Positions 1 to 64,000 of a DNA stretch of 64,000 bases are shown here, piece by piece (the first letter of the stretch is position 1; every line of letters starts with the position of its first letter). The notes under the pieces are model-generated. The model was not told the DNA's origin. It made no database searches and saw only the letters and a program-made list of their open reading frames with translations. The position numbers and the translations under genes are program-made. Location of the stretch: the NCBI GenBank assembly GCA_003194525.1, contig NBIV01000162.1, positions 62,001-126,000 of the forward strand, read 5' to 3'. The stretch is from Gracilariopsis chorda. Its lineage: Eukaryota; Rhodophyta; Florideophyceae; Gracilariales; Gracilariaceae.

Positions 1-303
1 TCAGCTCCCCCTTATTTTTTCCCTTACAGGGTGGCTTTCCCGCTACCCACAGCTCGTGTTCGCGTGTGCCACTAAAGTGGAAACCTCACCTCTCTAGAGG
101 ACGACCATCCCCATACACCGCTCCTGCGGATACCCGATTCTTGCCTCAACCTCCCTGCGCAAGTCGCGACGGTTGGCCTCGGCCTTACAACCCGACATAG
201 TCGTGCCACTCCTGGGAGGGCTCTACCCAACTGGGCTCACCTCTAACGAGGTAACATCCCGAACGTTTTTCGGTGCGCTTCCGCTTCCGGGCATTGCACT
301 ACA
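1..303 (+). mobile_element. 3' part of an LTR (825-bp solo-LTR family)
   Basis: This stretch matches the 3' third of the LTRs at 36810-37634 (+), 15925-16719 (+) and 9677-10501 (-). Shared blocks include the 'gcaagtcgcgac' segment, 'ctgggagggctctaccc' and the terminal GGGCATTGCACTACA. It ends in CA like the other copies. The left end lies outside the window, so its target duplication cannot be tested. It is more diverged than the two 825-bp copies. The sequence directly after it is the middle of a transposase gene, so this LTR appears to have inserted into that transposon. Confidence 0.8.
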
Positions 304-779
304 GTGATTGTGAACAAGGGGTATCAAGGACTGCTAGAAGTGATTTGCGCAATTCACCCAAATAAGACACCACGAAACGGGAGCCTTACAGTTGCTGAAC
401 GAAATGTGAATCGCAATACATCGAGCGATAGAACAATAGCCGAGAACTACTTTAGGCGCTTGTGTTTCTTATGGAAAATTTGTGGTTCTAAGTATCGCTG
501 GAAGGAAGCCTACTATGATCAATTCTTCTTCCTCGCCGTCTCTTTAACAAACATGCAGGTCAACTGGAATCAACTTCGTGCAGACCATGGAGAGTTTTAT
601 TGGAAGTACATACGAAGACTCTATGGTATTGGAGAAGAACTTGTGAGAAGAGAAACGATTGTCAAAGGCTGTACCGGGAGTGCAAGAAACGCCGTATGGC
701 TGTGGATTTTCGATCGTTGGCTGCGGTACATGAGAAACATAGCTCATATCCTGATGCTGATTTTGACCCGTTTGAATAG
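304..779 (+). pseudogene. DDE_Tnp_4-type transposase, C-terminal remnant
   Basis: The translation begins KGYQGLLEVI, then has LTVAERN, SSDRTIAENYF-RRLC-LW, YRWKEAYYD, SLTNMQV and LRADHGEFY. This is the order seen at the C-terminus of DDE_Tnp_4-type transposases of eukaryotic DNA transposons (ISL2EU/Harbinger-like), where the block reads roughly DKGYQG...SSDR-ENYFGRL..LW...ALTN. The catalytic N-terminal two thirds are missing because an LTR abuts position 303. Near 645-660 the reading frame shifts. A basic tail (RLYRECKKRR) then continues to a stop at 777-779. No terminal inverted repeat was found. Family assignment is from motif memory and is fairly secure at superfamily level. Confidence 0.7.
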
Positions 780-3700
780 AATTCCATTCCTATTGTCAAT
801 GTTGAGTGGCCACACTTTATGTAAACAAGATGGCGTTGGGTCCACATACCTGGGTGAAGCAAAGTTGCCAACTTCACCTACAGCCAGGAGAAAGGCACCC
901 AGCCACCACCTAGAGTTGTGTACAAAGTGTGGCTTGGCGGTGCTCAAACCGAACTGCTCTTGTCTTCCATGTGTTCTCTCATTTCCTGGTTGATGACCAT
1001 AGCCGCCCAGTTACTGGCCTTCCCGGTTTGGCCAGTTTGTTCTGCGAAGCGGGAGTCCTGCAACCCGGCGGCTTCATTAACAGCAGTTGTGGAGGCATGG
1101 ACGCCGGACGCGACGACATGAATGTCAACTACAGGGGTGGCGGCGGCGCTCCACCCTTGGACGTTGCACCCGATAACGTTGGCGGTTATAGAGTTGGCGG
1201 TGACGGAGCAGATGAGCCGGAATTGCTCGCCGGCGGTCGCAGTGGCAGAGGGAGAGAGCCTCCACCGCCTGAAGTTCTGCCACAGGGCAGTGACGGCAGA
1301 GTTCGCACAACTGGCGCACCTGACTGCACGGATCCCCACGGCGGCGGGGGTGGAGTGGGGGCTGCCGGAAGGGTAAACATCGTGCGGAATGGTATGGTGC
1401 CGGCGATCCTGTGGAGTGGCTGGATGAAAAGAGAGAGAGCAGTGGCTATTTTGTCAGAGAGCAACATCGGTAGCAGTGAACTAAACGCGCGAGAAATACC
1501 CGTGTGTAGAGCTGCGGTGACAAGAGGAAAAGTCGAGAGTGTGGCAGAAGCAACAAATGTGTCCGAAAAACGTGTTTAACATTAAAGGGGGTGTTACGGG
1601 CAGCGTTTTGTTTTGTTTGCGAGAAAATCTGCGGCCGAAACGGTTTCTAAGACAACATGAACATGAGTACCAAAAACGATGGCAGGAAAGAAACAGTAGC
1701 TTCAACAAACTTGTGCTCTGCACTTCATGGAGGTGGGGGAAGAGCGCTTGCTTCAGCTGCCGCCGCAGGAGACGGCGGAGGCGCGCGCGCTGCGGCTGTT
1801 GCCACAAGAGACGGGTGCCGCTGTGCGCGCGGCGGTTGTCTGCGCGTTGGCGCGGCGCGCTATAAAGGTATCCCTGAAAAGGCGGCTGCAAGCACTTGGC
1901 TGTTTGTTTGTTATGTGCCACCGGTTGGCGCTGTGAAGTGGCAGAGGAGGCCACGCGGCCTAGACAGTGTTGGTGGCAGCGAAAAGCTAGTACAGAAATA
2001 GGCGATTGAGCCATGAAATAGGTGGCTGACTGGAATTACAGTTTGGTATTCTCTCTATAGCTATTGGCTTGTTGCTTTAAGACACGTAGGGAATTTAAAG
2101 ATGAGTGCATTTTGTAGAAAACTATTTGTATTTCAAAATACTGTCGTGACAAAATTTTCAAGGAAAGGCAGAACAACAACGATCTGACTTTCGAAAAGTG
2201 TAGCTAAATGAATAAATACGTTGTTTTAAGGTAGTTACTTTCTATGTGGTTTAGAGACCTATTGGAGACGGTATTTGTCAAAAGCGACGATTGAAGCAGA
2301 AGAAATATAGGGAAAGGAGACAGATGGAGTCGGACGACGAAACAATTAACCCAGAAAATGACCATTAAACTACGCAGTTAATGTGATTGTCTTCTACACA
2401 CAGCTTTTGTGTTAATGATTTTGAGTTATCTATATGCGATGAAATTGCATGTAACGTATAATGTGTTCAAAACCTATGAATTAGTCCTAACGCTATGTTT
2501 TTGCGCAAAGAGTGAATCCCTACGTAATTACTCCGTATCTGTATTGTAGACCTACTACTCCCGGTTTCCTTACAGACCATTGATTCTTGTTTGGAAACGC
2601 ATTTCGTTCTTGCTTCTTGAGTCGCACCTCATCTTTCAATACCTGCAACGCTTTGCGAACCCTCGATTGGGATGTACTACCTCCTTTGCTCTTGCGTGTC
2701 TCGTTCGTTTTAGTTCGCGGGATGACTTGCGGAGCATCTTGAGGAGCTTCTTGGGGACAGCTCCAACATCACCGAGGTCACCAGCATCCACCACAACCAT
2801 GCCACCTTGCCCACTTCTGGTCCACGCAATTCACCATACCGCTGAGCGTTCGTATCAGCAAGTAAAGGGTTACCCATCCATAGGAATGAACCTCAAGTGG
2901 TAGCTGCTATGAAAGCTGACTCAAGGCAAGACGTTTCGACACCACAAAGAGACTGCACAATGATTGGTTGGAAAGAGAACTCCTAAAACTACGACAGGAT
3001 GCAAACTTGCGACAGCTTCCCAAAGTGATCTTCGGCTTGTCATGCCGTTTAGAAACCCTCTCTTTATAATTAGACGCTCCTTCTGTGTTTCATGTTCGTC
3101 GCGAAAGAGTGCACGCTGATTGTCCTAGCTGGGGCACCCAAACGAGTACAAATTCTTCCTCGGAACCGCCTAGAAGAGGCATGAAGGTTCGTTCATGCGC
3201 GTGAAACCCAAAGCTCGCAGCGTCACGTAACAGATGGACAGCAGATTTCACCGGACTGCCCAAAGCATAACAAGCGTATTCGACCGCATGGTATCAAACG
3301 AGGGTGAAGCGAACTGCGGTCGTGCTTTTGCTTCTCTCTGAAGATGAAATGGGCAAATTGTTTTAACTCCGCCAGTTCTGCAAGAAACGGGACGTTTCCT
3401 AAATTGTCGTCGAGCGAACCTACTGCTGACACGAAACTGAGACATCAAAGGGCTCCAATCGGAGCACGCCACAACAATGGTTTCCGTGAATGCATTTTCA
3501 CGTAGGCCTTCACGGAGAACGAGGACCTGAGTTTCGATTACTCACTCCCCCACAAAGCACATGAAGTTAAGCATAATTCTCTTTCCAGTCGCAGCATGTG
3601 CGGTGACTGAAAACTGTGAGAAATCAACCACTCTCCAATATTCTATCAGGTATTCTCCCGACGTTGCGATGGATATGATTACTGTTTCTGCGGGCGTGAG

Positions 3701-3828
3701 CAAAATCAGCTGGATCTCTGAACCACCGGTTGAAGTATACTCGCCAAGACCTCCGGAAACTGAGTTCGCATCCATTAATCGCGTCCAAAGTGCACTCAGT
3801 GAAAGTTCAGTGCAGTCTCGCAGAAGGG
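780..3828. other. No supported gene; includes a GC-rich tract with a TATA-like site
   Basis: Several overlapping ORFs of 60-215 codons exist here, but none shows a recognisable domain. From about 1080 to 1870 the sequence is GC-rich with many GGC/GGT triplets, which opens long frames on both strands by composition alone. A TATA-like CTATAAAGG lies at 1864-1872 at the right edge of that tract. The following sequence, 1900-3800, is AT-rich with no convincing frame, so any transcript starting there is unidentified. Confidence 0.5.
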
Positions 3829-3835
3829 TATAAAA
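3829..3835 (+). promoter_or_regulatory. TATA box of the secreted-protein gene
   Basis: TATAAAA lies 94 bp upstream of the ATG at 3930. Transcription starting about 30 bp downstream would give a 5' leader of roughly 70 nt. This argues against a GTG start upstream at 3837, which would fall before the expected transcription start. Confidence 0.7.
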
Positions 3836-3929
3836 GGTGCACAGGATCTTGCTCTCTCGTCACTTTGAGCTCGATCAACATCCCCAAGGCCAAACCCCCA
3901 TCACCAAGCAGTCCGCCTTACCTGTCAAG

Positions 3930-5786
3930 ATGGCAGCTTCTGTTTTCAATTCTGTTCTTCTTGCGTCTCTTTTTCTCCAAGTCTGTTGGTCATTGGAGTT
4001 CCCCACTTATTCCTACCGTGATCATCCCTTCTACACTTCGCCTGAGCATGACGAAGCTCGTCCATCCCCGGTAGTCATGCACAAGTACTACACACACAAC
4101 CCAAAAGCAGGAAAAGTGACAGGAAATCTTCTCTTCGCGCCTCGTTCGGCTACCTACAACTCTTTCCCCTCAAAACAGCCGTTTGGATCCAAGCTGGATG
4201 CGCTATTCATCCCAGGAACTAGCAATGAATCCAAGTCAACATTTGTGGAGGTGCACGTGAACCGCCGTACTCGCGTGTTTCTCGTGCTAAACGGTAAGGG
4301 GTTGTCCCTGAACGCTATGAAGAACTTGGCCTCTATTACCGGTCTCAGTGCAGAATGGAGAAACCTTAGAGGGATTCGTTCCGCCTCTGGAAGTCGCATT
4401 CCAATCGGTGACAAAGCCCGCCTGGGACGTATCTTCAGCTTACCACGCCACGGAGCTATTGTAGAAAGAATAGTGGAACCAGATGAGCCCCTCCTTCTTC
4501 CTCACCCTGGTTCTGTCTCTGTCAATAATGTGAAGTGCCGTCGTTTTACACTGCTCTTCGCGAAGCCGGAGGAAGGGAATCCTATCGCGTTCGAATCTCC
4601 GCATGTCCCAGAGCACGTACATTCACACATCAGAGGTGAAATTGTGAAGACAACCCCCGTGTTTCCGAACATGAAATGCCCGAACTGGTTGCATGATATG
4701 CATGTGACTTCGTCGAGAGATTCTTCGGTTGCAAGAACACACGGCGAACAGGTCCACTGGCGTACGTGGCACCCACCAATCGATCCCGTTTTCTGGTGCT
4801 ACTACGACCACGAGCATGGATCCTTCCCCGGGAAGCATTGGCCTATGTTCGGCTATACGGCTTGGAAGACCTTTGATAACACAACCGTTCACAAACGACA
4901 GGACGAATCTCACAATGGTTTCAAGACGTACTCCTTCCCAGTACCCGGCCGAAGCAGGTATGTGGTGATAGTGGTTCATATGCATCTCTCATTCGCAAGG
5001 AGATTCACTGCCCGTCATCATACTGTAAGTTTCACGGTCTTAGACAAGAACTGGAATGTGGAAATGGAGCTGCACATGAAGATGGACTTCGGAGCAGCGG
5101 TGGTCACCTTGAAAGACGGTGGGGATGAACCCATTAGCGATCGTGATGTGGATATCCAGGAAGAACTTGGAAGTCGGGGAGTGTTAGCAAATCGAAGGTT
5201 TAACATTCTCAACGAAGATGAGAACTATCCTGAGTCTGTTGACCCGAGATTTCGGTTGAACTGTGGCCGCACGGCCACTGAAGCAAACAAACGTGCGGTA
5301 CTGCGTGGTATTTATGAGCAATGGAGAGGTCCACTCAACACATGCTCAAAATCGAATGGGCGTATCAACAGAGGTTTCAACTTTGATGTTCGTAACCCAT
5401 CTACAGCGCTTCGTTTCTTGAATGACACGTCAGATGAAAACACGCAGAAGCTGTCAGGAAATGGCGTCAATCGCTTCCTAAAAGTGCGTAACGGCCTCGA
5501 GTTCGGTGTTGATCACTGCCACTTCGGAAACTCCTCAACGAACTTCATGACATCGGACGGTGTCTTCTACACAGACCCATACTTCTCGGTTGTTGAGGAA
5601 GGCCCCGGAACAAACTCCGTGCGGCAGTACATAAAGCCTGGATTCAAACCCTTGAATCTTGATGCGGGCGTTATGCTTCCAATCGACGCCTGGTACTCTC
5701 ACATGACATATGTCCCGAGGAAGACAAAACCGGGAGGAAGGAGATTCATGAACATGGAGAGGTCTGTGTTTGCTGCCGTCAACTGA
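3930..5786 (+). CDS. Secreted protein of unknown function with a His/Cys-rich motif
   Basis: An intact 618-residue single-exon ORF. The ATG at 3930 opens a clear signal peptide (MAASVFNSVLLASLFLQVCWS, then LEF), so the product should enter the secretory pathway. The most striking part is residues about 250-297: CPNWLHDMHV, then HWRTWHPPIDP, then CYYDHEHGS. This concentration of His, Cys, Trp and Asp looks like a metal or catalytic site, though I cannot assign a named family. Later segments resemble a soluble beta-rich extracellular protein (VIVVHMHLSFARRF, VLDKNWNVEMELHMKMDFGAAVV). The C-terminal third keeps a second Cys/His stretch (GVDHCHFGNSS) and several N-glycosylation sequons. No membrane span follows the signal peptide. 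The gene has its own TATA box, and its neighbours are repeats, so context gives no role. Codon usage is ordinary and no break is seen. Confidence 0.9.
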   Translation: MAASVFNSVLLASLFLQVCWSLEFPTYSYRDHPFYTSPEHDEARPSPVVMHKYYTHNPKAGKVTGNLLFAPRSATYNSFPSKQPFGSKLDALFIPGTSNESKSTFVEVHVNRRTRVFLVLNGKGLSLNAMKNLASITGLSAEWRNLRGIRSASGSRIPIGDKARLGRIFSLPRHGAIVERIVEPDEPLLLPHPGSVSVNNVKCRRFTLLFAKPEEGNPIAFESPHVPEHVHSHIRGEIVKTTPVFPNMKCPNWLHDMHVTSSRDSSVARTHGEQVHWRTWHPPIDPVFWCYYDHEHGSFPGKHWPMFGYTAWKTFDNTTVHKRQDESHNGFKTYSFPVPGRSRYVVIVVHMHLSFARRFTARHHTVSFTVLDKNWNVEMELHMKMDFGAAVVTLKDGGDEPISDRDVDIQEELGSRGVLANRRFNILNEDENYPESVDPRFRLNCGRTATEANKRAVLRGIYEQWRGPLNTCSKSNGRINRGFNFDVRNPSTALRFLNDTSDENTQKLSGNGVNRFLKVRNGLEFGVDHCHFGNSSTNFMTSDGVFYTDPYFSVVEEGPGTNSVRQYIKPGFKPLNLDAGVMLPIDAWYSHMTYVPRKTKPGGRRFMNMERSVFAAVN

Positions 5787-7254
5787 GTCGCAATCCACGC
5801 AGCGCTTCGTTTTTGGGGTTTCCATTAACCTTAAGGCTACCAGAATTCTACAATCTTTTTGTTTTTATCATTTTCTATTTTGCGCGCCAATCATATAATA
5901 TACTATCTTGAGTGAACACGTTTATTGTGACGTTAAAAGACTCTTAGGAGTTCGAGTGCATTTTTTGAACGCCACAGAATTTCAATACCGTGCCGATCCG
6001 CCCTCGTCGTTGAAATTCTCTACTGTTGCAAACAGGTCTCTTCTATTGATGTTCGTGTTCCATGAAGAAAATTGTTTCGTGCCAACGACGCTGATCGCAT
6101 TGGCCGTTCATTTTGAGTTTCGTTTCTTGCAGAACTTCTGTATCAGCAAATGCAAACGAGAGTTTTAACAATCTACAGCTTCAAATGCTCGGACTCTGGC
6201 AAGTTATGTGACATTAGAATCTCGTACTTCAGTGCCCTTTTGAATGACTTTCCATTTCTCAAAAGCAAAATACTCGCTGGCTACGCTGCTTGCGATATTC
6301 TTGGGATGTCGGAAAACTCTCAAACTGGAACCGATGATAGTCTTCAAATAACTCGTGCTCATAGAAAAGTAACCCTCTCTGGGCCCAAATTTTCTGAAAC
6401 AATGATCATCTTGAATCACGAGTTTATTCCGAAAACGTTCATAAGAAAACTTCTTCGGGTAATCCTTTAACCCTTTACTTCTTGTTCTTGGTCTTGAGAT
6501 TGTGGAGAACGCTTTCGGTTTACTTTCTGTGGAGGCCATTTTGTGGACATATAACGCTGGTGGTGACAAACCCTAAGATTCCCACGCAAAGCCCAAAAGA
6601 CAAATGAAATGAATAAAACAAAATGAAAGCAGAGAAAGAGCAAATGCCTGTAGAGGATACACCGCCAATGGGGATTCACAATACCACACCAAGAAATAGA
6701 AAACAACTATAGAGGAAAGACTCAAAGCATTAGAATAGCTCACGAACTGCTAAATAAAATACTAAAATTCGGGAATATCATAAAAACCAAAAATTGCAAA
6801 CAACCTGCATACTGTCAAGCATACCTGCCCCATCTGTTGCTCTAGGTGGAAAAAATCGGAAAAGGGTAGAGTCGCTATGAGATTTGATATTTTAAGAACC
6901 AGCCCCCTCTTCCCGCTTGCACCCCAGGCGTCTCTCGTCGCTTCCACTCCAGGCTCCTTTGGCCTGCAGCGCGCTGCACCACACCCACGCCCTGCAACAA
7001 CCACCACAGCAGCTACTACAACAACCAGAAAAGCCGCCGCATTTGCAGCAGCAATCACAATGCTCTCACTCCGCCCAGCCTCGTCCCGTCTTTTGCTTTC
7101 CATACCAGACTTAATGGAACATGATACCGACGTTCTACACAACCAGAATTCTTTCCCGCCTTTGGAACGCCATCAATTACGTCTTCAGCCGGATGAAGAC
7201 TACAATGGAGCAACGGGGAAAATAGCTGGTGCCGGTTCTGCCGCGGAGTTTGAA
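5787..7254. other. Intergenic, AT-rich, no supported gene
   Basis: This holds the 3' flank of the secreted-protein gene and then AT-rich DNA. A 207-codon frame at 6877-7500 begins with a low-complexity Ala/Thr/Pro stretch and runs into the 147-bp repeat at 7255. It has no recognised domain, and I do not call it a gene. Confidence 0.5.
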
Positions 7255-7401
7255 TGGCTGTACCAGCCGTTCAGTGAAACGTGTACACGTACACGTTTCA
7301 CTAAGCCTGACGGTCAGAGTATCAATAAAGAACTGCTGGAGGCTCTGGCTGACCTCTTGTGTCAGTCATGGCACGAGGCACTACCCCGCATTTTTCATGG
7401 T
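7255..7401 (+). repeat. 147-bp direct repeat, copy 1 (coding-like)
   Basis: This copy matches 14141-14287 in the same orientation over the full 147 bp, with 14 differences by eye (about 90% identity) and no gaps. Both copies stay open in one frame: WLYQPFSE, RTRFT, PDGQSINK, ALADL, HEALPR and FHG are shared. Copy 1 contains a perfect 13-bp-arm inverted repeat at 7273-7302 (AGTGAAACGTGTA / TACACGTTTCACT) that copy 2 has lost. Flanking sequences of the two copies do not match. The origin is unknown: it could be a fragment of a host gene family or of a transposon gene. Confidence 0.75.
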
Positions 7402-9028
7402 TGCATCGCGGTGAATAACTCTCACTCTGGGGTTTCAACGCACTTCTTTCTCCATTTCTCTTTCCACTACCCTCGGAGTGCACGCATGTGCTCCACCTGA
7501 CGCATCCAGAACCGTTCACCCGCTTGGAGAACTTTCGTTTGCGAGTCTTCTCAAACTACATCAGCATGAGTGCCCCTTTTTGCGGCAGCGCTCCTTCCCT
7601 TATTGCGCTTCAGCTGGCGCGGCAAACCAAACTCACTTCTGAATTTGTGCGCAATCTCTCACCAGACCCCCGCAGTCATCAACTTCCGATTTGAGTTCAA
7701 CGTGTCGACGCGCTTTCGGACTTGCCTTTTTATCGGAGTTGCCTTCCAATTCACAACCCCACTTGCATATTTGGGGGAAGCGTTCCTTCATTTGTGCAGG
7801 CTCTAAGTAGCCTCCAAACTAACATTGAGTAGCTTTAACCTGGTAACCTTTGCAACTCTTTTGGAAGCACTGCGCCGGACGAAAACCCATCTTACTGGCA
7901 GTCAGTTTTTGAATTGAAGATTTGGAGGAAGCGTTCCCTCCCGTCCGGAACCTATGTAATTGGTTTTTTTTTCAAGAAATGGGTGACAATTAATCAACAA
8001 AGGAACCATTCGTGTAAATAATCTGGCAAACCGTTCTCCGTCTTATGTGTTTCTTTCTATTCTCTCTACCTACTTCGCTTGCCCTTTTGCGCCAACGCAC
8101 CACCGAAGTTGCAACCGACGCTCTTTTTTTCGAGTCACCGACGGAACTTGACGTAATTGTGGTCACCCGGAAACCTTCGTTTCTGTGCTGCGTAGACCCG
8201 TGTAGGCTAGAGGCTTCTTGAACATCTTCATGTCTTTGAACAACCCTTGCCTTTGGCTTGGCGTCTGGACCGAGCACCGGAAGCCTTTACGCTGCAACTC
8301 TTTGCTACTACTACACGATCCCCAGCCCCGCGCTGAACTAAGAACTCTACACCCCAGCCGTTTGCGTACGCATTGTGATTCGGCGTTACCTCCCCAACAC
8401 AAAAACTTGGGTTTAGAAGAAAGTCCCGCCACTCCACCGGAAGCTGCGCGGAGTTGAGAAATGACCAGACTGGACGCTTGCATCTTTGATTAAGGGCCTC
8501 TGTTGCCATTACCCTTACGTAGACTTTGGCACTCTTACTGTTGATATAGTTCGAAAGCTAAGCACCGGCAGGGAATCGAGTGGGGACTTGAACTAATCTG
8601 AGGGCTGGTAATCACACCGTGTAACCAGTTCTGCTGGGGTGTGCTCTACGAATCCTCGGACACGGGGTGTCTCATCGTTCAGCCCGGACTAAATCTTCGT
8701 TACTGATAGCAGAGAAACCTTTGCCAAGCGAGCATCCACAAGGAACTAGAGGAGGTTTACTGGCGAAAACATATCCCCTGTAAGTAACCTCTCCTGGACG
8801 TTCCGTAGGAAAGCACGCAGCAAGTTCTGGTTTGTGCATAAATTGTCAGGCAGCAGCAAATCACAACTCACCGGGAGAGTCTAATTCGGAGTCAGAGGTC
8901 TGACCTTTAGGGCCTTCGGAGATAGCGTCTCCTGCCAGTGTCCCCGCCAAGAAGAATCCCTCGCCCGGTATGGGACCGGTGAAGATAAGAAATTACTACT
9001 CTCCTCTCTGACTGCCAGTCTCTCAGTG
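7402..9028. other. No supported gene; upstream flank of the Copia remnant
   Basis: Short frames on both strands have no recognisable domain. The 5' LTR and primer binding site of the Copia element should lie in the right part, but I could not find a direct repeat between this region and 13863-14140. Confidence 0.4.
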
Positions 9029-12000
9029 ATGGATGGGGATGGAGTTACAGATACAAGGCGCGTCCCTCGCTTACAAGGGAACGCAGACTACTATACTTGG
9101 CGGATATATGGTCGCCACTTGATGCACGCCTCACAAGCAATCTTCGTGCTCAGCCAAGAGCGAACCATAGAGACACAAAGTACCGCCAAAGCGCGAAAGC
9201 GCTGGGACGATGCCGATAGGAAAGCACGTTCTATTATCGTGCAAAACTCAGGCCCACAACCCATCGTTGCCGTCTCAGAGCTACTAAAACGAGAGCATTG
9301 CACCTCATTAGAAGTATGGACGAGGTTGGAATCAACCTATAAGAAGGACAACATCCAGCCCAAGATGAACCTTCGTCAACGTCTAAGCGGTATGAGATTC
9401 CATGATAGTGACGACATACAGAAGCACCTACACGACATAGAAACCATCTTCTTAGAGCTTGCACGCTTAGGAGATCGACTACCTGATCCCAAACGCACCG
9501 CTTGCCTACTTAAAACACTCCCCGAATCTCTAATGGCGATCACTCTCCTAGCCGACGCCAATAAAATGGAATACGATCAAGTCGTCTCCCTCGTACGTTC
9601 TGAAATGGACAGAAGAAAGCATCGAAAGTGCGCAACTATCTCAGAGGCACAAGAACCAAATAAAGCGCGACAAAATTGTGGTGCAACGCCCCAAAGGGGA
9701 GAAACACCGAAAGACGTTCGGGATCTTTCCTCCGTGGAGGTGAACCCAGGTGGGTAGAGCCCCTCTAGGGGTGGCACGGCGGAGCCGGTTTGTAAGATCG
9801 AGGCCACCCTTCCCGACTAGCGCAAGAGGGTTTAGGACAAGAATCGGTATCCGCGAGAGTGGGAATGCGTCCTCGCCAGAGGTAGGTTTCCACGTAAGTG
9901 GGAGTGTGTGAGCGGATGCGCACACGAGGGCCGCGGATAGCGTGAGGTGCTACCATAGAAAGTGGGAAAAGGAAGGGCGAAGAGGAGGAAAAGAGGAAGA
10001 AGTGAGTCGCGAGAGCGACGGGGGCGAACGGCGATGCCGGTACCAATATCCCTATACAGGGCCAAACACCAATGCAATTGGAATAATATGACTCCCAGTG
10101 ATGGGTCCTTTTAGATGTGCAAGGGGTTAGATGTCCCGTGGTTCACGGCGTTTCCCTCCAAGGAGGAGTAGAGCACGCGCGCAAGCGGTAACAACTAGAG
10201 CCAATTCCCCAGGTTGGGGTCCCTTGTTGGGGAAGGTTTACTGGAGCGACGGCAGTGCGCCGTCGCACTAAGTACTAGCTTCCCAGAAATGGGTGTGAAA
10301 ATAATAAATAAAATCAACTAAAATACTCCACATTTCATGGCAACATCCACTACTGTGGCCAACCACCAATTGACCCAAAACCGTGTCCCACGTGTCCATA
10401 TCCACTGCTGTGGGGCGTAGTTCATATACACACTACATAACCGATAATATCAGGAAAGTATTCAAGTACCAAGAATCCCTCCTTGAGGGCGTTGCACTTC
10501 AAAAATCCGCACCCCGCAGCCCAGATATCTCACCCCGGACCAAGAAAATCTACGTTCAAATCCAAGAATATTAGATGCTGGAACTGTGGTAAACTAGGAC
10601 ATATTCGCGCTGAATGCAGAGTAAGGAGAACGATTGACCGTGCAAAACACAGACATGCTGAACGCGGAAGAAATTGCTTCCTAAGGAGAAACAAGAACAG
10701 AAAGCAAGGACTATGGGACTCAAACAGTCATGAACAAAACCCAAACCGACGCAATAGCCAACTATACAACACTGAACAAGAGCCATGAGATTTCGTGGCA
10801 ATTGCTAAGGCTATTTCTTCCTGCTTTGATAGTAAAGTCAACACATGGCTCGACTGTAGTGCGGCACATGTCTTTGTCAACGAAAAATCATTGTTCTGGG
10901 ACTATGAGTGTACTGGAGACCAAACAGTTCGCATATGCGACCGCCAATCTAGGATCGAAGGATACGGAACAATAATACTCCCACTGGGAGATGGATTGAG
11001 TCTTCCCGCAAAAAACACACGATCCTTTGACTCTTACCTTACTTCCCTCTCAATCCTCGCACAGCATACTCGGGTAGAATTCTTGAACAACTCAGAGTCC
11101 ACGTGCTTCATCATCAAACATCCGAAATCTGGTGATGTACTCTACCGGTCACAACAGAGGGACGGACTATATCCGCTTCCGAACCCTATCGCCCAACCAA
11201 GAGCACATACGGCAACCCCATTCTCAGGTGACACTGCCAAGGACTGGCACGACAGATTTGGTCACAAAGGTAAGGATAGGCTGTTTTCCTGTTCGGAACA
11301 ATCGAAATGGATCCCAAACCTCTTACGCTCTGAGGTATACAACATCCAATGCTCAGACTGCATTGACACAGGGAAAAAACGAGCTGCCGTGGAACCCTCA
11401 GCGTCAACGGCCCCGAAGCCCCTAGAGCTGGTGCCTAAAGACCTTACTGGTCCGATCAACCCACCTTCATTACAAGGCTCGAGGTATATGCAGGTTCTCC
11501 TTGATGACAAAACAAGATCTTCATCTATATACTTTATGGATAGGAAACTGCAGTTCTTCCCGTCCATAAGATGGTAAAAGGCGCGTGCAGGAAACGCGTT
11601 ACGAGGCTATACACGTTACCGGTTACGCCTTGACGGGGCTGGTGAAAACCGATCTGGTGACTTCATCACATACGCGCCAGAAAACGGAGTCGTCCTCGAG
11701 TACACTTCACCGTACGCCCACCAGTCGAATGTAGCAGCAGAAAAGATCATCCAAGACCTGTGGAAAACTGCAAGGACATTTCTGCACGATTCAGAACTCC
11801 CCCTAGAACTATGGGAAGAGGCGATATCCCACGCGAACTGGATACGTAACCGCCTACCAAACTCCCGTGTAGGTATGCAGATTCCCTACACACTATGGTT
11901 CAAGAGAAAGCCAGACTTCTCGAGACTTTTGAAGTTTGGACAAAATGGACATGCACTTATCTACAGGTCAGGGACTATTCCCAACAAAAAACTCCTGCCT

Positions 12001-13862
12001 TGCGCACTTCCTGGACAATTTGTTGGAATGCAAAGCCTACGCACTGTGTACCGGATCTACATTCCTTGGCTACGCAAAGTAGTGAAATGTAGACAACAGG
12101 ACTTCATGATCACAAAAGAAACACTCCCTTCAATCAATCAACTGATTGATTTTTCCTCATTGAGACGAAAAGAAGCGGAGAGCGAAATGCGAGATGCCAA
12201 CGAGGAACATATGGGCGCATCTCTAGCTCAGTGCTTGGTATCAAGGGCAAGGTATGACAACGAGGAACAGGAACTCATGGTTCCAAAGACGTTTAAAGAT
12301 GCACGCAACATTCCAAAGTGGGCCGATGCAATCGATAGGGAGTATGAGGCTCTAACCAGCAGAAACACGTAGAAGCTGGTGGACCGGAAATCTGAAATGA
12401 AACCACTGCCCTTCCTGTACACGTTCATCGCGAAGCACATAACCAGCAAGCCACTGAAGGTACTGCCAAAGGCTCGATGTGTGGTCCGAGGAGACAGACA
12501 GGAGCCGTACTTGGATTACGATCCGGAAAGGTTGTACCCCCCCGTAGCATGGCTGGAGACAATCCAACTAGGGCTGGCAAAAAGCGGCTGCACAAGGTTT
12601 AATAATGGAAACCTTGGATATAAGTAACGCTTACTTATACGGAGACCTGGACGAGTCTTTAATAATAGAACAGCCTACCTATGCTTCGGCCTCGTCACAT
12701 CAACATGGAAAGGTCTGCCTATTACTGAAGTCGATGTATGGTGCGAATCAAGCCGGACACATCTGGGGATCGCTATTCCATACAGAGCTGCTAAAGCTAA
12801 AATTTTGGCTGTCGCGAACGGACAGCCGACTGTACATCTACGAGTCGAGTATGGGGTTTATTATACTCATTATTGTGGTCGACGACGTACTAATGTTGTC
12901 GGACTCAAGATCTCTCCTGGAATACTTCAAGTAAGAGATGAAGAAACTCTGTCAAGTGAAGTTTCTTGATGAAGCAAATTCTTTTATTGGGATGGACATT
13001 GACAGGGACAGCAAAGGCATTTGGGTATCACAATAAAGATACGTCGTGAACAGGTTAGAGGAGTGCTGATTAGTGAAATCAAATCCTGCGCAAATTCCGT
13101 TGCCTACTCCTTGCGATCTGACGGATCTAAAGGGCGACGAAGAAGGTCTGTTCACTGTGCTTCACGCCCGATACCGGAAACTGGTACGGCATTTGATGTA
13201 CTTTGCTGTGACTTCAAAGCCTAACATCATGTTCGCAGCTTCAATGATAGCAAGGCAAGTGCATGCTCTTGGAAAGAGAAATGCTGGACTTGCAAAACGG
13301 GTGTTAAGGTACCTAAAAGGTACGAAGGACTATTGCCTCCACTTCTCATCAAGCGCCAACGCGCCGATAGAAGCGTATTTCGATGCAGACTGGGCTGGCT
13401 GCAAGGACACCAGAAAGTCTACAACTGGTTTGCTGGAAAAGGTAAACGAAGGACCCATTCTTTGGACTACAAAAAAGCAGACGATAATTGCGCTGTCTTC
13501 TGGAGAGGCTGAATACATCGCACTATCCTACTGTGGAAAAGCAGTGAAATGGCTAGGGAGATTGTTTTGGGAAATGCTGAATGAACCCATCGTGTAAGAT
13601 GAACCGGAAGACATGTATCCCATCCCCGTATTCAGTAATAGCTCCACCGTGTTGTCAATCGTCCATAATGCCCGGACATCTGAGGGTAGCAAATATATTG
13701 CTCTGCAATTCCACCATGTTAAAGAATTCGTGACGAATGGCATTGTCCGCATGGAATACGTGCGAACTGAAATGCAGCCTGCCGACTTATTTACAAAGTC
13801 GTTGAGGCAAAACTCTCTGCAAACATTGAGTTTGCTGTGTGGCGTACATCGTCACTCCTGAT
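9029..13862 (+). mobile_element. Ty1/Copia-type LTR retrotransposon remnant (broken)
   Basis: Parts in Copia order: a gag segment (about 9029-9676), a CCHC zinc knuckle (about 10575-10616, CWNCGKLGH), protease and GAG-pre-integrase (about 10830-11290, including DWHDRFGH), the integrase core and C-terminus (about 11400-12100, including ANWIRNRLPN), reverse transcriptase (about 12440-12935, including YGDLDESL, LLKSMYGANQAGHIW, VVDDVLML) and RNase H (about 13370-13860, including ADWAGCKDTRKSTTG and SSGEAEYIALS). Protease and integrase before reverse transcriptase is diagnostic of Copia rather than Gypsy. The element carries more than half a dozen breaks and is inactive. A solo LTR of another family is inserted in gag at 9677-10501. 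I could not identify its own LTRs. Confidence 0.9.
9677..10501 (-). mobile_element. 825-bp solo LTR inserted in the Copia gag
   Basis: Exactly 825 bp, with ends TGTGGTGC... and ...TTGCACTTCA on the plus strand, flanked by the direct duplication AAAAT (9672-9676 and 10502-10506). It is a close match in reverse orientation to the 825-bp copy at 36810-37634. TG...CA ends plus a 5-bp target duplication fit a solo LTR. A shared internal hairpin (GCGACGGC...GCCGTCGC) is present. No internal retroelement coding sequence accompanies it. Confidence 0.9.
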
Positions 13863-14140
13863 TTACTATTGAAATACTTTCTAACGCTTGTGTTTTTCTA
13901 TTTGTGATTTTGTTTTTTTTCTTTGATTTTTGTAACAGAAATAAGAACCCGTTGTATCGTTATACGGATTTAGGTAGTATGGAACTTGCTATAACTTTTC
14001 CTTTTGGTGCAGATTTTTCCTGCAAGGTTTTGCTGCGCAAAAAGGTTTTTAACGGTGGCACCCTTAGTCAATTAATCGAGATAGATACTAGTACAACGCA
14101 ATCATGATACTTTGTCCGTAACTGCGAGGGACGGTGTGAT

Positions 14141-14287
14141 TGGCTGTACCAGCCGTTCAGTGAAATGCGTAGACGTACACGTTTCACTGAACCTGACGGT
14201 CAGAGTATCAATAAAGCACCGCTGGCGGCTCTGGCTGACCTCGTGTGTCGGTCAAGCCACGAGGCACTACCCCGCGTTTTTCACGGT
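14141..14287 (+). repeat. 147-bp direct repeat, copy 2 (coding-like)
   Basis: Second copy of the 7255-7401 repeat, about 6.9 kb away, on the far side of the Copia remnant. Its frame reads WLYQPFSE, RTRFTEPDGQSINK, LAALADLVC and HEALPRVFHG. Several of the 14 differences are silent or conservative in that frame, which hints that the unit once encoded protein. Sequence after the repeat differs completely from copy 1. Confidence 0.75.
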
Positions 14288-14625
14288 GGGTATGCCCATC
14301 AACCCCCCTTCGCATCAGCTCCATGCTTCACACCCAACACCAAAGGCTTGGACTTCTGCTTTTACTCCTCAGTTCGACAATCGAATGCAGATGATCTCTG
14401 TCATAGATTTTCCCGCTCCCCCTCCTGCTGGTGAAAATGCACACTCATGCATACATTCTGCGCCTATTGCTGCTTTAGCACCCACACATCACGAGAGAGC
14501 TCCTTCACCGCCGCTTCTATCTGCCTGGCACACCTGCAAACGTCGTGTCGACCGCCCTGCCATTGTCGTCGTCGCTCTAGTTCCCAACGGGTCGTAGCGC
14601 CCAGCTTGGCACTGCCCGCGACGCC
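14288..14625. other. No supported gene
   Basis: Pro/Ser-rich frames without a recognised domain lie between the 147-bp repeat and the TRM61-like pseudogene. Part of it may be the decayed N-terminal barrel of that pseudogene, but I cannot show this. Confidence 0.4.
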
Positions 14626-15308
14626 ATGAAGGCCCACGTCCATCGTGTAACCCCCCTGTTTCCTGACGCTGTGGCATCCGGCAGCCGCTTCTGCGCTGGG
14701 TTCTTCCATACGCTGGCACTTACAACGGAGCTCATGTCTTATGCCATGCTGTACCGTACCCTATCGTATATCTGCAAGACTTCGCTATCTTCGCCGCCCT
14801 CCAAGAGCTGCGTCCTGGCTCCGTTGTCTTTGATTGTGACATTGGCTCCGGTTCGGCCTCCATGGCCTTTGCAAGGGCAGTTGCCCCCACCGGGCGCATG
14901 TTCACCTTTGAGTTTCACCACATGCGCGCCAAAGCAGCGCGTCAACGGTTTCAAAGCCTGCAGCTGTCGCATGTGCTATCGGTATCGGCTAGCGTGGACG
15001 TGCTCCAGGACGGCTTTGTGGGTCTGCAAGACGCTTTTGCAGAAGCTGCGTTCTTAGACGTTCCCTCACAGTGCGAAATGAAGCATCAACTACGTCGCGT
15101 GCTACGCCCAAATGGAACGGTATGCACGTTCTCTCAGTGTGCAGAACAGGTTGGACGCACGTGTGCCATGCTTAGAAAGATGCACTTTCATTGCCTCCCC
15201 ACCATTACAGCCCCACTTCGTGCCTACAAGACGCAAGAGCAGTTGCTACACACCCCTGCTTTTGATCAACTTTCTTCCGACCTGTCCACTGCCGTCGCCG
15301 CCGCGTAG
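14626..15308 (+). pseudogene. TRM61-like tRNA (adenine-58-N1) methyltransferase pseudogene
   Basis: The frame ending at 15308 contains YLQDFAIFAALQELRPGSVV, an S-adenosylmethionine-binding-like GSGSAS, then APTGRMFTFEFH, ARQRFQ, DVLQDGF, FLDVPS, LRRVLRPNGTVCTFSQC, EQVGRTC and LRAY. These follow the order of eukaryotic TRM61/TRMT61A, the catalytic subunit that methylates A58 of tRNA. The preceding part (GFFHTLALTTELMSYA-LYRT) is in another frame, so a frameshift lies near 14760-14790. The usual glycine-rich motif I reads DCDIGSGS, and the FLD-P-PW motif has lost its tryptophan. The N-terminal barrel is not recognisable. The copy is intronless and set among retroelements, so a decayed retrocopy or gene relic is likely. 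Confidence 0.65.
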
Positions 15309-15924
15309 CCTGGCGTCTCCAGCGTAACTGCCTCCCCCGTTACCCACGCAGTGCTGGGCACTACTATTCCGGATCAGCACACCACGCACACTCCAGCTAC
15401 AGCGCCTTCCACGGAGAAGTAAAGGTAGAGGAAGCTAGCAGCAGTATTTAATTATTGAGAGCCTTTTCTATAATAGGAAGAAGAGAATGGATGGGAGTGA
15501 GGTTTTGCAGACAATGGCAGTTTCAAACAAAAAACGCCCTGTGCATCAGCCCACACAGACAAAAGTTTAGCGCTGGGGATTTGAGATCCTTCAGAATTGT
15601 CACAACGTCATCCATCTTCAACTCACATTCCGGAACTCGGTGTAAAATATCCTCTACTTCGAGCAGTAAAGACGAAGAAAATCCAAAGCCCTCAAGCTCT
15701 CAACACTATTCGGGACTGTTTCCGTTGCCAGTTGTGCGTTCCCCGGGCATGACAGCGACGGCGCATCTTTTTCTTCTGCTTACATCTCTACTAAATTACA
15801 TTACTGAAACGAATGGCCCAGAAAGCTGGAATCGTCTGAAAGCCCTCGACTGATGGAGGTTACGTCTGGCCAGGACATATTGAGGTGGATGGAAGAATGT
15901 TGCTGGAATTTTTCCGGGCCCTAC
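15309..15924. other. No supported gene
   Basis: Short unrecognised frames between the TRM61-like pseudogene and an LTR. Confidence 0.5.
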
Positions 15925-16719
15925 TCAAGTGCAATGCCCTCAAAGAGGGCTTCTTGGTACTTGGTTGATTTCTAGAATGTTTCGAAAATATATTCATTGC
16001 ATGAACTATGACCACTACTAAGAGATTTGACACCTGGGACACGGGAGAGCCAATTGGCGGTTGGCCACGGTTTTGGGCATGAACCACCAAAGAGCAGTAA
16101 TTTACTTAGTTCAATTTATTATTTTTACACCCATTTCTGGGATGGTCAGTATTTAATGCGCCGAGGAATTGCCTTCGCACCAGTAAAAAGTCCCCGAAAA
16201 TGAACACCTTCCTGGGGAATTGGCTCTAGATTTCACCGACATTGTGTGCTCTCTACTTCTCCATGGGGTTAAGCACCGTAGCATACGGAAAGTTCAACCC
16301 CGCTTGCCTATTTAAAGGACCAGAGCATTCGGATTGTTATTCCATCTTTCTTGGTGGTCGCTTTGTATAAGGTGTATTTACCAGCACTGCCGTTAGTGTT
16401 CGTCACGAAACTCGTGACTCAGCTCCCTCTTATGTTCCCTTTACAGGGTGGCTTTCCAGATTCTCACGGTTCGTGTTCGGGCGTGCCACTAACTTGGAAA
16501 TTTCACATCTATAGAGGACGATCACCCCATAAACCGCTCTTGCCAATACGAGATTCCTACCTCAACCTCACTTTGCAAGTCGCGATGGTTGGCCTCGGCC
16601 TGAAAAACTGACATAGTCATGCCACTCCTGGGAGGGCTCTACCTTGCTGGGCTCACCCCTAACGAGGAAAGATGCCGAACTTCTTTCGGTGCACTCATGC
16701 ATCCGGGTATTGCACTGCA
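15925..16719 (+). mobile_element. Older solo LTR of the 825-bp family
   Basis: About 795 bp. It begins near TCAAGTGCAATGCCCTCA and ends GTATTGCACTGCA, aligning along its length with the 825-bp copy at 36810-37634 but with many differences and small gaps. No flanking 5-bp duplication is visible (CCTAC left, GCATC right). Higher divergence and loss of the duplication point to an older insertion. Confidence 0.75.
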
Positions 16720-18089
16720 GCATCAAACAAAAAATATTCTTTCGGCATTATTGAAGATCGTTTGTGGGATCAAAAATAGGCGGATGTGCTGTGTTAGAAA
16801 ATCTAGACAGCTGTCCTGGGCCCATAACTAGGCTTTGTCGTAGTGCGTTGCAAGCGCGAGTGCAGAGTAGTTAGGATACTGAATGCGCTCAGAGGCGAAG
16901 GCGAAGAATAGCGGGCACAAAGTCCCGCTCTAGTGGTTGCCTTGTGACGAAGAACGTCCAAGGACCGCTCGGGCAAGTTTATTCGAGCAGCGCGAGCTCC
17001 GCGAGATCAGTAGCCGGCAAAGGTGCTGTGCACATCCAGCAATACAGGGCTTTACAAAACGGCTTTGCACACTCTCACTGCACTTTCGCATAATGAACAT
17101 CGACCACAGGTCAGGAGTTTAAACAACAACTGTATGGTGATGCATTTAGTATCCTTGGGGTGTCACAGGGCTACAAAGGAGCTGGCAAAGTGACCTCTTA
17201 TGTGAGCAGCCTGTGTGAAGTTGAGCCAAGAAGAACCCTCCCTCCGGGTTCACAGTGTGAACGCGGAGGGATGGTTCATTTTGGCTCGTAATCCTGCAAT
17301 CTGTCTATGAATGCAGATCACAGCTTTCCGCAACTTGTACGTGTAGTCCTAGTCTGCACCACCCTTTTCTCGACAGATTTACCTTCGTAGGTAAGGATCG
17401 ATCCCTTTTCGAATTGTAGAGACATTTTCTCCCACTGGAAATGGGACGTACAGAGTATACTTGGTGATGATGCAGTTCGACATGCAGTAGCTGGTCACCG
17501 ACTGTGTGTACAAACATTTCGGATTCCTTCCGGTGGTCTCTCAGGTGTTAATTCTATCTTTTTCTAAGCCGTCTTCTGTGGGAGTGACGGTCGGGAGAAC
17601 TGTTGTATTCTCTTCATCTCAGTATGCGCTGCCTTGCGGCATGTACGGAAGGTAGCGCTTTGACTGACAACTTGACTTTGTAGATTTGAAGTTTTGCCAT
17701 GAAGCGTTTCACTTCTTTACCGAGAAGAGGTTCAGGGACAACACGGCTAAGCATGACCTGCAACAGATGATCATCAGTAATGTGTGCGCTGCGATGATTT
17801 GTTTTATGCTCTTATTGTGAAGTCATACTCTTGCAATGTCAACTCTGTACCACAGGCAACCAGAGGCGTAAGGCCTGCGGCATGCGCTATTGGCGCGGAG
17901 AAATGTTTCTGGACTTCGAGAGCAGGGTCGAGGACAACTTTGTGGCCGGTGAGCTGTGCAACAAAACAGTAACACTGACACTTAAAAATAATTTTTACAT
18001 GTCATTTTAACGTCTATGACATCAGTGGCCATCTTTCTACATCGTATGGCTGGAAACGTACGCCGGTTGTGGCAAAATCACCACGGCAC
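16720..18089. other. Intergenic region with a 65-bp palindrome
   Basis: No convincing coding sequence. The notable structure is the near-perfect palindrome at 17223-17287. The right end is the promoter region of the antiporter gene. Confidence 0.5.
17223..17287. repeat. 65-bp near-perfect palindrome
   Basis: Two 32-nt arms meet at a single central base. They run from GAGCCAA to TTCACA and from TGTGAA to TTGGCTC. Only four positions of 32 fail to pair. RNA from either strand would form one long stem with almost no loop. No ORF or terminator role is evident. It could be a foldback transposon relic or a structured RNA. Confidence 0.7.
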
Positions 18090-18096
18090 ATATAAG
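18090..18096 (+). promoter_or_regulatory. TATA-like box of the antiporter gene
   Basis: ATATAAG lies about 205 bp upstream of the ATG at 18301. It is the only TATA-like site close upstream and would give a leader of about 180 nt. Confidence 0.5.
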
Positions 18097-18300
18097 CGGC
18101 GACGGTCTCTGATGCGAAGGAGTTAGCGGTATTCCTATAGCCTTTTACCCTTTTCTGGCAGTGACCGCAAACGTGCTGTCTACGTTGTGCACACCGGTCT
18201 ACCGCTTCGGGAGTTTTACGGGCGCGAGCAGCTTCAATACACTGATTCCATTTCGGGTCACATCTACATTTTGAAACGTTCGTACGATTTGCGTTTCACC

Positions 18301-19752
18301 ATGGCAGAGAACATCAACGTCAAGCCGAGTACTCCTTGCCTGCCTCTCCCATCGTGTGGGAGTTCGTCAAGCACACTTTCACCTGTCTCTATATCCGAAT
18401 CATCGTTGATGATGGAGCATTCCCCGCATCCCACGCAAAAACTGATGAAAGCACAAACAGTCGGCTACGGCGCAACAACGTCTAGTCGAAAGAACGAGCT
18501 TGAAGCGGTCCAAGGGCATGGAGCGCAGTTAACAATCCGTCACTCATCCGACGCAGTCATGGTTGGACGCCGATTTTCAAACTACTCAGAGATTAACGCT
18601 TCGGCATACGGGCAACTGAACCAATTGCGGGACGGCATCAACCGCGGCCTGGATGGCTATTCTTCCAACTTGAATGCGCTTCTTGTGTTTGTGCCGCTCG
18701 GTATTCTGGCAGGGCTTTTCGGGCTGCCGGATTTCTACGTATTTGTATTCAACTTTCTAGGCATGGTTCCTCTGGCCATGCTTCTCGGGAAGGCGACCGA
18801 GGATATTGCTGAACATACGAACGAAACGCTAGGCGCTCTGGTGAACGTGACGTTTGGCAATGCTGTGGAACTGATTCTTTCTATCTCTGCTTTGCGAGCG
18901 GGTCGAATGACGCTGATTCAAGACACTATCGCCGGTTCTGTGCTGAGTAATCTACTGCTGGTTCTGGGGTCTGCGTTTTTCTTTGGGGGGCTTCGTTACC
19001 GGGAACAAATGGTTCTGCCGGCTGTGAGTGAGGCGAATGCGGATCTACTATCGTTTGCTGTATTCGGGTTTTCGATCCCTGCACTGTTTGCAATGGCGTT
19101 GCCCAACGACGAGAAGAAAGGAGCGACAGAAGAGAAGATGAGCCTGGTAACAAGTGTGTGTTTGCTGCTGATGTACGCGATGTACCTCACGTTTCAACTG
19201 TACACTCACGCGGAGCTTTATCAAGGAATTGATCAGGAAGTGGACGAGGAAGCGGGTGTTGGGGAAGTTAGCTCAAGAGATGAAACTGTTGCCAGTCTAC
19301 CAATGGCTTTTGGGATCCTAGTTGGCATGGTGGTGTTGGTAGCACTCTGTTCTGAGTTTTTGGTGAGTGCAATTGACGGCTTTTCAGAACGAGTTGGATT
19401 AGGTCAAAAATTTATCGCGGTGGTGTTGCTGCCTGTAGTGGGCAATGCTGTGGAGCACATGTCAGCAATTCTGGTGGCAAGACACAACAAGATAGACTTG
19501 TCGATCGGCATCGCGTGCGGAAGCAGTGTACAAATTGCGTTGTTTGCGGCACCGTTGCTGGTTGTGATTTCGTGGCTGTTCGGAAGTGAGCACCTGACGC
19601 TGAACTTTGCGCTGTTCGAGACGGTGTGCATTGGGTTTTCTGTATTTGTTGTGAATGCGACGTTGAGGGATTCTCGGTCGAACTGGTTGGAGGGCGCTGT
19701 GCTGGTGATGTGCTACGTGATTCTTGCAGCAGCGTTTTACTTTATGGAATAG
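18301..19752 (+). CDS. CAX-type Ca2+/H+ antiporter
   Basis: A 483-residue intact single-exon ORF. ATG 18301 (MAENINV) is preferred over an upstream GTG at 18187. Residues 1-120 are hydrophilic and Ser-rich, a regulatory-type N-terminus. About eleven membrane spans follow. The two signature repeats of the cation/proton exchanger family are present: GNAVELILSI near residue 186 and GNAVEHMSAI near 381. The second is followed by a Gly-Ser-Ser-Gln motif (ACGSSVQIALF). An acidic linker (DQEVDEE) near residues 308-325 separates the two halves, as in CAX proteins. The family exchanges cytosolic Ca2+ (or Mn2+) for protons, typically at vacuolar membranes. Length and motif spacing are normal for the family. 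It is the leftmost gene of a GC-rich host island and is probably functional. Confidence 0.95.
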   Translation: MAENINVKPSTPCLPLPSCGSSSSTLSPVSISESSLMMEHSPHPTQKLMKAQTVGYGATTSSRKNELEAVQGHGAQLTIRHSSDAVMVGRRFSNYSEINASAYGQLNQLRDGINRGLDGYSSNLNALLVFVPLGILAGLFGLPDFYVFVFNFLGMVPLAMLLGKATEDIAEHTNETLGALVNVTFGNAVELILSISALRAGRMTLIQDTIAGSVLSNLLLVLGSAFFFGGLRYREQMVLPAVSEANADLLSFAVFGFSIPALFAMALPNDEKKGATEEKMSLVTSVCLLLMYAMYLTFQLYTHAELYQGIDQEVDEEAGVGEVSSRDETVASLPMAFGILVGMVVLVALCSEFLVSAIDGFSERVGLGQKFIAVVLLPVVGNAVEHMSAILVARHNKIDLSIGIACGSSVQIALFAAPLLVVISWLFGSEHLTLNFALFETVCIGFSVFVVNATLRDSRSNWLEGAVLVMCYVILAAAFYFME

Positions 19753-21179
19753 ACAGGGGAGGGGGCGGCGAAGCCGACACCGTTGGCGGCGGGTGACGGT
19801 GCAAAGATACCAACGGTACCAAAGGGTACAACGCTACCAGCGGTATGTTACACCAAAAGAGGTGCGGCAGGCAGGTTGGCTGTGAAAACTAGAGCGGCGT
19901 CGAGTGGTGTCAGTGTTGACGAGAGAGGGCGTCGACAGCTCTGTTCGACGTGTACATAACCTTACCGGGGTGACTACTAGCTTGTGTACCTGAGTACACT
20001 ATCCGTGCAAATAATATCTGCGCGTTGTCGAGCGACTTGTGTAAAATTTGTGATTGGACGCTCCTTGTGAACACGAATGGCGCTCGTTGTTCGGTAGCTG
20101 TTAGCTCCTCGGTATCCGCGGCATCCCATTCGAAGGTAGCCGTTAGCCGTGAGTAAAGTCTCTGCCACGCGTGTCCACGTCGCAGAGACGAGACTTTCAG
20201 TGCCGCCCCGCAGGTGCGTGTCCCCTGCGCCCAAACGCGCGCGCACAAAGACGGCAACGGGCGCCATCTGCCGCGGCGCCCGCGTCCCATGCCACAAGCC
20301 GCCACCCGGAGCTCACAGCGCCGCCAATGAGCTCAGCTGAAACACATCAGCCATAACACGTGTCCACGTCGCCCACGTGTCGGAAAGCGCGCGGCGCCAA
20401 GCGCCCAAATGTTTTTTTTTTCCCTTCTTTTTCAGCGAGATGTGCGTGCGCACTGCGCAGCGGCGTGTGTGCGCGCTGTCGTGTCGGCCGTCGAAAAAAA
20501 GCGCCGCCCTGGCGCCTTTAAGACGCGCAGTCGCTGCAGTCGCCTTCCGTCGGCCGCTGTTCACTGCCGTTGGTCACACCCTCGTCCCAGTCTCCCTCCC
20601 CCCACCCCCAAACAACTTTCCGCCACTCACGCGTCCCGCCCTCGTCAGGACCCGTTTCCCTCTCCCCTTCCCCTCTCCCTCTCTCCCCCTCCCCCTTCAA
20701 CTTTCCACTTCCTTTTCGCTCTATTCAAAACCCTCTTCCCAACGCGCTTTCTTCCACCAAGCCGCCATCTAGAGTGCCTTTGCGCCCTTTCTCCCGCACC
20801 GCGCTCTTCTCATCCTCTTTCACTCTGTGTGTGTACATCGCACTGTTCAAAAGCATCGCAACCACTCCGCGCTTCGCCCTTCTTTTCGTCTTCCTTAACA
20901 AACACCCCCATTCGCAAAACCCCTTCGCACTGCCGTTTTGCGTAACATTTCAATTACCGCTTTAATTTCGTCCTCCCCACACCCCGTTTCTTGCTGCCCT
21001 TTCACTTCATTTCCCTTTCTGCCGTACATCTTTCTCCCCCTGTTTCTTGTCGCTCAACTGTCGGTCACACAAACAGCTGTGCACCCCCCCCCCCCACCCA
21101 CCCCCTTCGTTGAACCGTTTTGTTTCCTTCTACCAGCATTGGGGTTCCCCCTTAATCTCTCTTCGTGCGTAATTCTAAA
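19753..21179. other. Intergenic region and long pyrimidine-rich leader of the LARP gene
   Basis: No supported gene. Two CACGTG boxes lie at 20357-20362 and 20374-20379, and the 14-mer 'cgtgtccacgtcgc' occurs near 20168 and 20358. From about 20560 to 21160 the plus strand is strongly C/T-rich, which opens long frames by composition. This region is the likely promoter and 5' leader of the LARP gene. No TATA box is obvious. Confidence 0.55.
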
Positions 21180-21890
21180 ATGACTCATCTCAACACCAAC
21201 CATCATCTTCCAGTACGCACCGGCGCCTCCCCAATGGAGGACGCAATCGTACAGCAGGTGGAATGGTACATGGGTCGCGTCAATCTCGAAAAGGATGGTT
21301 TTCTCAAACAAAAGATGGACGACGATTTGTGGGTCTCTCTCGATGTCATTCTCAGTTTCCCCAAGATGATTCGCATGGGCGTCACAGACAAACGACGCGT
21401 CGCAACCCTGCTAAACGCTCGATCCACCGTCGTTGAAGTGGACGAAAAAACTGCAAGAATTCGTCCGGCATGGGCTAGAAGATCTACACTTGTCATTCAT
21501 AACGTTCCCGTTGCTACGCGTCGAGAACAAGTCGCCGCCCTTTTCCACATCCCTTCCCCAACCGCTGATCCTAACTCCACCGTTCCTCCCTCAATGACTC
21601 ATCCAGCCGGACTGGTCTCCATTCAACTCTACACCGACACTGTGTGGGTAGCCATGTTTGACTCTCCCTCCGGCGCTGAAGCCGCTCTACCGCTCGTCAT
21701 GCACAAGACCATCAACGGCCAGGAAGTCATCGCAGAGGTCCACGTTGAAAACGCCCTCCCGCCCGCGAGAAGCGATCTTCAACAGGCCCGAAGCCAAGTG
21801 TACCAACCGACTCCAAATGTTCACCATGACCCTGCCAATTCCAATCACCCGTCCTACCCGCAGATGCCCCCAATTATGTCCGCCCCATGA
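21180..21890 (+). CDS. LARP4-type La-related protein, N-terminal part (La motif + RRM)
   Basis: ATG 21180 (MTHLNTNH) is the first ATG of the frame; an upstream GTG at 21165 is unlikely. Residues about 20-95 are an HTH La-type domain: QQVEWYMGRVNLEKDGFL, DDLWVSLDVILSFPK, then VVEVDEKTARIRP. Residues about 100-190 match the RRM-like domain of LARP4 proteins: STLVIHNVPVAT, VAALF, VWVAMFDSPSGAEAALPL, INGQEVIAEV. LARP4 proteins bind poly(A) or mRNA 3' ends and stabilise mRNA in the cytoplasm. The frame closes with TGA at 21888-21890 inside the ATG of the next ORF. That ORF continues in the -1 frame and carries LARP-like C-terminal features, so the two are very probably one gene of about 985 codons. 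The run of five C at 21867-21871 is a likely place for one missing base in the assembly. Confidence 0.85.
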   Translation: MTHLNTNHHLPVRTGASPMEDAIVQQVEWYMGRVNLEKDGFLKQKMDDDLWVSLDVILSFPKMIRMGVTDKRRVATLLNARSTVVEVDEKTARIRPAWARRSTLVIHNVPVATRREQVAALFHIPSPTADPNSTVPPSMTHPAGLVSIQLYTDTVWVAMFDSPSGAEAALPLVMHKTINGQEVIAEVHVENALPPARSDLQQARSQVYQPTPNVHHDPANSNHPSYPQMPPIMSAP

Positions 21891-24133
21891 TGAATGGCCA
21901 GATGATCACATCTGTGCCAGTGCCTGTGCCCATGCCAGTCATGCACCCCGGTCAGTATCCGTACAATCATGCCGCTGCTACCTACATGGCTCCCCATGGC
22001 TACGCTGCCCCTGGTGTGCCTGTGCCCCGTCCGTACATGGGTGCCCCTCGTGGAGTGCCGCACGGCTATATGTTGGACTATACGCAGCATGTGTCGTTCG
22101 ATCAGGCGGCGGCAGCCATGCCGCCATCCCACCCCCTGCCGGTGAGCCAGCCATCGGATCAGGCAAGCGCCGCAGTGATGGCCGGCACTTCCATGCCAGC
22201 CAATGCAGCCACCAACAGCAGTCAGGTGCCCAACGGCTTCCATCCAGCGCCGACCACGCCAAACGGGACAGGTGGCGCCTCTAACGGCCAGGCCGAAGGG
22301 AACAAAAGCACTGATATTGTTCGAGAGCCGTCTGCACCGCAGATCCCCCTCGATCAGGCTGGCATCGTCGCCTCTTCAGTGGCTCAACAGCCCTACTCGG
22401 CGGGTATGCATATCCCTGCTTTACAGGAGATGGCAGCCGTTTCGATGCGCGATCCGGATCTGCGAGGGGCGCCGCGATCTGGTATGGAAGCACCCTACGC
22501 GCCAGTTATTGTGGACGCACCGCAGCAAGGGTACAGTCGCGGTCGAGGTTCGTACTCTGGTGGGGGACGTGACCGGTCGCACCCCAAGAGCTTCCACGAT
22601 GGTGGATCGCGACAAGGGATGAGATCGGTGGGTGGCGGTGGCGAAGGAGGGCGATCGGGGTCTCATAGAAAGAGCAGAAAAGGGAATCGCAACAGCACGC
22701 GCCATGGTCATGGACATGATCGTCATGCTGAAGGCGGGCGAAATCGAGATGGACGTGGAGAAGGTTCAGGGAGCGATTCTGGTAACCGTGAGGATCGTCG
22801 TAATTTTAAGGAGGACAAGACGCGACAGGAACCGAACTTGGCGTCGATGAACTTTCCGCCATTGCCGGGGAGCGAGAGTACGCCACGCGCGCAGAACGGA
22901 GCCAGCAAGAAAGGCGGCGCAGCTGTTCGAGAAGCGCTGAGCAGTGAGGCGGCAGCGCTGGTTAAGACAAGTTCTAGTGGGACTGGTCAGAGCGTGGCTC
23001 CGAAGGCGACAGAGGGCGCTTCCGTGTCGCCGGGCTCACCCGTGTCGAGTGATGTAGCTTGTGTGGTGGCAGAGGGTAGGAGAGAGGTGGTGGACGGAAC
23101 GCAGCCAAAGAGGGCGTCATGCAGCGACGCAGAAGTTGAGAGGTCAATGAGCGCGTCAACAAGCGCTGTGGTGGATGTAGCAGTGGACGCTGCCGATGAG
23201 AGTGGTGAAGGTGAGGGTTCAAGTGAAAAGAAGGCGACGGAGCAAAGGCGTCAGTCGCAGAGCACGTGGTGTTTGTCTTACGCTGCGATCCTGCGCTCCA
23301 AAAAGCCGTCTGGTCGAGGAGTGAGCTTGTCTGTGCGGGCAAACTCTGACGGCGCGGTGGGTGGTGTGGACAGCGCTGAGACGGCGGGTGCGACTGGGGG
23401 AGGTGGGTGTTCAAATGGGCCAGTGAAGGAGAAGGGCGGGAAGAAGAAGAAGAAGAACGGCGGGCAGCGGAACGGGAGCGGGAAAGAGGCAAGCGCAGGG
23501 GAGAAACAGGCGAGCGCAAGTGGATGGGCGGGGCCGCTGGATCGAGCAAACAGCAAGTGCAGTAGTGGATCTGGGAACGGTTATGGTGAGGACGTGAACA
23601 TTGTGGGTGCGGGGCGCGAGGTTGAGGCGAAGGCCAAGTCGAATGCGGACAACACACGGGCGCATTCTGTGTGGGCAAACAAGCCGAAATCTCTGTTTGA
23701 GGCGGGACCTGTGGGCCGACCTGTGACGCCGCAGCAACAAGTGGTGAAGGCGCAGAAGGTTACGTCGCCGGTTTCTTCGCATGAAGAAGAGAAGGACCAC
23801 GCAAGTGAAGGTGGAAAGACGGCGGCGGCGGCGAATGGTGGCGGTGAGAAAGGCGTGCAAGGCGATGGAGGTGTGGAAGGCAAAGTGGAAAGTGGGGTGG
23901 TTGAAAATGGGAGTTTAGTGAAGAAGATGTCGAGCAGCAGCGAGGCGGATCGGGAACGGGAAGTGCATGAGGGGAAAAGTGATGGGAATGGTTTGAAGGA
24001 GAAGAGCGTTGTGGGAGAGCAAGGTGGGCACGCAGGGGCGAAGGGGGCGTGGGCGGCTGGAGGTCCTCGCAGCTGGCCCAAAGCTCGAAGCAGTGTGAAA
24101 GGTGCGAAGAACAGTGCGTGGAGCGAGTCGTAG
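21887..24133 (+). CDS. LARP4-type protein, C-terminal low-complexity part
   Basis: A 748-codon ORF overlapping the La/RRM ORF by ATGA. Its frame is also open upstream of this ATG (ADAPNYVRP), as expected if translation enters from the previous frame. It starts with a Pro/Met/Val/Tyr-rich segment, then an Arg/Gly-rich stretch near residues 215-300 (GRGSYSGGGRDRSH, RSGSHRKSRKGNR). Next comes ASMNFPPLPGSEST near residue 330; the FPPLP motif is typical of LARP C-termini. The rest is Ser/Ala/Glu/Gly-rich with two short Trp motifs (SVWANKPKS and KGAWAAGG). This composition is that of a disordered RNA-binding tail. It is unlikely to be an independent gene; a one-base assembly error or small intron near 21850-21890 would join it to the La domain. 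The 3' end is followed by a T-run at 24163-24181. Confidence 0.8.
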   Translation: MMNGQMITSVPVPVPMPVMHPGQYPYNHAAATYMAPHGYAAPGVPVPRPYMGAPRGVPHGYMLDYTQHVSFDQAAAAMPPSHPLPVSQPSDQASAAVMAGTSMPANAATNSSQVPNGFHPAPTTPNGTGGASNGQAEGNKSTDIVREPSAPQIPLDQAGIVASSVAQQPYSAGMHIPALQEMAAVSMRDPDLRGAPRSGMEAPYAPVIVDAPQQGYSRGRGSYSGGGRDRSHPKSFHDGGSRQGMRSVGGGGEGGRSGSHRKSRKGNRNSTRHGHGHDRHAEGGRNRDGRGEGSGSDSGNREDRRNFKEDKTRQEPNLASMNFPPLPGSESTPRAQNGASKKGGAAVREALSSEAAALVKTSSSGTGQSVAPKATEGASVSPGSPVSSDVACVVAEGRREVVDGTQPKRASCSDAEVERSMSASTSAVVDVAVDAADESGEGEGSSEKKATEQRRQSQSTWCLSYAAILRSKKPSGRGVSLSVRANSDGAVGGVDSAETAGATGGGGCSNGPVKEKGGKKKKKNGGQRNGSGKEASAGEKQASASGWAGPLDRANSKCSSGSGNGYGEDVNIVGAGREVEAKAKSNADNTRAHSVWANKPKSLFEAGPVGRPVTPQQQVVKAQKVTSPVSSHEEEKDHASEGGKTAAAANGGGEKGVQGDGGVEGKVESGVVENGSLVKKMSSSSEADREREVHEGKSDGNGLKEKSVVGEQGGHAGAKGAWAAGGPRSWPKARSSVKGAKNSAWSES

Positions 24134-25228
24134 TGGGAAGAGGGATGGGGGGGATGGGGACGAGTTTTTTTTTTTTTTTTTGTTTTTGTTTGGGACATGT
24201 GGACGGTAGGAGGTGAAGGTGTTTTTTTCTACATTTTTTGTGGAGGCGCTTTGGTGGTGGGGGGTGCTGAAGTTGGTGCAAGTTGGACGGGGTTTGGTTT
24301 GGGATGTTTGCAAGCGGCGGTGGGGAGTATGGAGCAATTGTGCGTTTGTGAATGAGATGGAGGGGGAGGGGTGGGCGATGTGGAGCTTGCGCAGGTGACT
24401 TTGAGGATAGCTGCTGAGAAGAATATTTGTAACTGAGTAACTTGGGGGGGGGTGTTGTTGTTGTTGTTGTTGTTGTTATTGATGATGATGATGATGATGC
24501 GGGTGCACGCTTTGGCGTTGAATTTGTGTTGTGTAAACGATTTTGGCTGAAGCGGTTGCCATTTGCGTGAGGAACAGCGGTCGACGTGCTTGGAGCGCGC
24601 TGTGCGCTGCAAGCTGTTTCCGGCAGCGAAGCGTTTGTGCGCGTGCGAGCGCCGCGGAGGCGGATGCTCGTTGGCGCATTTCTACGCGCGCGTGTTGACG
24701 TGTTCCGCGCGTTATTTTGGACTGTGCTCACTTTTCGCGCTGCCGCGCTTGCCACCCGCCGCTGCATAACTACGTGCTGACAAGCGCGCCGTGCCCACGC
24801 GCGCCGTCTCCGCCGCCGCCAAACACTCATATGCCTGCCGCCCATACTGAGCGAGTAGCGCCCCCTTCTGTTTGTGCCCCATTTCTCCTTTGTGTCGCCC
24901 GCTTGCCATCTCGGTACAACTAACGTCTTTAGCGTGCAGCGTTACGCTTCCATGTGCTTTCCTCTTCCGCGCTGTGCGGTTTATAACCAACCAAACAAAG
25001 AAGAAAAAAAAAAAAGAATAGTGTACTAGTAGCTTGTTGTTGTGTGTATAGTAGATATATATATATATATATATATTAAGCATTCGGTTGCGTGCTCATC
25101 CCACCAGCTGATACTATTGCGCAGTGGTAGCGCCGGCCTAGTGCCGCTTGTAGTACGTAGTACGAGTAGCGACACACACAAAGACAGAGAGAGAGATAGA
25201 GAGAGAGAACAAGTCAACACAAAGCCGT
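24134..25228. other. 3' intergenic region between convergent LARP and CCCH genes
   Basis: Holds a T-run at 24163-24181, a GTT/GAT microsatellite near 24456-24500, a GC-rich patch at 24590-24830 with no recognised product, and an AT dinucleotide repeat at 25054-25076. A (GA)n tract lies near 25180-25207. The genes on both sides end here, so this is shared 3' flank. Confidence 0.5.
25054..25076. repeat. (AT)n microsatellite
   Basis: About eleven AT dinucleotides in a row, between the convergent LARP and CCCH genes. Confidence 0.9.
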
Positions 25229-26353
25229 TCATGCCGTTAGATGTCCTAGAGAAGACGGACATGCCCACAACGTCGATACCACGTCATGCCTCTGTGCCTG
25301 TGCTGCTGCTGCCTTGCTCCAACCATCACTCCTCGCCGCCGCCGCCGCCGTCGTCGTGGTCGTCGTCGTCACGCCCACCTTCTTCGTCGAGCGCTCCATG
25401 TTGCTGTTGCTGTCGTTTGCATTCTTCACAACGTTTTCATCATTCGTGTTTGCACCCGCCGCATGATTGCTGTCATTATTGCTGTGGCTCCTCACCACAA
25501 TGTGTACCAGTTTTTCCAACGCGCTCATAGCGTCGTTTTGGTTTTCCGGCGTCACCAAAAACGGGTTGTCGCCCTCCTGCGAGTGGCAGCTCCAGTTGGT
25601 GTTGGAGAAAATCGCCCGAATCAGCCGTTGAACTTCCTGACTTCCGCCGTCCGAGCCCGACGCGCCGTAGCGCTCATCGGCGCGACAGCGCTCACGCACC
25701 TCCTCTGCCACCTTTCGAACGCCGCTCATCATGTCTCGCAGGCTGGACGTCTTGAGCGTGCACGCCCACTTCTTCTCGCCGGCCGCCTTGAGAGATCGCT
25801 TCACCTGCTCCACGCGCGCCGTCACGAACCTCACCTTCTGCTCCTCGCGACCGCGCGGGTCGAAGCCCTGCAGCTTCCACCCGGAGTGCTTCTTGGCGTG
25901 CCCAAAGCGGCGAAGCAGCTTCTCACACAGCGCGCGGCCCTGCGCCTCGGGCATTTTGAGCACCAGCTGCAGCAGTTCCTTGTCGCTCATTTGGTGCATG
26001 TGCGCGAGCGACATCTGAACGTGCGTGGAAACCTCGTGGCGGAAGGTGCAGTAGCGGCGCGGACAGTCGCCGCGCAGGTAGTCGCGACACGTCTCCTTGC
26101 CGAAGCGGTCCGGGTGGTAGCGACGTTCAAAGTCGTTGTGTGAGAACGGACAACGATCGGCCTTGCGACAGCCGGCCGCGTCGTCGATGAAGCGACACAT
26201 GTGCGGTTTGTACAGCGACACATTGAGGCGGCGGCGATCGGTGTTTGTGCTATGATAGAAGAAGCAGTCCGGCGCAGTGCCTGCGGCGAGACACTGCTCA
26301 CGCGTGCGACATGGGTACACCTTGAACAAGCGGGGAAAGTCGTGCGTGGTAGG

Positions 26354-26398
<45 letters not shown>

Positions 26399-26758
26399 GG
26401 TGGTGGTGGTGTTATTGTTGGTGTTATTGGTTGTTGTGTTGGTGGGGGCGGCGATGGCGGCGATACCGTCCTTGCGGGGAGGGGCGAAAAGGCCGGCTCG
26501 GAAGGGGGCGGGCGTCGGGATGAAGTCGAGGTGACGGGGCGTCTGCCACAGGTCGTCGATGCGGACTCGATCAATGCCGTCGAGCAGCTCGTCCACTTCG
26601 TCGGGGCCGTCGGAGTGGGGGGCGGAGGGGCTTGACACGGAGGAGGAGGTGATTGCGGGGGGGGGGTCCATGAGGGGGGGGACGGAGATTGGGGGAACGC
26701 GACGGGGGATGGGGGGGGAGGCGGGCCAGACGGACGGGTGGCGTTGGTTGGCGGACAT
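25229..26758 (-). CDS. Tandem CCCH zinc-finger protein (plant TZF/Unkempt-like)
   Basis: A 509-residue ORF from the ATG at 26758 (MSANQRHPSVW). The frame is open for 148 more codons upstream, but only as Pro/Thr/Ser-rich low complexity, so this ATG is preferred. Residues about 145-245 hold three CCCH fingers. The first, preceded by FPRLFKVYPC, is C-x5-C-x8-C-x3-H ending DCFFYH and is followed by DRRR. The second is C-x8-C-x5-C-x3-H (CRFIDDAAGC...CPFSH). The third is C-x7-C-x4-C-x3-H (CRDYLRGDC...CTFRH). This arrangement, with FERRYHPDRFGKETC between fingers two and three, matches plant arginine-rich TZF and animal Unkempt proteins, which bind RNA and regulate translation or decay. Before the fingers lies a Thr/Asn homopolymer tract encoded by a triplet repeat at about 26357-26440. 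The C-terminal half is helical and basic, ending in Asn/Thr/Ala repeats. Confidence 0.88.
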
Positions 26759-28062
26759 GATGTATGTAGGGAGGGGGGGGGTGGTGTTGGAGGTTGGAGG
26801 GGGTGGGATAAGCAGTGGGAGGGGGGAGGGGGTGGGATAAGCAGTGGGAGGGGGGAGGGGGTGGGATAAGTAGTGGGAGAGACGGGGAACGTTATAAGAG
26901 GTTGGGGGGGGGGGGAGGGGGAGGGGGTGAAGGTGGGAACGTGTTGGTGGTGGTTTGTGGTGGATGGTTGTGGCGGTTGTGGCGGTTGTGGCGGTGGCGG
27001 TGGTGGAGGCGGAGGTGGAGGAGCGATAGTGTCGGGTGGAGGAGCGGAGGTGGAAGGGGGGATGTTGTTGAACGGGCGGGAGCGCAGCGGTGGTGAAACG
27101 GGCAGCAGCGGGCGGCAGCGGACGGCTTCTCGGGAGGGAAGTTGCGCACGCGCGTTGGCTGCGCGCGACGGTTACGCGCGCGCGCGCACGGCACGCGCGC
27201 ACAATTCAGCGCCTGCCGCTGGCGCCGCCACTGGCGCGCGACGCGTCACGACGGGCGCCGCGCGCGGCCGCCGCGATGTGGCGCGCGCAGCCCCGCACAC
27301 GTGGCGCGCTGGCCACGTGGCGCGCGTCGGTTGGCGCGCGCGCGCCGCCACGCGCCGCCACGCGCCGCCTCGCGCGACGGCGCGCGCTTTGTCTCCCGGA
27401 GCCGGTCTCCCGGAGCCGGTTGCGCGCGCGCGTCGTGCCCGTTTGGGCGCACCTTTGGCTCAAGCCGCCCGCCGTCATAAGTGGCATACATAACTTGAAC
27501 GCCAATGCACGTTTACACAAGTGAACGCATCTCCGCCAAGCCGTCACCCTTTTTGATTCCCCTTCCGCGCAACCGCCCGAACGGCTAGCTAGGCCTAACA
27601 CCCCCCCCCCCGCCTAACCTTCTTCCAAACCAAACCAAACCAAACCAAACCACCCGTGTGCAGCCCAACAGCTAACGGCCACGTCTACAGCTGCTGCGCT
27701 CTGTCCCATGCTTTTGCTCTTGCCCCCTATCCCTTCTCAATGCCTTGTTACTTGCTGCTGTCAGTCACACCCAATCCGCACACAACGCACGCACACCCCC
27801 CACCTTTTAGCCATTTATACAATCCTCCGTCTTTACCATCAACGAATCATCATCTACCCGTGCAAGTAACTTCCTACTGTAACGGTGCCCCAACATCGTG
27901 TTCTCCGCCACGTCCTCGCCTCCACGTCCTCGCTTCTTGCATACAACGGCACCCTGTCTGCCCGAAGCGTACACACTCATATACCACGGCGCGCCCCCCC
28001 CCCCCCCCCGTGCATCCGCATCATCTGTGCCTTGTCAGCAAACGCCCGCCTCATATCATTCA
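26759..28062. other. CCCH promoter region, extremely GC-rich tract and intergenic DNA
   Basis: On the minus strand a TATA-like TTATAA lies at 26892-26897, about 135 bp before the CCCH ATG. From about 27130 to 27440 the sequence is dominated by GCGCGC runs and CACGTGGC boxes (CACGTGG at 27298-27304 and 27314-27320). From 27600 to 28060 the plus strand is C-rich, with C-runs at 27601-27612 and about 27990-28008. Long frames on both strands here are compositional. I support no gene. Confidence 0.5.
26797..26880. repeat. Minisatellite, three copies of about 30 bp
   Basis: The unit, 'gtgggataagcagtgggag' followed by a G-rich spacer, is repeated three times with near identity. It lies just upstream of the CCCH start codon, in the likely leader on the minus strand. 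Confidence 0.75.
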
Positions 28063-29215
28063 TCATCCCAACTGCGCCGTCTCCGCTACCGCCACCTTCA
28101 CTGCCAGTTCAAAGTCCGCCGCAAACAACCCTGCCACCAGTGCACACACCAAAAGTATGCCCGCCGCAATCCACAACACCCCCCCATCCACTCGCCTCCG
28201 CTCATACACCCCGAACTGTTGCATCGCCTCTCGTCCAGGCGCCGATACCCTTGTGCTCCACTTCACCGCGCTTTCAACCTTCAAATGCACAAAGTCCTCC
28301 TCAGAGTACACCTCCGACGAAAGCGACACTGTACTCAGAATCAAAACTATCATTCAACTCACACCCGTCCACTCCGAACATGCCATCTATACCTTCAATA
28401 TTGCACACCTCATCGTTGCAGCTGTATATACGCAACACTCTATCAATAACCCACAAACTCACTTCGCTCTTATTGTGCTCAATCTTGCTCATGTTCAACT
28501 CCGTCGTCCCATCATCCACGTTTGAAACCTCTAGCACAACCGATACACTCAGCGTATGTAACCACTCATGCGTGAACACAATCACCTGCAACCGCCGTTC
28601 GAACAACGTGTTCACGAACACGCCTAGAAAGCTTGCCCCACTGTGTGCAAATGCGCTCGACCTTGCTGCAGAAGCTACTGCACACAAACTTATATCGCGA
28701 TGCCAAATCTCGCTTCAACTATTCACAAGCGCAACACAATCGCTCCTCGCTTTGAAATACTTGTTATCTCCGTCGTATAGTTTGATAGCTGGTCGCCGAA
28801 CTTCCAATTGCTGAGCGCTTACAATTTCACATCTCGTCGTTTGGCTCAAAGTCAGCAACACGTCCATCACAAACACGCTGCTCACCAGAAACGCGCCCAA
28901 AACTTTCAATCGCACGTTTCTTCGGTAGTCCGCACGCTTGCACTCTGAACCACGGAACAATGTTTTTATCAAGCAATCAGAAATGAAACAACCGCGAACC
29001 ATAGACGACAGAGCTGCAGAGTGAGTGCACAGTCCACCAAACAAAAACATAACATTCACGATTAGCGCGCTTAGAGCAATGATACATACAGTTGCGCCTA
29101 TGGAGTCCAGTTCACTTGCAAACGAAAGACGGCTGTAATCCAGAAAAGACCTTCGTAGGGGTCCACTTCCCGCCTGCATGAACTGGGTAAGTTCTATATT
29201 AAGATCAGCGGCCAT
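28063..29215 (-). pseudogene. Three-span membrane protein, decayed paralog of the 30594-31949 gene
   Basis: From ATG 29215 (MAADLNIELTQF) the frame encodes a span near IGATVCIIALSALIVNVMFLF, a second span VLGAFLVSSVFVMDVLLTLSQT, then a long region. An in-frame TGA at 28715-28717 interrupts it. The same frame then continues with plausible sequence, and a frameshift near 28301-28353 leads to a third span (VLWIAAGILLVCALVAGLF) and the stop at 28063. Span spacing and the LLxxSQT end of span two match the intact gene at 30594, which is transcribed away from this one. I read it as a duplicated gene that has decayed. Neither break looks like a GT-AG intron. Confidence 0.6.
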
Positions 29216-30593
29216 CACGCAGATTGTGGAACAGGGCGCAACAACTTTCACCGCACAGCACAACAGGAGCTCATGCACACTTGCAGAAGCGGTTCGAGTT
29301 CAAGGACTGATGTGCCGATATAGTAGACCCGCTCCGACCACACGCCCAAAGGCACGAGGTTAGCAATTGCTAGCATTTTAACTCAAGATATGAGAGAACC
29401 TTGGGCTCGGGGTGTGGGAAAGTGACCACAATTAAACGTAGCTCAGCCCTTCGGGCTTAGTCGATCCCCCTCTCTAACCCTTATCAAAGAATTCTTATTG
29501 GACACGCCCTTGCTTCGCCAACAAGTGGCGTACCTCCACGAACAAAGTTTCAAATGCTACAACACGGATATGATTATTATTCTTGTAACTGTCTGAACCC
29601 CTGTCAAACACCGGGTACAGCAGTACAAGAGCCAGCTTGCCTGGTATGCCTTCTCTCGCTTCTGTCATAAATGCAGGATACAGGTGTTGTGCCTAAGACT
29701 ACCCAGGGCATAGGGATATAGGGAGAAGTAAAGGCGGGCTACTCTTTCGCCTCCCCTTTCACCAGGGAGCTCCCCGGGAAACAAAGCACAAACCGTTTTT
29801 CCAGACCTATAGATAGTTCGAAAGACAGGCCGAAGGTTTCGAAGGTTCGTTGGAAACTGGATCCTTGTTATTGTCAACCAGAGCCCGGAGCTACTTGAGG
29901 AGATTCACAACCCTCACGCTCCTGGACAACACATGGTTTGGTTATCTTACAAAACGGTGCATGATACGCCACATGCCAGAGATTTTACAGTTCAATCACT
30001 TGCTTATATCACCATGATGGTCAGCCTTCATCCTTTGTGGCGAAATCGTGCAAGCGCCAATGCTACAGTATCACCTGATAAATCTGATGGGAGCATGTAC
30101 TGTATCTCTTGCCAGCATGTATCTCCAATCGTCTGCCTTCTTCTTCCCCAACTCCTGTCCGTAAAAACCTCAACCTTGTTGGTAAACCTCTCTTCCCTGT
30201 TGGAATGCTGCTGTGTTCAAAACCAGATACCGGGGTTAGTTTTTTCCATGAGCGTTGTCGTTCGTGCAACGGCCACCGTAGTTAAATACAGGACAGTAAT
30301 CGTCATTGCACCAACGACAACGCTCCCATACTGTTCTTCGCAATCTACTAAACATCTAATCGGTGAGTTTCGAACGGCATGTGTTAATACGTCAACCACT
30401 GCTTTCTTGTGTCCCTGGGACAACTGTAGAACGACAACGGAGAACATCTACTTGCTCCGCAAAAAGAAGTGACTGGGCTTGCTTCTGGACAAGACATTCT
30501 GTCTCTGCTCCCTCGTCGCCAGTTACTTTGGACATCGTTTCTTGGAAACTTCTGTTGCTTATAGCATAGGTTGAAGGCGACTCAGTGCGAATA
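29216..30593. other. Intergenic region between divergent membrane-protein genes
   Basis: Should contain both promoters. Frames at 29933-30472 (+) and 30217-30447 (-) overlap and have no recognised domain. The minus one holds a hydrophobic segment (SVVVGAMTITVLYLTTVAV) that could be a third, worse-preserved family member, but this is weak. Confidence 0.4.
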
Positions 30594-31949
30594 ATGAACC
30601 AGAGCAATTCGCTTCAGTTTGGGCGACTGACCCAGAGAATCACTCCACTCAACCCCCATACGTTCTTCCCATCGTTTGATTATGTTGGCAAGCCGTATGC
30701 TGACATTGTTGATGCAATTGTCATCATTCTCATGCAGTTTATCATTGCAGCCATACTGTCCAAAATGATGTCTCTCTTGTCGGGGGGGCCTAGCAAGTCT
30801 CTCTCCGTTATTTCATACTTCAATCGACTAGTAGGATTGAGTCTCAGCGCTTTCAATGGACAGCGAGAGTATCAGGTGCCCCGCGTAAGGTTCTTTTCCA
30901 ACCCATTACCACGACTCACGGCCATGGCGTTCTTTGTATTATACGTTACTATCGAAGCTCTGTTAATCTTCAGCCAAACATCCGCTCCTAGAGTTCGGAG
31001 CATTCCAGATCTGAAGATTCGCTCTCTTGGACTCATGGATTTGAACCTGAGCATTCCCAGCAGTTTTCCCGTTTTCACATGCACCCCACTGGTGTCAACC
31101 GAAAGCTCTTCTACAAATGTGCGTCTCGCACTCTGCGTTCGGCACCAGACAGTATCCTACTTCAATGTATCGTACACACCAGTGTACGCAGCTCAACCTC
31201 GAGACAACAGCTTCATAGGTTCGGCTGACGTCCAGTTCGACTGGTCCAACCCGTCGGAATTTCGAATCATTGACAGGCACTCCACTGGGCAACAGCTGTA
31301 CATATCTTTCAGCATCCAGCTATCTGATTCTTCTTTGTCAAAGATCTCCCGCGCAAACTTGACGAAGCTTGGTTTTCAAATATCTGCCACTCAAAAATCC
31401 AAACTACAAGAACTGTTTCAACTTTCTTGTCGTTGCAAGCTATCTACCCTGTCTACAGCTTCGACCGTCAAGTTCTCCTTCTCCAATATTACTCTTTCAC
31501 ACCCAACTGAGTTGTCGCGGTTCCATAAACTTGCTTCGCTGTCATTCAATTCAATAATCCAACTATCAAACCGGACACATCGCTCATCAGATTTCATTCC
31601 CGATGGTAATCCAGATATTACTACAAGCGAAGTTCAACGTTTAGTTCTGGAAGCTGCAATTGAACGCGTGAAGCGTCTTAGTGGTATCAATACTTGGATT
31701 TTAACGTCTGGTCTTCTATTGCTGAATCTCATTTTGAACTGTGTCGTGGGAAGCCACGACGAGCGGGTGAACGCAGTCAAGACTGTTGCAGATCTACCAC
31801 CAGACCTCGATCTCCATAACACAGCGAACGTTCTATTAGTTATCACTGAGGTAGAAGCACATGTGAGCTCACCTTTCAGTGAGGAAATAGGAGCTCTTGG
31901 ACTACCCAAGACATCGCTTAGGCTTAGAAGAAGAAATAGGATTGGATAA
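30594..31949 (+). CDS. Three-span membrane protein with a large extracytoplasmic domain, function unknown
   Basis: A 451-residue intact single-exon ORF from ATG 30594; a GTG at 30585 is less likely. Predicted spans are residues about 38-60 (ADIVDAIVIILMQFIIAAIL), 108-126 (TAMAFFVLYVTIEALLIF) and 366-385 (NTWILTSGLLLLNLILNCVV). Residues about 130-360 form a polar, Ser-rich domain with several N-glycosylation sequons (NVS, NLT, NIT, NRT) and a few cysteines, consistent with a lumenal or extracellular domain. The last 66 residues are charged and end in an Arg-rich tail (LRLRRRNRIG). I recognise no named family. A diverged, decayed copy lies head to head at 28063-29215, so this belongs to a local gene family. 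Confidence 0.75.
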   Translation: MNQSNSLQFGRLTQRITPLNPHTFFPSFDYVGKPYADIVDAIVIILMQFIIAAILSKMMSLLSGGPSKSLSVISYFNRLVGLSLSAFNGQREYQVPRVRFFSNPLPRLTAMAFFVLYVTIEALLIFSQTSAPRVRSIPDLKIRSLGLMDLNLSIPSSFPVFTCTPLVSTESSSTNVRLALCVRHQTVSYFNVSYTPVYAAQPRDNSFIGSADVQFDWSNPSEFRIIDRHSTGQQLYISFSIQLSDSSLSKISRANLTKLGFQISATQKSKLQELFQLSCRCKLSTLSTASTVKFSFSNITLSHPTELSRFHKLASLSFNSIIQLSNRTHRSSDFIPDGNPDITTSEVQRLVLEAAIERVKRLSGINTWILTSGLLLLNLILNCVVGSHDERVNAVKTVADLPPDLDLHNTANVLLVITEVEAHVSSPFSEEIGALGLPKTSLRLRRRNRIG

Positions 31950-32889
31950 TCTTGCCTTTGGAGACTGTTTGACAAGGAGGCCGCATTCTGTGCTCGTGCG
32001 GTCATTGAAGCAATTGGAATTGGTAATCTCGGAATAGAAGATCGTGCAAACGTGTACGGGTCGGCTCGATGAATAACAACTATGGTAGCAATGTAAGGCA
32101 CACGACATCTTCAAAAAGATAAGAAAATATAGTCGCGGAGAAGGAAGCTAGCGGAGCTTGGGTTGCAGCAGCTCTCAAGAATGCATTTGTCGGTCGAACC
32201 CAGACTACGAACGGATGGCAACGTGCAACTTCATCATGCTCCTTGCAGGACAGATGACGCAGTCTCAGAACGAAAAGCAGCCGCTGCGTCGTCGCTCAGC
32301 CACCCCGGAAAGCCGACTGCAAAGTCTGGAGCGACGGCTCAGTGGGATCACCACAAGGGCAACCAGCCCAAAGGCATTCTCGCAGTGGTAATCGTTCCCT
32401 AAGTTTGTTGTTCCCCTTGCAAAAGATCCGTTCATCTTCTTGTGTTCAGTTTGCGTGAGTTTTTCAGCCGAGCAGATACCGCAAGGCTTCCATGCGCTGT
32501 GCAGGGCGTAGATGAAACGCTCTACTTCAGAATATGGATAATGCCATGCACAGCACAAGCAGTCCTGACTGTTTCGGTCGTCTTCTTTCGGATCAAAAAG
32601 TGCTCGGCGCTGACGAAACGCTTGCTACTGAAGACGGACAGGTCCGTTAGGAGTCACTATGTCCTTGAAACATGCGCACGAATGTATTAGGCAAAACTAG
32701 TTTTACAAATCACTCTACCCTTGGTATTACACTCCTCTTTGCGTTGTCTTGTGCAGCAGAAAAGGGCAGTAAACTAAATGTATGGTTGACCACGATAATG
32801 ACTTCGTATTGGCGCTGAGTCTGGTCATGCTTAAGAAATGATAGGCTCGCTGTTCAGAATGAATATCGAAGAAAGTAGAACCTATTTGC
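31950..32889. other. Intergenic, no supported gene
   Basis: Only short overlapping frames without domains. Contains the 3' flanks of the convergent membrane-protein and small hydrophilic-protein genes. Confidence 0.5.
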
Positions 32890-33312
32890 TTATTCCTCAA
32901 ACGTGCCCGCGAGTAGCTGACCGGCTCCTTTCAGCAACGATTTTGTGACCTTTTTGGTGGCCTTACTCTTGGCAGCTTTCTGAGCCTTTGCCTGCACAGA
33001 AGGGTCTTGGAGTTTGCTGGAGAGCTTGTCCTGCCAGTTCTTCTTGTCCTGAGCCGTGTGTTGTTGGGGATGACCAGAGGATGAGGAAGGTTGATGGGAA
33101 GATCCGGGGTAGCCAGCCGGCGGACGGTACTGTTGATGTGGTGTAGAGGAAGATTGATGTGCATACGGGGGGACGTAAGGGTTCTCGGTTCCGTCGTGAG
33201 TTGTCGGGGCGGAGGCAGAAGACTTGGCTGATAACTTTGACTTGTGCTCCTCGAGCTTCTTTCCGACTTGCTTGAGAAGGGCTTGTTTAGCTTGCTTGTC
33301 GAAGAAACTCAT
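32890..33312 (-). CDS. Small hydrophilic protein of unknown function
   Basis: A 140-residue intact ORF from ATG 33312. The N-terminus is a charged amphipathic helix (MSFFDKQAKQALLKQVGKKL). The middle is Pro/Ser/Gln/His/Tyr-rich (YVPPYAHQSSS, HQQYRPPAGYPG) and probably disordered. The C-terminus is Lys/Ala-rich and closes with KKVTKSLLKGAGQLLAGTFEE. There is no signal peptide or membrane span. A good TATA box about 125 bp upstream and balanced codon use support a real gene. I recognise no family; a cytosolic or nuclear protein is likely. Confidence 0.75.
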   Translation of the reverse strand: MSFFDKQAKQALLKQVGKKLEEHKSKLSAKSSASAPTTHDGTENPYVPPYAHQSSSTPHQQYRPPAGYPGSSHQPSSSSGHPQQHTAQDKKNWQDKLSSKLQDPSVQAKAQKAAKSKATKKVTKSLLKGAGQLLAGTFEE

Positions 33313-33434
33313 TGCGGGAAGGGTTGTAGAAGGAGAGAGGTGCGTGCAGGCGGGTACTAGACCGAGGAGAGATGTATGGATAGATGGGCTGTGGTTGTGT
33401 GTGGAAGTTTTTCAGTCCGTGTCGAGAGATCGGG

Positions 33435-33443
33435 TTTTATAGA
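33435..33443 (-). promoter_or_regulatory. TATA box of the small hydrophilic-protein gene
   Basis: On the minus strand the sequence reads TCTATAAAA, about 125 bp upstream of ATG 33312, giving a predicted leader of about 90-95 nt. Confidence 0.65.
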
Positions 33444-35071
33444 CGAGGGTGCCGTGCAGCGGTTTGATGTGCGTGCTGACGTCACCACCGTGTGGCGCAA
33501 TCACAACGGTTTCTACTCAACACAGAAGACGGCTACCAACGGTAGCTGCGAAAGGTAGAGTAGCGTTTGTGCAAAAGATTGCTGGAAAGGGATTCTGACA
33601 CGTGAGGCTAATAGTCAGCAATGCACATTGCTGGGAGTAATGTCCACTTGTCCAGGATGACACGTAGTATTGAGGAGTATTCAATTCTCGAGCAGAAATA
33701 GTGCACAAACAACTGTACGCTGTCTTTTTCCTTCTTCAGAATTTTGCCGGTCCTTGATTGTAAACGTGTCTGTTTAGAGATACTTTTATCTCCGCAGGAA
33801 ACCAAGGACTTTCTGCGGACACTGCCTAATGATATTCTTGACGGATTTTCCGCTCATCTCGTGCAAACTCGGCAAATGTTCTCTCCTGGCCTGATTTGTC
33901 AACTGGCACCGAACGAAGCATGTAGTGATCGATTCTTATCATTCTGCATGTAGTGCTCCTCAAACTCATCAGGCTCATGCCTGTGCGTTCAAGATAGAGG
34001 CCATCAGTCTGCCTTCCGGGAGGATTTCGTGATTCATCTTTCGTTTTTAGCGTAGCTCTTTGAGAGCAATATTCCCCATCACACAATTGGAGGCCTGAAT
34101 GTTGTACCTCTTTGTTTCCTAAGCATTGAACAATCCACCCAGGCCTCGCTGCCTCCTACATGTAGTCCGAAGCCTAACGCCATGTTCCAATATCGTGATG
34201 GAAGAAAATGGTCCGTTTGCTCTCTGTAATAAGACCCAGTACAGTTGTATGGAATTCCTGAATCAATGCAAACGAAAATGGGCATGTTACCCTCTCAATC
34301 TCACATTCGAGGTGTATTTTATATCGATACGGCTCATCACCTTATCTCAACCAAATTCCGTATATAAGTTCTTCTTTATACATTGTAATATGTCCCGTAC
34401 CGAACATAGACCTACACAAGTAGGGGATATTGAAAATTAGTCGTCGAAAGTTCAGAGGCATTGCATTTTGCGTTGTATCCTTGTCATTGGCCCAAGCTCT
34501 TCCGTGTCTGCTTTGCCCTTGACGATCGAGACCTTTTTATCCTTTCAACATTAACATTGCTCTTATGCTCAAAGGTAGGAAAAAAGCTTCCTGTTCCGAT
34601 TTCATTCACAGATAAACATCACCTGCGCAGTTCGAGATCATCTCGGAGCCCAGCTATGTGTGAGGCTAACCCTTCTGTCCTCTTAACTTTGTAACTGTGA
34701 CATAGAACAGGGAACCTAATCTTCCCATCTCGCACTCTGGCATGCCACATATGCTTCTTCACAACTCAATTCATTGCTTAATGTCATGTTGAACATCTGG
34801 GCTGTGCTAAGAAACGAGCTTGATACAGTAATTTTCAACTTCTAACAGTGTAACGTAGTAACGTTCTTCCACAAGATCAGCCTGCTAATTCTGGATTAAG
34901 ATATCGGCCCGTATATAAACAACTACATCCTACTTGCTGTTTCTCAACGAATTCACCTTTTGCTTTAAATAGTACATGCACCGAAAACCATCAATGCAGC
35001 AACATGTTAGTATGTTTGCTACCTGTAGAGTCCAATGCGAGCCTTGGGCCACCGAATCCGTTCCAAGGTTG
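33444..35071. other. AT-rich intergenic DNA, no supported gene
   Basis: Frames up to about 105 codons, none with a domain or convincing codon bias. The right edge is the Gypsy target site. Confidence 0.5.
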
Positions 35072-35076
35072 CCTTG

Positions 35077-36139
35077 TGTGGGCGCCATCACGGGACGGTG
35101 ACGCAGGGGGCCAAAAAGTTGTAATAATACAAGCCAAAAGGGTGCTCTTCGTAGCTAAAAGCCCCAAAACAAGTTGAAAACAGTGGGATCAAAAGAACTA
35201 AACCCACTCGATGAAATAAAACAACACTAGGGAGAGCAAGAGGCTCAATCCCCAAATAAAACTTCTTAACTTCTTGTTGAAACGGCGCGCAACCCAAGAA
35301 TTATGTCAAGGATCACTAAGGGTCAGACCCTCGGCTTCCGGTCAGACACTCCGGATGTGAAGTGGATTCTGCACCCTACCTACCTCTGCACTAACCAGAA
35401 GCAGGCGCATACAATCCTTACAGGGCTTCCCGAGGAGAGCTACTAACAGCGGGATATGCTTTCACTCTATACCCAAGCTGGCCCTTTGCAGGAAAGGTTG
35501 CACGGCACGTCGCCTGCGGATAGCTTCCCGTCAAGTACTTCCGTCCAGAAATCACCAGGTCTTTCGACCGACACCGTTATCCGAGCAAAGCTCCGGTGGG
35601 GCTCACAGACGACAGAAACACCTTTGGTACACACCACCCGTCTCCCGTCCACGCCTAAGGTGCTTCAACCGGTCTTAGCGACGGTACTTCCCCACCCTAT
35701 TGGACAACTAGCGGCACACGCCTCACTAGAAGCCCTTTTATCCAGCGGCGAACGCCTCACTGGTTGTTGATGATAGTTGAAGTGGCTGAAGGTTGATAGG
35801 GGGTGGGGCTTAGATGTTGGTCGATTGTTGAGGTGAGTTCAGACCGAAGTCCGAAGCTCAGAACCTCTTTTTATAGTGTTTAGAGGCACTACAAACGAGC
35901 CAAATACGCATTTCTACTTGCTAGTTACTCATGTGTGCGTCTAGGTTACTCCATTGGCTTCTAGAGACCTCTGGAGCTGCACACTAACCAATAATAAAGC
36001 GACAATTTGCGCCAGCATTACTAAAATACTGTAGTCTTTGCTGGGCCAACAAAGCGTGCAATGTGCTAGACACTACTGGAACATTCTACACGTGTGTTCC
36101 AGCAATGTCTGGCACATTCCGCAACATTCGCGACCGACA
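35077..36139 (-). repeat. Gypsy 3' LTR (1,063 bp)
   Basis: Direct-repeat partner of 41583-42645 with about ten differences. TG...CA ends; target duplication CCTTG on its left. Confidence 0.95.
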
Positions 36140-36183
36140 CAACCCCAACCTCAAGGGTTGCCACGCCGCGGCAACCTGAAAAC

Positions 36184-36804
36184 CTAACCTTCCATCGGGC
36201 GCGCAATATACTTCTTCAAACGACGGGCGTGTATTCCATGGCGAGTGTACCGGTTGTGTGGAGAAACCAACGTGTACCTTGGATGGTGAGCCCTCACCAC
36301 ACGACATGGACCAAAGTACTTAGAGGAAAAAGCAGGCCATTTCACGGTAGTGTTCAGGGCCTTTCCACGAGCCACAAGGACCAGATCACCGACTTCAAAC
36401 TTCGTAATGGAGACTGCATCGACTTCCTTCAAAGGCCTCAGAGCAGAACGTTTAGCTCTATGATTCCTTGATGCGAGCAGCTCCACTGATCGGAACCGGT
36501 CGGAGGAGTCCCCAACTCGTGCCACGACACCACCTTCATCGGAGGTCATACGTGGTTTCACGCCGTAAAGCAACTCGAACGGAGAGATTCCACTGGCAAG
36601 CTGTCTGCGCCGGTATCCGTACAGAACCGAAGGCAGGTGTTCGTCCCAACTTGAACGATTATCCAGAGCTTTCTTTCCTATTGCTCTTTTCAGAGTACCA
36701 ACCATCCTTTCAGCTCGGCCATTGGACATGGGGGCGTACGCCAAGACCGTTTTCCATTTGATACCATGGTCCTCCATGAATGAGACGAGCGACTTAGAAG
36801 TGAA
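36184..36804 (-). mobile_element. Gypsy integrase, distal part
   Basis: Shows the last part of the integrase catalytic core (WKTVLAYAPMSNGRAERMVG) and a C-terminal DNA-binding region (DLVLVARG, KYFGPCRVV). It is separated from the rest of the integrase by the solo LTR at 36810-37634. There is no obvious chromodomain. Confidence 0.9.
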
Positions 36805-36809
36805 GCATG

Positions 36810-37634
36810 TGTAGTGCAATGCCCTCAGGGAGGGATTCTTGGTACTTGATCGTTTTCCCGATAGTATCGGTTGTGTAGTGTGTGTATGAACTACGCCCCA
36901 CAATGGTGGGTATGGACACGTGGGACACGGTTTTGGTTCAATTGGCGGTTGGCCACAGTAGTGGATGTTGCCACGAAATGTGGAGTATTTTAGTTAATAT
37001 TATTTATTATTTTCACACCCATTTCTGGGAAGCTAGTACTTAGTGCGACGGCGCACTGCCGTCGCACCAGTAAACCTTCCCCAACAAGGGACCCCAACCT
37101 GGGGAATTGGCTCTAGTTGTTACCGTTTGCGCGCGTGCTCTACTCCTCCTTGGAGGGAAACGCCGTGAACCACGGGACATCTAACCCCCTTCCACATCTA
37201 AAGAGGCCCATCCTTGGGAGTATAATTGTTCCAATTGTATTGGTGTTTCGCCCTGTATAGGGATATTGTTACCGGCATCGCCGTTCGTCCCCGTCGCTCT
37301 CGCGACTCACTTCGCCCTCTCTTCCTCCTCTTCGCCCTTCCTTTTTCCCCTTTTCAGGGTAGCACCTCCCGCTATCCGCGGCCTTCGTGTGCGCATCCGC
37401 TCACACACCCCCACTTACGTGGAAACATACCTCTACTGAGGATCACACCCCGCTCACGCGGATACCGACTCTTCGCCTTCACCTCCCTGCGCGAGTCGCG
37501 ACAGGTGTCCCTGGTCTTACAAATCGGCTTTGCCGGGGCACCTCTGGGAGGGCTCTACCCAACTGGGTTCACCTCGTGAGAGGAAGATCCCGAACGTCTT
37601 TCGGTGTTTTTCCCCTTTGGGGCATTGCACCACA
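36810..37634 (+). mobile_element. 825-bp solo LTR inserted in the Gypsy integrase
   Basis: Begins TGTAGTGCAATGCCC and ends GGGCATTGCACCACA, a 15-bp terminal inverted repeat with one mismatch. The flanking duplication is GCATG (36805-36809 and 37635-37639). It is the same length as the copy at 9677-10501 and closely similar in sequence. Because it lies inside a young Gypsy element, this family moved even more recently. Confidence 0.93.
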
Positions 37635-37639
37635 GCATG

Positions 37640-40598
37640 TAGCATTGTCCGACACCACGATACGAGGGAAACCAAACACGGCAATGATCTCTTTTCTCAC
37701 GAAGTCCATGACCTCTTGTGACGTAGACCATTTTGTCGCTATGGCAAGTGGCCAACCAGTCAAATGCTCAACACAAACCAGAATGAAACGGTTTCCGGAT
37801 TCGGTAGTCGGAAGAGGACCTGCAAAATCAATCGAGAAGACGTCAAAGAGAGAGGAAATGGGAGTCCGAAGGTTGCTGTAATACCTTGGTAGTGGTGCGA
37901 GTCTCTGGCATTCGTCACAACTCTTGACGTAGTTGCCGATATCTTCATGCATAGTGGGCCACCAGTATCTCTCAGTGATGAACTTCCTTGTATTCTTCAA
38001 ATCCCAGTGTCCAATCTCATCATGAAATGACTTGATAATGATCTGTCGCCGACCAATAACAGGAGCAACTCGCAGTGCGTTTGGCATCCTTTTGAACAAT
38101 TTTCCTTCCCAGACCAGGAATTTCTTCGCATTTCGTCGGATTGCTTGGCGGAGACGTGCATCAGTCTCATCTGTAGGGAGACCACACAAGAAGCGCGCAA
38201 TGTTTGCGTAGTATGGTTCAAGACCGGGGAAGTTGTCAGGCTCAACAGCCATACAAGCAAGGTCGCCTTCATCTTCTAACGGCTCGACCTCGTCTCCGTG
38301 AACTATCCTTGACAGATAATCTGCTGCGCCCTTCTCCTTGCCTGCGCGATACACTATTTCAAAGTCATACTCGGCCAGAAAGTCTAGCCAGCGAGCTAAG
38401 CGTCCATGTATATCGCGCTTCTGAAATGCATATCGTAAAGCCATATGGTCCGTGATTACCTTGAATGGAACAGACGAGAGTAGATACAATCTGAACTTCT
38501 TGAAAGCAAAGATAACTGCCAATGCTTCTCTTTCACATGCCGAGTAGTTCTTTTCTGCAGCGGTCATAGTACGACTGGCAAACTGCAGAGGATGTATCTT
38601 CCCATCTTCCTTTTTCTGAGAGAGAACTGCGCCGAGTGAAACACTAGAGGCGTCCGTTTCCACATTGAAAGGCTGCTCGAAGTTTGGAAATGAAAGTACC
38701 GGAGGCTCAGTCATCTTTTTCTTCAGACCGTGGAAAGCTTCTAGCATCTCTCTGGTCCAACTCAGCTTCTTATTCCCCGAGGTAGCACTGTGAAGCACGG
38801 CGGAGGTCTCAGCAAAGTTTCTGATGAACCTTCGATAGTATCCGGCTAGTCCCAGAAAAGATCGTAGTTCCGTAGTGGTGGCAGGAATTGGGGCATCCTG
38901 GATCTTAGCAATCTTCTCCTGGTCCACGTGCACTCCATCTCCGTTGATTACATGGCCTAGAAGAGACACCTCCGATAGTGCAAAGAAACATTTGGACAGT
39001 TTGAGCTTCAATCCATGCTTCGCAATCCGACCAATCACAGCCTTCAAGTGAATCACGTGCTCTCTGAGGCTTCTTGAGAATATGACAACGTCATCAATGT
39101 AAACCCGAACGAATGGAAGTCCTCTTAGCACATGATCCATCATCCGTTGAAAGGTGGAAGGGGCATTCATGAGACCAAATGGCATGACTTCGAACATGAA
39201 AGTTCCGTATCTGCACACAAAGGTCGTCATCTCTTTGCAATCCTCAGACATCTTGACTTGCCAGTATCCAGAGAACAGGTCTAGCGTAGTGAAGACACAG
39301 CAACCTCCAAGTTCGTCAAAGATCTCTTCTATGCGTGGCAAAGGCCAGCGGTCAGCTTTCATGACTCTGTTCAGCTCTCTGTAATCGACACAAAACCTTG
39401 CGCTTCCATCTTTCTTCGAAGCAATGACAATTGGAAACGACCAAGCAGAGGCTGAAGGGGTAATGATACCAGCTTCGAGAAGAAGATCAATCTCCTTGCG
39501 TACGAGCTCGTTGTGCTTCGGCGACATCCTCCTGGCTCTGAAGTAGATTGGTTTGTCAACTGTCAACTCGAAAGAGTGAGAAACCGGCACATCGGCTGGG
39601 CGTAAGTCTTTCAATGACCAAGCGATTACATTCGAGTCCTTCAGACAAGAAACCAAGTCGTTTCTTTCATCCTCTGAAATGTGCGAGAGTTTTGAAAAGA
39701 GTAACTTCTCGTGCTGCTCATCGGTAGTGATGTCCAATTGCGGGATCATTTCGGGAGTCTCGCCATGGTTCTTTTCTGTTAGAGCAACCACGAGTTGTTC
39801 GTCATCTTCAGAAGCAGTATCAGAGTCAATGGCGGCGTCAGAATCTGAAGTGAAGTCGTCGCTATCCGTCTGGAAACCCTCTTCGTCTGAAATCTCGACG
39901 CGAGCATAGTCAAAGCCAAGTGTTACTCTTTTTCCATCAATATTCATCTTCACGTGCTGATTTTCGAGTTCAAGGCAGGCTTGGAACGATTCAAGTGTTG
40001 GACAACCCACAATTATGTCGAATGGCGGACCATCAATAACAAGAAAGCCTAATGGAACGGAGACGCCCCTGAAGGATATAGGGATATCATATAGTATTCC
40101 TCTGCACACGGCGCTCTGTCCATTGGCAACAGTTATCTTCTTCGTCGTATGCTTGGGTTCCAGTGCTAGCCTGTCACACAGCTTGGTTGACATAAGGTTT
40201 GGAACAGCTTCAGAGTCGAGCAAAGCTTCAGTCTCAGTCCCATATATCATAACGGGGACCGCCTTAAGACGTCTAGGCTGCTTACCGACTGGCCCAACAA
40301 AAGGGCGTCGAACATTGCTTTTGCGACCGATGAGCTTACGAATCTCTTTCTTCGCATCATCTGCGTCTCCTCTGATAAGTTGTCCAAAGGATAGTCCGGA
40401 AGAGGCATTCGCGAGCTCAGTGAGAACGTTATATTTGCTTGCATGGTCTTGAAGACTCTGTTTCTTCGACTTCCTCTGTTTCGGCTTCTTGACTTTCTGT
40501 TCATGAACCTTAGGTCTCCGAACTCTCTCTTCGTATCTTGTTGGATTGAGCAAAAGCGGGATGGGTGCATCACCGTCTGAACGGCGCTGTTTAGGCAA
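37640..40598 (-). mobile_element. Gypsy pol: protease, reverse transcriptase, RNase H, proximal integrase
   Basis: Recognisable in order: an aspartic protease-like region (ALLDSEAVPNLMS), the reverse transcriptase fingers and palm (FRARRMSPKHNELVRKEI, FCVDYRELN, FTTLDLFSGYWQ, FVRVYIDDVVIFS), RNase H (VETDASSVSLGAVLSQ), the integrase zinc-binding domain (HxxxH...CDEC) and the start of its catalytic core (DVFSIDFAGPLP). The frame is long and open, consistent with a young element. Confidence 0.93.
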
Positions 40599-40730
40599 CG
40601 CTTCACCGTCAGCACTTCTCTTGGTTGTGGCGACTACATCAGCATTCCCAGCGTTTTCGGTGACAATTGATACGGGTTCGGATCCTTTCTGAAGATTAGA
40701 TGCTAACTCTTTAGATTTCTCATTGGTATC

Positions 40731-41474
40731 TTATACTTTACGGGTCTCTTCGGGTCGGATTCTTCGCCAACAAGTGATCTCTGAGTGTCCAATTTTCCCA
40801 CAACGCGGGCATCGCGTATCTCGGTGCGGATTAGAGTCACATTGTGAGGCATAATGTCCGGGCTTCTTGCAGTATGAACAAACCTTTTCGTAGTCTCGAC
40901 GCTCCGTCTGTGTCTTCTTAACCATTAATGACAGCTGAGCAAACTGCTCAGAGAGTTTGTCGACCCTAGAATCCAAAGCATGAGAGATAGTTTCTTCAGA
41001 AGACCTGTGGTTTTGGACAATACGCTTAGGTGGGGTACTTAATAAAACGTAGTTCCCCATTGCTTTCCGGGCAGCATCGAAGGCTTTCAATTGAACCTTC
41101 AACTCATCATAATCATCAGCGCCACGGAAAACAACGAACTGGGCTAGATCAGCGTATTCCATTACAGCTTTCTTCAAAAGACCAAACTTAGCCTTAGCGT
41201 TGAATCCTGCCAAGAAGAGGTTGTCTATATAGGTCAAGGAACCAACCAAGTCTGCATAATCCAATTTAGCAGAAATTGCAAGGCGTATATCTTCCTCAGG
41301 CTCCTCGGCTTTTCCAAAACGATCGATGAAAGCTTGCTTAACGGAGCGGTAGTCCTTCGCTTCTTCCGAAAGTGAACCATTAACAGCATAAGAATCATAG
41401 TAGAAATCAAAGGCTTTGTTCTCAAGGAAACCAAGCAACTCAAGTGCCATGTCCTCGTCAGTCTTTCCTCTCAT
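40731..41474 (-). mobile_element. Gypsy gag with two CCHC zinc knuckles
   Basis: A 247-residue frame with a helical capsid-like N-terminal region and two C-terminal zinc knuckles, CSYCKKPGHYASQC and CPRCGKIGHSEITC. It is followed downstream on the minus strand by pol. Confidence 0.9.
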
Positions 41475-41582
41475 TGTAACATTCTCAAAGTAAAAGAAGA
41501 ACTTTACGACGTCAATAGAAGAACCGTCATAAGAAGTAAATGCAGCGTTAGAGTCAGAAGAGCTCCCTCCTCAAGAGTACCA

Positions 41583-42645
41583 TGTGGGCACCATCACGGG
41601 ACGGTGACGCAGGGGGCCAAAAAGTTGTAATAGTAAAAGCCAAAAGGGTGCTCTTCGTAGCTAAAAGCCCCAAAACAAGTTGAAAACAGTGGGATCAAAA
41701 GAACTAAACCCACTCGATGAAATAAAACAACACTAGGGAGAGCAAGAGGCTCAATCCCCAAATAAAACTTCTTAACTTCTTGTTGAAACGGCGCGCAACC
41801 CAAGAATTATGTCAAGGATCACTAAGGGTCAGACCCTCGGCTTCCGGTCAGACACTCCGGATGTGAAGTGGATTCTGCACCCTACCTACCTCTGCACTAA
41901 CCAGAAGCAGGCGCATACAATCCTTACAGGGCTTCCCGAGGAGAGCTACTAACAGCGGGATATGCTTTCACTCTATACCCAAGCTGGCCCTTTGCAGGAA
42001 AGGTTGCACGGCACGTCGCCTGCGGATAGCTTCCCGTCAAGTACTTCCGTCCAGAAATCACCAGGTCTTTCGACCGACACCGTTATCCGAGCAAAGCTCC
42101 GGTGGGGCTCACAGACGACAGAAACACCTTTGGTACACACCACCCATCTCCCGTCCACGCCTAAGGTGCTTCAACCGGTCTTAGCGACGGTACTTCCCCA
42201 CCCTATTGGACAACTAGCGGCACACGCCTCACTAGAAGCCCTTTTATCCAGCGGCGAACGCCTCACTGGTTGTTGATGATAGTTGAAGTGGCTGAAGGTT
42301 GATAGGGGGTGGGGCTTAGATGTTGGTCGATTGTTGAGGTGAGTTCAGACCGAAGTCCAAAGCTCAGAACCTCTTTTTATAGTGTTTAGAGGCACTACAA
42401 ACGAGCCAAATACGCATTTCTACTTGCTAGTTATTCATGTGTGCGTCTAGGTTACTCCATTGGCTTCTAGAGACCTCTGGAGCTGCACACTAACCAATAA
42501 TAAAGCGACAGTTTGCGCAAACATCACTAAAATACTGTAGTCTTTGCTGGGCCAACAAAGCGTGCAATGTGCTAGACACTACTGGAACATTCTACACGTG
42601 TGTTCCAGCAATGTCTGGCACATTCCGCAACATTCGCGACCGACA
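41583..42645 (-). repeat. Gypsy 5' LTR (1,063 bp)
   Basis: Direct-repeat partner of 35077-36139; target duplication CCTTG on its right at 42646-42650. Confidence 0.95.
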
Positions 42646-43336
42646 CCTTGTTTCGTATCCGGGCGAAGATTAGAAACAATGATTCTGTCTAAATTAGCCA
42701 GCACCATGGAGCTCCTTCAGGGCAGTAGATGTAGGAAGCATTACATGATGTTCATCATAGCTCCACTGAAGCTATGAATCTGACCTGCTTTGCAGGTCAT
42801 AATCTTACGAGACGCTAAGAGCATCTCCACCCATCTACCAAACTCCAAAAAATCGAAGATTTTGTAGTTTGAAGCTTTCAGTTCTGTCGCCACCGGTGTT
42901 GTAATCAAAAGTTTTTTGGAGACAAAAGTCCAATTCGCTTCGAGCGCGCTCCAAGTGGCAAGCTTGAAACTATTTTTGAAAACCAAACCAACAAAACGCG
43001 CCTTGCAAGCATTCCTACCACTTTTGGCTGCCATTACCGCAACACTTTTGCCGCTGGAAAGTGTTTCCCGCCAAAGGAAGTGAACTCTTCTCAAATTCTT
43101 GTGCTCTAGATTCACACAATAGCGAATGAACAATACTTTTTTCGCGCCAAACAGACTACTGCAAAATAAATGAAGTGGCACAAGGCCAGAGCTCAGGCAC
43201 AGCGTCCTGCAAGTTATTGTCTCGTTGGTGGATCTAAAACCATTTTTGAGGTACATAAACGTTAAAGTAGGACTGTCACAACTTTTCTACATCTTTCCAA
43301 CTGCCAACCAGATTTCCAACAGTAGAAGATATAAAC

Positions 43337-44263
43337 ATGGGGGCTAGAAAAGGATGGACAAGCGATGGAACAATAACGGCGTGTCGTGTATATGTTACGG
43401 CCTCAGAACATCCAAGGAAAGGTAACACGAAGAAGCGTGATGAGTTCTTTGCAGACGTATTGCAGTTTTATGAAAAAAAATTAATTTATTGGAAGAGACA
43501 TTCCACTCCTAAAGCGCACGGGGGCTGCTGTAGCTCAGCGTTATCGTAAAGCTCGTTGCGAGTGGTTTAAATTCGAGGGAGTCCTTCAAAAAATTAAAAG
43601 AAACCGACTGGGTCACCGACAGAAAACGACATAGAACGCGCTGCTTTGGCAGTTTACAATGGGGAAGGAAACATATCTGACATTTATACGTTTGTGTCCC
43701 ATAAGACTCTAACCACTGGGCTTAAACTTTTATTTCCATCGGTTTTAACGTTTTTGCGAGAAACCCACACTTGGAATATGATCCTATAATCCCAACAAAT
43801 TTTAGTGGGCCTAAGTTCTCAGAATCAGAGCGAAAAGGTTGGTCCAACTAGTGACCAGTCCACAATACCTGGCCAACAGCATGCAGGGTCGCAAGACTGC
43901 AGTACGGTCCACAGATGTCCGACAGGAACAAAGCGAGGGCTTGAAGTGTTCAACCAGGTTGCTGCATTGAACAAAAGAGCAGAAGAAATTGAGAAAATGG
44001 CGGCGGCGTCAATGAAACGGACTAAAGTTGCTGAAGATATGCTTACTGTAGACAAACAGCGGGCGCTGATCGAATTCTTTTCAATGCTCGGCACGGATCC
44101 GCAACTGCGAGAAAAACTTCTGATGTTAAAGCAGAGAAAAGCTCTGTTGGAACTTGAGCAAGAGCTTCGTGAAGGTACGGCACTACAGAACACGGATGCG
44201 TTTGCATTGACTGCCGACAAAGAGGAACCTGTAGATGACGCAGGTCACAGGACCGAGCATTAG
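43337..44263 (+). pseudogene. Harbinger Myb/trihelix-like (NAM-associated) protein, decayed
   Basis: Starts MGARKGWTSDGTITACRVYV with ASEHPRKGNTKKRDEFFADV, the pattern of the Myb/SANT-like protein of Harbinger elements (W-x-x-x-E/D ... A-W/C ... S-x-D-x-x-x-G-x-x-Q-x). After frame changes it continues with RYRKARCEWFKFEGVLQKI, then DIERAALAVYNGEG. The last frame (43805-44263) has PTGTKRGLEVF and a Lys/Glu-rich helical tail, as in NAM-associated C-terminal domains. In Harbinger elements this protein carries the transposase into the nucleus and helps bind the ends. At least two frameshifts and a stop separate the parts. Confidence 0.75.
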
Positions 44264-44659
44264 CTAGTACTGCTTACAAAGTAAAGTATATCAGTTGACA
44301 AGATCGGCAATATAAATGTCCTAGGGACTGAACATGGTCGTAATGAATTGTGCGGTGGTGCCCAAATTGATCTCGGACAGAGCGACGTTAGCCCAAAAAA
44401 TGTCACTCAAGGTAAGGAAGGGAGTGGAATCTGTTTCAAAAGTATTGAGATGCGGACCGAAAATGGCTCCAGGGGCATATCTCAGACGAGCAACATCGCA
44501 AGTTTACTAAACTAGTACATAGTGTGTCTCTGTCACGCAGTTACACTCTGCAAGTCTTTGGCTCCTCTGCTGGCGCTTGGGAGAAAAGCAATGGTCCTGC
44601 GTATTCGAAAAGGTTATATGTGTTAATCGCCACATAGAATATGAATCATTCACATAAAG

Positions 44660-46109
44660 TCAGAACTCCGAGCCATGTGCGTTCCAAATGTGCGAAGTCA
44701 GAGCAGAAAAGAGTCGGTCGTGCAATGCGCGAAGCATAATTCTATCACTGATAACTGTAGATGAATGTAATGATAGTAGTACATCGCCCGGCGCGGCCCG
44801 CTCCAGAACGATATCCGTAGTATCTTCGTCTTCATTAAATAGTGCCACTCACCCTCCTGCTCCATCACTTTGGTATGAATCCCTGCAAATTTCTACAATC
44901 ATATGTGCATACACATACAAGCGGTAGCAAGCCACTTCATCTTTTCCAAGGACCAAAACTCACTAGCAATAAAAAATAACTTGAAACGGCGGAACAAGAC
45001 ACCAAAAACCCTCTGAATACACTTCCTTATACCCTCCTTCCTACTCGTGTATAGTTTAGACCTTCTGTCACATGCAGAACTGATTGATTTGACGAAGACT
45101 TTCCAATTGGGATATATGCCATCCGTAAGGTAGTAGAACTAGTTAAAAACTTGCCCAGCGATTGTGAACGTTGGGAATAAATGAAGGAAATCACCAGATA
45201 GCGCTCTGGTGAAATATTTGCTTACGTCTAGTATATTAAGATCATTCATAGCCCCTGGTAGCCCAAACTGGAACGACCATATTCATAAATCGAGAGAACA
45301 TATAACTTCCATTCTAACAGATGGTTGTCCTTCTTTTCCAATCATTATACCCCGTAAAGCCTTTGGACGGTTTTTTCATGTCCAACCAGCGCAGTCCAGA
45401 CATCCAATGCATCACAGAAACCATGCTGAAGCAAAGCAACGTTCGATCCTTTGCAAATCTGCTTCGCATGGCAAACGCAAATAAAAAGGCGAAAATACTT
45501 TTGCCTCAATGATGCCAAACTCTTCGAGGCATTTTGCAGCAGTGGTTTCTGATACATCGAAGAGATCATCAGCAAGATCCGCAGGGAGTGCATACGCTAA
45601 TTGAAGAAGTGCGCAAATGACTTTTAGAAGCGGTGTGATTCCCATTCGACCAGTTGCGTCTGGTCGCAAACCTTGTCGCATGTGGAAAGAGTTCATAGAC
45701 ACCTTTGTGGTCTATGTATTGAGGACAAATTTTGGCATTCTGAATCGCCTTTCAAACACCGATGAGGATTATTGCGTTCCCCTTTGATTAGTTCCTAGTC
45801 TCATTTCTGTCTTAGACCAAAAGTATGTTACCATATAGTGATAGTGGGCGGCAACGTAGTCACGATGAAAATTTGGGGATTTTCCAGGCAGTGATCCCGC
45901 ATGTTCGCGATTGAAATAAAGAAATGCGACTGATGCCATCTGCAACCAAAAGCTAACAGCAAACCCCTTGCTCTCATCGACATCAAATAGAAGGTTGTGT
46001 TTTTCCGCCATTTCATGTGAAGGTTTGAGAGGAGCGGTAATGATGTTCCGCAGGCTGATTTGGAGTTGGAGTTTCCCGGTGGGAGCACTGTGCACATAAC
46101 ATGACTCAC
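44660..46109 (-). pseudogene. PIF/Harbinger transposase, decayed
   Basis: Read on the minus strand: GSLPGKSPNFHRDYVAAHYHYMVTYF, then DATGRMGITPLLKVICALLQ-AYALPADLADDLFDVSETTA, then FYLRLP-EADLQRI. Further on are a remnant of the GFPGMLGSIDCMHW region and YYLTDGIYPNW-VFVKSI near 45070-45130. A C-terminal region related to the VERAFGVLQ-RF block follows. This order is that of Harbinger DDE transposases. Several frameshifts and stops break it. The order and spacing of parts are complete, so the element decayed in place rather than by deletion. Confidence 0.8.
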
Positions 46110-46194
46110 ACTATTTGTGGATTAGATTCAGCCAATCACGCGTTGCCTGCTGCCACTCCTTGATTTGAAATTTTGTAAGTGGGTGGAGATGCTC

Positions 46195-47101
46195 TAATGC
46201 ATTTAACATGTTAATTTCTGCGAAGAAGTCCAGAATGGTCTGCAATAGAGCATTAAGCTATGCAACGCCCATTACAGTCGCTGCTGTAGCCACGCTCTAC
46301 TGGGCATCCAGAAGGCAGGAAAGGGCTAAACTACACGGCGTAACTGTTCGGCATAAAACTCGTCGCAATAAATGTAAATCGTCGTTTCATATTATCCACG
46401 GAATTGACGTTTTGCAGAAAACGAACGTTGGCATGACCAGTTCTCAACCACTCAGATGCCAACTCGTCCGAGATCCGTCACAGTTCCTCTCCGCACTCTG
46501 CAGACATAAATCTGCATGAGTTCAGCATCTGCTCACAGAGTTTGAATGTCATCAAGTGAGCAGATCTAACTTTACAAAGGATTCAACCATATTCTTCCCG
46601 CCAACACTCAGACCAAAACACTTAACCTGCCAAACCCGCAAAAACTAACTAAAAGCGCTATTCAAAAAAACCTGCCACAACAAGAAAAACTACTCAACTG
46701 TCAACCATCCTCCTTTCTAAACATACGCCAACCATGCAAACCAAAGTGTTCCCGATGACGCAAATTGCGTGTAAGACCATGCTCGATAAACTTTTCGCTC
46801 AATTAAGACTCATTGACACTCCAGGGAACCAGAACATCTTTCACCAAGTTCTATTGCTTTGCGGCCGGAGAATAATACCGAAAGATCTTCAATCTCCAGA
46901 ACTTTCTGTGAAACATCCAGGTGCGTTGTAACCAAAGCACATCTGACGTACTCCACTATGTCCGCTCCTTTTTGCTCTTAGTATAGCCACGAAAACCTTA
47001 CAATAGGGCAAATCTCAGACGATTGCTGCTTAAGACATAGAACTCAATTATAACCTTTGGTTTTTTCAACGGACCGTTTTACAAAGACAAACTGTGCACA
47101 G
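46195..47101. other. Intergenic; small inverted repeat, no supported gene
   Basis: Contains a 10-bp perfect inverted repeat ATCTGCTCAC/GTGAGCAGAT at 46527-46565. Short frames only. The left end of the pogo-like transposon should lie here, but I did not find its terminal repeat. Confidence 0.45.
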
Positions 47102-48749
47102 ATGGAGAACAAATCCGTCTTTTTGTTTCACGATGCTATAATGTGGGCGGTGTGGGAGCAATTTGCATACCAAAAGCCCTTCAATAAGCTGGAAACTATT
47201 TACAACATCCCGGAAAGCATAAGCCGCTGGTACTATGCTTGGATGCGCACCTACCCATCACGGCAACCCAGATACCCGGCCAAAGTACACTTCCCATTGC
47301 GCCTTGTTGGTCGACCTACATCTTTACTGGATGAGGAGGAGAAAGAGATCGCAAAGGAGGTGTTATAATTCCGAAACAACAGCACTCTGCTCACGAAGGT
47401 TAGCATACAGGATCTGGTGCTGACTTTCGTGTTGTCAATGAACAGCGAAGCACAGCACCGTATTGGATTTTCAATGGCCTTCCAACGCTTGGTTGGCTAA
47501 ATGGCTTCATTAGCCGCTGGGATCTGCAGTACAAACCTGTCCAGATAATGGAAGGGGAAACACTAAAAGCACTGGCTCCGGCAAAGGTAGTACGCCATAT
47601 TCCTCTAATCCAAGGGTTGATGAAGCGTTTTTGCATTCATAGTCCGAAACAATGTTTCAACCTCGACGAGTCCGGAGCTTTTATTTCTAATCTGCTCGGT
47701 CGAAGCACGCACAAGGGGGTTGGGAGGTCAAATTCTGTCCAAATCCATAAAGCTGTGAGAACTAGGGGAGCTAGTGATCGCATTACCGTTATGCTCGTAA
47801 TATCAGATGACGGTCGTGCTTGAAAACCGAGGACGGTATTCTAGGGCAAACAAGCACATTTTAGGTATGTTACTGGTGTGCTGCAGATGTTGCCTGACTG
47901 CTTACCACCCTTTTACTTGTTCCAGAGACAGATTCCTGCCGTTGATGGAGCGATACCCTTCGATTGGGCAAAGTGTTCATTGAAGAAACGAAGGAGGTTA
48001 GAAGGGGTGAGGACATTTTGCTGGTTATGGGTGGTTATGCAGCTCACTATCAGTTTCGCATATTGGACTTGTTTCGGAAGAATTGCATCACTGTAATCGC
48101 CTTTCCATCTCACACTAGTTACATTTTCCAGCCTCTGAATGTGAGCATGTTTACCGCTTTAAAATCTTATCTGCTGTGGGAGGTTTACCGCTTTGCTAGA
48201 CTGGTAATGGTCATGGATGCCCTTGATATTGTGGATTGTGTCAATTTCGCGCTTTCTGAGGCCTTAACGGTTTCGAATATTCGAAGTGGATTTGAGCGAA
48301 CGGGTTTGTGGGGACAGGATTCTTGGTATGGTTCATTGCAGCCTTTACATGATGTTATGTTGGGCGGAGATGATCATAAAGCAAATAAGGAGAGCTTGGA
48401 GTACTTATTTGAGAGGTATTATCTTCAGTCGCGCAGCTTGGTTTGCAATATTGATGTGGACGAGAGTGGGACGGTCAAAGTTTCTATGGTGTATGGTGCT
48501 CACTTGACGGCAAATACGGTGTTGCTGGCTTTGAAAGCTCGTGCACAACGAACTAATTCATCGTAAAGTGCAAGAGAGATTCAACATTTGATCGACTTAG
48601 CCCCGCGCCGAGAGCCTCTAATGAAACATCTCAACAACACTAGAGTGAAGCGTCGTCAAAGCGCGGCAGAGCGCACTGCGCTTAATCTGGCCATTTTGGC
48701 CATGGTGGAAATGGGAAGCACGGCGGACATTGAAGATCGTTCGGGTTGA
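47102..48749 (+). pseudogene. Pogo/Tigger-like (DDE_1) transposase, decayed
   Basis: N-terminal HTH part: YQKPFNKLETIYNIPESIS, then LRLVGRPTSLLDEEEKEIAK (47102-47368). After a frameshift comes NGLPTLGWLNGFISRWDLQY and the first catalytic Asp region CFNLDESGAF (to 47823). After a stop and another shift comes EETKEVRRGEDILLVMGGYAAHY, then ITVIAFPSHTSYIFQPLNVSMF (47964-48566). The second catalytic Asp, normally in LLVMDGH/Y-x-AH, reads Gly here. A basic C-terminal tail continues in yet another frame to about 48749. Domain order matches DDE_1 transposases related to pogo, Tigger and CENP-B. Terminal repeats were not found. Confidence 0.75.
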
Positions 48750-49129
48750 CGAAGTGTGTCAAAGAACCCAGAAAGGTTGGTCGGTGTGGCGCCTGTGGAC
48801 GTCTGGCTGTGGTCGACTAAGGGTTCTTTTTGTGGATAGAAGGTGTGCTAGATTTTTGATTGGTTGTAGCGCTGTTAGCACGCTGCTGACACGCCCGACG
48901 AATTTCATGGATATGCAAAATTGGAACCGTTTGACGCTGTCCAGTCTTCTTCTTCCCTCTTCTAAACCACTAAATCTTTTGCTTTGAGACTTAGGTGCCT
49001 TGTTCTTTATTCAACACTCTTTTATATCATTATTCAAGGGAGCGAACTGGAGGACTATGAGCTGCGTTTTGGCCTCGGCGTTTTCGCGATCAGTGGAATG
49101 GAGCGACTTTGACGAATTATATTCTGAAC

Positions 49130-49330
49130 AGTTCGACAGTGTAGGCGAGTCAGCCCGCATTTGCAACAATAAAAAGAAGAAGTCAGCTGGCATGTGCCAC
49201 GGTGGGCCGCACATGTGCCCATGCCAGTTAAGACCCTACTGTAGCCAGTTATATGCCCCTGTTTTGGATTTCAACCAGGAGATCCGCAGAGTCAGGGCAT
49301 TTCTTCTATCTCTGTTCTCTCCGAGTGCCA
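49130..49330 (+). repeat. Dispersed repeat, copy A (inverted partner at 57000-57170)
   Basis: Contains 'agaccctactgtagcca', 'gatccgcagag' and a coding-like stretch (SVGESARIC-NKKK ... LRPYCSQL) that recurs on the minus strand about 7.8 kb away with roughly 75-80% identity. Probably part of a transposon that I cannot name. Confidence 0.65.
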
Positions 49331-49524
49331 ATTCAGCACAACGTAAACTCGATTTTAAAAGAGACGAAGTTACCACTCGGCATCATCAAATTGTGTGGGA
49401 ATGGCAGATATGTCATGCACTACGTACTCCTTTACAAGTTCCAAGATCCGTTTCCACGTTGCCGACTCCGTCTAGTTCGAAATCTTGCCCCTTGAAAACT
49501 GGAGTAGCCTATGGTTTTTTTTAA

Positions 49525-50252
49525 GCAACGGAACAAAAAGTAACGTATGACTACGTCAATATACTCCGATTACTTGAACTATATCACATCTTTACGTTGT
49601 CTAAAGAGAATGTTGAAAAGCATACGCAAATTTCGATCAAAGAGGGCACTGCGAGTTCGAAAGTCCTTCTTGTGGTTGTGAAGGCTCATAGAGATAGACT
49701 TCTGGTCTTCAAAGCCAAAAAAAAATCACCGATTGTTTTGATACATAGTTCAAGGCCTGATTCGCATATGTGTAGCAATTGTATACCAACAACTGTGTTG
49801 AACATGTTACCTTCTGTTGGTGTGGAATTTACGTCGTGTTCTATTGAAAAAATGATCAAAAGACTATCGAAGACATACAAGAGAAAGAAGAAAAACCTAA
49901 CAGAAGACGAAATTGAATTATTTAAGAATTGTTTTATATTCAAAATCAGTGGTAGTGCAGAGATATACACCATTTGTATCTCTTGTAAAACGTCCAACAG
50001 CTATTGGGTTGTTTTGGTAAGTAAACACGGAGTCATTGAGACGCAAAGAACCTAGCAATGGACGCTTTGGTTTGGAGACAGTTTTGAAATAACTATTGAT
50101 CGAAAGATTCTGAATTTCTTCCCTTCCATATTTACCTTTTTCCTCACAGGGGATGAGGCGCTACGTGTGGTGATATCGAAGCAGAACTACATGCTGCAGG
50201 TAAACGGTTATAAGCTTCAAAGCTCGCCCAGCTGTGGTTGCTATGTGGTTTA
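49525..50252 (+). CDS. Unrecognised ORF with a plausible GT-AG intron
   Basis: After the stop at 49522-49524, an open frame runs from ATEQKVTYDYV to SCKTSNSYWVVL at 50016. It is rich in Lys/Ser/Ile, with a basic helix (KTYKRKKKNLTEDEIELF). At 50017 there is a consensus donor GTAAGT and at 50148-50149 an acceptor after a pyrimidine tract (TTTTTCCTCACAG), giving a 133-bp intron in phase 0. The next frame continues with GDEALRVVISKQNYMLQ and stops at 50250-50252. A second donor (CAG|GTAAAC) lies near 50199. I recognise no domain, and the start codon is unclear. This may be part of an intron-bearing or decayed host gene. Confidence 0.3.
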
Positions 50253-50419
50253 ACTTTCACCATGTTCAGTACGGACCACAGCTGTATTCCGAAGCGAAGT
50301 GATGCCTCTGGGTACAGCCCGGCGTTACCTGAGAAGATTCGATGGATGCCGATTAGAATCCGATTCTATACATACTGATAGCGAAGGAGTTCTTCCAAAC
50401 CGACATCGTTACTGAAACA

Positions 50420-51958
50420 ATGATTGTACGATTCTGTTTGGAGCATCGTGGAGAACTCCTTCGCATGTTAAAGGATGGTAAACAAAGGCAATGTAGGAAA
50501 CAAAGGGCGGAGCAAAACATTGGGAAGGAGACTGGAAAGAAAGAAGAGGAGTATTTGAATACAGTTCTGAGAGAACGGGAAGCGGAAGAAGGAAATCTCA
50601 TGGGTGTTTTGAACCACCACTGTAGAGAGGCGACTCTTAAGCCGATGCCCTTGGGTACGCATGAACTTGAGGCGCGTGCTATACGAAAAAGCCAGCAAAA
50701 CAAAAAAAAACAAAGCTTGTCCATGAGCTGAACCAAAGCTCTGTTCCAAACAACAGGATGTTTCTACCCCTCAAGATTCGAATGAAGTGACAAGTGACGG
50801 TTTCTGATTCTGCCCCGGTTGCAGCGGACATTCTCAACACATTGATTGAGAAATGTGTCTCATAGTGCTCCGAATTGATGTATAAAGCGCGTGATGAAAA
50901 AACTGAAAGAGATTCTGGAGTAAGTGGAGTATCAGGTGTAGAAGAGGAGCTGAACGAGATTCAGAATGGAGAATTTTGTGAAGTAGAGAAAGAAAAATAC
51001 GAACATTCACCAGCAAAGACGATGAATCCGACAGAGACACAGGGAGACATAGAAGCTGACGAAAGTACGAAGTAGACCGCGGCGCCTTCTGAGATGAACG
51101 CAAAAACTCAACAACAGACTGAAGAGAGGAATAAGGCTTCGGAAAATGGTGTTCAAACTCACGAGCTGAATGACGAGATGGAAGCCTTTTCTGGTGCTCA
51201 GTTACACGACAAGCCGGACATGGAGCTACGATCAAATAATATCTCTGAAGGACGAACTAAGATGACAGGGTCATGTCTTCAGGTTCAGACAGATTCCAAG
51301 AGAGATTTGAAGACAATGTAACGCGGTCAGGGGTGCACATGAAACTCCAGGACCGTGGTAAATGTCAGACAGAGCTTTTGACGCCAATTAAGAGGCTACT
51401 TACAGCTTTGAGTAGTTTTAAGGAGGTCTTTGACCTCCGTGCACTGTTTGCCTACATCGCTAAGACCTTTGGATACTCCTATGGTTTGCAATTCTTCTCG
51501 GTTTTGCAGACGAAGAAGTTGAGGTCTTCTGCGCTGCTCACCGGAAACGTGCGGTGTCTGCAGCACAGTCGCAGTGCCATTTCAATACTCGGGCAAAATT
51601 CTATCCAAAGGTGAGCTGTTGGATATTTGAACAAGACCTGATACACACGCCATCTTTCAACAGTTTCCATGCCCTGACGATGCTGTGAAAAGCAGTTCTG
51701 AGGGCATCCACTCCTCTTAAGCCTCCCTTCATCAAGAATGGGAAGAGCACATACGGAAATTTGGAGAACATGTAACTCTATTATGCGTATTTTGAACCAT
51801 ATCTTCTTTCCAGGGAGCTGAGTTCTACACCAGCTCATCCTGCTACCTTCTAGAGCATTCACATGTACATTTATCTCAAAGCGATGCAGACACAGGTAGC
51901 GAAGATGATACGGCATATGATGACTCCAGTGGTGCTGAGGACTTTCATTCTCTCTAGT
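50420..51958 (+). pseudogene. Decayed or intron-split Lys/Glu-rich coiled-coil protein gene
   Basis: Successive frames encode charged helical sequence: QCRKQRAEQNIGKETGKKEE (50420-50731), then a Glu/Asp/Ser-rich stretch (50875-51321) with one internal TAG at 51073-51075, then TELLTPIKRLLTALSSFKEVF and LFAYIAKTFGYSYGLQFF (51273-51614). A GTGAGC donor at 51611 and a TTTCCAG acceptor ending at 51813 would lead to an acidic tail (DADTGSEDDTAYDDSSGAED). The mixture of splice-like sites and frame breaks means I cannot choose between a real gene with introns and a relic. No family is recognised. Confidence 0.3.
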
Positions 51959-54235
51959 GTGTGTTATATAGCATGAAATGCCTTAAGATGGGAGGCTTAT
52001 TTGATTGTCGTGCTTCGGGGAAAGGGGTGCACAAACTCAAACCCGAGCTTTGGAAGAAATAATCTTCGTTATCAAAGGAAGGAGGTAGAGGTTCCAATCT
52101 ACCGAGCACGCCACGGCAAGCACCTATCTTAGAGGAAGGTATCAGGAAAGGTAAGGTAAACGAGGTAAAATGCTTGGATGTACTGCTCGATAACGCTTTT
52201 TAACGGGGACAGTGGCGTTAGAGGCAATTTTGGCATTAGTGCTTTTGACGCTGGCCCCCCTGATACGTCTCTAGACTCATGAACACAGCCCGTGTTTGCG
52301 AATGCGATCGTGCAATTCACAGCGCTGTGAGCTGCGAACAAGGCTTAAAACGGAGTGAAGAGAATGAAGTGCTCAATATGAAAGTAGCATATGCACAGCA
52401 AGTTTGAGATGTGCACAGCAAGTTTGAGATGTGCACAGCAAGTTTGAGATGAAGACGCTTTGCTCATTCACAGATTCTCAGATGACGAAGGGAAGATTCC
52501 GTCATGCTTCTTCGAAGTTTATGATGGAGAAATCCTGAATCAAGAAGGATCAGAATAAAGGGTGAAAGAGTGCCTTGGAGAGAAGGACGAAAAGTACTGG
52601 ACAGGAGAGGGTGATGAAGAACTGGGAACGCAATCCGTCCAGAACCCGATACCAAATGAGAGAATTGAGGTGTACTTTAAATCACCTCTCCTAGCGTATC
52701 TGGAAGCCCTTCTTTTCCATGGTCCCGGTTCTGCAGTTCTGAAGGAAGTTCAATTTATCGCGGACTTCTTCTTGTACAGCTTTTTCGTAAGGAGTTCTGT
52801 ATACTTTGGAGATCGAAAGAGATCTACAGATAAGACAAAGTCTCCGAAGAGTCGTGGTGCTGAACGTGGGAATAGAAGAGTGAGGGTGAAGAAGGGTATC
52901 TTGAAGTGAGATCAATACAATGCAAAGATGAGGCGATGCCTCTTCTGTATAACGATTAAGATGGAATATTCAAGTAAGGAGGAGGATAGTGTAATAATCT
53001 ACGTGGCTAGTTTAAATGGATGTAGACATGGACATGGCCCCTCCGGGAGTTTGGGTATGAGACCTCTCAAGCCGCAAAGGCGTTCTAAAGCGATATATAT
53101 GACCATCGATTTGCATATACCAGTGAAAATCCAGGATATGGTACAGGTATAGAAGTGATATATCATGAGAACATAAGTATGCTAAAAGGAGTAGAAAGTT
53201 TTGATATGGTAAAGATATGATAATAAGAAAATTTGGTTATTAGTCGATATGCACTAGATATGTATGCGGTATATCATTGATAGTGGATTGAGGGGATTAG
53301 GAAAGCTTCTGATATGAGTCCAATATATTTCGAGATTTCGGTATCAAGAACTGTTGAAACTTACTTCATAAATATATCCAATATATATACACATCTTTTG
53401 TGGGGTCGCAGAATCATGGTGTCTGATTCGAGAATATACCGAAAAGATATCTGATGTACATTTAAATTTTATCAGTTCTACGTTAATCTTATCAAGTCAT
53501 ATCAAACTTATATCTCAGATTTCTACTGGGATGTGGGCTTTGGATACACGATTCGATACCTGGAAGACAAGTAAAATCAAAAGATAAATTCGGTATTGGC
53601 GAGGAAGAAGTTGAGGTATGCTTCCTCTACAAGCACTCCCTGCGATGTGGAATGTGTAAGGTTGTGTGACCTGCTGTTTTCGTTGACCAAGGACGATGCA
53701 GAGTATAAAATATTCTTTTCTCCGGATGATTCGGGTAGGATTAAGTAAGCTTTTTGGTAGTTTCTAGAGTGGAGGCAAGAATAACAAAAGTTCGGCATTT
53801 TCCCGGGAGTATCTGTTGATTTATTGATTGTAAAGCCATTTCCAATAGATACGGCTCTCGTCTGGTCACCGTTAATGGAAGAGCCAATGGTGGTCATGTG
53901 TTGACTTTTTTCATTGGTTACATGGGCTCCAAGACAGAAGGGGACTTCGTACGAATTCTTTTCTACTTCAACTTATATTCGCCGTCTCACCGGCGATTGT
54001 AGTGATGGACCAGAACACTGCGTGTAGAAAGGCAGCTGAAAAGGTGTTCAATTCGTCATATATAAACCTCGACTAATTGCACGTGACGAAGAATCAGAAG
54101 ACGAACGGTGCCAATTGGTGTAGTAAGACTGGTAGGATAGATTGGATGCATGATATGAAGAAAGACCTGTCCCACTCAGGACGTCATATACGTCGGAAAC
54201 ATTTTTCAAAAGAAGGAGAATGCTAGAGTCCAAAG
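51959..54235. other. AT-rich region with short ORFs, no supported gene
   Basis: Includes the 20-bp tandem repeat at 52391-52450, a 115-codon unrecognised frame at 52562-52909 (Lys/Arg-rich end) and an AT-rich block at about 53110-53540. The two edges of that block are weakly inverted copies of each other, possibly an old foldback element. Confidence 0.4.
52391..52450. repeat. Tandem repeat, three copies of 20 bp
   Basis: The unit 'gtgcacagcaagtttgagat' is repeated three times head to tail, with one difference in the first copy. Confidence 0.9.
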
Positions 54236-54871
54236 TACTTTTATGCTTGTGATGATCGTCTCCCCGTGTGGCATAAGTACTTATACACCTATAAGTCGCA
54301 TAGGCTGGTGTCTTGCATCCAAAATGCGGCTATACCTACCGGCTACATGTTACCTACCCGATACGTGTTTCATAGCACCGGCCACACCGAATCTTCTAAT
54401 TCTGCATACAAGAAGATCCTTATAGCGAAGAAGATTCCCTTTTGCAAGGTTCCTTTGGAGGTTTGGTGTATATCACAAAAACGAGCTGATAATCGGCACG
54501 TGGAACATGTACGAACCTTATCTTCGCAAATTGGGACATATCGCAAGACAAGAGAGCTTGAGCAATTTCTACCTGCAAAAGTTGTAGACAACTTGGTGCC
54601 TGAGTACACGAAATACGCTTTGGCGCACGTCGTAGATTTGAGCTTGAAGCCATCAAAGAACTACATTCTTTCCAGCTCAGAAGTTTTGGATTATTCACAG
54701 GATGCATGGCCGAAATCAATCAGAAACTTGGCAATTAGTTCAACCCCAGCAATCGGACCTTTACCTCGATATAAGTTAAAATGGGGAAGCCACCTGAGTG
54801 AGAGCAGGACTTTTTCGTTGCATGAAACGCTCATCACAAGAGACAGTTGTACAATTCTGAAGACGTTATAG
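54236..54871 (+). CDS. Hypothetical protein, about 200 residues
   Basis: The frame runs without interruption to the stop at 54869-54871 and includes YFYACDDRLPVWHKYLY upstream of the first GTG. No early ATG fits; the first in-frame Met is near residue 34 of the 201-residue frame. Composition is balanced and protein-like (VWCISQKRADNRHVEHVRTL, QFLPAKVVDNLVPEYTKYAL), without signal peptide, span or recognised domain. It may be one exon of a larger gene or a relic. Neighbouring sequence gives no context. Confidence 0.3.
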   Translation, partial: YFYACDDRLPVWHKYLYTYKSHRLVSCIQNAAIPTGYMLPTRYVFHSTGHTESSNSAYKKILIAKKIPFCKVPLEVWCISQKRADNRHVEHVRTLSSQIGTYRKTRELEQFLPAKVVDNLVPEYTKYALAHVVDLSLKPSKNYILSSSEVLDYSQDAWPKSIRNLAISSTPAIGPLPRYKLKWGSHLSESRTFSLHETLITRDSCTILKTL

Positions 54872-56263
54872 GGGTCAGGGGATGGCGTAAGGGCAGAGTT
54901 TATTGGTGTCTGTTCCTGTGGGCAACCGTGGTCCGTTGGCTTTGCATGTCGTCAGATGGTTCAATGTGGCATAGTTTATCAGGACGAGCATCTGTGATTT
55001 CCTGAACTACGAAAAATAATAGGATTCTTCATACATCTGGAAGCGCTTTTGTATGCATACTGGAGAAAAGATACATCTGTCTCGACAGTCCCAAACATGA
55101 CGAATCTGAGGTCAGATACTCGATACTTCAACATCGAGGAGATCAATTCCTGACTATGGCTTGTTTATGGGTCGAAGGAGAAATACCTTATTTCTCTTGA
55201 GTCATAAATACTTAGAACCAGTAGGGAGGACTCCGACGTAAATGGGACCAATACGTACATGGAAGGAAAAAACCTCTACGATTCTTTACATTGACAAGCT
55301 ATTGGAACTATACTTGTTGCGTGGAGTGGAGTTCTCCGTCTTTTGAGGAATGCCATAGCAGACATTCAGCAAGGAACGGCGACACATTTCGAAGCTATAG
55401 GTACCTTTGAAACAAGGTTAGCTTCATTAACAGAACACGCGGAACAAACAGAAAACACTGTCACTTTACTGCATCCATCTTGTTCTACAAAAGCTTTCAG
55501 TTCCTCAGGAATCCGTCCGCAAAACAATGGACGCCAGAGGGCACAATGGAGAAAGAAAAGCTTCTTGTAGCGCACAAAATAGTGGGGGAACACAAGCCTG
55601 CATTCATCCCAGGAAGCATCTTAGAAACACTTTCATACACCTTCGACATATTTGAAACCAGCTGTGGCACCCTCAACTTTTGCAGCCTCTGACGTGCAAG
55701 ACAAAGCACATAGAATTATTTCAAATTTTCTCGGGCACATCTATTTTCTGTAGCATTGAGCATGCGCATTTGATCACTTTCATCGTTTGATGATCTCGTT
55801 GGGCTTTTTCTCTTCTTCATAAAAGCCCAGGTTTCTTGCTCCCATCACATTTCAGTTGATCTTCGGATGCAAGGTAAAGAGCACAAGAAAATAAGTACTG
55901 TTCTGAATCAACAGATCTGAACGATTGCGTTACCCTCTCATAGAATTCCAAAGGGACATGTCAGCAACTAAGTCGATGTGTAGCTACTTGGAAACCTGTC
56001 ATACCATGTTTTTCTCTCCTTTTCATATGGCACCGAAGCAGTTATTCTTCCAAAGAGCTCGTCAAAAGCATGTACAGCCAGGTCTGCCCTTCGCTTCTGG
56101 TCTTTACGTTTTTGCAAATCACGTACCAAGAACGTGAACCCGAAGTCTTTCCTATCACTCCGATCTAGCTTTCGAGTAGCAGCTGTTGAGTCGAGAAATC
56201 TCTCCAGAAATCCACCAGGTTGTCAATCTCTATATCAGAAATGTTTCCAACAAGGTAGGAAAA
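54872..56263. other. AT-rich, no supported gene
   Basis: Only frames shorter than about 80 codons, overlapping on both strands, none with a domain. Confidence 0.5.
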
Positions 56264-56809
56264 TCATGTGCAGAAAAGAGTCCCCTCGATTGGTGAGTTC
56301 GCTGGACCTGCGAATAACTCGATAATCTTTTCCTGGAGTATGATCTTCGAACAACTCGTCTCCATTTGAGCCTCATGCACAAAACTTTTGTAGTTGGGAG
56401 GTTTGCTTTCGTCATCAAGACTTTTCTGACCTTCACTTGCTGACAAACTAGCCTAGTACTCTTCCATCGCTTGTTTATCATTCCTCTTCAAAACCTGTTT
56501 GTTCACTAACTGTGAATTAGACGCAAGCGCTTTTGCAGTTACTTCATATCGTGATCTACAAGATGTGGGTTGGCAGAAAGTAGCTTTCACACTTCCCAGG
56601 TCAGAAGCCTGTGTAGCTCCACTTGCAGTTTTTCTCAGAGTACTATAAACCAACCAAATAAAGACCCCACTAGTCTCAGCGGCCCCACTAAAGAAGCTGA
56701 TGACCCAGGCTGAAGCGTCACCAAAAAGCCACCAAAAATACCCGAGAATTGCCGGTTCCATTGTCTCTCTAGAGTTCTGCGCGGCCAAGCTTGACCAGAC
56801 GTGAATCAT
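56264..56809 (-). pseudogene. Unrecognised protein with an N-terminal hydrophobic segment, one in-frame stop
   Basis: ATG 56809 or the downstream ATG 56761 opens a frame with two hydrophobic stretches (GYFWWLFGDASAWVISFF and SGVFIWLVYSTL), then a polar region ending MEEY at a TAG near 56453. The same frame continues past that stop (ASEGQKSLDDESKPPNYKSF, KIILQEKIIELFAG) to 56264. No family is recognised; a decayed membrane protein gene is plausible. Confidence 0.25.
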
Positions 56810-56999
56810 TCTGATGGAACGAATGATTGCAGAGCACGATGATGATTTTCTATGCCTCCTCTTTCTCGGCTACGCTCACCAGTTTGCGAAACGATAGCGC
56901 CAAGTGGGAATTTTGACATTTCCGTTGTTATGACTTGGAAGCCGCAGAGAGCAGAGATAGACAGAATATCCTGTTTCTGCGGATGTACTGGTTAAAATG

Positions 57000-57170
57000 C
57001 AAAAGAGGGGCTTATAATTGGCTACAGTAGGGTCTCAACTGGAGCGCCCATATGTGCCCTCCATTATACGTGCCCACTGACTCTCTCTTTTTGTTGGTGC
57101 AAATACGCGCTGCCTCACCTACACTATCTATATCGGGGGGTTTAGCGCTTTCTCTCCAGGAGGCATCGGT
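57000..57170 (-). repeat. Dispersed repeat, copy B (inverted partner of 49130-49330)
   Basis: On the minus strand it matches copy A through 'cgtatttgca', 'agaccctactgtagcca' and 'catccgcaga'. Both copies read SVGE-ARIC-NKK and LRPYCSQL in one frame. The two copies face each other across about 7.8 kb. Confidence 0.65.
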
Positions 57171-60100
57171 AGCAGCACAGCATTGTGCCTGGCCACAGAA
57201 GTTCACGGATTTAATTGTTTCAAAATCTCGTTTCTATCTGAGCAGCCCATTCTGGTGGCGGAGAACGGCACGACAGTAACAAGCCCAAATTAAACAAAGT
57301 ATCACTTATTTCCTAACTGAATGTAGAGCACCAGCCACCAAGAAAGACCAACTGAGGGCCTTCAAACAACCAGATGCACAAAACATAATAACAGCAAACG
57401 AGCAGAGAAAACAAGTCTCCGTCTTCGATCCAATCCGGAATGACAAAAATACAATTGAAGCAAAGCGGCTGCTCGTGACACACGTAACACCAGTAGCAGT
57501 CCTGCAACTCTCAGCAAGACGGATAGATTACAACACGGAGGGAATAGAACGAAACAAACTCTGACCTCTGAAAGAAAAGCACTTAAACAAGAAACGAAAC
57601 TAAAGCCAGTCCCATCTAATCACAGTTGGGCCAGACCCGTAAAAGAAAGGAACGGTTTTGATCGAATACCGCAGCAGAAGCTTGAAGCTTAGTAACAAAG
57701 TGCGGGGTTGAGTATAAAGTCACCGGGACCATATGCTGGCGGTAAAATAGGGTGGATTGTAGATGAATAATGGTGTCCGAATCCCACGGCCGGGAAGACA
57801 GGGACGGAAAACTGAACTGGTGACTGGGTTTTGGGGTTTGAGTCCAAACTGGGGGGGGGGGGGTGATTGCTGTAGAGCAATCCTTATGCGCATACCCTCT
57901 AGGCGAGGTAGATCATGAACGATTCCAACCTTCGTCGGGGATATCTAAGATATCTAGAATGGATGGACGCATGGTCAGCGCAAGGACATTATTCATGGCT
58001 GGCATGATTCACACGTGTCGTGTTGCGCCGTGGCCAGCCATGCCGGTAAAAGACACAAACTTGTATACCACACGTGTGGCGCACTACAGTAGTAGTATTC
58101 TTAGTTTTATTATGACCCATAGGACTTAAGGGAAGACAGCCCTGCCATTTCACCCAAAATTAAGGCAAAGCCGTGATTTGGCTCTGCGTTTATCGCCTGT
58201 GCAAAGTGACCAACTACTTCGGGGTTTCACCGCGTCGGGTCTCGTTATCGTCACCCGCACAGTATCAACTAGAACCACTGATCTGTCATACCCCGTGGAT
58301 TCGCTTAATGCTCACTATTTTACCGTATTAGTTACTTTTTATTGTGAGAACAGATAGTCGGTCGACTCAGTATTGAGTTGTACCGTGCTGGATGAATAAG
58401 AAAAAGCCCCGCCGCGGGTTATCTTTTCGCTTTCCGCACCACCTGCCGGGTTGTGCCTTTTCCTTTGGTTCTTTCCCCCTTTTTCTTCTTTTTTTTTGGG
58501 ATTCTCCGTCAACTGGAACACCGTTTACTTGTACCTCTGCACTACGTCGAACATCTGGTGGCCCGATTCTCCATAAGAACACCGTCAGTGTAGCCGGAAG
58601 CCATCTTGTTTTTACACCCGAACGTGTGGTACAGAGGGCTCTATCGCTATGCCTACTTCGCAAGAAAGTAAGCTCTTGAACAACTTGATACGATCCCCCG
58701 CGTAGAGTTATTGCTCGACAGTGGCCAGAGGTGGAGCAAAAGCAAGCTTCCAGCACCTTATGCAGACAAAACAAATGGTGATGATGCGCTGCAATTGCAT
58801 AGTGCTGTAGACTGCCAGCTTGGGAGTAAGAAACTGGTCAGTAAATGATTACCGTGACGCGACAAAGCGCAAAAGGCTGTGACGTAACCAAAAAAAAGTT
58901 GAAATATGGGACACGCGTACAGCCTCTGTCAAAAGAAATACATTCTATGGCCAGTATAGTTCGTTTATTCGCCACTGCGACTCAAAATGTGTCGTCACCA
59001 CTTTCACAATACCTTCGAGAAATTGATTCTGGATGCATGAGTGTGTGTGTTTTTACGAGCTGGTGTCTCTAATACCGAGGCCTTGGTATTAGTTTTATAG
59101 GAGATATAGAAGGCAAATAATCTATTGGAAGGCGAAATTTCCCAAGTACACTCAATCAAATCTATGTTTGGCTGCCCTATCCGCCACAACTTCAAGGTGA
59201 AACTTTGGCCGTGTGAAACTTTGATGGGCGAAACTGTATGTGTTCTCAGCGGTAGTCGCCAGTACCTTGCCATAATCTCTCACCAGGGCATTGTGACGAA
59301 CTACAGAACTTTTTCTTACAGAAAACTAGGGTTCGATAATTTTGGTTTACTCCAAGACAAGAAGATCTTTGTCGTGCCGTAAATGAACTACGGATAAACA
59401 CACAGAACACTATGTCTGGATACCGCCATACAAATGGCAGCCTGCGCAGCGTTTGGGTGATAGACGAACTATTGCTTCTGTTCTGGGTTCGAGCCACTCA
59501 CGTACAGGCGACAAGGGCTACAGTCCGCTCTTCCAGAGAAAACCTTCTGTGGGTACGGTATTGGCCTGTTCTGTGGGAGTATTTTTGCGGTTCAACAGAC
59601 GGTATAACATGATAGAGCATGACGTGCATGTCTTCGAAACTGTGACGTAGTGTCTTCAGCGTTTTAGCGGCGACTCTGAGCTCCTTCCAACGTAACTGCG
59701 CATCTAGGCCATTGCCCGTTCATTCCAGCTGCTCGCGACCGGTAATAGGGTCTCAGAAGCGATAACGAATCCCAACGTTACCACAGTGTCAAGCGTTCTG
59801 TCGAGGGGGAACTTGCGCCTTTAGTTATAAGCTTCCAGTGAAAGACATTATACAAACGTTCGAAGGCAAGCGGATTCCAAATGTTCCATTCGCAACAGGC
59901 AACTTCGGTCTGATTGCTAACATAATTTATTTAAAAAACCTGAGTTCTTTTTGAGTGGAGTCAAACTTGCTCATACTCCATGGACAATCATCACGTACTC
60001 AGGGCTCGTTTCACTTTGGCATGTCCGGCTAAGTTGAAATTCATACTTTGAAAACACCACGCAGAACGAACTCCATTGTTCCTCACTTTCAACTAAATTA

Positions 60101-60930
60101 TCTCACAAACCTGAACATCCCCCGTATTGTAATGATTTTATTGAACATGAGGGGAGGGTGTTGTTGATGAACGGGAGGCGCGGCGCCAAAAAATCTCCAT
60201 GCAAGGCCACTTGTGCGCATGCAATTTCTACTTTGGCGCAACGCCTGCCTGCAACTTAAAACTTTCAGCAGCAGCAGCACCGACGCTCACAGCCTATTGG
60301 CTGCGGCTGCTTCTTGACTGCCCTTGCTGCAAACTGGCTTGCAGTACAGGAGTGCAAACTGCTCAGCAGTAGAATGGCTGGCACTGCAGTCATTTGTGTA
60401 TTGCCAGCCAATTGCAATCAAGTGCACTTAGACCAACACTTGTCTGTCAGAATTTACTCAAATTTAGAGTTTTTCCTTTACTATCGCTTCGAATCCATCA
60501 ACCAAAATTTGGCTCTGGCGCAGCATTAAAAATCTTCTTTGCTGCGCGAAAACCAAGGATGGATCCGAAGGCATATTCTTGTCTCTCTCACTTACCTAAA
60601 AATTGCTCTAACCACGAGTGCCATCCTTTTAAAAGCTTACTAAAAGACATAGGCGGAGCCATTTGGCGAGTCCACGTATCTTGTAACCTATCTAAGCATC
60701 TCTGCGACAACGACCTTCGCTCCCCTTAAAAAAATTGTAAAATGCACAATTTGATTTTTTGGCCCAAACTGCGCTAGCACTCGAAGGAGTGCTTCACGTT
60801 AATTCTTTGAATGATTTTGGTGTGCCAACTCTTTGCACCAATGATAATCAAACCTTTGAGACATCCAAAACGTTTGATCATCAGTAGTATCTTGAGCGCA
60901 CACCGCCTACGGTTCTCTAGCCTCAAGCTC
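57171..60930. other. No supported gene; unrecognised short ORFs
   Basis: Contains a G-run at about 57849-57863. An 85-codon frame at 59125-59382 (HNFKVKLWPCETLMGETVCV) and a 65-codon frame at 59453-59650 (GDRRTIASVLGSSHSRTGDK) look protein-like but have no recognised domain and may be exon or relic fragments. The stretch 60190-60420 is rich in GCTGC/GCAGC motifs. Confidence 0.4.
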
Positions 60931-60998
60931 CGGCCCTACCACGGTTTCCTGCAGGCAAGCTGCAGACGTCACAACTGCAGGAGAGAGTGGTAGGGCCG
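60931..60998. repeat. 68-bp imperfect hairpin
   Basis: The outer arms CGGCCCTACCAC and GTGGTAGGGCCG (60931-60942 and 60987-60998) are perfect complements. The inner arms TTTCCTGCAG and CTGCAGGAGA extend the stem. Confidence 0.75.
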
Positions 60999-62884
60999 AA
61001 GGCCCTTCTTACCCTTGTCTAACTTATCTAAGGATTTCTCGAACAACGAGCTTTATGACCCCTTAGAATACATGCATAAACGCAAAATTACTTCCCTCCA
61101 AACGACTAGCCAATGGTAGTCAAACGATATGCTCTACTCGCGTAAATAGATCGACCTCGTGCAAGATCTGGCACTCTCGAAATCCTCAATTTCTATCAGC
61201 ATCGTCAAACCCATCTCACAGGTGGCTATTTCTAAGGGCCAACGAACAGGCAAATCCTTGCTGCGTCCAATCAGGTGGTAGTCTTCCTATTCCGTGTGCA
61301 CGGTGTCGATCTTCGGGCCATCCGAGCACAAAATCATTTCCAAAAAAGTAATTTAAAGTGCCACGGAGCACCTCAATTTGCTTCAATACAGGCTGTATTA
61401 TGGACAACTTTTCCAATCATGTGCACAAGCGCGGTGCAATAGAACGTTTAAGGTGGCACAAACGGCATTGTTGAAGTTAGCGAACCTCGGTTAAGGATAT
61501 ATCGGCTGTAGCACTAGATGATAGTTGAAACAAAAAGGCAACTAAAGTGAAATATGTCGTAGATGGCTGCTGGAAGAAAAGCTTAATCTAACTTTAGGGT
61601 GCATTCTAGCTTATATAGAAAATCGTCAGCACATTAGATAATAGGTAAAATGGAAACTTATCCTATTCAAACAAGAAATTAAATTACGTACAGTACTGCC
61701 TCCTTATACCATGCTAACAAAAGTAGTTAGAGTCTACGTAGTGCATACGTAGGCCGCACAGTACTGCAAACGAATACCCTTCTAACAAAAATAGTCTTAA
61801 TCTATGTAGCACATACGTAGGCCACACAGTGCTACAAACGTAGAACCCCCTAACAAGAATAGGAATTACCTATACGCGGCTTATGTAGGTAAAATCGTCC
61901 GCGATATTTATTGACGTCTGAAACCAATACTAAATAGAAATGCATTCCATATGTACTTAGTAAAGTACTTCGTACGTAAACTATCAATTTACTGCTGGTA
62001 TTGGGAACATCTTGAGACAATGAGTGCAATAGTTATACGTATATTTCATGCAAGAAACTATTTTACAGCGCCAGTTCTCTACTAAACCGACAGAGACGGT
62101 ACATATTCCATCGAAAGGTGATCACCAAATCTCTCAATCTCTGTCCTGTTCCTGCAATCCAACATGAGTTTTTCTTGGCATTGAACGCCAGCACGACGTG
62201 GTGGACCCCGGTCGGGAGCAGGCCGTCGTCCAAGAGATAATATACGGCCCGTGCATGATCGAGACAAAACGAATGAGCTTGCGCGGGTGGAATTAAGAAC
62301 TAGAACCGAACTTCCCCAAAGTGTTATGAAACCTCATTACCCTGAAAAGATGTACTTGAACTCCTCTCATTCTTCCGGCATTCCACAGAAACAAGAAAGG
62401 ACGGTTATGCGGTTTGCTGGGAGACCTCTTCAGGGCATTCACTATGGAAAATAAGTCTGGGATGCAAGGGCAGAAAATATTCGTCAAGGCCATGCGCTTC
62501 GACGTTCTTCACATCGGGAGTGCCAACCAATCAATTGCACTTTTGTAACGTGTTGCGAGACGTGCGCTGCAAACGGTCATCGAGCAACTCGGTTTCCTCT
62601 CGGAGATTCGGCGTGGGTGCTTTTGATTCATATGTGCAAGTGTTGTGGCGCAGTTTTGCTTGGTGTGGAGACGGAAAAAACATGCTTTGGATATAAGAGC
62701 TTCACATGGTTTGGAGTTTCTTTCAAACGAGTGCATATCAATTCGCAGCTTGAAGACATATATCGCTTACGTTTTTTTCAAACGCTATGAACCCACTTAA
62801 ATGTGATAATTGTAACCGTTGTCACTTTCGTGGATATGAAGCACGTTCGGCGTAAAGTTCCGCCATTTCTTTGACATCAAGGCA
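60999..62884. other. No supported gene; contains a 68-bp-period tandem repeat
   Basis: AT-rich sequence. About 60660-60730 and 61014-61075 resemble each other ('cttatctaag', 'acaacga', 'cccctta'), suggesting a decayed dispersed repeat around the hairpin at 60931. Frames at 62251-62454 and elsewhere are unrecognised. Confidence 0.4.
61714..61885. repeat. Degenerate tandem repeat, period 68 bp
   Basis: Units start with CTAACAA at 61714, 61782 and 61850. Each carries 'acgtaggc'- and 'cacagt-ct'-type blocks at the same offsets. The third unit is partial, and a weaker trace precedes the first. Confidence 0.7.
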
Positions 62885-63659
62885 ATGTTTCTCTTTCTGT
62901 TCCAGGCCATGACGTTTGTTACACATATTTGTAGTCGGACGGTTCTCCCAGTCCTAATTCATGGCATTATTCTTGTTCTTTCAAGAGAAGAATGGTATCT
63001 AACCCGAATTTTCGATACTTGGTTCCAAAGCTATATGATCTCTTGCAACCAAGACCAGAAATTGTCCGACAGAGGTATAGAAATCGTTCAGACGATACGA
63101 AAGTGTTCGGAGGAGATCAAACGCGGACGATTCTACTCTGAACATCTCTGCAGTTGCTGCTTAGGAAGTAATAGTTGTCCGAAATTATCAAGGTGCCCAT
63201 GGAGCCTGAGTCGAGATGAGTTCTGGTGCAGGACCCTTACCAGAAGACAGCTGAGGCAGTCCTCTTGCAATGAAAGCTTACGTTATGGATCCAAGTGCAC
63301 TGTTCACGTCGTCAGCCACAGCTACCCAGCTGGTAAGGGCAAGAGAACCTCATCACATTTCAACCGGAAATCTTCGACGTCGAGTTGTCAATTACAAGCA
63401 TTTGAAGCGTGGTTCAATGGACGCTGAGAAAGGGGCTTTTCTACTGCTCAACTGTTACGGTGCGATTCATGCTTCGTATGATACAGAAACATATATTACA
63501 TCCAAGGATGCGAACAACCGACACGAAAGTAGTCTAGCATGGACAGAACGCTCTAGGAGAAGACTGTATACCGATAATGTGCTGCTGAACTCTGGCGGTC
63601 TTCTTCAGCAATGCTGGTTTCGTACCAGCACAAACATTGAAAACTTGAAACGTCGTTAG
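62885..63659 (+). other. Two overlapping unrecognised ORFs
   Basis: A 180-codon frame (62885-63427) begins hydrophobic (MFLFLFQAMTFV, SRTVLPVLIHGIILVLS) and turns Cys/Arg-rich. A 129-codon frame (63270-63659) overlaps it in another phase (FLLLNCYGAIHASYDTETYI). Neither has a recognised domain. They could be pieces of one decayed gene. Confidence 0.2.
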
Positions 63660-64000
63660 TTGGAAACAGAACAGACTAGAAAGGTTGAATAACGGGAGCT
63701 GCGGGCTGTAACACATACCAGAAAAATGTACTCGCCCCTACCGGTAAACTCTCCCTTCCAGGAAATCAAAAGAACTCTCTAGCGTACTGGAGACAAAAAC
63801 GACTGGATATGCAAGCAACGGTTGCCCGACTGGGCTCCCCGACGCTTTTCATTACTGCTACAATGAACATATGGCGGGAAGAGATAAAAAGGCTTAGAAT
63901 GGACACTTAATACACCGGAGCATATTCTCCACAGGGAGACAGAAGCCGTCCTTCTGATAGGCCAGATCTGATCCCAAAAGTATACCACCAATACGCAAAT
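63660..64000. other. No supported gene at the right edge
   Basis: Only short frames. Nothing recognised. Confidence 0.5.

Follow-up and report, generated by a model that had tools for sequence, protein, structure and literature searches.

Solo LTRs left by recombination between the two LTRs of an element have been surveyed in plants (PMC7251063). In the part of that survey's account that we draw on, plant solo LTRs and the two LTRs analyzed here (A and B) are alike, without difference: each is an intact LTR inside a target duplication, with complete relatives elsewhere in the genome. The complete relatives of A and B, which we call family F1, resemble Ty3/Gypsy chromoviruses in their domain order (reverse transcriptase [RT], RNase H, integrase, chromodomain), in their LTRs, and in their 5-bp target duplications. 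Two features set F1 apart from these chromoviruses, although named members may share either of them: a gap of about 700 residues between the integrase and the chromodomain, and saturation with short hairpins.

For the hairpins, there are two other systems to compare. RNA viruses with genome-scale ordered RNA structure have a global excess of folding over codon-preserving nulls. F1 and two related families (F2 and F3) have such an excess as well, but unlike in those viruses, it is equal on the two strands and lies at spans of 11–14 nt. In yeast, polymerase template switching between short inverted repeats homogenizes their arms, according to the portion of the work on it that we use (PMC8604942). 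Such switching would make or keep perfect short inverted repeats, including in coding sequence. However, the yeast events described there are few, have arms of at least 7 bp, and include loop inversions, whereas the hairpins of F1–F3 are dense, have arms of 4–6 bp, show no excess of inversions, and are confined to certain retrotransposon families.

The window, by which we mean the whole 64-kb stretch of Gracilariopsis chorda DNA that was analyzed, contains A at 9677-10501 (minus strand; subfamily A) and B at 36810-37634 (plus strand; subfamily B). As a preliminary description of this DNA had stated, the two have the same length (825 bp) and lie between different perfect 5-bp duplications: AAAAT for A (9672-9676 and 10502-10506) and GCATG for B (36805-36809 and 37635-37639). 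Both start with TG and end with CA, and the termini of B form an inverted repeat with 14 of 16 positions matching. A and B had also been described as twins, which is correct for their length but not for their sequence: when aligned end to end, they are 89.3% identical. Because each has closer relatives elsewhere in the genome (best matches of 98% for B and 96% for A), they are cousins from two subfamilies.

The two further copies reported in the window are real but do not belong to these subfamilies; they are diverged relatives (about 72–73%). Copy C (15925-16719, plus strand) is 73–83% identical to A and B in three or fewer aligned pieces. Of copy D, the window contains just the 3' part (1-303, plus strand); the whole copy measures about 794 bp, begins roughly 490 bp before the window, and is 71.8% identical to A and 73.2% identical to B. 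We looked for a 5-bp duplication at C and D and could recognize none. Both carry GGGCCCTACTC directly upstream of the alignable LTR (15914-15924 for C), and since this is common to the two, their subfamily may have its 5' end at a different place. A search of the 64-kb window against Rfam gave no family at the gathering score.

A and B are inserted in different retrotransposons. The host of A is a set of Copia pieces (8885-12372, plus strand) with a gag domain (PF14223), SH3_retrovirus, and a gag_pre-integrs match below the cut-off. A lies just past the copia-type gag domain of the open reading frame at 8885-9757, and if its flanks are joined, the reading continues into a C-X2-C-X4-H-X4-C zinc knuckle (identified by eye), which bears out the original placement of A in a Copia gag. 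The host of B is a set of Gypsy pieces (36184-41570, minus strand) with a zinc knuckle, protease, RT, RNase H, and an integrase that is split by B. On one side, the reading frame at 37569-40730 (minus strand) has RT, RNase H, and the integrase zinc domain; on the other side, the frame at 36184-36993 (minus strand) has a weak match to rve_3 (E = 2.6e-4, below the cut-off). Joining these flanks gives what reads by eye as an integrase core, as had been proposed. For both A and B, the sequence on either side is Copia or Gypsy coding sequence, with no internal region of the LTR's own element.

We also joined the flanks of each LTR, keeping one copy of the duplication, and searched for matches within the same genome. 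The uninserted sites found this way lie in further copies of the host elements rather than at the same locus in another individual. For B, there were 158 candidates, and all 40 of the places that were scored match at 100% over 120 bp. For A, 23 of 25 matches run across the junction, at 80%–88% identity, and the other two are A's own flanks. The perfect matches for B imply a young and abundant host Gypsy, and hence both the insertion of B and its conversion into a solo LTR appear to be recent. This host Gypsy also recurs every 5,662–5,679 bp or so on contigs C573 (four times), C769, C642, C601, and C507, and the near-constant spacing resembles head-to-tail arrays of an LTR element.

In the preliminary description, no internal region was seen, which is true of the window but not of the genome (91.3 Mb), where paired LTRs with gag-pol exist. 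We retrieved six LTR pairs, 9.0–10.9 kb apart. The layout of F1 is an 825-bp LTR, about 8.2 kb of gag-pol, and a second 825-bp LTR, for a total of about 9.9 kb. A PBS-like tract starting with TGG lies 2–3 nt past the 5' LTR, and a run of G lies directly ahead of the 3' LTR. Five of the six pairs have matching 5-bp duplications (the sixth does not), and the LTRs within a pair differ at 7–16 of 818–826 sites. One copy, L010 (C57:37000-46999), encodes a gag of 728 amino acids and a pol of 1,800 amino acids. Its gag has no match in Pfam but has a CCHC motif that we identified by eye. Its pol (L010:1110-6509, minus strand) has RVT_1, RNase H, Integrase_H2C2, rve, and Chromo, all above the cut-offs, with RT and RNase H ahead of the integrase. 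The chromodomain (PF00385; 34.7 bits against a cut-off of 25.1, in this one copy) is at residues 1736–1773; the roughly 700 residues between it and the end of the integrase core (residue 1027) have no Pfam match. On the domains of this one copy, the family of A and B is a Ty3/Gypsy chromovirus, and a recently active one.

To count complete and solo copies, we searched the genome for full-length LTRs and took the best 40 for each query, from 1,896 and 1,868 first-look candidates. Among the 77 of these 80 LTRs that could be read with their flanks, which are the best-matching copies and not a random sample, 30 are 3' LTRs (by the G-run), 27 are 5' LTRs (by the PBS-like tract), and 20 adjoin neither tract. 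A perfect 5-bp duplication is present at 17 of these 20 and absent at three. Genome-wide, we counted LTR ends with patterns that allow up to three mismatches. There are 1,659 LTR 5' ends, of which 587 (35%) are at a 3'-LTR junction, and 1,429 LTR 3' ends, of which 522 (37%) are at a 5'-LTR junction; a core LTR pattern has 1,070 matches, and control patterns written backwards have none. By these counts, 28% of the LTRs adjoin neither boundary, which is an upper bound because the longer junction patterns lose more to mutation and because truncated copies are counted. A junction pattern that requires less of the LTR gives 721 5'-LTR junctions instead of 522 and leaves about 14% next to neither boundary. 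The share of such LTRs is between about 14% and 28%.

A and B are almost certainly solo LTRs of this abundant chromovirus, left by LTR-LTR recombination of complete elements. In each case, a complete element of about 9.9 kb would have inserted, duplicating 5 bp of the target; its two LTRs would then have undergone homologous recombination, deleting the internal part and one LTR, and the remaining LTR would have stayed inside the original duplication. What is observed is the LTRs with their duplications, the uninserted host sites, and the coexistence of solo copies with complete elements that carry the same LTR; from this we infer that LTR-LTR recombination made A and B specifically. Recombination was the explanation first offered, along with the suggestion to count solo against paired copies and to look for duplications. 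Both kinds of copies are found, 17 of the 77 LTRs in the sample are solo copies inside perfect 5-bp duplications, and the opposite outcome that had been named, 825-bp units only, is not what we see. The claim that the density of solo LTRs implies frequent recombination was overstated, as 1,659 LTR 5' ends in 91.3 Mb amount to an average of 1.16 per 64 kb; about 32% of stretches of this size should have at least two (two observed; P = 0.32).

It had also been suggested that the 825-bp unit moves by itself as a short non-autonomous element (TRIM-like or of another class). That all copies in the window are unpaired would fit this, but the units contain no internal part, and the same LTR flanks gag-pol at hundreds of places. 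A TRIM-like element would be a short unit without a coding partner that shares its LTR, and here complete coding elements carry the same LTR. A self-moving unit is not needed to explain A and B and is highly improbable.

Some other arrangements of the family's LTRs were noticed. Two evenly spaced triplets (C1:541061/550157/559253, spacing 9,096 bp; C70:244282/254201/264120, spacing 9,919 bp) look like reciprocal LTR-internal-LTR-internal-LTR products of unequal crossing over. At L018 (C208:46881-48194) and L019 (C177:88482-89353), a whole LTR abuts a partial LTR of the family, as if one had inserted into another.

As solo LTRs, A and B are ordinary by themselves. Of potentially greater importance is the family they come from, whose codons and LTRs carry a second pattern: a palindromy of fixed span that the other retrotransposons we examined in the window lack. 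Per kb, gag has 24.3 perfect hairpins (arm of 5, loop of 2–8), pol 19.3, A 14.5, and B 17.0, as compared to 5–6 in dinucleotide shuffles. All 16 of the window's 4-kb tiles have 5.5–8.8 per kb (z = -0.8 to 2.0). The saturation thus covers the LTR, gag, and pol, both coding and non-coding. To look beyond F1, we considered the best 30 of 150 scored RT loci (from 3,380 candidates; these are not a sample of all RTs in the genome). They form two families, F2 (7 loci) and F3 (23 loci), whose proteins are 66%–69% identical to those of F1, and in three members of each, hairpins are at 2.9–3.8 times the background. Hairpin saturation is found in F1, F2 (L091), and F3 (L100) and not in the window's Copia or other Gypsy. 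A literature search (titles and abstract openings) found no published description of such a hairpin-packed element, which does not prove absence from print.

The excess is greatest for loops of 1–5 nt, and its peak is the combination of a 3-nt loop and a stem of 5 bp, neither more nor less (52 hairpins versus 6.4 in the window, scaled to equal length). In terms of outer span, the excess falls at 11–14 nt, with up to about four times the expected number. At a span of 13, we observed 100 hairpins in L010 (25.8 expected), 95 in L011 (25.1), 40 in F2 (10.5), 29 in F3 (10.4), and 17 in A plus B (4.2). At spans of 15–16, the ratio falls to 0.8–1.6 in the element sets and 1.0–2.1 in the LTRs. The peak is absent from the window minus A and B and from the host Gypsy; the host Copia has 16 versus 10.8 expected at span 13 and 9 versus 10.2 at span 12.

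The hairpins are very unlikely to be an artifact of composition, codon usage, or counting. The three families are related and hence not fully independent, and a (TA)n tract did raise one tile of the window. However, the excess is reproduced neither by dinucleotide shuffles nor by far-distance controls in the same sequence, and direct repeats, counted as a control, have no comparable peak. Synonymous-codon shuffles fail as well: F1 pol has 128 hairpins versus 33.2 after shuffling, and the ratio is 2.2 for F2 and 3.0 for F3. For ten other coding stretches in the window, the ratios are 0.53–2.31 (z = -1.7 to 2.0), and the highest is from a short Copia gag piece (8 versus 3.5). The (TA)n tract, at 25055-25077, accounts for the high 25–26 kb tile (22 hairpins in 1 kb) and is a simple repeat rather than a signal of the family.

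We consider it possible, at a little under an even chance, that this is a clade of chromoviruses in which perfect hairpins of 11–14-nt span saturate the LTR, gag, and pol; these would shift position from family to family but persist in lineages that propagate, and would be either a working part of the cDNA or RNA or written by RT folding back over about 13 nt. We weigh these two causes nearly equally. Under selection, mini-hairpins would be useful in the element's cycle (as cDNA, as RNA, or in the particle) and changes that break stems would fail to spread; this may well be so, although we stop short of calling it probable. Under fold-back copying, the last 13 or so nucleotides of the nascent strand would copy themselves during reverse transcription and so write and re-homogenize inverted repeats; this is a serious but tentative candidate. 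If the hairpins are selected, they indicate an unrecognized structural requirement of a retrotransposon. If they are mutational, they are a footprint, readable from the genome, of how far RT lets the nascent strand peel off and fold back.

Several properties of the hairpins favor fold-back copying. Their limit is set by the outer span and not by the loop or the stem, and other retrotransposons in the window are not saturated. The excess of folding over codon shuffles is similar on both strands (z = -6.7 and -5.3 for F1, -4.4 and -3.4 for F2, and -3.0 and -4.7 for F3; the window's Gypsy is at +1.3 and +1.9). The stems are also pure in Watson-Crick pairs. With 5-bp arms, perfect stems are at 4.3 times expectation, and stems with a single mismatch are near 1 (1.12 for G:U and 0.92 for A:C). 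That G:U is not favored over A:C here counts against selection, but with 6-bp arms G:U is favored (1.91 versus 0.98), which hints at tolerance at the RNA level. Arm homogenization of this general kind is described in the yeast work (PMC8604942), although the longer arms of the events it reports count against the comparison.

The positions of the hairpins mostly differ between families, as fold-back copying would have it and selection would not. Of the F1 hairpins, 8 of 75 have a perfect counterpart in F2 and 6 of 78 in F3; in the reverse direction, 8 of 36 and 6 of 49 are perfect in F1, and 5 of 44 are common to F2 and F3. That hairpins occur in both coding and non-coding parts, on the other hand, is in favor of selection.

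Variants among copies also speak for selection. We defined stems on a single reference copy, using each copy in turn as the reference. Among six F1 internal regions (94%–96% identical), stems, loops, and the remaining sequence have about the same rate of private variants, but stems have fewer of the variants common to at least two copies, with all six references (odds ratio 2.2–3.9, p = 0.006 to 1e-6). In one random placement of the segments, as a control, there were 185 private and 28 shared variants in "stems" versus 520 and 108 elsewhere. Loops are not depleted of shared variants, and as they lie between the arms, the depletion is not regional. In the LTRs, variants found in at least five copies are depleted in stems with 10 of 10 references (p < 0.05 in six), and in a set of 12 gag copies, the same is seen with 11 of 12 references (p < 0.05 in one). 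Two results go against selection: LTR variants in 2–4 copies show no depletion in stems (with a possible bias, as the stems were defined on the copies being tested), and neither does F3 with three references. That propagating copies keep their stems agrees with selection and with fold-back copying alike.

Compensatory changes are marginal or absent among F1 copies, which counts against selection. Double changes stay paired in 14 of 23 cases in the six internal regions (100 of 268 control pairs; p = 0.04), in 3 of 7 cases in gag (control 39 of 106), and in 23 of 87 cases in the LTRs (control 276 of 996). Between families, pairing is kept in 20 of 42, 19 of 44, and 13 of 27 cases, with a control of about one-third.

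An early hint of loop inversion was rejected: among 242 loop events with multiple changes, two are inverted, two are reversed, and one is complemented, so inversion is not in excess, which counts against fold-back copying. With orientation corrected, F2 has no such event, and F3 has four reverse-complement rows (two distinct) versus five reversed rows (four distinct). We examined 25 of the 77 clusters of mutations among the six elements, and these are mostly coincident private changes; the lack of any clear birth of a hairpin among these close copies is also against fold-back copying. In the window's own LTRs, A to D, stems change less than loops from the viewpoint of A or B, in a comparison of just four sequences.

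Other open reading frames in the window encode a DDE_Tnp_4 transposase fragment (247-993), a GCD14-type tRNA methyltransferase (14667-15308), and a Na/Ca exchanger (18127-19752).
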